The position numbers were made by a program, and so were the translations under genes. Below are positions 1 to 30,462 of a DNA stretch of 30,462 nucleotides, one piece after another; the first letter of the stretch is position 1; the number at the start of each line of letters is the position of its first letter. Origin of the DNA: a virus; the IMG/VR virus record IMGVR_UViG_3300032267_001036, positions 1 through 30,462 of that record. One strand, written 5' to 3'. Below the pieces are notes generated by a model that had not been told where the DNA came from, did not search any database, and worked only from the letters and a program-made list of their open reading frames with translations.

Positions 1-92
1 CCAAAACCCACGTTAAATGGGCTTTGATATTGATCCATTGGAACTGGAACGGTTGCGCCGACTCCGGTTTGTGATACGGTTATTGCTCTCAT
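1..92 (-). CDS. Partial virion-block protein, N-terminus only
   Basis: About 30 residues are visible, beginning MRAITVSQTGVG and then cut by the left edge. The ATG at 92 is preceded by GGAGA at a good distance (CGGAGAGCAACATG), so the start is well supported. It is the next leftward gene after the 143-residue protein and the major capsid block, so a small virion or head-completion protein is likely, but nothing visible identifies a family. Function unknown. Confidence 0.6.
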   Translation of the reverse strand, partial: MRAITVSQTGVGATVPVPMDQYQSPFNVGF

Positions 93-114
93 GTTGCTCT
101 CCGAAAGGTCAAAC

Positions 115-131
115 GGCGGGACTTGCCCGCC
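115..131 (-). other. Intergenic hairpin GGCGGG/CCCGCC
   Basis: A perfect 6-bp GC stem with a five-base loop lies between the stop of the gene at 138-569 and the start of the partial gene at 92. On the leftward transcript it is followed by GTTTGACC rather than a U-tract. It is therefore more likely a weak attenuator, an RNA-processing site or an mRNA-stability element than a full intrinsic terminator. Confidence 0.4.
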
Positions 132-137
132 ATTAAA

Positions 138-569
138 TTAGTTATTGGTATAACCAGAACCGTATGGAGTAATTGTACCGTCAGCGTTACGTGCAGTGTA
201 AACAACAGAGAACACACCAGCAGAATCATCAGAACCAGCGGCAGCGCGTAGTAATGATGTTGCTGTACCAGTATTGGCTGATAGTGTTACGTTAGTTAAC
301 ACGTTGATTGTTGGGGCGTTAGTTGCTACAGTTCCAACAGATACACCATCCAAAGTTACAGCACGTGATGTGCCGGTGTTGGTTGGGTAAAATTGTACAT
401 AGCTGATGCAAGAACCGGCTGGTAAGTATACAACTGCATCGGTTGCAGTAGTAACAGTAACTTGCTGGCTTAGTAAAGCTGCACCAGTGTTATCTGGGCT
501 TGTTGTACCATCGTTGCTAGTTGTTTGGCGTGTGTTTACACGAATCGGTGCTGTAAATGTGCTAGACAT
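138..569 (-). CDS. Putative small virion protein, 143 aa
   Basis: Unrecognised. The protein is rich in Thr, Ser, Val and Ala with few charged residues, ends in YGSGYTNN, and looks like a beta-rich head-decoration or capsid-associated protein. I chose ATG 569 (MSSTFTAPIRV), which has GGAAC about eight bases upstream. A longer reading from TTG 638 exists but has no ribosome site. The same MSSTF start occurs in the protein at 1690-2352. A TTTGCATTAGTA promoter-like site (666-677) and a terminator (707-731) separate it from the major capsid gene, so it is probably expressed as its own late unit. Confidence 0.6.
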   Translation of the reverse strand: MSSTFTAPIRVNTRQTTSNDGTTSPDNTGAALLSQQVTVTTATDAVVYLPAGSCISYVQFYPTNTGTSRAVTLDGVSVGTVATNAPTINVLTNVTLSANTGTATSLLRAAAGSDDSAGVFSVVYTARNADGTITPYGSGYTNN

Positions 570-665
570 TGTTTTGTTCCATTTCTCAGTGGGTATCCCA
601 AACTGTCCCTGAGTTGTGATGCCGGGAAGGGTCGGCAATCAGGATGGGATTAATCTTCCTATAAC

Positions 666-696
666 TACTAATGCAAACTTTTGAAAAAATCCGCCC
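666..696 (-). promoter_or_regulatory. Phage promoter-like motif, copy 1
   Basis: On the minus strand GGGCG (692-696) is followed after exactly 14 bases by TTTGCATTAGTA (666-677), then GTTATAGG. It faces the gene at 138-569 and sits just beyond the terminator of the capsid gene. It belongs to a seven-member family in this window. Promoter function is inferred from conservation, orientation and position. Confidence 0.65.
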
Positions 697-706
697 TAAA
701 AAGCAA

Positions 707-731
707 AAAAGCCACCTTGTGGGTGGCTTTT
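707..731 (-). terminator. Intrinsic terminator after the capsid gene (bidirectional shape)
   Basis: AAAAGCCACC (707-716) and GGTGGCTTTT (722-731) form a perfect 10-bp stem with a five-base loop. On the leftward transcript the stem is followed by a T-rich run, and it lies 18 bases after the stop of the major capsid gene. The A/T-flanked stem could also stop rightward transcription. Confidence 0.8.
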
Positions 732-748
732 CTGTGTTACTAGGGTTT

Positions 749-1666
749 TTAAACGCCTGCTGTACCGTAAACGTTACGTGCGTCGTGCCAACCAGTAGCA
801 TAACGCTCGGTTGCTTTGTAACGCATAGAATCAGTTTCGAAGTCGCCTTCCATGGATTTCTCCATTGGACGACGCATAACGAGCATGAGACCGTTTTCTG
901 CATCAGTCTGAACCCACCAAGCTTTGCTTGAGGTCAAACGTGTTACCACGTGTGTGCCTTTTGGCAACATACCTGTTGATTTGATTGGGTTGAGGTCATT
1001 ATCTGCAGTACCAGAACGTAGAACAGACTTCAGAATTACTTCTGCCTGAAATTCTAGTGCTGGTGGCACTACAAGTTGCTCAGCCTTCAAACGAATACGC
1101 TTACCGTTGTTGTCAATTGCGCCACGGATTTGAATCAAAATCTGTTCAACAGATGTTTGGCTCAAAGCTGCAGGAGTTGTCAACGCATTGCTATAGGTTT
1201 GACCGTTAGCAATTGGGTGAGCTGTGTTGATCAAAGTTACGCCGTCACCGCCTACATAACCAGCTGTGAACGAGAAGTTCAAGAGGTTAGCGCAAAGGGT
1301 TTCTTTGGTTTCAATCATAGATGAAGCCAAGTGTTTAGCGAACGTTGAGCCGATACGGATGTGATCGCCGTCTTCCATCAAAACTTTGGTCAAAGCGTAA
1401 GCCAAGCCATAGATTTGGTAGATGAAACGGGTGATGTACAATGTACCGCCTTGGTCGTAGCTAACTGGAGTGCCGTCAGGCATCGAGGGAGCTGCGTTCA
1501 TACCAAACAGCATTACTTCTTCATGGTAGTTACGTGGGATACCTTGGATCTGCTCTACAAAGCCTTTCCATTCGTCTGCACGTTGCTCATATACACCATC
1601 AAAGACTTCGTTGATAATCGGTTCGACTACCGCACGAAAGTCTGTACTACGCATTGGGGTTGCCAT
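749..1666 (-). CDS. Major capsid protein
   Basis: A 305-residue protein that should form the icosahedral head shell. Its length and features suit HK97-fold coat proteins, for example the N-terminal segment EPIINEVFDGVYEQ, a central domain around LINTAHPIANGQ, and a C-terminal domain with VTRLTSSKAWWVQTDAENG and YKATERYATGWHDARNVYG. The start has AAAGGT upstream of ATG. It is last in a gene order of portal, GroES, scaffold-like and decoration-like proteins, and is followed directly by a strong terminator, as expected for a very highly expressed gene. The family is assigned from context and overall appearance, not from an alignment. Confidence 0.85.
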   Translation of the reverse strand: MATPMRSTDFRAVVEPIINEVFDGVYEQRADEWKGFVEQIQGIPRNYHEEVMLFGMNAAPSMPDGTPVSYDQGGTLYITRFIYQIYGLAYALTKVLMEDGDHIRIGSTFAKHLASSMIETKETLCANLLNFSFTAGYVGGDGVTLINTAHPIANGQTYSNALTTPAALSQTSVEQILIQIRGAIDNNGKRIRLKAEQLVVPPALEFQAEVILKSVLRSGTADNDLNPIKSTGMLPKGTHVVTRLTSSKAWWVQTDAENGLMLVMRRPMEKSMEGDFETDSMRYKATERYATGWHDARNVYGTAGV

Positions 1667-1689
1667 AGCTTATTACCTTTCGTTGTTAA

Positions 1690-2352
1690 TTAAACCGATA
1701 CCTTAGGAGCAACAAAACTGTTGTTCGCAATGGTAACCTGAACAATCGTGTAAGTATCGCCCCAAGCGTTTAACTCGCCTGCTGGCCATGCTACTTCACG
1801 TCCTAAACCTACTACACGAACTTGTCCTTGTGCACCAGAAGCAACAGGACTTGCTGCTAAAGCGCATGTAGAGAAGCCTGCGCCACCAATACCAATGGTA
1901 TAACCACTAGTAGTTGTATAGCCAGCTGCTGCGGAAAAGTTGTACTGTGAACCTACTGCTGAAGCAGGAACAGAACCATTACACTGAGCTTCATATACGA
2001 GAACTGGGTCTTGGAAGATCCAGAAAACAATAGAAGTTGCAGCGTCAAGGCTTGCCTTAGAAATTGACTTACCTAGTGTACGGTTACCTTCGGCGGCTGT
2101 ATATTCTACACCGTCAAATACGCCGTAAACAGGGCGAGTTGTATCAGTTGTTGCAATTGTTAATTGGCCTGCAGCAGTGATCGATACGGGTTGATACTGG
2201 TAGAAAGTCTGGCCAGTAGTCAAAGAGTAAGGAGCGCTATAATCCGGTGCGCCTACGACGAAGCTGTTTGTTCCAACGAATGGAACAGAGCGGTCAAGGC
2301 CACTTGGATGATAGATCGGCTTCATGCCAAAGGGTTTAAATGTTGAAGACAT
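1690..2352 (-). CDS. Putative head decoration or capsid-associated protein
   Basis: A 220-residue Ala/Gly/Ser/Thr/Val-rich protein (MSSTFKPFGMKPIYHPSG at the N-terminus) with repeated short hydrophobic beta-like stretches and no catalytic motif. It lies between the scaffold-side proteins and the major capsid protein, and its stop is 23 bases from the capsid start. It has GGAAA upstream of the ATG. Position and composition suggest a head-decoration or minor capsid protein. The family is not recognised. It shares the MSSTF start with the protein at 138-569. Confidence 0.65.
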   Translation of the reverse strand: MSSTFKPFGMKPIYHPSGLDRSVPFVGTNSFVVGAPDYSAPYSLTTGQTFYQYQPVSITAAGQLTIATTDTTRPVYGVFDGVEYTAAEGNRTLGKSISKASLDAATSIVFWIFQDPVLVYEAQCNGSVPASAVGSQYNFSAAAGYTTTSGYTIGIGGAGFSTCALAASPVASGAQGQVRVVGLGREVAWPAGELNAWGDTYTIVQVTIANNSFVAPKVSV

Positions 2353-2385
2353 TTATATTATTTCCTTTGTTGTTTTTGAAGTATG

Positions 2386-2940
2386 TTATTCAAAACGAAT
2401 ATTACTATTCGCCTTTGCGGCTTCCTTTTCCATTTCCAAAACTCCGCCTTCAAGAATTGAGCGTCCGCCTTTACCTTCTTGTGCGCCTGAACGCACTTGA
2501 GCAGTAATATTGCTTTGGTATGCAAGTGGATCTTCCAAATGCATAAGTCGCATCACTTCTTGATAAACTTCTTCTGGTAATTTGAAGAGAACCATTTCGT
2601 TACAGCTAACACAGCCTTCAAACTTGCCGGAGCTCATTTTGCCTAAGTTTTCAAAGCCTTTTCCTAATTCTGCGGCTTTAACTGGCTCATAACCCAACGC
2701 CATACGTTTGTCGATACTGTCATAATTATTTGTGGTGGATAGCCAACACAAATGCATCCCTGGAATTACTCCCTTGGGCAGGTCTGGCAATGCGCTATTT
2801 TGCCAACGATCCCTGAACGCTTCTGCACGTTCGCGCTTTGATACATTGTCCGGATCTTCTGCTGCGATCCGTTCTTTTGTTTCTTGTACTCGGTCCGCTA
2901 AGCGGTCTTCTAAGTCACGTTTGATTCTTGGATTTGCCAT
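2386..2940 (-). CDS. Conserved-looking virion-block protein, unknown function
   Basis: A 184-residue soluble protein with a charged N-terminal helix (residues 1-45, many Arg, Glu and Asp), a Trp/Cys-containing centre (GMHLCWLSTTNNYDS) and a CVSCNEM Cys pair near residue 114. It starts five bases after the scaffold-like gene, with AAAGGTTA before the ATG. Its position between the scaffold and the capsid proteins argues for a role in head assembly. No family could be named, and the isolated CxxC pair is too little for a metal-site claim. Confidence 0.6.
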   Translation of the reverse strand: MANPRIKRDLEDRLADRVQETKERIAAEDPDNVSKRERAEAFRDRWQNSALPDLPKGVIPGMHLCWLSTTNNYDSIDKRMALGYEPVKAAELGKGFENLGKMSSGKFEGCVSCNEMVLFKLPEEVYQEVMRLMHLEDPLAYQSNITAQVRSGAQEGKGGRSILEGGVLEMEKEAAKANSNIRFE

Positions 2941-2945
2941 GATAA

Positions 2946-3941
2946 TTAACCTTTATTTTGACGATCATACGCGGCGTATGCGCGGATCATTTTGTTTCGT
3001 TTTTCAATATCGTCCCACGCACCAGCATCTCTAATTGCCTGCACACGTTCTTTAGAAATCGTGATTGTGCCAGGTTTTGCTGATGATGAATTTGCTACAC
3101 GACTAGAGGCTGTTGGGCCTGCAGCTTTTCGCACATTAATTCCACCTTTTGCTGTATAGCGGTGGGGGAGACGCGATGATAAACGACTGTCTAACTCGTC
3201 CCAGTATTCTGGGTCTGACGGGTCCCACCCATCAGCTGCGAGTTCTTGGTCAATTACTTTTGCAATCCTACTATCGGTGTCTCGAGCTTGCGGATCATAC
3301 CAAGAGTTCTTTTTTAACCACCTTGTAGCATTTTGCTGAACTTCTGTAGTGATTGGGTTTGGAACGTTTTGTTTTGGTGCTTTCGCTTGTTCGAGTTGTT
3401 GCTTTTTATGAAACTGAGCTTCTTTTAAACGCTGTTTTGCGTCAGTAAGCTGTTCCAAAAAATCCACCTGAGCTGCTGCATCTCCGGCTTGGGTTGCCTG
3501 CAACATCTTCATTTTGGCGTATTCGACTCTAGTAGCTTCGTCTTCGATAGCTTTGTCGATTTGCGCAAATTGGTACGATGCTGCTGTGTTTTCCACCGCT
3601 GCTAAGCGACGGGCCAAGTCCTCGTTGCGTTTCTCAAGTGCTTGAATCTTGTTTTTTGCAGAGATTTCACGTTGCCGTTTTAAATCCTTTTTAAGCCTAC
3701 GTTCTTCACGTCGGGCTTCACGAATAGCTTCACGTTCTTCTGCTGTTTCGCCTTCTTCTTCGGCAGCTTCGTCGTCTTCAATTTCTTCTTGACTACGAGT
3801 GTCTTCCGGTTTTTCTTCTTCAGGAGGCGCTTCTATTTCTACTAATTCTTCTTCCCCAAAATCTTCTGGGGCTTCGACTTTGGCTAATACTGTGCCATCA
3901 TCTTGTTCCTTAATAGGAACGTCTTTTTCTTTATCTGCCAT
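2946..3941 (-). CDS. Probable scaffolding protein
   Basis: 331 residues with the architecture typical of phage scaffolds. The N-terminus is strongly acidic (residues 5-65, runs of Glu/Asp and Pro). A long Arg/Lys/Glu/Ala coiled coil follows (about 65-195, including EEREAIREARREERRLKKDL), then a basic C-terminal part that could bind coat protein. GGAAG precedes the ATG. It lies immediately upstream of the head proteins and downstream of portal and GroES, as scaffolds usually do. No protease signature is visible, so maturation cleavage cannot be inferred. The assignment rests on composition and gene order. Confidence 0.7.
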   Translation of the reverse strand: MADKEKDVPIKEQDDGTVLAKVEAPEDFGEEELVEIEAPPEEEKPEDTRSQEEIEDDEAAEEEGETAEEREAIREARREERRLKKDLKRQREISAKNKIQALEKRNEDLARRLAAVENTAASYQFAQIDKAIEDEATRVEYAKMKMLQATQAGDAAAQVDFLEQLTDAKQRLKEAQFHKKQQLEQAKAPKQNVPNPITTEVQQNATRWLKKNSWYDPQARDTDSRIAKVIDQELAADGWDPSDPEYWDELDSRLSSRLPHRYTAKGGINVRKAAGPTASSRVANSSSAKPGTITISKERVQAIRDAGAWDDIEKRNKMIRAYAAYDRQNKG

Positions 3942-3956
3942 AATTTTCTTCCAAAA

Positions 3957-4400
3957 TTAATCTACAAAGGCCTTCATTTTCTGCGCATACTCAAATGACT
4001 TAATGCGAGAAATGATTTCACGGGCTTGTAATGTAATAAACACTACCGGACCGCCGTCATCAGCTGGATCTACAACAAAACGATCGCCACCGTATTTAAT
4101 CGTCCTTACCAAATCACCAACTTTGCACCAATTACCTTCAATCCAAGGTTCTAGTGTATCTGGTGACTTGTATGCTAAAGGACCTACTTGTACGACTTTA
4201 GCTACTGTCTCGTTGAACTTCAATGTTTGTTGAGTTTCGTCAACAAAAATGATGCCGCCTTTACTTTTTACTTTTTGCCGACGCAGCTGGACTAAAACTC
4301 GGTCTCCAACTACTTCAACACCCGGATCTACATCAGGAAAACATTCTAATTCTGATCTTGTATCCGGCTCTTCTTTGTTACTTAAATCAAATGCTGCCAT
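3957..4400 (-). CDS. groES: Phage GroES-like co-chaperonin
   Basis: 147 residues with a GroES core: VVGDRVLVQLRRQKVKSKGG (about 29-48) matches the first strand and the beginning of the mobile loop, GGIIFVDETQQT is the loop that contacts GroEL, and VGDLVRTIKYGG with a terminal VVFITLQAREIISRI completes the barrel. It is longer than the roughly 97-residue bacterial protein, with an N-terminal extension and a longer C-terminal part. AAGGAG precedes the ATG. Phage co-chaperonins such as T4 gp31 redirect host GroEL to fold capsid protein; the location between portal and scaffold fits that role. No phage GroEL is in the window, so host GroEL would be the partner. Confidence 0.85.
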   Translation of the reverse strand: MAAFDLSNKEEPDTRSELECFPDVDPGVEVVGDRVLVQLRRQKVKSKGGIIFVDETQQTLKFNETVAKVVQVGPLAYKSPDTLEPWIEGNWCKVGDLVRTIKYGGDRFVVDPADDGGPVVFITLQAREIISRIKSFEYAQKMKAFVD

Positions 4401-4420
4401 ACGGCTGCGCTCCTTGACCT

Positions 4421-4615
4421 TTACAGGTCTTCTTCTTCATCCTCCGTCAAAATTTCGTTGACAATGTCCAAGGTTGTTTCCAAGCCTTCTATTTTGCCGA
4501 TTAAATATTTATAATCTTCAAATGTGTGGACATTTGTCCCAGCGGTGACGGCTTCCGCTAGTTTTGCTTTTTCTTCTCTCGTGCGAGAGATAATTTCTGA
4601 AATAAAGTCCTTCAT
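4421..4615 (-). CDS. Small acidic helical protein, possibly leaderless
   Basis: 64 residues (MKDFISEIISRTREEKAKL at the start; acidic tail TEDEEEDL), probably two helices. Unrecognised. Its ATG lies only five bases after the promoter-like TTTGCATTAGTA motif (AGTTT then ATG) and no Shine-Dalgarno sequence fits between them, so a leaderless or nearly leaderless mRNA is implied if that motif is the -10 region. It is the first gene of the GroES-scaffold-capsid unit, with 20 bases to GroES. Small virion-morphogenesis or regulatory protein; function unknown. Confidence 0.65.
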   Translation of the reverse strand: MKDFISEIISRTREEKAKLAEAVTAGTNVHTFEDYKYLIGKIEGLETTLDIVNEILTEDEEEDL

Positions 4616-4620
4616 AAACT

Positions 4621-4651
4621 TACTAATGCAAACTTACGAAGAAATCCGCCC
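4621..4651 (-). promoter_or_regulatory. Phage promoter-like motif, copy 2
   Basis: On the minus strand GGGCG (4647-4651), 14 bases, then TTTGCATTAGTA (4621-4632). It lies five bases in front of the ATG at 4615 and faces the GroES-scaffold-capsid genes. The 14-base spacer starts GATTT, as in copies 1 and 5. Confidence 0.7.
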
Positions 4652-4654
4652 CAA

Positions 4655-4888
4655 TTAATAAAAATTTCCGCTTTTAATGTCTTTGAGGTTCTTATCTGGA
4701 CCGATTTTGTCAGAATTTGCCATTTTGGCTTGCGCTGCACCAATTTTCCAATTGTTGTTACGTGCTGAGCCTGATGGTCCTTTGTCTAGTGTGGTTTCGC
4801 CAGGGCCGCCAGCGTAACCAGGGGTGCCTGTCATTTTATAGGCTTTTTTGTAGCCTACTTCGCCGCCGGGTTGTTTTGTGTTTGCCAT
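4655..4888 (-). CDS. Small Gly/Lys-rich protein following portal
   Basis: 77 residues, rich in Gly, Lys, Asn and Thr, with low hydrophobicity and probably disordered (for example MTGTPGYAGGPGETTLDKGP). Its ATG overlaps the portal stop by one base (TAATG), with AAGGA upstream, so translation is coupled to portal. Not recognised. The tight pairing with portal suggests a small structural or portal-associated protein. Just downstream, the next gene has its own promoter-like motif, so this is the last gene of the portal unit. Confidence 0.55.
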   Translation of the reverse strand: MANTKQPGGEVGYKKAYKMTGTPGYAGGPGETTLDKGPSGSARNNNWKIGAAQAKMANSDKIGPDKNLKDIKSGNFY

Positions 4889-7707
4889 TATTGTCCTTGA
4901 ATTGGAGGTGTTGGGGGTTGTAATTGTGCTTGTTGCTGCTGCAGTGCTGCGTCTAATCCAGCTTGGTGCTGTGCTTGTTCTTGCGCGTGGGCTGCTTGTT
5001 GGGCTTGTTGTGCCATTTGTGTCATATGGTCAACTTGCTGTTGCTGGATTTCTATGCCGTGATTCTGAATGCTTTGTTGGGCTTCAATCGTTGCTTGACG
5101 CGCCAACATATCCTGTTCATGCTGTACGCTTAACTGGTCAGAAGTTAATTGTGCATTGGCAGCAATTTCGGCAATACGTTCTTTTGATGAATTGTTGATG
5201 TCAGCAAGGGCAATTTGGGTTGCGTTCTTCTGATTGTCAATTGTGGTCTGGGTTTCGTATCTGCCTTGTAACTCAAGTACCTGGCGTTGCAGTTCAGCAA
5301 TTTTAAGATCGTAATTTTGCTTATCACGCGCAACTTCAATCTGCATACGTGCTTCAGATTCTTTTTGTTTGCGCTCAGTTTCTGCCATTTGAGTTTTAAG
5401 AATAACCTGAGCAGTAGGATCTTGAGACGCAATGTTTTGTTGCTGAGCTTGTTGAGCTTGTTGTACTTTTTGCGCTAATTGTTGAATTTGCTGTACATAC
5501 GGCGCCATGGTTTGTTGTGAATCCAAGGCTACCATGTGTGAAGCCAATGCTAAAGCTTGCTGTGAATCTGTGTCTAGTGGTTTTTCTTGATGCAGTTCAA
5601 GCGTATCTTGTCCGCCAGCGGCTTGTGCCACATATTGGCGCATAGACTGCAGATAGTGTAACGTTAAGTGTTGCTTGATATGTTCTAATGCATGGGGTGA
5701 AAATGATGGTCCAATAACTGGGTTGCCACCATACGCTGGGTTTTGGGCATACTCCAAGTGAATTTTAATATGTGCCAGATGATCTTGATCGGGGTAAGCC
5801 GCAGCAGGACGACCCATAGTCATGGATACGTTTTCAAGCGCTGGGTTAGATTCTTTTGCACCCATCGGGTTAGGCAAAATTTCTTCTAAGTTAGGAACCT
5901 TAAGCTGCGTCAAAATGCGGCGGTACATGCTGCGAATGTCAAACATTCCCGGAGGCGCTGTCTTTGCCAATTCCAAAATAGCTTGGTTTTGGGCAAGACG
6001 TTGGGTCTCGGAGAAAATGTTAGGATCAGATACTGGGCGTACGTCGCTGTTTTGTGCAAAGTCGCGTACTTCAATTTCTGAACCAGATTGGTTGTCCATT
6101 TCTGGCAAGAACCAATGATTGATACGGGCAATGATTGCAAGCGACTTAGCTTGGCTACGATGCAAACGAGCGTGGATGCTGGAGAATACTTTAGCACCCT
6201 GTTCAATCAACGCCTGGGCTGTGCCCACAGGCATGTTGTTGTTTGCTTCGCCAATCTTTTCTTCGGATGTGGTAACAACACCTTTAGCAGCGGTTGTTAG
6301 CCAACCCATCAACTCCAATAGCACGGATGATGGTGGGTTAAACGGCATTGGCATGGCGATCTTACGCACATCGTCAACCCCGGGTGATCCCTCAATCTCA
6401 ATTACCTGTGTTGGTTCAATTCGATCAGACTGTCCGCCAATGCGTCCACCTTTGAGTTTAAGCATTGTCTGGCTGTTGTTGATATGAGCAGCGTCAAGCA
6501 AAGCACGAAGAGAACCGGTGAGAGCAGCACTAAGACCACCAATAAGCTGAGGTAGTCCAATAGCGTAAGCTCCACGCCAGGGGATGAATTTAAATTCAAC
6601 ATACCAGTCGAGTTTTTCAAGTTTTTCATCGCCAGATTCCCAGTTGCGGTAAAGTGCTAATACTTCGCTCGTTGTTTCATCAATAGTCATGATGTAAGGA
6701 GCGCGCCTACCCTCTGTCAGTGGGTCTTCTTCCAAACGCATGAAACAAGTTATCTCATACACACGACGCAGGCCGTCGATGTTTTTAGAAGGCTCTTGTT
6801 TGCCTTCAATTTTGTTGTTTGCTTTTTCAGACTGGGTCTGGTCTGTTAACGGTGCGTCGGATGAATAGTTAGCATCAATGTCACGGTAGATCCCAGCTTC
6901 AACACGTTGTAAGAACGTGTCTTCTGTAATGTCTTGAACTTCAGTTACACGCGGGGAGGTGTAGAAGTTAGTTGTGGAGTAAGGCAGAATGATGTTGTCA
7001 ATTGCAACCCATTCGCAAGTTGGTCGTTTTTGTTCTGTGTCAAAACGCCATTTAAGAAACTGTGAACCACCGAGCGGTAACTGGGTTAGCAGCTGCTCCA
7101 TCTCATCGCGGTATTCAGGAATCTGCTCAGTCAACTGCCAATTCATAAATGTTACTTTACGATCTGCAGTTTCTTCTTTTACACGATCAGCTTCACCTTT
7201 GATGTTGGACTTAACCAAACCATCGGGAGGTAATAATTCTTTTGCAGCAGATGCAGCAAAGTCAACACAGGCTTCTGCCATGACAGGATGCACCACTTTG
7301 GATGCGCCATCAAATGTTGCACCGCCAGGTGCGTCTTTGCCTAAGCCAGTACGCTTTAATCCTTCTTCGTACTGTTTGTCACGTTGCTTACGAGCCTCTT
7401 TGTCAACGTCAATGAAGTCTAAATATTCAACCGCCAGTTTTTGTAAAAGGTCTTCATCAAATTCTTCGGCTAAGTTAGCATAAAACTCAGGATCTTTGAT
7501 GGGGCCTTGTTTAGGCTGGAAGTTGACAACTATGGAACCGTCATCTAACTCAATGACTTCCTGTTCTACCTCAGCAGGATCTAGCCCGAGTGCTTCCTCG
7601 TAGAGATCCATTTCTGCGTCTTGTTGCTGAGCTTCTGCTAAATTGTCTTCAGTGTCGAGCCCGGGCAAGTTTTGACCCATTTGCATCGGTATTTGTGGAT
7701 TTGCCAT
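4888..7707 (-). CDS. Portal protein
   Basis: 939 residues, expected to form the dodecameric ring through which DNA enters and leaves the head. The N-terminus is acidic and Gln-rich. The central body carries motifs such as LLTQLPLGGSQFLKWRF, EWVAIDNIILPYSTTNFY and PFNPPSSVLLELMGWL, as in large podovirus-type portals. The C-terminal third is a very Gln/Ala-rich coiled coil (about residues 690-939) that may form an extended barrel. It follows TerL, the usual order. The ribosome site is weak (AAAG before TCTATGG). A tiny reading frame, MIQQILK, lies in the leader directly upstream. Confidence 0.88.
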   Translation of the reverse strand: MANPQIPMQMGQNLPGLDTEDNLAEAQQQDAEMDLYEEALGLDPAEVEQEVIELDDGSIVVNFQPKQGPIKDPEFYANLAEEFDEDLLQKLAVEYLDFIDVDKEARKQRDKQYEEGLKRTGLGKDAPGGATFDGASKVVHPVMAEACVDFAASAAKELLPPDGLVKSNIKGEADRVKEETADRKVTFMNWQLTEQIPEYRDEMEQLLTQLPLGGSQFLKWRFDTEQKRPTCEWVAIDNIILPYSTTNFYTSPRVTEVQDITEDTFLQRVEAGIYRDIDANYSSDAPLTDQTQSEKANNKIEGKQEPSKNIDGLRRVYEITCFMRLEEDPLTEGRRAPYIMTIDETTSEVLALYRNWESGDEKLEKLDWYVEFKFIPWRGAYAIGLPQLIGGLSAALTGSLRALLDAAHINNSQTMLKLKGGRIGGQSDRIEPTQVIEIEGSPGVDDVRKIAMPMPFNPPSSVLLELMGWLTTAAKGVVTTSEEKIGEANNNMPVGTAQALIEQGAKVFSSIHARLHRSQAKSLAIIARINHWFLPEMDNQSGSEIEVRDFAQNSDVRPVSDPNIFSETQRLAQNQAILELAKTAPPGMFDIRSMYRRILTQLKVPNLEEILPNPMGAKESNPALENVSMTMGRPAAAYPDQDHLAHIKIHLEYAQNPAYGGNPVIGPSFSPHALEHIKQHLTLHYLQSMRQYVAQAAGGQDTLELHQEKPLDTDSQQALALASHMVALDSQQTMAPYVQQIQQLAQKVQQAQQAQQQNIASQDPTAQVILKTQMAETERKQKESEARMQIEVARDKQNYDLKIAELQRQVLELQGRYETQTTIDNQKNATQIALADINNSSKERIAEIAANAQLTSDQLSVQHEQDMLARQATIEAQQSIQNHGIEIQQQQVDHMTQMAQQAQQAAHAQEQAQHQAGLDAALQQQQAQLQPPTPPIQGQ

Positions 7708-7748
7708 AGATTACTTTAAAATTTGTTGGATCATGTTTGTCCTAATAC

Positions 7749-7779
7749 TACTAATGCAAAGAAAAGGACATTTTCGCCC
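7749..7779 (-). promoter_or_regulatory. Phage promoter-like motif, copy 3
   Basis: On the minus strand GGGCG (7775-7779) overlaps the TerL stop codon and is followed after 14 bases by TTTGCATTAGTA (7749-7760) and GTATTAGGACAAACATG. It faces the portal gene. The roughly 40-base leader contains the mini reading frame MIQQILK before the portal ATG at 7707. Confidence 0.65.
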
Positions 7780-9224
7780 TATTGTGCGTATGGGTTGGTA
7801 AATCGTTTGCCATAATCATCGTCAGCGTAGCTATAATCGCGCGGTGGCAGGTAGTCTAGTTGGATCCAGCCAGAATCACGCAAAACACGCAGCGCTTGTG
7901 ATAGGGAGTCTACATAGTCATCATGACCGCCTGCTTCTGGAAACGAACAAACCTGACGTAAGAACCGTTTAGCCCAGTCAGCGTAGTCGCCTTTTTGTTT
8001 GGTATCCTCGGGTATGAATACTTTTCCCTTAGCAACAAGGGGCGCAACGATGTTTAAGCGCTGCACCTTGTCAGCGCGTCCAGGATTGTAGCCCCGCACT
8101 GGAACCATGGCGCCTTGAAGCTCTTGAATCAGCGAAATACCCGCCGATTTGTCTTCCATCAGAATCAAGTCCGCTTTTCTGCCCTTAGCAAAGTCATTAT
8201 CAGCACCATAAACCACTTCTTTGTAGTCATCAATCACTTTTCGGCGCAATTCCGGATAGGCAAGGTGCGCATCCCACGCATCTAACAGGATAATCGCTGT
8301 GCCAGCGTCTAATTGTTCAAAAACTCCCCAGATTGTGCAAGCCGTGGGGTCGTTCATAGTTTTTTCGCTGGTAGCTGGGTCGTAGCTGGCGATGACGTAC
8401 TCCAGGGTAGGAGTTGGTTTGTCAGCGGGCCAAAGTTTGAACTGTTTACGTTTGATAATACCAGCGGACTCAGGGTCTAAAATCTCACCGTAAATCTCTT
8501 GACGACCAATGTCGGTGCCATCATACGTCTCTAGCTGTTTAAAAAACGTTTCGGATAGGTTTGCGCGGTTATCGTACGAGGAAGCGTTAGCAACATACAC
8601 GTCACCACCGATTTTTCCTTCATTAATATCAACAATTAACTCCTTTGGTTTAGGAGTTGTGGTAATTATTTGCTGAACTCGCGGTATTCTGGGATCTTTA
8701 AGACGTAGTGTGAATTGCACTCCATCGTAGGCTTCGTCAAGGTAATCGAAGGCGCAGAGTTCGTCAAACCAAGCTCCGTGATATTGCTTACCACGATAGC
8801 GTTCTGGTTCCGAACCAGGAATACCCTGAATAATTGATCCGTTAGTAAGGGTGATTTCAAATAATGATTTGTTGTAGTCTCGGATAAGGGAATGTGGAAT
8901 AATGTTGAGTAGTCCGCTGTCACCTTCAAAGCAAGTGGCTCGAATGTCATTACTGGTCGGAGCAGTAACAAGCCAACGAGTATTGTCGTATGTCCAAGCA
9001 CGAATCCCAATCCAATGCGACGCAGTGTGGGTTTTGCCGGATCCGCGCCCAGCGAGCATAAGAAACGTATCATATTCACCATCGTCCGGTTCCCTCTGGT
9101 GGGGAAGCGCTTGTAGGTGCCATTTGACTTTCCAAAGGACAGCATCAAGCTGTTGTTTAGGCCAGTGTGGTCTTGCTTGGGCGAACTTCTTTAACTCAAG
9201 TTCTTGTTTAGGGGTTAGTGGCAT
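7779..9224 (-). CDS. terL: Terminase large subunit (packaging ATPase and nuclease)
   Basis: 481 residues from ATG 9224. It pumps DNA into the prohead and cuts the concatemer. Walker A is GRGSGKT (59-65); Walker B is the WFDEL segment (152-156); a coupling-like ITTTPKP follows. The RNase-H-like nuclease shows SYDPATSEK (Asp282), ILMEDKSAG (Glu357/Asp358) and GGHDDYVDS (Asp435/Asp436). I preferred ATG 9224 over the earlier ATG 9287 because AAGGA sits eight bases upstream and the first 21 codons of the longer form are an Arg-rich out-of-frame reading of the intein-like gene. It overlaps that gene by 10 bases in the -1 frame. Confidence 0.93.
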   Translation of the reverse strand: MPLTPKQELELKKFAQARPHWPKQQLDAVLWKVKWHLQALPHQREPDDGEYDTFLMLAGRGSGKTHTASHWIGIRAWTYDNTRWLVTAPTSNDIRATCFEGDSGLLNIIPHSLIRDYNKSLFEITLTNGSIIQGIPGSEPERYRGKQYHGAWFDELCAFDYLDEAYDGVQFTLRLKDPRIPRVQQIITTTPKPKELIVDINEGKIGGDVYVANASSYDNRANLSETFFKQLETYDGTDIGRQEIYGEILDPESAGIIKRKQFKLWPADKPTPTLEYVIASYDPATSEKTMNDPTACTIWGVFEQLDAGTAIILLDAWDAHLAYPELRRKVIDDYKEVVYGADNDFAKGRKADLILMEDKSAGISLIQELQGAMVPVRGYNPGRADKVQRLNIVAPLVAKGKVFIPEDTKQKGDYADWAKRFLRQVCSFPEAGGHDDYVDSLSQALRVLRDSGWIQLDYLPPRDYSYADDDYGKRFTNPYAQ

Positions 9225-10180
9225 GGGATAAATCCTTCTCCTACGAGAATGGTGTTGTTTTGCCCGTCGGTTTCTACATGGACGCACATTTGATCTGATA
9301 TTGAATCAATTGAGCGGATGTATCTGCGGTCAACATGAACGCGCATCTTTGGCGAGCGCTGGTTTTCCACCAAAGTATGACGGGATTTAAAAGAAATAGT
9401 ATACGCTTTTATTTGGGAAAGCGTGGTCTTCATCCCCAAAGACTCTACAAGTGCTTGAATTTGGCTGATAAATGGAAAACTAATCGACGTTATCCTAAAC
9501 CGATCGTCTTTTACCGAATACTGGCGGGGTTTGCCATGAATAAACCCCCGCAATAACTCCATACGCTGCTCAGGAGAACCCATCAGGTAGTTAGTAGGTA
9601 TCTGCCGAGGTAGGTTGGGTATGAGTTGTGACTCAATGGACGGGGTGACTGAAAAGTAATACCAGCCCTTAGTAACTTTGTAGCCAGCATCCTGAAATTT
9701 TTGGGTGACATAATCCTCGTTTTGGCCAAGAAACGTCATTTGGTTGTGTTTTTTGCGGTTGACAAACCAATAAGCAAACACAAACGGCGGTATGGACAAC
9801 GGCTGGGTTGGCAGTACAATAGGCTGTGTGGTTGGTACTGAGATAGCCCAACGATTGGTTTTGGTTTTAAGGGGAGTTGTCAGTAAGTCCTGGATGGGTA
9901 AGAACTTAAGTGGGCGGCGAAATTTAAATCGGCCCTTGTATTCCGCTAAACGTTTGCGGTATTTTGGGGTTTCTACTAGGAAACCAAGTTTATCGTCCCC
10001 AGCTGCCGTAAGATGGTCATCAAAATTAATGCGATAGCAGTTGTTTGCCCTGTATTCTTGGACTAAAGTGACTTTGCGGGGAAAGCCATCTTTGTCAAAC
10101 ACATAGTCGCCTACCTGCAGTTTGTGCGCAGGTTTCCAATAATCAAGGGTTAGTACCTTCTCTGTTGCTAGTATAGCCAT
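9215..10180 (-). CDS. Orphan intein-like (Hint) protein with decayed endonuclease domain
   Basis: 321 residues laid out like an intein without exteins. The N-terminal Hint block is EKVLTLDYWKPAHKLQVGDY with VFDKDG next (7-32). The block B region (LTAAGDDKLGF, about 57-67) lacks the usual TxxH histidine. A central part (about 130-265; FVFAYWFV, GSPEQRMELLRGFIHGK, IQALVESLG) resembles a degenerate LAGLIDADG homing endonuclease. The C-terminus CVHVETDG...TILVGEGFIPCH looks like intein blocks F and G but stops at His without the terminal Asn. It overlaps terL by 10 bases and the preceding gene by 38. Self-splicing is unlikely; a role in terL expression or a relic are the options. Confidence 0.7.
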   Translation of the reverse strand: MAILATEKVLTLDYWKPAHKLQVGDYVFDKDGFPRKVTLVQEYRANNCYRINFDDHLTAAGDDKLGFLVETPKYRKRLAEYKGRFKFRRPLKFLPIQDLLTTPLKTKTNRWAISVPTTQPIVLPTQPLSIPPFVFAYWFVNRKKHNQMTFLGQNEDYVTQKFQDAGYKVTKGWYYFSVTPSIESQLIPNLPRQIPTNYLMGSPEQRMELLRGFIHGKPRQYSVKDDRFRITSISFPFISQIQALVESLGMKTTLSQIKAYTISFKSRHTLVENQRSPKMRVHVDRRYIRSIDSISDQMCVHVETDGQNNTILVGEGFIPCH

Positions 10181-10448
10181 AAAAATTATCTAGAACCCAG
10201 CGGTCCAGCCATCTCCCTAACGGAGCGCGTATTTTGTTTTGAATGCCATAGGGTAAGCGCCGTACATCCATGACATCAGTAACTTTGAGGCGAAATTCCA
10301 AGTATCTGGCTGTCTCGGCGTCAATGACTTCCACCGGTACGTCCACAATCTCAAAGTTATTCTTATCACACACCAAGACTCGCAGGCCGAGGAAATGGCC
10401 CTGAGCATCTTCCAATGCTCCTTTGATCTGATATGCATAATCATTCAT
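10143..10448 (-). CDS. Small protein at head of packaging operon, unknown
   Basis: 101 residues from ATG 10448 (MNDYAYQIKGALEDAQ at the start). A mixed alpha/beta composition with a basic C-terminal half (RRLPYGIQNKIRAPLGRWLD). I rejected the longer reading from 10667, which runs through the promoter and iteron region. The ATG sits five bases after a promoter-like TTTGCATTAGTA motif with no room for a Shine-Dalgarno site, as in the gene at 4615. Its 3' end overlaps the intein-like gene by 38 bases. Function unknown; the position beside terL is where some phages carry terS, but no HTH is apparent here and a better TerS candidate is at 25890. Confidence 0.65.
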   Translation of the reverse strand: MNDYAYQIKGALEDAQGHFLGLRVLVCDKNNFEIVDVPVEVIDAETARYLEFRLKVTDVMDVRRLPYGIQNKIRAPLGRWLDRWVLDNFYGYTSNREGTNP

Positions 10449-10453
10449 AAACC

Positions 10454-10484
10454 TACTAATGCAAACAATTGCCGTTTTGCGCCC
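10454..10484 (-). promoter_or_regulatory. Phage promoter-like motif, copy 4
   Basis: On the minus strand GGGCG (10480-10484), 14 bases, then TTTGCATTAGTA (10454-10465) and GGTTT before the ATG at 10448. It is the probable start of the leftward packaging transcript. The arrangement after the motif matches copy 2 almost exactly (GGTTTATG versus AGTTTATG). Confidence 0.7.
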
Positions 10485-10512
10485 CGTCTGGCACGATTTG
10501 TACCAGTAGTAC

Positions 10513-10628
10513 CAGTAGTATGGGTCAAAACAACTTTTATCCGGAAATAAATTTATATTATTACAATTATTACAAATAAATACAAATAAAGGGGTACTAC
10601 TAGTACTACTAGTACAAAACGCTTGTAA
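10513..10628 (+). repeat. 116-bp direct repeat, copy A
   Basis: It begins CAGTAGTATGGGTCAAA and ends CGCTTGTAA, enclosing CAACTTTTATCCG, an AT-only tract of about 50 bases, and GGGGTACTACTA. The copy at 15922-16037 has the same order, spacing and total length (116 bases). Ends are strongly conserved and the AT tract is diverged. An AT-rich core framed by iterons resembles an origin or a large operator. Confidence 0.75.
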
Positions 10629-10646
10629 GTCCTTGATAGTTCGTCC

Positions 10647-10665
10647 GCAAATGAGAATCATTATC
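10647..10665. promoter_or_regulatory. Fur-box-like site 1 (partial)
   Basis: GCAAATGAGAATCATTATC matches the classical 19-base Fur consensus GATAATGATAATCATTATC at 15 of 19 positions; the right half is perfect. It lies between the 116-bp repeat and an iteron at 10672-10687. Host iron regulator binding is inferred only from sequence. Confidence 0.45.
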
Positions 10666-10671
10666 AATTAA

Positions 10672-10687
10672 TTTGTACCCCTTGTCA
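10672..10687 (-). repeat. 16-base iteron (exact)
   Basis: On the minus strand this reads TGACAAGGGGTACAAA. Exact copies are at 15906-15921 (minus) and 16098-16113 (plus), and a one-mismatch copy is at 16012-16027 (plus). Shorter versions (GGGGTAC, TTTGTACC) occur at 10497-10504, 10591-10597, 16000-16006 and 16074-16080. Likely initiator or repressor binding site. Confidence 0.7.
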
Positions 10688-10779
10688 GGGTTCCCACATT
10701 GTGAAACGCATTTTGCAAAAAAAATTTTAGGAAGTCAGTTTTTACAGAGCAGGGAAAATTATAAAAACTTGAGCTTTGT

Positions 10780-10807
10780 GGGGCCCCCGGGGCCAGGGGG
10801 GTGGGGG
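10780..10807 (+). other. G-quadruplex candidate
   Basis: Four G-runs (4, 4, 6 and 5 Gs) are separated by loops of 5, 3 and 1 bases, satisfying the usual quadruplex rule on the plus strand. The intervening CCCCC can instead pair with GGGG to form a hairpin. It sits between the two Fur-like sites in the divergent region. Confidence 0.5.
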
Positions 10808-10827
10808 TCTATTTATTAGGGTATGCC

Positions 10828-10847
10828 TTATTAGGGAAAACCCCTAT
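10828..10847. promoter_or_regulatory. TAGGG dyad operator-like site 1
   Basis: TTATTAGGGAAAACCCCTAT: TAGGG and CCCTA half-sites around an A-rich centre. Near-identical sites lie at 11090-11108 and 13296-13315, and one is inverted at 13259-13273. They frame the GGCC-rich gene island. Confidence 0.5.
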
Positions 10848-10855
10848 GCCACAAT

Positions 10856-10874
10856 GATAATGAGAATCATTATC
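10856..10874. promoter_or_regulatory. Fur-box-like site 2 (18 of 19)
   Basis: GATAATGAGAATCATTATC differs from the classical Fur consensus GATAATGATAATCATTATC at one base. With one flanking base on each side it is a perfect 9-bp inverted repeat (TGATAATGA / TCATTATCA, spacer GAA). It is upstream of the rightward early genes. Confidence 0.6.
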
Positions 10875-11089
10875 ATCTAGGTGAGCGCTGCACAATGTTG
10901 CACTGCACCATATTGCTAGGCGGCCAGCATGCCAGCAAGTCAATGAGTCATTAAGGGAATGCAGCAGCAGCCAGACAATAAGGCCATAGCGGCCACTATG
11001 GCATGAAGGGGAAGGGGCTCAACGCGTACGCGTAGGGAGGGGAAGAGGGTACGCGATACAATGCCAATATGCAGCGGCGCCGGTATCCC

Positions 11090-11108
11090 ATATTAGGGTA
11101 AACCCTAT
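11090..11108. promoter_or_regulatory. TAGGG dyad operator-like site 2
   Basis: ATATTAGGGTAAACCCTAT, followed directly by a further TTAGGG. The core TAGGGT-AA-ACCCTA is a 6-bp inverted repeat. It lies about 16 bases upstream of the likely -35 element of the early promoter, a typical operator position. Confidence 0.5.
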
Positions 11109-11123
11109 TAGGGTTTTTAGTTC

Positions 11124-11153
11124 TTGAGTTTTGTATTCTTATACCGTTATAGT
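11124..11153 (+). promoter_or_regulatory. Sigma70-like early promoter
   Basis: TTGAGT (11124-11129), an 18-base spacer, then TATAGT (11148-11153). The transcript would start near 11160, about 45 bases before the ATG at 11205. It is the best host-type promoter in front of the rightward small-gene block and has TAGGG dyads just upstream. Assigned by eye. Confidence 0.5.
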
Positions 11154-11204
11154 ATCCATATAGCAGCAATTAAGCCGCTATATTTAATGGAAGGATCTAA
11201 CACC

Positions 11205-11429
11205 ATGAAGCAATACAAGCTTAACATTAAACGCGATTTAGATATAACGCCAATAACGGACGGGGAAGAGTATTTCTTATGGCTGCCCTTCGGATATCGC
11301 TTTTCAGATGACTTAGTCCATTGTCGCGGGTTTGATACTATGGAAGAAGTAAAAGCAGCAGCGCGGCGCGATGTAATAGAATGCGATTGTAAAGAATGCA
11401 GCAGCCACGTACGCGGCTCTAAAGTTTAA
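11205..11429 (+). CDS. Small early protein, unknown (74 aa)
   Basis: Starts MKQYKLNIKRDLDITPITDG and ends with a Cys-rich tail (ECDCKECSSHV, a possible metal-binding CxCxxC). I chose ATG 11205 because GGAAGGA lies upstream within the repeated leader TGGAAGGATCTAACACCATG (11188-11207). A longer reading from TTG 11124 would run through the promoter. First gene of the rightward early unit; probably a host-takeover or regulatory protein, but no family is recognised. Confidence 0.6.
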   Translation: MKQYKLNIKRDLDITPITDGEEYFLWLPFGYRFSDDLVHCRGFDTMEEVKAAARRDVIECDCKECSSHVRGSKV

Positions 11430-11476
11430 TAAACCCGGCGGCCATAGCGCCGCCAATTTTGGAAGGATCTAACACC

Positions 11477-11659
11477 ATGCAAACAGTACAAATAGAGATT
11501 AAAAACGTTTACGGTAATGAGCTCATATATCCGGCCAATGATACGGCGGATAAACTGGCCAATTTAGCGGGTAAAAAAACCCTAAGCCGCGTCGACCTAG
11601 CAATTATTAAAAACCTAGGTTTTGACATTGTAGTTAAAAGCCCTGAATTCACAATTTAA
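11477..11659 (+). CDS. Small early protein, unknown (60 aa)
   Basis: Starts MQTVQIEIKNVYGNELIYPA, then a helix-turn-helix-like basic stretch (DTADKLANLAGKKTLSRVD) and a hydrophobic C-terminus. It has the same 20-base leader as the preceding gene, identical at 11460-11479. The composition (small, soluble, IEIKNVYG start) is typical of phage early ORFs. Function unknown; DNA binding is possible but not supported by a clear motif. Confidence 0.55.
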   Translation: MQTVQIEIKNVYGNELIYPANDTADKLANLAGKKTLSRVDLAIIKNLGFDIVVKSPEFTI

Positions 11660-11676
11660 TGGAAGGATTAAACACC

Positions 11677-12423
11677 ATGAGAAAATCACTACTCAATATC
11701 GACCAAAACCCTAAGACTATCAAGGGCCAAAAATACGGCTTTATGACCGGCGTCCTATACTTAGCGCCGGCCAATTTATCAGGCCGTAACGTTTGCGCAA
11801 TGGCCGAAGCAGCACAATGCATTAATGGCTGCTTAAACAGTGCAGGCCGCGGCGCGTTTTCTAACGTGCAGCTGGCCAGGATCAATAAGACTAATTACTA
11901 TTTTGACGATAGAGCCGGATTTATGGCTAATTTGTACGCCGATATCAATCTACTAATTAAGAAGGCCAGTAAGGCCGGATTGATCCCATTGGTACGGCTC
12001 AACGGTACATCAGATATCAAATGGGAAAATGTACCGTTAACAGTCAACGGCGTAACGTATACAAATATTATGGCCGCTTTTCCTAACCTTACATTTTATG
12101 ACTACACGAAAATATCAAACCGCGACAATCTACCGGCCAATTATGACTTAACGTTTTCTTATAGCGGCGTACCACAATATCAAAAATACGTCAATCAGGC
12201 CGTAAGTAAGGGAATGAGAATAGCGGCCGTTTTCCGTACCCGCGCCGCTATTCCTAAAAGCTTCTTAGGCCTAGATTGCGTCGACGGGGACGATTCAGAT
12301 ATACGTCATATTGATCCGCGCGGCGTTATTGTCGCGTTATACGCTAAGGGTAGAGCCCGGAAAGATTTTAGCGGGTTTGTAGTAGATAACGCGCGGCCAG
12401 TCATTCAATTAATGGCCGCTTAA
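11677..12423 (+). CDS. Gp88-like phage protein
   Basis: 248 residues. The segment CAMAEAAQCINGCLNSAGRG, then RINKTNYYFDDR, VRLNGTSDIKWE, a FYDYTK motif, and NYDLTFSYSG match what I recall of the Pfam Gene product 88 family of phage proteins of unknown function. The conserved Cys cluster (three Cys in the first block) suggests metal or iron-sulfur binding, and the order of motifs suggests an enzyme. The leader TGGAAGGATTAAACACCATG (11660-11679) is a two-mismatch version of the one before the two preceding genes. Largest gene in the GGCC-rich island. Biochemical role unknown. Confidence 0.75.
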   Translation: MRKSLLNIDQNPKTIKGQKYGFMTGVLYLAPANLSGRNVCAMAEAAQCINGCLNSAGRGAFSNVQLARINKTNYYFDDRAGFMANLYADINLLIKKASKAGLIPLVRLNGTSDIKWENVPLTVNGVTYTNIMAAFPNLTFYDYTKISNRDNLPANYDLTFSYSGVPQYQKYVNQAVSKGMRIAAVFRTRAAIPKSFLGLDCVDGDDSDIRHIDPRGVIVALYAKGRARKDFSGFVVDNARPVIQLMAA

Positions 12424-12444
12424 CTTTAATTTAAGGAATTTATT

Positions 12445-12567
12445 ATGACTAATGATCAAATACGTGATTTATACGATAGTGATATTAATATGACTCTTGG
12501 CCAATTGGCCAAGATTACTGGAAAATCTATTCAAGATTTAAAATTTATTCTTACTTGTGAAGGGTAA
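12445..12567 (+). CDS. Tiny protein, HTH-like (40 aa)
   Basis: Reads MTNDQIRDLYDSDINMTLGQ and continues LAKITGKSIQDLKFILTCEG. The segment MTLGQLAKITGKSIQDLKFIL has the spacing of a short helix-turn-helix. AAGGAA lies eight bases before the ATG, and the gene fits between its neighbours with no other coding option. Too short for a family call; possibly a small regulator. Confidence 0.55.
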   Translation: MTNDQIRDLYDSDINMTLGQLAKITGKSIQDLKFILTCEG

Positions 12568-12571
12568 AACC

Positions 12572-12715
12572 ATGAGAGCGCCGTTTATTGTCTTTTATAG
12601 GTATCAAGGCCAAGAATATAACGCGGCCTTTGATACCATGCGACGCGCTAAGCAATTTGCACGTTTAACCGGCGGCCGGATTGAAAGCCGCTTAACTAAT
12701 TTATTAAAAGGATAG
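12572..12715 (+). CDS. Tiny basic protein (47 aa), unknown
   Basis: Reads MRAPFIVFYRYQGQEYNAAF and ends ESRLTNLLKG. The middle is Arg-rich and amphipathic (DTMRRAKQFARLTGGR). It has the leader TGAAGGGTAAAACCATG (12558-12574), which is repeated base for base in front of the gene at 13111. Function unknown. Confidence 0.55.
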   Translation: MRAPFIVFYRYQGQEYNAAFDTMRRAKQFARLTGGRIESRLTNLLKG

Positions 12716-12719
12716 AGAA

Positions 12720-13049
12720 ATGATTGAGCCGTTAACAGAAAAGCAAAAAACCCTTATTGTCAATAACGTGATCAAGGCCTGCAGCGATATAGAAAAGCTT
12801 AATCGTACCGGGTATAAATTCTTATACTTGGCCAATGGTTTTATAGCGCATTATGATTTAAACGGGTTTAAAGCGCATTATTCAGGGCATGATCTAGCTA
12901 AAAACATTCTAAACAATGTACGCTCTAATCAGTGGAATAACTTTAGGCCGGAAGATCCAAACTATCAATACTATAAAAGTAAGCAGGACGTTTATAACCG
13001 GATTGTATCTAAGCTTACTAATCAAGTTTTAAACGTATGGAATAGTTAA
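12720..13049 (+). CDS. Early protein, unknown (109 aa)
   Basis: Starts MIEPLTEKQKTLIVNNVIKA. Mostly helical, with Tyr/Asn/His-rich stretches (FIAHYDLNGFKAHYSGHDLA) and a C-terminal helix. AAAAGGATAGAGAAATG gives a clear ribosome site, and the stop of the preceding gene is within that site, so translation is probably coupled. Followed by a terminator. No family recognised. Confidence 0.6.
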   Translation: MIEPLTEKQKTLIVNNVIKACSDIEKLNRTGYKFLYLANGFIAHYDLNGFKAHYSGHDLAKNILNNVRSNQWNNFRPEDPNYQYYKSKQDVYNRIVSKLTNQVLNVWNS

Positions 13050-13064
13050 ATTTAATTGTTTTAC

Positions 13065-13093
13065 AGGCCGCTGCAGCAATGCGCGGCCTTTTT
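13065..13093 (+). terminator. Intrinsic terminator after the early island
   Basis: AGGCCGC (13065-13071) pairs with GCGGCCT (13083-13089), loop of 11 bases, followed by TTTTT. It lies 15 bases after the stop of the 109-residue protein. The next small gene begins directly downstream, so read-through may be partial. Confidence 0.7.
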
Positions 13094-13110
13094 ATTTGAA
13101 GGGTAAAACC

Positions 13111-13239
13111 ATGCAAAACAACAACGCGGCTTTTATGGAATGGCTGCTTAAAACAGGCCATATTCAATTTATTAATATAGGGAAGGGCAAAGTATCAGAA
13201 AAGACTAAAACGCCTAAAACGCCGCAAAAACGGCCTTAG
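13111..13239 (+). CDS. Tiny basic protein (42 aa), unknown
   Basis: Reads MQNNNAAFMEWLLKTGHIQF and then a Lys/Thr/Pro-rich basic tail ending TPKTPQKRP. It shares the exact 17-base leader TGAAGGGTAAAACCATG (13097-13113) with the gene at 12572. Last gene of the GGCC-rich island. Possibly a nucleic-acid or host-protein-binding peptide, by composition only. Confidence 0.5.
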   Translation: MQNNNAAFMEWLLKTGHIQFINIGKGKVSEKTKTPKTPQKRP

Positions 13240-13258
13240 AATTGATTCACCTATTTTG

Positions 13259-13314
13259 TAGGTGTTTACCCTACAACGCAAGCAATTGCACCAGTTTATT
13301 AGGGTAAACACCTA
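13259..13314. repeat. 15-bp perfect inverted repeat, TAGGG operator-like
   Basis: The arms 13259-13273 and 13300-13314 are exact reverse complements, with 26 bases between them. Each arm matches the TAGGG dyads at 10828 and 11090. The pair could be two operators or a cruciform/terminator-like hairpin; there is no U-tract. Confidence 0.6.
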
Positions 13315-13327
13315 TAGACAAACGCTA

Positions 13328-13422
13328 GGGGGGTACGATTTAATCTGTTTAGTTTTACGTTTCAAATTAAAGGGGGGGGGGTTACCACTTAACCCGTTTA
13401 GTTTTCAGTTTCAAATTTAAGG
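13328..13422 (+). repeat. Tandem 46/47-bp repeat with diverged third copy
   Basis: Unit 1 (13328-13373) and unit 2 (13376-13422) both start GGGGGG, then share GTTTAGTTTT and TTTCAAATT. A third, diverged version starts at 15866 with GGGGGGTTACCACTTAA, identical to the start of unit 2. Unit 2 ends at the ribosome site of the gene at 13432. Confidence 0.6.
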
Positions 13423-13431
13423 AGCAATACT

Positions 13432-13521
13432 ATGACACGATACGAAATTTTTGCAGTACTGGTAGCATTGTTTATTACAGCGCAGGTAGTTTGGTGGGCT
13501 ACGGCTCATGGATATATTTAA
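13432..13521 (+). CDS. 29-residue single-span membrane peptide
   Basis: Reads MTRYEIFAVLVALFITAQVV and then WWATAHGYI: one hydrophobic helix (about residues 6-22) with a basic N-terminus. AAGGAG lies seven bases before the ATG. The reading continues to a stop 11 bases before the next ATG. Likely a small inner-membrane peptide; role unknown. Confidence 0.5.
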   Translation: MTRYEIFAVLVALFITAQVVWWATAHGYI

Positions 13522-13532
13522 GGAGAAATAAA

Positions 13533-13805
13533 ATGGGTTACTTACAACAAAAGTTGTGCAGCATCGCAGAAGTAAATTACATCAACCGATTAATGAATGG
13601 AACACCGGCATCACCGGACGTGCCAGGGTATGTACATTTTGATACACCAGTCAAAAAGCCTGACGATATTATTCAGGTATGGATAGCAAACCCCGACAAA
13701 AAAGGGTATTTAATGATGGTAGAGATGCCACGATCTCAACATGAAGCAGAAGTAAAAGCCATGAATGACGCATTTGACGCTAAACAACGGGAGAAAGCAA
13801 AATGA
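13533..13805 (+). CDS. Small early protein, unknown (90 aa)
   Basis: Starts MGYLQQKLCSIAEVNYINRL. It has AAGGAG before ATG 13533; a longer frame from GTG 13491 runs back into the membrane-peptide gene and is rejected. The mixed sequence with DDIIQVWIANPDKKGYLMMVEM looks like a small alpha/beta domain. It overlaps the next gene by four bases (ATGA). Not recognised. Confidence 0.6.
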   Translation: MGYLQQKLCSIAEVNYINRLMNGTPASPDVPGYVHFDTPVKKPDDIIQVWIANPDKKGYLMMVEMPRSQHEAEVKAMNDAFDAKQREKAK

Positions 13806-13987
13806 TATTTGATATTAAATTAGAAGCCGATGAGTTAATTACCATATTGCGGGCTTTGTATTGGTATGACGATAAGATCATGAATACAGAGCGAGATAAG
13901 GGTAGAGATATCAGCGAAAGGGATACTGTGATGCAATTACGCAGTAGATTGTCCAAACGATTAGAAAAAGAGGCATTGACAACATGA
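13802..13987 (+). CDS. Small helical protein, unknown (61 aa)
   Basis: Starts MIFDIKLEADELITILRALY. Highly charged, mostly helical, with a central DERD/Arg-rich stretch. ATGA overlaps on both sides (four bases with 13533-13805 and four with 13984-14094) show tight translational coupling. Not recognised. Confidence 0.55.
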   Translation: MIFDIKLEADELITILRALYWYDDKIMNTERDKGRDISERDTVMQLRSRLSKRLEKEALTT

Positions 13988-14094
13988 CACACACCATTAA
14001 ATTCGAATCAGTCCATCAGATGCTTGAATGGCTGATTGAGAATGAGGTATACCGCTTACCAGTGGATTTAACCATTTATTTGGAGGCAATATGA
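13984..14094 (+). CDS. 36-residue protein, unknown
   Basis: Reads MTHTIKFESVHQMLEWLIEN and then EVYRLPVDLTIYLEAI. An open frame linked by ATGA overlaps to both neighbours, which is the main reason to accept it. Function unknown. Confidence 0.5.
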   Translation: MTHTIKFESVHQMLEWLIENEVYRLPVDLTIYLEAI

Positions 14095-14393
14095 GATACG
14101 AAATTAAACGGGACAATGACCACTTTAAAATTGAGGAACTACCTGACCAAAAGTTTTACCTTGACATACTTACTGAGCAGACCCCTTGTGACGGGTGTGT
14201 CCACGTTCAAAAGTGTGGCACTAAACGATACGCTTGTGATGCATTTGCCCTTTATGTATATGATGGCCGAGTGGATTGGAATATTCCACGACTACCATCA
14301 AGGCGCATCTATTCACAGGCAATGCGTATCGGTGAGGGCAGTAACACATTGATTAGAAACATCAACAAAAGATTAAGAGAGGAAATAGCATGA
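14091..14393 (+). CDS. Small Cys-cluster protein (100 aa), possible zinc binding
   Basis: Starts MRYEIKRDNDHFKIEELPDQ. Cys residues are arranged CxxC-x5-C-x6-C (CDGCVHVQKCGTKRYAC, about 33-49), a plausible zinc-binding cluster. The C-terminal half is basic. Overlaps the previous gene by four bases and the next by four. Could be a nucleic-acid-binding or regulator protein; family not recognised. Confidence 0.6.
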   Translation: MRYEIKRDNDHFKIEELPDQKFYLDILTEQTPCDGCVHVQKCGTKRYACDAFALYVYDGRVDWNIPRLPSRRIYSQAMRIGEGSNTLIRNINKRLREEIA

Positions 14394-14650
14394 ATATCAT
14401 TGACCAATTAGGCGAGATTGACAAAATCATTAAAGAGAACGAGGCTATTGCCCGCAAACTAAAGGCAGAACTAATTACTAGGGGTGTAGGCAAGTATGAA
14501 GGCAGCCAGTATTGGGTAGAGGTGCAGCACTATGACAGGGCTACCATCAACCCCACCTTAGTTCGTGAGATGTGTGACCCTGAGATTGTGTCAGCCGTCA
14601 CCCAAGTCAAGGCAATTGATGCCGTTGTTGTTAAACCATTAGGAGTTTAA
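14390..14650 (+). CDS. Small protein, unknown (86 aa)
   Basis: Starts MNIIDQLGEIDKIIKENEAI. An N-terminal coiled coil (about 1-28) precedes a small beta-rich domain (GVGKYEGSQYWVEVQHYDRA) and a C-terminal VKAIDAVVVKPLGV. Overlaps the preceding gene by four bases. Compact phage early protein; not recognised. Confidence 0.6.
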   Translation: MNIIDQLGEIDKIIKENEAIARKLKAELITRGVGKYEGSQYWVEVQHYDRATINPTLVREMCDPEIVSAVTQVKAIDAVVVKPLGV

Positions 14651-14651
14651 G

Positions 14652-14819
14652 ATGCTTTCGTTTTTAGGTGGTATACTGGTGCTATTGTCGGCTTTTAGTT
14701 TGAGCTATGGATTTACAATGGAGAATTTTGCATGGTTAATTTTAGGTATCTTCTTATGTATACCCAACCTGATTCATTTAGTGGTGGTGGATCGGTTCAA
14801 TGGTAACAAAAGAAAATGA
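14652..14819 (+). CDS. Small two-helix membrane protein (55 aa)
   Basis: Starts MLSFLGGILVLLSAFSLSYG. Two hydrophobic helices (about 3-21 and 28-46) with a basic cytoplasmic tail (DRFNGNKRK). AGGAG (in the end of the previous gene) lies seven bases upstream. It overlaps the sigma-factor start by 20 bases. Could be a superinfection or host-membrane protein; function unknown. Confidence 0.6.
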   Translation: MLSFLGGILVLLSAFSLSYGFTMENFAWLILGIFLCIPNLIHLVVVDRFNGNKRK

Positions 14820-15378
14820 CCTACTAAGCGACTATCTACAATCCCTTTATGGGATTGAGCCACTACCCACAGAAGAAGAACACAGATTAGCGCAGTTAAT
14901 TGCTCAAGGGGATGACGATGCACTAGAAAAGCTCGTCACCCACAATCTGCGCTTTGTTGTCTATATTGTCAGGCAGATGACCGCTTGGCAGTATGGCAAA
15001 GTGCCAGTAGAAGATATGATTGCTATGGGTAATGAATCCTTATTCAAAGCTGCAAGGCAGTGGAAACCAACCAACAATGCCAAGTTTGCCACCTACGCCA
15101 AATCATTCATCTTCAAAGATGTGCGTAGAGCCTTGGACAATACAGCTAACCTCATCCGGCTACCAATTAATATCATGGAGCAAATCAAGCGACTTAACTA
15201 CAACGCTAGGACATTGACCCAAATGCTAGGTCGGCCGCCCACTGTGACCGAACTGGCTAAGATTATGAAGGTCAAAGAGTCTAAAATCTACCAGCTTCAG
15301 AATCATCTTAGCAGAGAACCCATATCAATCAACAACTTAAAACAAGAAAACCACATCGAGGAGAGCAGTGATGATTAG
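14800..15378 (+). CDS. Phage sigma factor, region 2-3 only
   Basis: 192 residues. Region 1.2/2.1 is recognisable (about 10-60), region 2.2-2.4 spans about 65-122 (VPVEDMIAMGNESLF, KFATYAKSFIFKDVRRALDN, IRLP), and a region-3-like HTH (LGRPPTVTELAKIMKVKES, about 143-161) follows. Region 4 is absent: the protein ends DD at 192. In the usual KFSTYATWWIRQAI segment the Trp pair is replaced by KSF/IF and the -10-reading Gln/Thr positions are altered, so promoter choice should differ from host sigma70. It should bind host core polymerase and direct phage transcription; the TTTGCATTAGTA sites are candidate targets. Confidence 0.82.
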   Translation: MVTKENDLLSDYLQSLYGIEPLPTEEEHRLAQLIAQGDDDALEKLVTHNLRFVVYIVRQMTAWQYGKVPVEDMIAMGNESLFKAARQWKPTNNAKFATYAKSFIFKDVRRALDNTANLIRLPINIMEQIKRLNYNARTLTQMLGRPPTVTELAKIMKVKESKIYQLQNHLSREPISINNLKQENHIEESSDD

Positions 15379-15688
15379 CCTTACCTTTGAGCAACAAAAA
15401 GCCTATGACCGCTTTATCAGGGCACGAAATAAGGTGGGCATCGTCAAACGAACGGGTAAGTGGATAAGACTAGCTGATGTCCAGTCTACTGTTGATCTAA
15501 TGGGTTTTAACCACCCCTTTTATGAGGACAACCCTGACTATCGGGAGTATAAGGAAGCTTTCTTGGCTTGGTTGGCAGTCGAGCCTCGTTTTCGCCATGA
15601 ACAGCGCATGAGAATGACAAGGGGTGACTATGGCGCAGAGGATTCTTGGGAAGAGAAGGATAAAGGCAAGAAGGCAATGAAACCATGA
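15371..15688 (+). CDS. Early protein, unknown (105 aa)
   Basis: Starts MISLTFEQQKAYDRFIRARN. Contains aromatic-rich motifs (FNHPFYEDNPDYREYKEAFL, WLAVEPRFR) and an acidic C-terminus. GAGGAG precedes ATG 15371, which overlaps the sigma-factor stop by eight bases. It overlaps the next gene by four. No family recognised; position next to the sigma factor could mean a regulator partner. Confidence 0.6.
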   Translation: MISLTFEQQKAYDRFIRARNKVGIVKRTGKWIRLADVQSTVDLMGFNHPFYEDNPDYREYKEAFLAWLAVEPRFRHEQRMRMTRGDYGAEDSWEEKDKGKKAMKP

Positions 15689-15882
15689 AAAAAGCGATAC
15701 CGACAGAAATGTATGACACAAATGGCAACTTGCAGATGATCCAATACCATGATGAGGAGGGTAAATTCATCATTCAAGCTGTTTGGGATGAAAATGACGA
15801 GCAAACAGCCGAAAACCGAGCAGAGTTTCGTAAATGGGCTGGCAGATGGCTAAAACAGAACGGATGGGGGGTTACCACTTAA
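15685..15882 (+). CDS. Small acidic protein, unknown (65 aa)
   Basis: Starts MKKAIPTEMYDTNGNLQMIQ. Likely a small beta/alpha domain. Its ATG overlaps the preceding stop (ATGA). Its last codons (GWGVTT) lie in GGGGGGTTACCACTTAA, a sequence repeated at 13376-13392, so the gene's 3' end is shared with a repeat unit. Last gene before the iteron region. Function unknown. Confidence 0.55.
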   Translation: MKKAIPTEMYDTNGNLQMIQYHDEEGKFIIQAVWDENDEQTAENRAEFRKWAGRWLKQNGWGVTT

Positions 15883-15905
15883 TCGGATTGCTTTTTGGAT
15901 CCAAA

Positions 15906-15921
15906 TTTGTACCCCTTGTCA
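15906..15921 (-). repeat. 16-base iteron (exact)
   Basis: TTTGTACCCCTTGTCA on the plus strand, reverse complement TGACAAGGGGTACAAA. Identical to the element at 10672-10687. It directly adjoins the second 116-bp repeat. Confidence 0.7.
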
Positions 15922-16037
15922 CAGTAGTATGGGTCAAATCAACTTTATCCGTAAATATTTTATTTTATATTTAAAATATTTAAAATAAATAGAGATAGAG
16001 GGGTACTACTATGACAAGTGGTACAAATCGCTTGTAA
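15922..16037 (+). repeat. 116-bp direct repeat, copy B
   Basis: Same length, ends and internal landmarks as 10513-10628: CAGTAGTATGGGTCAAA, CAACTTTATCCG, an AT-rich core, GGGGTACTACTA, GTACAAATCGCTTGTAA. In place of the second GTACTACTAG block it has GACAAGTGGTACAAA, a one-mismatch iteron. Direct orientation, 5.4 kb apart. Confidence 0.75.
16012..16027 (+). repeat. 16-base iteron (one mismatch)
   Basis: TGACAAGTGGTACAAA; one base differs from the exact copies. It is inside the 116-bp repeat B. A truncated AAAGGGGTACAA lies at 16071-16082. Confidence 0.65.
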
Positions 16038-16097
16038 CCTATTGATTTTATTGACACTGAATTTTAAAACAAAGGGGTACAATTTTGGAGCATACCC

Positions 16098-16113
16098 TGA
16101 CAAGGGGTACAAA
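16098..16113 (+). repeat. 16-base iteron (exact)
   Basis: TGACAAGGGGTACAAA on the plus strand, 78 bases before the primase-helicase start. Opposite orientation to the exact copies at 10672 and 15906. Confidence 0.7.
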
Positions 16114-16168
16114 TGATAACTAAAAGTAATAAGCTTATAACTAAAAGATATTTACAAACAACGGCAAA

Positions 16169-16180
16169 TTTGCATTAGTA
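16169..16180 (+). promoter_or_regulatory. Phage promoter-like motif, copy 6 (no GGGCG)
   Basis: TTTGCATTAGTA followed by TAGAGAAACTATG; the ATG (16191) of the primase-helicase begins ten bases later. The GGGCG element found 14 bases upstream in five other copies is missing (ATTTA instead). Possibly a variant with a stronger TAGTATA core. Confidence 0.6.
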
Positions 16181-16190
16181 TAGAGAAACT

Positions 16191-18500
16191 ATGAACAAAC
16201 CACCTACCCTATCAGTCCAATTTGACAATATCCCTATGGATCTCAAACGCACCCCTCGGTGGGTAATGTGGCGTTTTGTGGAAATAGGCGATGAAGAGAC
16301 CAAACGCTGGTCTAAGCTGCCAATGCAGGTTAATGGACAACCAGCCTCATCCACAAACCCACAAACCTGGGCCGACTTTCTCACAGTCCAGCAAGCCTAC
16401 ACGACCAATCCAAACCGCTTTGACGGTGTTGGCTTTGTGTTTTCAGACCACGATAACCTTGTTGGCATCGACCTGGACGATTGCTATGATGCCGATCACC
16501 ACGTTTTCACAGATGCTGCACTGCAGCATATTGCCAGCTCTGTTACTGGTTATATGGAAGTATCACCATCAGGCACAGGGGTTAAGATTTTCACCCGGGC
16601 TACGATGCACTCGGCTCACGTTGACCACGACAAGGGGCTAGAGTGTTACCCTAAAGGTCGTTACTTCACAGTCACGGGTCACGTGCTCTCAGGCACGATT
16701 CCTACTGCTGAGCAAGATTTAACAGACATCATCCCTGAGCGCACCATTCGGCGCACTGGTGATGCGTTTGCGGACTACACCCCGCCAGTAGAGGGTTACG
16801 ACTTACACCGAGTAGAAACAGAGATATTGGCACACATTGACCCATCGAGCGGGTACACAGACTGGCTCGCTGTGGGTATGGCACTGCACCATCAGTTCGG
16901 TGCTGACTATGAAGCGTTAGAGTTATGGGATCGCTGGTCGTACGGGGATGGGTTTGTGCCTAACTACGCACCGACTGCGTGTGATAAGAAGTGGTCGACG
17001 TTTAAGGGATCAGGTGCCACCTTGCGCTCACTGATTTTTAAGATCAACCAACACAAGCGCCAGGAAGCATTGGACAACGGTGAGATTATCTTGGACTCAG
17101 GTGTCATGAACCATGCCCGTACGTTTTTAGATAACTTTTTTGTATCAGAAGAAGGCTACCGTCTTGTGCATTATGCTGATGATTTTTATGTCCACTCAAA
17201 GACCCACTACGAAGTAATGGAGGAGCAGACCATCCGCTCCCAGTTGTATCTGTTTTTGGATCGGTGCAAGAAAGCAGCCAAGGGTGGTGCGCTCGTGCCG
17301 TTTAATCCATCGCCTGCCAGTGTATCGGCTGCAGTCGATGCTGCTAAGTCTATTACGCACTTGCCTAACATTGCCAACACCCGCCCACCAATTTGGTTAG
17401 AAGCGTATCGGTTAAACAAACCGGAGGCATCTAAGTTAATCAGTTTACAAAACGGTATCTTTCATTTAGAAGATCGGGTGTTGATACCTCACTCACTGGG
17501 TTTCTTTACACAGAACTCATTACCGTTTGATTACGATGAGCAGGCTACTTGCCCGGTGTGGGAGAAGTTTTTAGAAGATGTGTGGCCTGACGATCAAGCT
17601 ACCATTGATACGCTACAAGAAATGTTTGGCTACATTCTTAGTGGTGACACTAAGCAGCAAAAGTTTTTTAACATCATTGGCCCACGTCGTTCGGGTAAAG
17701 GAACGATTAACAAAGTGTTGGTGAGCCTGTTAGGGCAGCACAACACCGTTGCACCTGAATTAGGAGAATTGTGTGATCCATTTGGCCTACAACCCTGGCT
17801 GGGTAAACTTCTCGCTTCTTTTACCGACGCTCGTGCTCCTGAGCGCAATCGCTCTGCTGTGGTATCTCAGCTTTTGCGTATCGTGGGCGGTGATACGGTT
17901 ACTGTCAATCGTAAGAACAAAGAAAGCTGGAACGGCTACCTCCCAACACGAATAGTCATTTACTCAAACGAAGTGATGCAGCTTACCGAAAACTCAAACG
18001 CACTGACTGGTCGTATGATTGTGCTTAAGATGGTTAAGTCATTCTTTAACAAAGAAGACACCGATCTGTCTTACAAGTTGTCCAAAGAACTCTCAGGTAT
18101 TTTTAACTGGGCAATGAAAGGTCTTGAGCGTAGGTTAGAGCGTGGTGGTCACTTTATTCAGCCTGAGTCAGGTAAAGATTATTTAGAATTGATGTCTGAA
18201 CTGGGCAACCCAATCGGCACGTTTGCTGAAGAGGCACTGATCTTTGATCCATCTTCATCAACTCCAAAAGATGAGGTGTTTGCTTGTTACAAACACTGGG
18301 CTACTAAGAAGAACATTCCGTATGGCACAGAGCTGGCGTTCAAGCGTAGGTTTATTGCTGCAGTCCAGGAGCATAACATTCAGATTGGATTAGACAGAAC
18401 CAAAGGCAGTCGAATCCATTTGTACCATGGTGTTAAGCTTAACGAAAAAGCACAACGCTATGTTGATACTAACTTTATGCCCGAGGAAGGTGTGTTTTGA
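16191..18500 (+). CDS. Primase-helicase (prim-pol plus D5/SF3 helicase)
   Basis: 769 residues, the likely replication primase and unwinding enzyme. The N-terminal archaeo-eukaryotic primase-type module shows GIDLDDCYD (about 92-100), SPSGTGVKIF (125-134) and GLECYPKGRYFTVTGH (149-164), the three expected motifs. A middle domain (about 190-400) resembles PriCT/D5-N linkers. The SF3-type helicase has Walker A GPRRSGKG (497-504), then LASFTDARAPERN and IVIYSNEVMQLT. It sits beside iterons and a promoter-like motif, the usual context for a replication initiator. ATG 16191 has only weak Shine-Dalgarno (GAGAA). The next gene starts inside its stop. Confidence 0.9.
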   Translation: MNKPPTLSVQFDNIPMDLKRTPRWVMWRFVEIGDEETKRWSKLPMQVNGQPASSTNPQTWADFLTVQQAYTTNPNRFDGVGFVFSDHDNLVGIDLDDCYDADHHVFTDAALQHIASSVTGYMEVSPSGTGVKIFTRATMHSAHVDHDKGLECYPKGRYFTVTGHVLSGTIPTAEQDLTDIIPERTIRRTGDAFADYTPPVEGYDLHRVETEILAHIDPSSGYTDWLAVGMALHHQFGADYEALELWDRWSYGDGFVPNYAPTACDKKWSTFKGSGATLRSLIFKINQHKRQEALDNGEIILDSGVMNHARTFLDNFFVSEEGYRLVHYADDFYVHSKTHYEVMEEQTIRSQLYLFLDRCKKAAKGGALVPFNPSPASVSAAVDAAKSITHLPNIANTRPPIWLEAYRLNKPEASKLISLQNGIFHLEDRVLIPHSLGFFTQNSLPFDYDEQATCPVWEKFLEDVWPDDQATIDTLQEMFGYILSGDTKQQKFFNIIGPRRSGKGTINKVLVSLLGQHNTVAPELGELCDPFGLQPWLGKLLASFTDARAPERNRSAVVSQLLRIVGGDTVTVNRKNKESWNGYLPTRIVIYSNEVMQLTENSNALTGRMIVLKMVKSFFNKEDTDLSYKLSKELSGIFNWAMKGLERRLERGGHFIQPESGKDYLELMSELGNPIGTFAEEALIFDPSSSTPKDEVFACYKHWATKKNIPYGTELAFKRRFIAAVQEHNIQIGLDRTKGSRIHLYHGVKLNEKAQRYVDTNFMPEEGVF

Positions 18501-18748
18501 AACGCTTTAACTTTCGCAAAATCATCAAGCGCAACGACTTTACCAGTATCTTTGGTAATGTCGGTTGTCGTCGCACATTAAAGTCTGCGTTACATAAGCA
18601 TTTTTGGAATCGTTGGAAAAAGTTTAAAATGCAACAAATACGCCGAGCCAAACAAGGCTGGCGTAACAGAGTGTTCGGCACTAAAACGGCATTACGGATT
18701 CGCAAGACTTATGGCAGACGTGGTAACATACCTTTGTTTAGGAGATAA
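18497..18748 (+). CDS. Small very basic protein (83 aa)
   Basis: Starts with TTG (MKRFNFRKIIKRNDFTSIFG). Arg and Lys residues are spread along the whole length, giving a very high pI. AGGAAGG lies upstream and the start overlaps the primase stop by four bases, so translation is coupled. Probably binds nucleic acid, perhaps with the primase-helicase, but no family is recognised. Confidence 0.6.
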   Translation: MKRFNFRKIIKRNDFTSIFGNVGCRRTLKSALHKHFWNRWKKFKMQQIRRAKQGWRNRVFGTKTALRIRKTYGRRGNIPLFRR

Positions 18749-18750
18749 TG

Positions 18751-18900
18751 ATGCTTACAGTAAAACAGTATTTAGAAATCTTTAAGTTCTCAAACGTTGA
18801 AAATCTAAAGCACATGAAGCGTGTGTTGTTTATGTCACACGGCACCGAGGATTTAAAAAACCGTTATGAGGCGGTAAAGATCGCACTGGGGGAACAATGA
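18751..18900 (+). CDS. Small helical protein (49 aa)
   Basis: Starts MLTVKQYLEIFKFSNVENLK; mostly helical. AGGAG at 18740-18744 gives six bases of spacing to ATG 18751; an in-frame ATG at 18748 is possible but too close. Overlaps the next gene by four bases. Not recognised. Confidence 0.5.
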   Translation: MLTVKQYLEIFKFSNVENLKHMKRVLFMSHGTEDLKNRYEAVKIALGEQ

Positions 18901-19184
18901 ACGCAAATGAACTAGCCAATTTATTAGAAGTAGACAGTTGGTACAAGCTGGTAACTAGAGAAGAAATAACCACCATGCTACGCCAGCAACAAGCTGAAAT
19001 ACAAGCGTTAAAAGAAAAATTAATGATGGAAGAAGAAAGCTATATGCTTTTAGATGAAGAATCGCTTTGTGCTAAAGAATCAATTAAACAACAACAAACT
19101 GAAATAGAGGCGTTGAAAGCGTTGAACAAATCAATTATTGATGACCCATTGCAATTTATGAGAATAAAGGCACAAGAGAAATGA
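18897..19184 (+). CDS. Coiled-coil protein, unknown (95 aa)
   Basis: Starts MNANELANLLEVDSWYKLVT. Two Gln/Glu/Lys-rich heptad stretches (about 30-50 and 62-80) predict coiled coil, so dimerisation is likely. ATGA overlaps at both ends. It lies in a run of small genes between primase and the nuclease/helicase pair. Function unknown. Confidence 0.55.
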   Translation: MNANELANLLEVDSWYKLVTREEITTMLRQQQAEIQALKEKLMMEEESYMLLDEESLCAKESIKQQQTEIEALKALNKSIIDDPLQFMRIKAQEK

Positions 19185-19336
19185 CCACCTTCACCACACA
19201 AGACCGGCAAGATGCGGAAAAGCACCGTGACATCACAATCAAAGGTTTTAACTTTCGCTTTGTCAAAGAGGGCGACGAGTGGGTTTGCAGAATGCCTGAA
19301 TGGTTACTTAAAAACGCAGAGGATTTATTAAAATGA
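19181..19336 (+). CDS. Small protein, unknown (51 aa)
   Basis: Starts MTTFTTQDRQDAEKHRDITI, then a short KGFNFRFVKEGDEWVCRM beta-like stretch. ATGA start and stop overlaps with both neighbours are the main support. Not recognised. Confidence 0.5.
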   Translation: MTTFTTQDRQDAEKHRDITIKGFNFRFVKEGDEWVCRMPEWLLKNAEDLLK

Positions 19337-19452
19337 GTTTCATTATCTACCAACACAACGGACTCAAAGTCATCCAGTGGTTCGCCACAGTTGACGAACT
19401 GATTGCCAGTATGCTGGCCAACCCTAACGACGCATATCACCGCAATGACTGA
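19333..19452 (+). CDS. Small protein, unknown (39 aa)
   Basis: Reads MSFIIYQHNGLKVIQWFATV and then DELIASMLANPNDAYHRND. Overlaps the previous stop by four bases and the next start by eight. Supported by coupling, not by homology. Confidence 0.45.
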   Translation: MSFIIYQHNGLKVIQWFATVDELIASMLANPNDAYHRND

Positions 19453-19627
19453 GATCGCACTATCATTCTTCATCGGCTTTTTGGTGGGCCTGGTGATGCG
19501 CCCAAAAGATAAAGACATGTTAGATGATGTGTTAGAGCGCAACGAAAAGTACCGCAAGTACGAAGAAGAGATTAAGTATTATAAAGACCTGTGCAAATGG
19601 CACGTAGAACAGAGGAATAAAACATGA
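19445..19627 (+). CDS. Small membrane-anchored coiled-coil protein (60 aa)
   Basis: From ATG 19445: a hydrophobic N-terminal helix (ALSFFIGFLVGLVM, about 5-18) then a charged coiled coil (about 22-55). This is the layout of an inner-membrane spanin, but the protein is short and the gene is in the replication block rather than a lysis cassette, so this is only a possibility. Overlaps the next gene by four bases. Confidence 0.5.
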   Translation: MTEIALSFFIGFLVGLVMRPKDKDMLDDVLERNEKYRKYEEEIKYYKDLCKWHVEQRNKT

Positions 19628-20178
19628 AAAAGAAACTTTATTTTGTAATTAAAGTTCCAATTTTTCCAGCTAACATTCATGTTTGCTTAGATGAGCCCGC
19701 ATTTAGACAAGCACTCAAAGACAAAAATGTCCTTCAAAAAGTAGAAGCATTAGAGGGGGGCGCAATGGCTGAGACCCACTCCATCCCTACTGCAGACGGT
19801 AAAACCTTTATTGGCCTGTTGCTTGATCTAACCAGCATTGATGACCTTGATGCCACATTGGTTCATGAGTCAGTCCATTTAGTGTATCGTATCTTTGAAT
19901 ACATCTGCGAAGAGACACCCGGCGAAGAGACACGCGCCTATTTAACTGAATACGTTTACAAAGAATTAAAGCGAGGCATTGATGAGCACGGTATTGGAAA
20001 AAGAAATAGAAAGCTACTTGAACAAAAGAATCAAGCAGTTATCGGGGCTCTCATTCAAATGGCAGAGCAGCGTGACGGGGGTGCCGGATCGGATAGTGTT
20101 TCTAAACCAAAAAGTTTATCTAGTCGAACTAAAAACACCAACCGGAAGACTGAGCCCAAGACAAGAAGTCGTGTTTGA
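19624..20178 (+). CDS. HExxH-type putative metallopeptidase-like protein
   Basis: The frame has 184 residues. HESVH (81-85) followed by GEETRAYLTEYVYKEL (about 100-115) has the spacing of phage HExxH proteins where a later Glu may be the third metal ligand. The first 120 residues look like a real domain. The remaining 65 are low-complexity and are mostly out-of-frame reading of the overlapping VRR-NUC gene, so an ancestral stop may have been lost. Substrate unknown; could process a phage or host protein. Confidence 0.6.
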   Translation: MKKKLYFVIKVPIFPANIHVCLDEPAFRQALKDKNVLQKVEALEGGAMAETHSIPTADGKTFIGLLLDLTSIDDLDATLVHESVHLVYRIFEYICEETPGEETRAYLTEYVYKELKRGIDEHGIGKRNRKLLEQKNQAVIGALIQMAEQRDGGAGSDSVSKPKSLSSRTKNTNRKTEPKTRSRV

Positions 20179-20266
20179 CCAAATTGGTGAAGCGGGTTTT
20201 CCCGTTCACGTTCTGCGTAGTCACGAAGACATAGAAGACTTTATTAAACATGCTACAACGAACTGA
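19982..20266 (+). CDS. VRR-NUC domain nuclease (94 aa)
   Basis: A compact PD-(D/E)xK-type nuclease: GVPDRIVFL (Asp36), VYLVELKTPTGRLSPRQ (Glu49 and Lys51, Gln61). This is a stand-alone VRR-NUC (virus-type replication-repair nuclease), often beside SNF2-type helicases in phages, as here. It may cut branched or damaged DNA. ATG 19982 is preceded by GCGAGG. The first 197 bases lie inside the 3' part of the metallopeptidase-like frame, an unusually long overlap. Confidence 0.85.
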   Translation: MSTVLEKEIESYLNKRIKQLSGLSFKWQSSVTGVPDRIVFLNQKVYLVELKTPTGRLSPRQEVVFDQIGEAGFPVHVLRSHEDIEDFIKHATTN

Positions 20267-21596
20267 TTTACACCCTTATCAACTTAATCTTATTAAGGAG
20301 GCGGCATCATGCCCAAACATCGGACTCTTCCTGCCACCGGGACTAGGGAAGACAGCTACGACCTTGACCATTATTGCAGAACAGTTCGAGGGGACGACGC
20401 TGATTATCGCACCAAAACGCGTGGCGGAGACAGTGTGGGACAAAGAAATAAAAAAGTGGAGCCACTTAGCCCAGTTACGCGTATCGAAAATAATGGGGAC
20501 GCAGACGCAGAGATTGTCCGCCTTGACTTCTCCAGCCGATATCTATCTGATAAACCTTGAAAACCTAGCATGGCTTTGTGACCTTTCACCCAAGTTAGTG
20601 TTCACTAACTTAGTAATAGATGAGTCCAGCCGTTTTAAGGACCCCTCAACCAAGCGTTTTAAGGCGCTTAAGAAGCATTTAAAAGGCTTTAAGAGACGTT
20701 TAATTCTGACGGGTACACCTACCCCTCAAGGTATCGCTGATCTCTGGTCACAGGTGGGTATATTGGATCTTGGGGAGCGTTTAGAAACCAGCCTGACTAA
20801 GTTTAGGGACAAGTATTTAGAACCCGATCAGATGAACAGGCAAACGAGGGTGGTTTATTCTTGGCGCTTAAAATCAACTATGAGTTTAGTTATAGAAGAG
20901 AAAATAAACGACATCTGCTTCTCTCTTAAGGCAGATGACTATTTAAATCTACCGAAATGTACCTATGTATACCATAGTATATCTTTTGACCCACAGGTAA
21001 GGAAAAAATATGATGAACTTAGAAAAGACATGGTCGTTGACATCAAAAAAGAAAAAATCACAGCTCCAACAGCAGCAGCACTGGCGAACAAGCTGCTCCA
21101 ATTCACATCGGGAGCGGTCTATAACGAAGAAGGAGAAACTCAAGAAGTACACCGCTCTAAACTGGAACGGCTTGAGTCGCTCATGGAAGAATCTTCAAGT
21201 CCCACGCTTGTCTTCTATCATTTCAAGCATTCGCTCCAACGAATACGTCTTCAGTTCCCAGAGGCGGTGGTGCTGGACGATGACAACATTGAGGCGTGGC
21301 GTCGTGGCGAGATTCGTATGCTCCTTGCCCACCCGCAAAGCGGTGGCATCGGGCTTAATCTACAGTGCAACGTTGGAGAGACAGCACAAACGGTCTGGTT
21401 CGATCTGCCATGGAGCTCAGAAAACTACATCCAGGCAAATGCTAGGATCTACCGCCAAGGGCAAGAAAAACCGGTTATTATACACCATCTAGTAATGTAT
21501 AATAGTATCGATGAACACGTGGTCAAAGTGTTACAAGGCAAGATCAACTTACAAGATGCAATACTAGATTCATTAAACATTGAAAGCAAGAAATGA
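20250..21596 (+). CDS. SNF2/DEAD-type superfamily 2 helicase
   Basis: 448 residues: a Q-motif-like N-terminus, Walker A PPGLGKT (29-35), Walker B LVIDESS (DESS 124-127 instead of DEAH), motif III LTGTP (153-157), and motif VI RIYRQGQ (399-405). The RIYRQGQ form is typical of SNF2-family translocases, which remodel DNA-protein complexes and assist recombination and repair. It overlaps the VRR-NUC gene by 17 bases, so the two are coupled and may act together. The stop overlaps the start of the acyl carrier protein gene. Confidence 0.88.
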   Translation: MLQRTDLHPYQLNLIKEAASCPNIGLFLPPGLGKTATTLTIIAEQFEGTTLIIAPKRVAETVWDKEIKKWSHLAQLRVSKIMGTQTQRLSALTSPADIYLINLENLAWLCDLSPKLVFTNLVIDESSRFKDPSTKRFKALKKHLKGFKRRLILTGTPTPQGIADLWSQVGILDLGERLETSLTKFRDKYLEPDQMNRQTRVVYSWRLKSTMSLVIEEKINDICFSLKADDYLNLPKCTYVYHSISFDPQVRKKYDELRKDMVVDIKKEKITAPTAAALANKLLQFTSGAVYNEEGETQEVHRSKLERLESLMEESSSPTLVFYHFKHSLQRIRLQFPEAVVLDDDNIEAWRRGEIRMLLAHPQSGGIGLNLQCNVGETAQTVWFDLPWSSENYIQANARIYRQGQEKPVIIHHLVMYNSIDEHVVKVLQGKINLQDAILDSLNIESKK

Positions 21597-21892
21597 ACGA
21601 ACAAGAATTATTAGATTTAATGAACAACATTATCAAAGCGGCAAAACCAATGGATAGTGAAGAAATTGTTCTGACGTCTTTAGACATTCCAATCAAAGAT
21701 ACCGGGCTAGATAGTTTAGATTGCATTATGATTAACATTTTTCTAGGTGAAATGTTCGGTGTTTCTTCAGAAACTATTGGCGAAATGCAGCTTGGTCCAG
21801 AAAGCAAAATGAGTGACATGATTAATTTTATGCTTGAACATAAAACAAAACAGCCAGCAACTTTAGTTGAGGCTTTGGAAAATATTAAATGA
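21593..21892 (+). CDS. Acyl carrier protein-like (phosphopantetheine carrier)
   Basis: 99 residues. The motif DTGLDSLDCIMINIFLGEMF gives the GLDSLD sequence that accepts the 4'-phosphopantetheine arm, on Ser41. Acidic helices before and after it match the ACP fold (usual length 75-100). The C-terminal 20 residues extend beyond a minimal ACP. ATGA overlap with both the helicase stop and the ketosynthase start means it is part of the phage operon. A host phosphopantetheinyl transferase would be needed; none is in the window. It carries the growing acyl chain for the next two genes. Confidence 0.88.
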   Translation: MNEQELLDLMNNIIKAAKPMDSEEIVLTSLDIPIKDTGLDSLDCIMINIFLGEMFGVSSETIGEMQLGPESKMSDMINFMLEHKTKQPATLVEALENIK

Positions 21893-23016
21893 AAATTTAT
21901 TTGACCAGATACAATACACTTAGCACTACCAACACAAAAGTGTTGTCCGATTTAAAGTATCCACAAAGGGTGCATTGGATCCCTGAACTTTATTCAAGGG
22001 TTAAAACCGGATTTGCTTACGTGCCACACGAAGCGGCATACAAAATTCTCACCAAAGAACTGATTGATTACGTAAAAAATAATTCAGTAGATGGAAAAAC
22101 TGGTTTTATTCTAGCCGGAGGCTCACAAGGTTGGGCTGGTGGTAAAGCTGTTGGTGAAGATAAACCCAGTGAGCTTGACTACTCTTTTAAACTAGGCATT
22201 TTATCGGTTACAAACATTTTTGCTGGCCGAGTCGCCGCTATGTTTGAGGCCTATGATTATGTTGCCACGGATGCAAGTACTTGCGCCACTGGTATCAAGT
22301 GCATGATGGACGTACAAAACCTCATTAACAATTTGGGATTTGATCGTGTAATTATGTTGGCTCAGGAAGACCCAACATCAAAACTAACGTTAGAATTTTT
22401 TGGACAAGCAAATGCAAACATTCTTATCAAAGACGAAGAAGCTGGTGCTATACCCTCAGCTTTTGATAGTATTAATTCTGGATTTATTGTTGGTCAAGGT
22501 GCTGCTGTGGCAGTGTTTGAGTCCGAGGCTGCAGTTAACAAAAACGCGGTTACGCCAAAAGCTGAGCTTTTAAGCGCATGGGTATCTGCTGAGGAGCTTT
22601 CTAATCCAATTGGTCAGCGACCAGATGGTCAAGGCTATCAGCGTGCGATTCGTGGCGCATTAGACATGGCCAAGGTTGAGCCGTCTGATATTAAGATCGT
22701 AAAGACACACGGTACCGGCACACCCACAAATAACCAGTCAGAAAAGACAGCGCTTACTACTGTACTTGGTAATAACTTTGTGGCAACGTCATACAAGCAG
22801 CGTATTGGACATACTGTGGCAGCTAGCGGATTGCTTGAAACATGTTTGATACTAGACGATATGCAAAAGGGCATAGTGCCAGCTATTGCAAACCGCACAG
22901 AAAACGATGACTTGTTTTTATCACATGAAGTAGTTGCCCCAAATGGGTTGTTGATGAGCATGGCCGCGGGCATGGGCAACATCTATGCTGCAGCAGTAAT
23001 TAATCCAAAAGTTTAA
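21889..23016 (+). CDS. Beta-ketoacyl-ACP synthase (FabF-like condensing enzyme)
   Basis: 375 residues. The condensing-enzyme active site is intact: Cys132 in DASTCATG, His274 in KTHGTGTPT, Lys303 and His308 in YKQRIGHTVAASG. The C-to-H spacings (142 and 34) are close to those of FabF (140 and 37), and the Lys-to-His spacing of five is identical. The N-terminus is about 40 residues shorter than FabF's 413, and the bulky start MKIYLTRYNTLSTTN is atypical. It should condense malonyl-ACP with an acyl primer. Start overlaps the ACP stop by four bases. Not a chain-length-factor, since the Cys is retained. Confidence 0.88.
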   Translation: MKIYLTRYNTLSTTNTKVLSDLKYPQRVHWIPELYSRVKTGFAYVPHEAAYKILTKELIDYVKNNSVDGKTGFILAGGSQGWAGGKAVGEDKPSELDYSFKLGILSVTNIFAGRVAAMFEAYDYVATDASTCATGIKCMMDVQNLINNLGFDRVIMLAQEDPTSKLTLEFFGQANANILIKDEEAGAIPSAFDSINSGFIVGQGAAVAVFESEAAVNKNAVTPKAELLSAWVSAEELSNPIGQRPDGQGYQRAIRGALDMAKVEPSDIKIVKTHGTGTPTNNQSEKTALTTVLGNNFVATSYKQRIGHTVAASGLLETCLILDDMQKGIVPAIANRTENDDLFLSHEVVAPNGLLMSMAAGMGNIYAAAVINPKV

Positions 23017-23017
23017 T

Positions 23018-23449
23018 ATGGAAGATATTTTTAAAACTCTGCCACACAGATATCCATTCCTTCTTGTGGATAAAATTTTAGAAATTAACAAAGAAAATGC
23101 TAGTGTAACTGCACTTAAAAATGTTACGTTTAACGAACCATTTTTTCAAGGACATTTTCCAAACTTTCCGGTAATGCCGGGGTTTTTAATTTTAGAGGCG
23201 TTGGCTCAAACATCAATTCTTTTAAAATTAATAGAACCTGTAAATGAAACAGCAGGTAATATTTTTATTATTGCCGTAGACAATGTAAGGTTTACAAAAC
23301 CTGTTGTTCCGGGGGATCAATTAAAACTATATGCTAAGTTAACATTTGCCAAAAACAATATTTACAAAGTAGAAGTACAAGCTACGGTGGAAGAAACAGT
23401 TGTGGCAAAAGCAATTATAACAAGCACCCATATTAAAAATGAAACCTAA
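23018..23449 (+). CDS. fabZ: FabZ-type 3-hydroxyacyl-ACP dehydratase
   Basis: 143 residues with a complete hot-dog-fold active site: LPHRYPFLLVD near the start, then FFQGHFPNFPVMPGFLILEA. Catalytic His46 and Glu60 are 14 residues apart, as in bacterial FabZ. It would remove water from 3-hydroxyacyl-ACP. Its ATG follows the ketosynthase stop by one base (TAATATG) and its end overlaps the next gene by 11 bases. The gene looks more AT-rich than its neighbours, consistent with separate acquisition. The cycle also needs a ketoreductase, an enoyl reductase and malonyl transferase, all absent here. Confidence 0.9.
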   Translation: MEDIFKTLPHRYPFLLVDKILEINKENASVTALKNVTFNEPFFQGHFPNFPVMPGFLILEALAQTSILLKLIEPVNETAGNIFIIAVDNVRFTKPVVPGDQLKLYAKLTFAKNNIYKVEVQATVEETVVAKAIITSTHIKNET

Positions 23450-23744
23450 AAAAGTAAATGCATCAACTCCACGTTTATCCGATGAGGATCCGGACCCAAT
23501 TGAACGAGATGAAGAGTTTCCGATCAACTCTATGTTGGCAGTCGAGGGCTGGCACCCATGGGAAACTGAAGACATTCTTGACATTCGCAAGCTAATTGAC
23601 TGCTACATGGATCCTAAACAAAAAGAAGTCTTCGTTGCATTTTTAAATGGAGAAAGCTATAATGACATCGGCGTTACCGAAAAATACTGGCGGTATCATT
23701 TTGCCAAAGGAATCGAGTTTATTAAACAGGAGCTTCGGCTATGA
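23439..23744 (+). CDS. Small protein with sigma region 4-like C-terminus (101 aa)
   Basis: An acidic N-terminal half (SDEDPDPIERDEEF) precedes a helical domain: IRKLIDCYMDPKQKEVFVAF, then LNGESYNDIGVTEKYWRYHF and AKGIEFIKQEL. This has the layout of sigma region 4 or other recognition helices (a basic/aromatic helix after GESYNDI), but about four residues are missing in the turn relative to the usual SYEEIAEELGVS. It might complement the region-4-less sigma factor at 14800, or be an ordinary small HTH regulator. It overlaps FabZ by 11 bases. Confidence 0.5.
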   Translation: MKPKKVNASTPRLSDEDPDPIERDEEFPINSMLAVEGWHPWETEDILDIRKLIDCYMDPKQKEVFVAFLNGESYNDIGVTEKYWRYHFAKGIEFIKQELRL

Positions 23745-23935
23745 CACACTATATTGTTGAGCATAGATATAAGGGACATTATGTTAGGGAGACGATTACT
23801 GGTGTGGAAGATCTCGACACTAGCCGCTATGAAAATATTTTGGGAATCTGGGTGTGTGACAGCTTTGAAGAGTTACAGACTATGGAAAAAGAACTACAGG
23901 AGATGAGACATGCACGATCAAGTAAACAGTCCTAA
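23741..23935 (+). CDS. Small protein, unknown (64 aa)
   Basis: Starts MTHYIVEHRYKGHYVRETIT. Short beta-rich start followed by a charged helix (SFEELQTMEKELQEMRHARS). GGAGC lies upstream and the start overlaps the previous stop (ATGA). It overlaps the next gene by 26 bases. No family recognised. Confidence 0.55.
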   Translation: MTHYIVEHRYKGHYVRETITGVEDLDTSRYENILGIWVCDSFEELQTMEKELQEMRHARSSKQS

Positions 23936-24149
23936 GCATTATACCAGCCATCCGTCCGGGATCGATTGTATCCAGGTTACAGAGCACATGAGCTTTAACC
24001 TGGGCAATGCGCTCAAGTATATTTGGCGTTGTGATTTAAAGCAAGAAGCCATTGAAGACTTGCGTAAAGCACGTTGGTATATTGACCGCGAGATTGAAAA
24101 ACGAGTAAAAATAGAAACCGAAAAATACATCGAGGAGTGCGGCAGATGA
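23910..24149 (+). CDS. DUF3310-type protein (T7 gp1.7 C-terminal-like)
   Basis: 79 residues beginning MHDQVNSPKHYTSHPSGIDC. The pattern SPKHYTSHPSGIDCIQVTEH, MSFNLGNALKYIWRC, then DLRKARWYIDREI matches the DUF3310 family widespread in phages; this domain also makes up the C-terminal part of T7 gp1.7, which has nucleotide kinase activity. GGAGATGAG lies upstream. A role in nucleotide metabolism is consistent with the nearby ribonucleotide reductase but not shown. Confidence 0.8.
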   Translation: MHDQVNSPKHYTSHPSGIDCIQVTEHMSFNLGNALKYIWRCDLKQEAIEDLRKARWYIDREIEKRVKIETEKYIEECGR

Positions 24150-24373
24150 TTTTAGAAATTGATGATGATTTTTCTGATCAGATTGTAGTAAACGTACTGG
24201 CTGATTCGTATGTCAGTATGCAATCAATGCTAAAAAGTAAAATTGTTTACCATGAAGATGATGTTGAGGCCTACCAAGAAATGCTGCCAGCAATTAAAAT
24301 TGTAGGTAATTGGTTTAGCGTAGACTTTGAAGCGGAACTTAAAAAAGCAAAGAAAAGGATGAATAAAAGATGA
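24146..24373 (+). CDS. Small protein, unknown (75 aa)
   Basis: Starts MILEIDDDFSDQIVVNVLAD. I chose ATG 24146 (GAGGAG upstream, overlapping the previous TGA) over GTG 24137. Acidic N-terminal half and Lys-rich C-terminal helix. The DDFSDQIVVNVLADSYVSM stretch is conserved-looking in phages with DUF3310 neighbours, but no family name is assigned. Overlaps the next gene by four bases. Confidence 0.55.
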   Translation: MILEIDDDFSDQIVVNVLADSYVSMQSMLKSKIVYHEDDVEAYQEMLPAIKIVGNWFSVDFEAELKKAKKRMNKR

Positions 24374-24669
24374 ACCCAGACACCCGCATTGATTTAGAAT
24401 CTGCCATCATGGTGGCGTGGCAAACTAGTGATGATATTAACTTGTTATTTAAACATCATGGCGACCACCCAAAACCAATGACCGAAGATGAAGTTGGCAA
24501 TGCATTACTAGGACTTAAAATTATGCACGATATGCGCATGGAAGCCTTGATGGATACTTATTGCCAAAAGTTTGAACTGGATCAATACTGCAAAGACCCA
24601 GTAAAACTAGCAGCTAGAGAAAAATTATTTGATTTTCCAGCCCCAGTAAAAAAGAAAGCAAAGAAATGA
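24370..24669 (+). CDS. Small protein, unknown (99 aa)
   Basis: Starts MNPDTRIDLESAIMVAWQTS. A helical domain with FKHHGDHPKPMTEDEVGNAL and a KKKAKK tail. Overlaps both neighbours by four bases (ATGA). Not recognised. Confidence 0.55.
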   Translation: MNPDTRIDLESAIMVAWQTSDDINLLFKHHGDHPKPMTEDEVGNALLGLKIMHDMRMEALMDTYCQKFELDQYCKDPVKLAAREKLFDFPAPVKKKAKK

Positions 24670-24875
24670 ACATTGGATCTTTTGTAGTAACGGTGGAATA
24701 CACCGTTGAACAGGTGGATGAGCTGATTAACATGATGAACCAGCCACTTGGTGTACCAACAGTAACCTGGGCAAAACATATTGACATGTTGCAGCGTCAA
24801 GTGCGACCCCAAGTTGACCACATGAAAACCAGTGTAGAAGCGGTCAAAGAAGCAACGGAGAAGATGGATGGCTGA
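24666..24875 (+). CDS. Small protein, unknown (69 aa)
   Basis: Starts MNIGSFVVTVEYTVEQVDEL. A short beta start followed by two helices (LQRQVRPQVDHMKTSVEAV). ATGA overlap with the previous gene and an eight-base overlap with the next. Not recognised. Confidence 0.5.
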   Translation: MNIGSFVVTVEYTVEQVDELINMMNQPLGVPTVTWAKHIDMLQRQVRPQVDHMKTSVEAVKEATEKMDG

Positions 24876-25113
24876 TGACTTTTTAAAAACCCTGCTTAAA
24901 TCTAGGGGCTTTAGTAATGACGTATACAAAGCCGTTGAAGAAAACATCAAGAAAGACAGCGAAGAAAAAGAACGCTTAGATCGAGAGAAAGCCCTTGGTT
25001 TAACCCTTAAGATGGTTAATGAAATGTTACCATCGCTTAAAAAAGCTATGCAAGCGCAAGAAAGACGCGCCCAAAAGCCACAAAAGACAATTATTATCCC
25101 TGACGACAAATAA
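24868..25113 (+). CDS. Charged helical protein, unknown (81 aa)
   Basis: Starts MADDFLKTLLKSRGFSNDVY. A Lys/Glu-rich helix (about 20-50) and a basic C-terminus (QERRAQKPQKTIIIPDDK). Overlaps the previous gene by eight bases; followed by the promoter-like motif at 25114, so it ends a transcription unit. Not recognised. Confidence 0.55.
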   Translation: MADDFLKTLLKSRGFSNDVYKAVEENIKKDSEEKERLDREKALGLTLKMVNEMLPSLKKAMQAQERRAQKPQKTIIIPDDK

Positions 25114-25144
25114 GGGCGGATTTCCTGAAAAGTTTGCATTAGTA
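25114..25144 (+). promoter_or_regulatory. Phage promoter-like motif, copy 5
   Basis: GGGCG (25114-25118), 14 bases (GATTTCCTGAAAAG), then TTTGCATTAGTA (25133-25144) and GATATAGGGAG. It faces the gene at 25215, TerS and the following unit. The only GGGCG-type copy on the plus strand. Confidence 0.7.
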
Positions 25145-25214
25145 GATATAGGGAGTACAACTCGTCGTGAGACGCTTGGAAACCTACTTTACACACAACA
25201 CACAGGAGATTTAT

Positions 25215-25472
25215 ATGAACCCATTTGAACTACGTTTTTCTATTTTTAACACCGCTAAGGATCTGATGATCAAACAACACGAAGCCAACTTGGCAGCGTG
25301 GGAAGTGGTAAACAAGACAACCAAAGAAGCTGCTGAATTAGCACCAGCTTTTCCAACAATGGAAGAGATTATTGACAAGGCGATTGAAATCAACACCTTT
25401 ATCAGCGGTCAAACAACCAAAGAACTGACAGGCTTAGTTAAAAAGATGTCAGGCGTTTCAGTAATATTCTAA
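25215..25472 (+). CDS. Phasin-like helical protein (85 aa), tentative
   Basis: Starts MNPFELRFSIFNTAKDLMIK. A long amphipathic helix with Ala-rich faces (EANLAAWEVVNKTTKEAAEL). GGAGATTTAT precedes ATG 25215; a longer reading from GTG 25167 was rejected because it lacks a ribosome site. Composition resembles helical phage structural or phasin-like proteins; no firm family. First gene after promoter-like copy 5, so probably expressed with TerS. Confidence 0.55.
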   Translation: MNPFELRFSIFNTAKDLMIKQHEANLAAWEVVNKTTKEAAELAPAFPTMEEIIDKAIEINTFISGQTTKELTGLVKKMSGVSVIF

Positions 25473-25481
25473 GGAAATACT

Positions 25482-25634
25482 ATGGCAACCAAACCCGGTT
25501 TGTACGCAAACATTCACGCTAAACAGGAACGCATCAAAGCTGGCTCTGGTGAGAAGATGCGCAAGCCGGGCGCCAAAGGTGCGCCTACAAAAAACGCATT
25601 TAAAGAATCAGCCAAGACTGCAAAGACAAAGTAA
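25482..25634 (+). CDS. Small basic phage protein (50 aa)
   Basis: Starts MATKPGLYANIHAKQERIKA. Rich in Lys, Ala and Gly (GSGEKMRKPGAKGAPT), probably disordered. GGAAAT precedes ATG 25482. Its stop and the next start share an A (TAATG). I recall short MATKPGLYANIHAK-type proteins as frequent in phage genomes, of unknown role. Possibly a DNA- or head-associated peptide. Confidence 0.6.
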   Translation: MATKPGLYANIHAKQERIKAGSGEKMRKPGAKGAPTKNAFKESAKTAKTK

Positions 25635-25900
25635 TGGCAACTAAAAAGAATGGTCCCTCGCTTGCAATTGGCCGTGGTGAAAAGCTGCCTGCGTCTAAAG
25701 GTGCTGGGCTTACCGCCAAAGGTCGTGCTAAATATAATGCGGCTACTGGCTCGAATTTAAAGGCACCACAGCCTGAAGGTGGCCCACGTAAGAAATCATT
25801 TTGCGCTCGCATGTCGGGCATGCCAGGTCCTATGAAGGACGAGAACGGCAAGCCAACACGCAAGGCAGCAAGTCTAAAAAGGTGGAAGTGTGGCAGCTAA
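25634..25900 (+). CDS. Small basic phage protein (88 aa)
   Basis: Starts MATKKNGPSLAIGRGEKLPA. Contains AKYNAATGSNLKAPQPEGG and a C-terminal KSFCARMSGMPGPMKDENGK with KPTRKAASLKRWKC. Looks like the basic phage proteins with a Cys-rich FCARMSG motif, whose function is unknown. Starts by coupling (TAATG) with no strong ribosome site. Overlaps TerS by 11 bases in another frame. Confidence 0.6.
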   Translation: MATKKNGPSLAIGRGEKLPASKGAGLTAKGRAKYNAATGSNLKAPQPEGGPRKKSFCARMSGMPGPMKDENGKPTRKAASLKRWKCGS

Positions 25901-26282
25901 AAAACCCCCAGCAAACAAGAAAACCTTTACGCAAGAAATGGCGGATGCCATTTTGGATTTAGGTCGTCAAGGTGCATCCCAAAAAAGCATGTACGCAGCA
26001 ATTGGCATCAGTAAAGCCACTGCAGCTAAGTGGAAGCAGGAAGACCCATTCTTTGCTGAGACCATGGACATGGCTACAACCTACGGTCAGTCATACTGGG
26101 AAATGATGATGCTTGCCAACGTAGAGAACAAAGCGTTTAACTCTCGTATTGCTGAGATAGCATTACGTGGTCAGTATCCAGATGACTACAAAGACAACCG
26201 AGAAATTAAGGCTAACGTAAAACAAGAAGTCGCTATTGACTTTAACAAGGAAATAGCGGACCTCATCGCAGCACTAAAGTAA
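25890..26282 (+). CDS. terS: Putative terminase small subunit
   Basis: 130 residues from GTG 25890. The N-terminus is basic, then an HTH-type segment (ADAILDLGRQGASQKSMYAA, IGISKATAAKWKQEDPFFAE, about 18-57), and an ending IADLIAALK. The HTH followed by a helical C-terminus matches TerS-like DNA-recognition proteins. It would bind the packaging site and load TerL. Placement is odd: TerL is on the other strand at 7779-9224, about 16 kb away. GGTGGA precedes the GTG. Confidence 0.7.
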   Translation: MAAKKPPANKKTFTQEMADAILDLGRQGASQKSMYAAIGISKATAAKWKQEDPFFAETMDMATTYGQSYWEMMMLANVENKAFNSRIAEIALRGQYPDDYKDNREIKANVKQEVAIDFNKEIADLIAALK

Positions 26283-26314
26283 TACCAATCAACGGGGAAC
26301 GGCCTAATTAGCCT

Positions 26315-26334
26315 GCCAGTGCTTACTCACTGGC
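26315..26334. other. 7-bp hairpin between TerS and HNH genes
   Basis: GCCAGTG (26315-26321) pairs with CACTGGC (26328-26334), loop CTTACT. No U-tract follows, so terminator function is not supported. It sits in the 81-base gap before the HNH gene and could be the remnant of an insertion boundary or a folded leader. Confidence 0.4.
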
Positions 26335-26363
26335 TACCCACCAAAAGACCGGTAAGGGTATCA

Positions 26364-26768
26364 ATGAAGAAGTGCCCAATTTGTAAAGTTACAAAACCTT
26401 TATTTGAATTCAATAAATCAAAATCCGCAAAAGACGGGCGTCAATACATGTGTATTTTATGCATAAAAGCATACAACAAAGCGCATTATCAAAAATTAAA
26501 AACACATTACGACGCAAGAGATGCAAAACGCAGATCATCCAAAATACAAAGAACACCACGATGGATTAAGGATGTTTTTGTGGAAGAAATTAAAGTCATA
26601 TACAATAGGGCAAATTTGATAAAGAAATTTACAGGTGAATCTTGGCATGTCGACCATATAGTCCCGTTAAAAGGAAAAAAAGTGTCTGGTTTGCATGTTC
26701 CTTGGAATTTACAACTTCTTCCGGCGGCTGAGAATTTAGCCAAAAGTAATAAGTTTTCGCCCCAGTAA
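26364..26768 (+). CDS. HNH endonuclease, free-standing
   Basis: 134 residues from ATG 26364 (AAGGG before it; the frame open from 26319 lacks a site). Two Cys pairs (CPICK near the start and CILCIKAYNKAHY about residue 32) likely bind a structural metal. The catalytic HNH core is WHVDHIVPLKGKKVSGLHVP, then WNLQLLPAAENLAKSNKF. It resembles phage-borne homing-type HNH enzymes. Adjacent to TerS, where HNH proteins may also help cos cleavage. The gene lies alone in a 560-base gap, which suggests a mobile insertion. Confidence 0.85.
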   Translation: MKKCPICKVTKPLFEFNKSKSAKDGRQYMCILCIKAYNKAHYQKLKTHYDARDAKRRSSKIQRTPRWIKDVFVEEIKVIYNRANLIKKFTGESWHVDHIVPLKGKKVSGLHVPWNLQLLPAAENLAKSNKFSPQ

Positions 26769-26813
26769 TACTAAAAAGATATTCCCAGCAATAACGTCAG
26801 TTTTTTGTTATAC

Positions 26814-26825
26814 TTTGCATTAGTA
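26814..26825 (+). promoter_or_regulatory. Phage promoter-like motif, copy 7 (no GGGCG)
   Basis: TTTGCATTAGTA followed by TAAATACAGGAG, the ribosome site of the next gene. GGGCG is missing (CGTCA at the expected place). It faces the DUF2800-type gene. With copy 6 it forms a second subtype with TAGTATA after the core. Confidence 0.6.
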
Positions 26826-26843
26826 TAAATACAGGAGAATATT

Positions 26844-27980
26844 TTGACAGCCCACGCTTTACTATCGGCCTCTGGCTCTAAACGGTGGCTGTCCTGCACC
26901 CCATCGGCCCGCCTTGAGGCCACCCTTCCAGATACAAAACGCAGTTCCAATTCCTTTGATTTTTCACAGGAAGGCACAACTGCCCATGAGTTATCTGAAA
27001 TTAAATTACGTCAGTATTTTGGACAAATCGGAACAGAAGAGTATGAAGAAGAATATGCAAGAATTAAAGCAACACCCTATTACAATGACGACTTCGAGGC
27101 TAACGTCGATAATTACGTTTTATATGTACGCAGCCAAATCGGTGAAGGCGATACCCCGCTATTTGAACAGCGTGTGGATTTCAGTGATTGGGTACCTGAC
27201 GGCTTTGGCACAGCCGATGTGGTTATACTTTCTAAGCACTCCATTCGTGTCATCGACCTCAAGTTTGGAAAAGGCGTCCCCGTCGAAGCGCAAGACAACC
27301 CACAACTCAGGCTCTACGCCCTCGGTGCGTACAGTAAATTCAAAGAAGATTTTCCCGACATTAAAGAAGTCAGTTACACGATACATCAGCCCCGACTTGA
27401 CAGTATCAGTACCGATGGTACCACCGTCAGTAAACTACTCGACTGGGCCAACTACTTTATCAAACCCAAAGCCAAGAAAGCGTGGGCAGGCAGCGGTGAG
27501 TTCCTCCCAGGGGAATGGTGCCAGTTCTGCAAAGCCAAAGCGCAGTGCCGCGCCCGCAGCGACTTCAACACGGAACTCGCCAAGCAAGAGTACAAAGACC
27601 CTCCGCTCCTTTCCGAAGAAGAAATCAGCGAAGTCCTCGTCAAAGCCCAAAACCTAAAGACTTGGGTTGGCGACGTGGAAGAATATGCGTTGACTCGTGC
27701 AATAGAACAAAACATTCTACCAAAGGGTTTCAAGTTAGCAACTTCAATAACCCATCGTCGCATTAAAGACCAAGCACTTGCTGCTGCGGTATTGATTGAC
27801 AAGGGCATGAGTAAAGAAGCTATTTACAAAGAACCTGAATTAAAGTCGTTACCTACTTTAGAGAAGATGGTTCCAAAAGGGCAACAGATTACCGCATGGT
27901 TAGGTGATCTAGTTGTTAGACCAGAGGGCTCACCCAAACTAGTAAAATCAAAAGAATCAGCAAAAGAGGATTTCGCATGA
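26844..27980 (+). CDS. DUF2800-type PD-(D/E)xK exonuclease-like protein
   Basis: 378 residues starting from TTG 26844 with AGGAG upstream. The nuclease-like core shows GFGTADVVILSKHSIRVIDL (Asp) and KFGKGVPVEAQDNPQLRLYA (Lys and Gln), as in Cas4/RecB-related folds. C-terminally, GEWCQFCKAKAQCRAR has three Cys that may bind an iron-sulfur cluster. Such DUF2800 proteins pair with DUF2815 ssDNA-binding proteins in phage recombination modules, and one follows here. Likely resects DNA ends; not an integrase. Overlaps the next gene by four bases. Confidence 0.85.
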   Translation: MTAHALLSASGSKRWLSCTPSARLEATLPDTKRSSNSFDFSQEGTTAHELSEIKLRQYFGQIGTEEYEEEYARIKATPYYNDDFEANVDNYVLYVRSQIGEGDTPLFEQRVDFSDWVPDGFGTADVVILSKHSIRVIDLKFGKGVPVEAQDNPQLRLYALGAYSKFKEDFPDIKEVSYTIHQPRLDSISTDGTTVSKLLDWANYFIKPKAKKAWAGSGEFLPGEWCQFCKAKAQCRARSDFNTELAKQEYKDPPLLSEEEISEVLVKAQNLKTWVGDVEEYALTRAIEQNILPKGFKLATSITHRRIKDQALAAAVLIDKGMSKEAIYKEPELKSLPTLEKMVPKGQQITAWLGDLVVRPEGSPKLVKSKESAKEDFA

Positions 27981-28120
27981 GCACATGGTTAATAGCAGCA
28001 ATGGGCGTGGTATACTTTGTCGTTGCCTGCGATCAATTTATTAAAGGAGGAGTCGGTACTGGTATCATGTTCTTGGGTTATGCTTTAGGGAACGTGGGCC
28101 TTGTCATGGTAGCAAAATGA
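27977..28120 (+). CDS. Small membrane protein (47 aa)
   Basis: Starts MSTWLIAAMGVVYFVVACDQ. Two hydrophobic helices (about 4-19 and 28-46). ATGA overlap with the DUF2800 gene and with the next gene. Likely an inner-membrane protein of unknown role. Confidence 0.55.
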   Translation: MSTWLIAAMGVVYFVVACDQFIKGGVGTGIMFLGYALGNVGLVMVAK

Positions 28121-28380
28121 CGATGCTGGTAAAATACCTTGGTTCAGACTTTGAAATACCTGACATTTTAATTGACAAATTTGTAAAAGATTTTGATTGT
28201 TTACCTGGCAGCGGACACAGAGCATCTGTGTTAGAATTAAGGGAATCAGTTGAGGAAATACTAGATTGTGTATCAGAAGATCCAGAAATGTTACATGAAA
28301 AAGTTTACTTAAATGATTTTATAAGAGCACTTGCAATACGACAAGCTTTACAGTATCATGGAGTCTTGTACGATGCGTAG
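28117..28380 (+). CDS. Small helical protein, unknown (87 aa)
   Basis: Starts MTMLVKYLGSDFEIPDILID. Mostly helical and acidic, with ASVLELRESVEEILDCVSED. ATGA overlap with the previous gene. Sits between two recombination genes. Not recognised. Confidence 0.55.
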   Translation: MTMLVKYLGSDFEIPDILIDKFVKDFDCLPGSGHRASVLELRESVEEILDCVSEDPEMLHEKVYLNDFIRALAIRQALQYHGVLYDA

Positions 28381-28393
28381 TAAAGGGTTGCCA

Positions 28394-28420
28394 AATGGGC
28401 CCCTATTGAAGTCCCATTTC
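28394..28420. other. Hairpin AAATGGG/CCCATTT in the 66-base gap
   Basis: A 7-bp inverted repeat with 13 bases between, in the gap between the 87-residue protein and the ssDNA-binding protein. No U-tract follows; more likely a stability or processing element than a terminator. Confidence 0.4.
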
Positions 28421-28446
28421 TAACGTTAAAAAAGTGAGTAATTATT

Positions 28447-28965
28447 ATGCCTAAATCAGCAAATACCAAGTTCGTTACAGACAAGGTTCGTTTTTCGTTT
28501 GCTAACGTTTTTGAACCAGCACCAAACCTCAGTGGCGCTATGAAGTATTCAGTATCAGTGTTGATTCCTAAATCAGACAAAGCAGGTGTTGCACGTTTTA
28601 ATGCTGCGTTTGAAAAGGTCAAACAAGAAAACTCAACATTTTGGGGTGCAACAATTCCTAAGACATTGAAAGGTGGTTTACGTGATGGCGATACAGAACG
28701 TGAAGGTGACGAAGTATACGCTGGTCATTATTTCTTCAACGCTAATTCTAATGAGCGTCCTGGCGTTGTCGATGCTGATTTAAATCCTATTACGGATAAG
28801 AATGAGTTTTACAGTGGTTGTTATGGTCGTGCATCAGTAACAATGTATCCATACGATCAAAGCGGTTCTAGAGGCATTGCGTTTGGTTTGAACAACGTAA
28901 TGAAGTTAGAAGACGGTGAGAAGTTAGGTGGACCAACATCCGCAGCAGTAGACTTTGCAGTATAA
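28447..28965 (+). CDS. DUF2815-type single-stranded DNA-binding protein
   Basis: 172 residues. The N-terminal VTDKVRFSFANVFEPAPNLS, then GAMKYSVSVLIPKSDKAGV, GGLRDGDTEREGDEVYAGHY, FFNANSNERPGVVDADLN and FYSGCYGRASVTMYPYD match the DUF2815 family, an OB-fold ssDNA-binding protein often beside DUF2800. It would coat single strands in replication and recombination. ATTATTATG start with weak Shine-Dalgarno. Followed by a strong terminator. Confidence 0.85.
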   Translation: MPKSANTKFVTDKVRFSFANVFEPAPNLSGAMKYSVSVLIPKSDKAGVARFNAAFEKVKQENSTFWGATIPKTLKGGLRDGDTEREGDEVYAGHYFFNANSNERPGVVDADLNPITDKNEFYSGCYGRASVTMYPYDQSGSRGIAFGLNNVMKLEDGEKLGGPTSAAVDFAV

Positions 28966-28993
28966 GTAGTTCCTTTCAGGCAGTAGGTAGTAC

Positions 28994-29029
28994 AAGGGAG
29001 TGTCCACAGAAACTGTGGCCTCCCTTTTT
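28994..29029 (+). terminator. Intrinsic terminator after the ssDNA-binding gene
   Basis: AAGGGAG...CCACAG pairs with CTGTGG.CTCCCTT around a three-base AAA loop, followed by TTTTT (29025-29029). A long, nearly perfect stem, 28 bases after the stop at 28965. Confidence 0.85.
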
Positions 29030-29057
29030 CATCAACCCATAATACAGAGAATAATAA

Positions 29058-30462
29058 ATGGATCAGTATCAAGAATACATTGCCGCCAGTAGATATGCCC
29101 GATTTGTAGACGAGAAGCAACGCAGAGAGACTTGGGCAGAGACAGTAAACCGTTACGTGGATTATATTTTTAGTCGCACCCCAGCAATACAAAGCAACAC
29201 CGAATTAAAGAATGAAATTTTTGACGCTATCCATAACTTAGAATTAATGCCGTCCATGCGCGCCATGATGACGGCAGGAAAGAGTGCTGATCGTGATAAC
29301 ACCTGTGTCTATAATTGCTCGTATCTTCCGGTTGATGACCCCAAGAGCTTTGATGAAGCGATGTTCATCTTGCTATGTGGAACTGGTGTTGGGTTCTCCG
29401 TTGAGTCAAAATACATTAACCATCTGCCAGAAGTGCCAGAAAACTTATTCGAGTCGGAACACACCATCGCAGTCCACGACTCCAAAGAAGGATGGGCAAA
29501 GTCCCTCCGCTTGCTTCTTGCACATCTCTGGGCAGGCGAAATACCTAAGTGGGATGTCAGCAAAGTCAGACCTGCCGGAGCAAGACTTAAAACTTTTGGT
29601 GGAAGAGCTTCCGGGCCAGAACCATTAGTTGATTTGTTTAACTTTACGGTAGCCATGTTCAAACATGCAAAAGGTCGCAGACTCCATTCATTAGAATGTC
29701 ACGACTTGATGTGTAAAATTGGTGAGGTGGTTGTAGTGGGTGGCGTTCGTCGCTCAGCTATGATATCATTATCAGACTTAGACGATGAAAGGATTAGACA
29801 TGCAAAAGCTGGACCATGGTGGGAAACAGCTCCACACCGCGCTCTTGCGAACAACAGTGCGGTGTATTCAGAAACACCTACTGTCGGAAAGTTCATGGAA
29901 GAATGGCTATCACTTTACAACTCCCATTCCGGTGAACGAGGCATTTTTAATCGGGAGGCTGCTAAAAAGACGGTTGAAAAATACGGGCATCGAGATAGTA
30001 ATTTTGAATTCGGCACAAATCCGTGCAGTGAGATCATTCTCCGACCATATCAATTTTGCAATCTTAGTGAATGTGTAGTACGCCATGACGACACCAAAGA
30101 AACCCTGCTTAGGAAAGTGCGTCTCGCGGCTATACTTGGTACAATCCAATCCACCTTCACTAAATTTCCCTATTTGCGTAAGTTGTGGCAAAGAAATACG
30201 GAAGAAGAAAGACTACTCGGTGTGTCCCTTACAGGGATATATGACAACCCGTTATTAACAACCCAAGGAGAAAAGTTAAATGAGTTACTTACCGAGCTTC
30301 GAGAGGAGGCTAGACGAGCCAACGAAGAATTTGCAGAGCTGCTTGGAATACCTAAGAGTGCTGCAATTACTTGCGTTAAGCCCAGTGGAACCGTCAGCCA
30401 ACTCGTTGATAGCGCTTCTGGAATCCACCCTAGACACTCTAAGTTCTACATACGAAGAGTTA
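29058..30462 (+). CDS. nrdJ: Class II (B12-dependent) ribonucleotide reductase, truncated by the window edge
   Basis: 468 residues are visible and the frame runs off the edge. Residues include NTCVYNCSYLPVDDP, VVVGGVRRSAMI, FGTNPCSEIIL with the finger-loop Cys, and CVKPSGTVSQLVDSASGIHP followed by RHSKFYIRR, all signatures of the monomeric adenosylcobalamin-dependent class (ribonucleoside-triphosphate reductase type). It would convert ribonucleotides to deoxyribonucleotides for phage replication, using a host B12 cofactor. It starts 29 bases after the terminator, with a weak ribosome site (AGAGAATAATAAATG), so it begins a new unit. Confidence 0.9.
   Translation, partial: MDQYQEYIAASRYARFVDEKQRRETWAETVNRYVDYIFSRTPAIQSNTELKNEIFDAIHNLELMPSMRAMMTAGKSADRDNTCVYNCSYLPVDDPKSFDEAMFILLCGTGVGFSVESKYINHLPEVPENLFESEHTIAVHDSKEGWAKSLRLLLAHLWAGEIPKWDVSKVRPAGARLKTFGGRASGPEPLVDLFNFTVAMFKHAKGRRLHSLECHDLMCKIGEVVVVGGVRRSAMISLSDLDDERIRHAKAGPWWETAPHRALANNSAVYSETPTVGKFMEEWLSLYNSHSGERGIFNREAAKKTVEKYGHRDSNFEFGTNPCSEIILRPYQFCNLSECVVRHDDTKETLLRKVRLAAILGTIQSTFTKFPYLRKLWQRNTEEERLLGVSLTGIYDNPLLTTQGEKLNELLTELREEARRANEEFAELLGIPKSAAITCVKPSGTVSQLVDSASGIHPRHSKFYIRRV

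Follow-up and report, generated by a model that had tools for sequence, protein, structure and literature searches.

A repeated promoter-like motif, leaderless-type gene starts and a phage sigma factor in a group of uncultured phages

The 64-aa gene and the motif copies in the window

The DNA of interest (hereafter, the window) is the 30,462-nucleotide stretch of IMG/VR virus record IMGVR_UViG_3300032267_001036. The head-gene block of the window contains a small minus-strand gene, the start codon of which is preceded by a 12-bp motif. The features of this locus are:

4421–4615 (-): 64-aa gene of the head-gene block, located between a GroES-like gene and the portal gene; start of the leaderless type
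4613–4615 (-): ATG start codon; transcription is predicted to begin at A4615 or at most 5 nt before it
4621–4632 (-): promoter core TTTGCATTAGTA, at -17 to -6 counted from the A of the ATG; present as exact copies and conserved in homologs
4628–4623 (-): -10-like hexamer CATTAG, inside the promoter core of the 64-aa gene
4646–4651 (-): GGGCGG at -36 to -31, placed as a -35 element would be, with 17 bp separating it from the -10-like hexamer
4608–4643 (-): imperfect inverted repeat across the promoter and start codon

A first-pass annotation had described a motif followed by AGTTT and ATG at this place, and had proposed that transcription begins at or next to the A of the ATG. No strand was named; the layout is indeed present, on the minus strand, where TTTGCATTAGTA (4632–4621) is followed by AGTTT (4620–4616) and then by the ATG (4615–4613) that opens an ORF of 64 codons (4421–4615). 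Upstream, an in-frame stop precedes the ORF, after which no start codon occurs before ATG 4615, and no Shine-Dalgarno (SD)-like tetramer lies 4–14 nt before that ATG. The 64-aa protein has no Pfam or PHROG match.

The exact 12-mer occurs seven times in the window (three plus-strand and four minus-strand copies), while the same pattern read backwards, used as a control, occurs zero times. All seven exact copies are aimed into downstream genes. When up to three mismatches are allowed, 56 matches are obtained against a shuffle mean of 46.8, with 9 of 100 shuffles equally high; since this count is ordinary, the signal is confined to exact and near-exact copies. A chance motif was ruled out by the exact copies together with the homologous loci described below. 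The remaining copies, and the gene that follows the second leaderless-type promoter, are:

666–677 (-): exact motif copy, then TTATAGG, with no ATG at +1
7749–7760 (-): exact motif copy upstream of the portal gene, then TATTAGG, with no ATG at +1
10454–10465 (-): second leaderless-type promoter, TTTGCATTAGTA followed by GGTTT and ATG (10448)
10143–10448 (-): 101-aa gene lying upstream of the terminase gene, with a start of the leaderless type; homologs begin at the same M
16169–16180 (+): exact motif copy; the primase (PHROGs) ATG lies 10 nt past the motif, with a predicted leader of ~5 nt
25133–25144 (+): exact motif copy, leadered (GATATAGGGAG)
26814–26825 (+): exact motif copy, with a short leader containing AGGAG before the TTG start of an exonuclease gene

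Between the pre-portal promoter and the portal start (7743–7690, minus strand), the window has only a 7-codon ORF; the same place in three relatives is occupied by an 81–88-aa gene with a leaderless-type start, of which the 7-codon ORF is possibly a remnant. A separate ORF at 9215–10180 (-), between the 101-aa and terminase genes, gives a weak, below-cut-off match to the Hint domain and is conserved in seven of nine related contigs searched. A tRNA scan found none.

Motif spacing and promoter anatomy in related contigs

A protein search yielded 180 relatives of the 64-aa protein, the best 80 of which were used, and 66 relatives of the 101-aa protein; both searches were made without use of upstream DNA. 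Loci L027, L117 and L131 (upstream sequence too short) and L151 (partial match) were excluded before counting. The pattern G-Y-ATTA-D-T lies at exactly -14 to -7 from the ATG in 77 of 79 loci of the 64-aa gene (from the best 80 of 180 relatives) and in 63 of 63 loci of the 101-aa gene. Counted by distinct upstream 45-mers, the motif–ATG spacing is kept in 49/51 sequences for the 64-aa gene (again from the best 80 of 180 relatives) and 44/44 for the 101-aa gene; the two exceptions, both at the 64-aa gene, have TTTGGATA(A/G)CTTA in the motif position. The distance between motif and ATG is fixed while the intervening bases are variable, and therefore the spacing itself is held. Conserved spacing in homologous phages was a check set by the first-pass annotation, and the leaderless proposal passes it.

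Within this pattern, a YATTAK-type hexamer occupies -13 to -8, 7 bp from the ATG, in 140 of 142 loci (those of the 64-aa gene taken from the best 80 of 180 relatives). A -10-like element fixed 6–7 bp from the ATG is what marks a leaderless promoter, and here the distance is 7 bp. The -10 hexamer, earlier taken to be TTAGTA, is better drawn as YATTAK, two bases further upstream and 7 nt from the ATG.

No SD-like tetramer is found 4–14 nt upstream of the ATG in any of the 142 homologous loci of the two genes, which agrees with the original claim that an SD site is lacking. SD absence alone cannot single out leaderless genes, since a strict SD match is found for only 9 of the 20 genes surveyed in the window. 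With regard to other possible start codons, an in-frame stop comes first in 79 of 142 loci. A start farther inside the gene, named at the outset as an outcome that would count against the proposal, is not seen: the 64-aa protein is conserved from M1 in 20 of 20 aligned sequences, and an internal start codon was rejected on this ground. M1 is conserved in both proteins, so that both genes have what is expected of leaderless genes, namely a true ATG start without an SD site.

An alternative is that portal-operon read-through mRNA is the only template for translation of the 64-aa gene, and that the motif serves only downstream genes. The gene does sit in a long minus-strand block, but read-through would leave unexplained why 140 of 142 loci, belonging to two unrelated genes, keep the exact spacing. 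In addition, the inverted repeat would form a hairpin enclosing the AUG in read-through RNA of the window and some relatives. We regard read-through as the sole source of translation as very unlikely.

With respect to the repeat, a 6–8-base match between the spacer and the start region occurs in 11 of 53 distinct sequences of the 64-aa gene, versus about 1.7 expected, and in 1 of 45 sequences of the 101-aa gene, versus about 1 expected. For five chosen repeat-bearing examples, folding is more stable than in shuffles (z -2.1 to -5.6), a result that is suggestive only, because the examples were picked for the repeat and the sequences are related. That the repeat would hide the AUG of the 64-aa gene in read-through RNA is, similarly, a suggestive reading for the window and some relatives.

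Promoter anatomy was compared across 25 whole contigs: the window and 24 of 30 longer relatives (absent: G004, G005, G008, G017, G027 and G029). With 11 motif strings, picked by eye after the alignments had been seen, and near-duplicate contigs merged by way of distinct sites, the 25 contigs contain 149 distinct motif sites, versus one occurrence of the reversed strings. An ATG lies exactly 5 nt after the motif at 36 of the 149. At the other 113 sites, the would-be position of the ATG's A is still A in 101 cases and the base just before it T in 96, with TA jointly in 89; TATAGG and TATAGA are the usual forms. The T-A pair persists at sites that have no ATG in that position and is therefore part of the promoter itself; most simply, the A of T(-1)A(+1) would be the transcription start. 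Transcripts should then begin at the ATG or within a few bases of it. The originally proposed start at or near the A of the ATG thus gains support from sites that share the promoter and have no ATG there.

It could also be argued that the same promoter initiates 1–5 nt upstream of the ATG, giving a very short leader. Transcription start sites often vary by a few bases, and 7 nt separate the -10-like element from the ATG. However, T(-1) is near-invariant (50/51 distinct upstream sequences for the 64-aa gene and 43/44 for the 101-aa gene) and the T-A pair recurs at sites without ATG, from which the main start would be expected at the A. A very short leader in place of none is, in our view, unlikely.

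A second conserved block lies further upstream. Of the 149 sites, 86 have GGGC at exactly -36 to -33 (21 of the 36 leaderless-type sites and 65 of the 113 others), versus 10 at all other scanned offsets. The spacings are 17 bp from GGGCGG to YATTAK and 7 from YATTAK to the A, both of which are ordinary geometry for sigma-70-type promoters.

The leaderless-type layout occurs in six gene families across the 25 contigs:

101-aa gene: 21 contigs
64-aa gene: 18 contigs
81–88-aa gene: 3 contigs
acyl-carrier-like gene: 2 contigs (Pfam PP-binding, one of the two above cut-off)
104–106-aa gene: 2 contigs
HNH-like gene: 2 near-duplicate contigs (below Pfam cut-off)

In contigs G019, G020 and G028, a gene resembling the 81–88-aa one has, by eye, a TAAATAGG start and a leader, and so leaderless and leadered forms seem to be interchangeable at one promoter.

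The motif exists as subtypes (CATTAG, YATTAT, GCGTATTAG and CATTAA) that are largely uniform inside one contig. Pairs of sites from the same contig agree in subtype in 90% of cases, versus a shuffled mean of 43% and maximum of 51% (1000 shuffles; G010, G022 and G023 left out). In L015–L019, the 64-aa gene is 82–93% identical to that of the window, yet 11 of 11 sites are of the YATTAT type.

The phage sigma factor and candidate readers of the motif

Two adjoining plus-strand genes of the window bear on the question of what reads the motif:

14800–15378 (+): phage sigma factor, 192 aa (Pfam and PHROGs)
15371–15688 (+): 105-aa orphan overlapping the sigma stop; candidate sigma partner

The sigma protein matches Pfam sigma regions 2 and 3 above their cut-offs and region 1.2 weakly, below it. 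A profile of 18 sigma relatives, compared with the PDB, finds solved primary sigma factors (best 6.5e-33), and a model built from 18 sequences (mean pLDDT 78.6; single-sequence model, pLDDT 49) matches sigma structures (best 8.7e-10). Of 30 contigs, 25 carry the gene; the protein ends at 187–193 aa in 21 of 21 aligned sequences. Region 3 is recognised in 19 of 20 contigs, while region 4 (PF04545) is above cut-off in 0 of 20, its weak matches falling within the sigma gene. A single-subunit RNA polymerase (PF00940), as would accompany T7-type promoters, is found in none of the 30 contigs (lengths up to 68 kb, possibly incomplete; T7 control positive, 1e-109). As the contigs are mostly fragments, the absence of region 4 and of the polymerase is weak evidence.

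A T7-like phage polymerase as the reader of the motif would account for the TATAGG or TATAGA often seen at sites without ATG, which resembles such promoters. However, the polymerase search came back empty with its control positive, and 25 of the 30 contigs carry a sigma gene. A T7-type promoter was rejected on the polymerase result, and we consider this reading extremely unlikely.

The distribution of sites differs along the contigs. Across 18 contigs, the interval bounded by the 101-aa and sigma genes contains one site in 122 kb; the remainder has 115 in 523 kb, a density that predicts 27 for the interval (near-duplicate contigs were kept; G001 was skipped, its record breaking in the interval). 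Judged from the layout, the sigma-containing region is presumably early. If this early region lacks the motif, motif-driven genes would be post-early, and the motif-poor interval fits a programme in which early genes would be read by the host sigma factor before a switch. Together with the uniform subtype, the interval would tie the motif to a trans-acting phage factor. Two marks of a phage sigma regulon are found: a sigma-70-family gene is encoded, and the motif is repeated before post-early genes and sparse in the early region. We infer that the sigma factor at 14800–15378 is the probable reader of the motif.

Reading by the main sigma factor of the host was also weighed. The 17-bp GGGCGG–YATTAK spacing resembles that of sigma-70 promoters, and TATTAT, found in one subtype, differs from TATAAT by one base. 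Against this, host promoters are expected in the early region, which lacks the motif; the subtype shifts as a block from phage to phage; CATTAG and GGGCGG are poor sigma-70 hexamers; and a sigma-70 scan of 4300–5000 gives no promoter, which led us to reject a host sigma-70 promoter there. Host sigma as the reader is accordingly improbable.

Returning to the phage sigma factor, agreement between motif subtype and sigma sequence is no independent proof, because it follows phage phylogeny. In G003, which has the most diverged sigma factor (41% identity), the 64-aa gene has a diverged promoter, TTTGGATAGCTTA; co-variation cannot be claimed here, since this form occurs once only in the contig. A comparison by eye of residues in sigma regions 2.4 and 3.0 with promoter subtypes gave no clean correspondence.

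The conserved GGGC at -36 is puzzling, because reading of a -35 element is not expected of a sigma factor that lacks region 4; the retention of GGGC poses a clear question as to its reader. One candidate is the 105-aa orphan. By tblastn, its gene is found in 22 of 24 other contigs, adjoining sigma each time and overlapping or abutting the sigma stop; the two contigs without it are those in which no sigma gene was found. Searches of the PDB and Pfam gave no match for the family, and PHROGs gave none below 0.1. A 65-aa gene follows the orphan in the window (15685–15882, plus strand).

A tentative possibility, which we think doubtful, is a split sigma factor: the 192-aa protein would read the -10-like element and the 105-aa orphan, in place of region 4, the GGGC at -36, with the start A shared with the start codon at chosen genes and an AUG-hiding repeat (CCTTCAT...ATGAAGG) in some lineages. 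As the start A would be shared with the start codon, only transcripts made by the phage sigma factor would begin with AUG. If true, translation of the 64-aa gene in some lineages would, through the repeat, depend strictly on the phage sigma factor.

Proposed mechanism, known systems and distribution

We consider it probable that the motif represents promoters of the phage's own sigma factor, and that the mRNA is leaderless at some genes. The phage sigma factor would, with host RNA polymerase, read TTTGCATTAGTA-core promoters consisting of (i) the -10-like G-YATTAK-TA, (ii) GGGC at -36 to -33, and (iii) a start site of the form T(-1)A(+1). In most cases, +1 would be followed by bases such as GG or GA and then by a leader. 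In a subset of genes, +1 would coincide with the A of the ATG, such that the mRNA is leaderless or has a leader of at most about 5 nt; these mRNAs would be translated without an SD site. The exact transcription start and the leaderless translation are predictions from sequence. On the same basis, the first-pass leaderless call appears well supported and more general than was known, as part of a phage-wide promoter that would be leaderless at some genes. The uncultured phage group would thereby gain a predicted transcription programme in which the start site is readable from the promoter sequence. It would also provide a natural set in which one promoter drives leaderless and leadered genes side by side, making leaderless translation by the host directly testable.

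The leaderless mRNA of lambda cI comes from a single gene and is made from a host-sigma promoter. It is a phage mRNA that begins at the AUG (PMC9031893). In our contigs, one promoter class is found at six leaderless-type gene families. Phage transcripts are often leaderless, according to the paper on phage AR9 (PMC5312081). In Deinococcus-Thermus, leaderless mRNA is produced from a -10 element that lies 6–7 bp ahead of the ORF, at a strict distance from the start codon (PMC12340547). The phage motif is similar in the closeness of its -10 element to the ORF and its strict distance to the start codon. It differs in its length of 12 bp, in the GGGC at -36 and in its probable reader, a phage sigma factor; the Deinococcus-Thermus element is a chromosome-wide host TANNNT.

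T4 late promoters are served by gp55 with gp33 and gp45, with gp33 replacing sigma domain 4 in a split sigma factor (PMC2988020, PMC7892883). The likenesses are a diverged sigma-70-family protein, a -10-like element, the use of host polymerase and, as in gp55, the lack of region 4. Unlike T4 late promoters, which have no conserved -35 sequence, 86 of 149 sites here carry GGGC at -36 to -33; and unlike gp55, the sigma factor here has region 3 and matches primary sigma factors, with no sliding-clamp dependence known. Phages 7-11 and phiEco32 have a short conserved promoter motif, a few per genome, assigned to a phage sigma factor (PMC4331800). They share with our contigs the repeated short motif and the phage-encoded sigma factor; their motif has a TGATGT core, and fixed start-codon spacing is not mentioned for them in the part of the paper available. 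Leaderless phage genes and phage sigma regulons are thus each known, while their combination, with a fixed -36 block and no region 4, looks new from the sequences compared; leaderless starts joined with a phage sigma regulon were not found in the open-access literature, as represented by sources available in part.

As for distribution, a related portal is found in the cultured Caulobacter phage RW and Roseobacter phage CRP-901, and the uncultured MW202545 was likewise considered. In all three, a small gene likewise separates the GroES-like and portal genes. The motif is absent at these small genes, which indicates that the arrangement belongs to a group of uncultured phages. Megablast of window bases 1–25000 against phages gave no match, as did searches of phages with the 64-aa and 101-aa proteins; a search of genome contigs with the 64-aa alignment gave no relative. 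L275 (4291, plus strand), a contig of a betaproteobacterial MAG, has a 58% identical sigma factor and one motif site, a weak hint of a betaproteobacterial host.

Lastly, the window carries a phage-borne beta-ketoacyl synthase (Pfam; 21889–23016, plus strand), and relatives G007 and G022 have acyl-carrier-like genes with leaderless-type starts.

Follow-up and report, generated by a model that had tools for sequence, protein, structure and literature searches.

A standalone gene derived from a class 3 intein, predicted to be inactive in splicing and DNA cutting, is fixed before terL in a clade of freshwater phages

Inteins are normally seen as selfish elements, parasites that come and go, and, to our knowledge, an entire intein has rarely become a standalone gene of its host, yeast HO being the known case. 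HO and WHO are intein-derived, are expressed alone without exteins and have no C-terminal splicing residues. HO is domesticated, and it demonstrates that a standalone intein-derived gene can keep its nuclease (PMC7282813). The same paper cites WhiA/DUF199 as a transcription regulator derived from a LAGLIDADG endonuclease that has lost its cutting activity (PMC7282813). In phages, the closest described systems are the class 3 (WCT) inteins, as defined in PMC7664689, which include those of the Clavibacter phage CMP1 TerL, the Brevibacterium phage Rousseau DnaB-like helicase and mycobacteriophage terminases; such inteins have been placed in the ATPase domains of terminases (PMC5050341).

In the window, i.e., the whole stretch of 30,462 nucleotides analysed here (positions 1 to 30,462 of the IMG/VR record IMGVR_UViG_3300032267_001036), a standalone intein-derived gene for a protein of 321 amino acids lies on the minus strand at 9215–10180, directly before terL. 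The ORF starts with ATG, and its translation begins with MAILATEKVLTLDYWKPA and ends with LVGEGFIPCH before the stop codon. Alignments delimit an N-terminal Hint half (residues 1–72, blocks A and B; 9965–10180, minus strand), which is followed by an inserted, strongly basic LAGLIDADG region (residues 73–284; 9329–9964, minus strand) and by a C-terminal Hint half (residues 285–321, blocks F and G; 9218–9328, minus strand), which ends before the position of the intein terminal Asn. All complete homologues have their own ATG and stop, and terL is read in another frame, so there are no exteins.

This protein resembles the class 3 phage inteins in its full-length fold, the absence of Cys1, the context of the block F Cys, the LAGLIDADG insert and the association with a terminase gene. 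However, it is encoded alone, lacks the block B His, the WCT Trp, the ancestral terminal Asn and the catalytic acids, and is fixed in its clade, whereas the occurrence of those inteins is sporadic. Unlike HO, which is eukaryotic and keeps both the nuclease and a zinc finger, the phage Hint protein carries no additional domain and no longer has the nuclease acids, while WhiA differs from it in having an HTH and no Hint domain. PI-SceI (the VMA1 intein), which gives the best full-length match among solved structures, is a class 1 intein active in splicing and cutting and embedded in a host protein.

The family identity of the gene as a domesticated class 3 intein is well shown by sequence and structure comparisons. 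PHROG terminase profiles that contain inteins match the Hint protein (phrog_15, 1.5e-9, residues 8–172), and 188 phage records have intein-type matches at E<=1 (best 4e-14), the matched segments being inteins of terminase, DnaB and other P-loop proteins. A profile search against PDB sequences ranks class 3 DnaB inteins first, although weakly (E 0.008). Pfam and NCBIfam gave no match at threshold for the window's protein and almost nothing for 60 family members, with weak Pfam LAGLIDADG_3/Hom_end signals in a few of them. The AF2 model built from 60 homologues (pLDDT 92.4, pTM 0.87) has a complete intein fold, with both the Hint halves and the LAGLIDADG fold present. In Foldseek, it matches PI-SceI over the full length (E 1.7e-13, TM 0.73–0.74) and, over the Hint core, the class 3 DnaB inteins 6bs8 and 6rix (20–22% identity, 1.3–1.4 A over 69 columns); its LAGLIDADG part matches I-DmoI. 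In BFVD, the best match is a short phage protein of 293 amino acids (A0A6J7WN65), and helicases and terminases that bear inteins rank next. The first-pass annotation, which had described a full-length intein-like protein before terL, is thus borne out both by the sequence searches and by the predicted fold.

The nearest phage inteins inspected are all of class 3 (7/7). They have no starting Cys, carry HxW or HxxW-like motifs (HLW, HQW or HEW) in block B, show in block F a Cys followed by [VIL]xV, and end with PTHN. Since most of them reside in P-loop genes and several in TerL, the Hint gene may plausibly have originated as a terL intein, with the donor gene deduced from this placement. The idea of a “relic” of an intein once inside terL was therefore right as to intein ancestry and plausible as to the source, but “relic” itself is a wrong word because the gene is intact, strongly constrained and fixed in its clade.

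The residues required for intein and nuclease activities were counted over 96 distinct Hint proteins. Intein position 1 (Ala2 of the window protein) is Ala in all of them, the block B His is absent from every one (replaced by Leu in 89, Met in six and Phe in one; Leu65 in the window), and the WCT Trp at position 67 is likewise found in 0/96 (Phe67 in the window). The position of the WCT Thr (G:5) is occupied by Cys or is variable, and the full WCT motif is not present. A terminal Asn was detected in one protein, that of L002, which ends in C-N at codons constrained by the overlap with terL; the ancestral terminal Asn is lost in 96/96. None of the 96 has Asp or Glu at the LAGLIDADG catalytic positions 141 and 215, which are Asn and His in the window. 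With Ala1 and without the block B His, the LAGLIDADG acids and the ancestral Asn, the protein is predicted by sequence to be incapable of either splicing or DNA cutting. The first-pass annotation had already pointed to the missing His, Asn and functional LAGLIDADG; the maintenance of the gene across a whole clade was beyond its view, as was the inference that the missing Cys1 indicates class 3 inteins, with the block F Cys present (Cys299). This Cys is assigned to the class 3 F:4 position on the motif PxxCVx[IV][ED][TS], which holds only if the ungapped hhalign alignment is shifted by two residues. An autocleaving regulator, also proposed earlier, is unlikely given the lack of exteins, of the block B His and of the ancestral terminal Asn throughout the family.

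The relatives were gathered by TerL, and the Hint family was also searched for in viral and genome collections. The clade obtained is a large group of uncultured freshwater phages. Where TerL scores exceed 950 bits, the Hint gene occurs at 158 of 160 loci; as some contigs are represented by more than one locus, these loci correspond to about 135 distinct contigs. The gene is missing only at L042 and L063, whose contigs are cut at the terL start. Thus, every clade contig with sequence upstream of terL carries the gene, and a plain overlap without Hint sequence, named beforehand as one of the cases that would speak against the first-pass view, was not encountered among them. In the lower-scoring sister TerL loci, the gene was found in 0/162 (about 150 contigs, mostly with TerL at 450–560 bits), and the sister clades examined have terS directly before terL. 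The sporadic presence expected of an active homing endonuclease is not observed; the gene is fixed in the clade and co-inherited with TerL.

Among isolated and uncultured relatives, the Caulobacter phages (TerL at 42%) and MW202545 (52%) are without the Hint gene. In GB2A, terL is preceded by a partial terminase-like ORF and a methyltransferase gene, neither of which is Hint. In the genome collection, three different copies of the cluster (L243, L244 and L245) were found only on contigs of one betaproteobacterial MAG; these contigs are probably binned phage and give a weak hint at either the host or a binning effect.

The Hint gene is under strong purifying selection and is inherited vertically with TerL. 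The median Nei–Gojobori dN/dS is 0.078 (292 pairs with dS 0.1–0.9; a descriptive figure, as the pairs are non-independent), and by parts it equals 0.048 for the N-terminal Hint half, 0.043 for the C-terminal half and 0.087 for the LAGLIDADG part. Distances between Hint proteins correlate with those between the TerL proteins (Mantel r 0.72, 0/999 permutations), with the Hint protein changing about 3.7 times faster (mean distance 0.455 vs. 0.124).

The terL gene (7779–9224, minus strand; 481 amino acids) is identified by Pfam Terminase_6N (2.7e-17) and by PHROGs. Its ATG (9222–9224) is in the −1 frame relative to the Hint gene, the last 10 nt of which are shared, and its Shine–Dalgarno sequence GGAGAAGG (9234–9241, minus strand) is located within conserved Gly-Glu-Gly codons of the Hint gene. 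Reading of the ORFs thus agrees with the earlier description of a protein ending with GFIPCH in the −1 frame of terL, with the Shine–Dalgarno in its last codons. The GGA codon is used at G314 in 83/106 distinct sequences, as compared to 11–39 at five other Gly positions, which is expected if the terL Shine–Dalgarno is selected there. The overlap comprises 10, 7 or rarely 4 nt in a constant frame relation, except for three HNH insertions and one stop-bearing contig. Residue C320 is invariant in all proteins; since its TGN codon holds the TG of the terL ATG, this conservation is uninformative on catalysis.

Upstream of the Hint gene and overlapping its start by 38 nt is gene X (10143–10448, minus strand; 101 amino acids), which co-occurs in most of the clade. 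Its AF2 model (pLDDT 86) has no significant PDB fold, and a Pfam match was not found. Next to it, the 10449–11200 region is non-coding and divergent, contains repeats, among them a 29-nt imperfect inverted repeat and a TATTAGGGTA...TATTAGGG unit present in two copies, and represents a candidate packaging or replication site. The palindromes GATAATGAGAATCATTATC at 10856–10874 and 10647–10665, in the non-coding sequence upstream of the X-Hint-terL operon, are Fur-box-like, with one mismatch to the E. coli Fur consensus. Their core AATGAGAATCATT (<=1 mismatch) is present upstream of the operon in 33/103 relatives (66 hits, both strands counted). Elsewhere in these loci, 803 kb contain 0 hits, and 1.3 Mb of sister loci contain 6. 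The phage operon may be controlled by iron or by the host Fur.

Free-standing HNH genes sit exactly at junctions: between Hint and terL (L022, L032 and L040), just before Hint (L136) and after terS (26319–26768 in the window). In other parts of the window, three adjacent genes at 21593–23449 encode a small acyl-carrier-like protein (no Pfam match), a beta-ketoacyl synthase and a FabA/FabZ-type dehydratase, forming a fatty-acid synthesis cassette in a phage, and a GroES-like co-chaperonin gene (phrog_3188) is located in the structural operon at 3957–4400.

The ancestral element was in all likelihood a class 3 intein with a LAGLIDADG domain, of the kind found in the P-loops of phage terminases and helicases, which came to stand as a gene of its own immediately in front of terL when this phage clade arose. 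All splicing and DNA-cutting residues were then lost, and the protein has been kept since by vertical inheritance. The Hint half may provide a structural platform, and DNA may be read by a surface of the basic LAGLIDADG half, while translational coupling would provide for synthesis of the protein together with TerL. Most likely, the protein binds phage DNA and TerL and helps or regulates the initiation or specificity of packaging beside the canonical TerS. The net charge of residues 73–284 (median about +20; +17 for the whole protein, as compared to −4 to +13 in seven related active-type inteins) hints weakly at DNA binding. A domesticated, nuclease-dead and splicing-dead class 3 intein acting as a putative DNA-binding partner or regulator of packaging is the reading we prefer, at slightly less than an even chance. 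The “maturase-like” role proposed in the first-pass annotation comes near to it as a nuclease-dead, nucleic-acid-binding function, with the binding being presumed.

Several points speak against a packaging partner. A separate terS-like gene (25890–26282, plus strand; phrog_309, 3e-8) is present in the window and in 8/9 related contigs of at least 50 kb, and a packaging role for the Hint protein is not required. The Hint protein is therefore not the sole candidate for the DNA-recognition subunit and would add to TerS; its replacement of TerS is rejected, and the TerS family profiles of PHROGs do not match it. Moreover, the adjacency to terL could reflect the embedded ribosome-binding site of terL rather than a shared function, and the faster evolution relative to TerL does not favour a partnership.

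The main rival is a WhiA-like regulator, in which the nuclease-dead LAGLIDADG protein would bind to the large divergent non-coding stretch that precedes gene X and would control the late/structural operon. It has a precedent in WhiA itself, and it is consistent with the repeat-rich nature of 10449–11200 and with the position of the Hint gene near the start of the leftward operon. Nevertheless, it is to terL, rather than to the beginning of the operon, that the Hint gene is most strictly linked: the Hint-terL pair persists where the intergenic region and gene X differ or are lacking (gene X is missing directly upstream in L130, L150, L152 and L159), and the AF2 model is without an added HTH domain. 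We consider this regulator unlikely.

The next explanation, to which we give still less credence, is a shield against homing: the dead endonuclease would still bind the part of terL that encodes the P-loop, where its intein ancestors usually sit, and block the invasion of active inteins from competing phages. Ancestral inteins do target P-loop DNA, and no intein was found in terL of this clade. However, a protective effect is not visible in the sample, where sister clades without the Hint gene are also free of terL inteins (the family HMM gave none across the 162 sister loci, and a search of 11 larger sister records, run without positive control, likewise gave none), and the rapid protein change is a poor fit to a conserved DNA target.

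It is very doubtful that Cys299, which was once the class 3 nucleophile, catalyses cleavage, ligation or thioester chemistry in the protein itself or in a partner. This Cys is kept in 93/96 distinct proteins in the PxxCVx[VI][DE][ST] context, but its His partner is replaced, the Trp and the N-extein are absent, Val stands in its place in four loci, and the gapless profile alignment displaces it by two positions. That the gene is a selfish intein or homing endonuclease in decay or still on the move, with no function for the phage, is highly improbable: descent from such elements and an in-frame stop at codon 274 in one relative (L004/L118, one contig) would agree with it, but the dN/dS of 0.08, the fixed distribution, the co-inheritance with TerL and the loss of catalytic acids do not, and decay is rejected on the low dN/dS and intact frames. 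Least credible is a −1 frameshift fusion with TerL, as proposed in the first-pass annotation: the terL frame is open in the window for 21 codons above its ATG, back to GTG at 9287, but in relatives this extension is not conserved (1–34 codons, mostly 9–17), visual inspection of the junction revealed no X XXY YYZ slippery heptamer, and in three relatives an HNH gene lies between Hint and terL, for which reasons the fusion is rejected.

In the open-access literature searched, we found no nuclease-dead, splicing-dead and clade-fixed phage gene tied to terL. Since the PHROGs terminase profiles match such genes, the labels “terminase” and “homing endonuclease” are unsuitable for them and should be avoided in annotation. 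Tentatively, a selfish intein may here have become a core factor of the motor that packages viral DNA, reading DNA as a partner of TerL in the place that terS holds in sister phages. Being by its residues dead in both activities, yet fixed and conserved in a large phage clade, the Hint family would offer a direct test of intein domestication for packaging or regulation.
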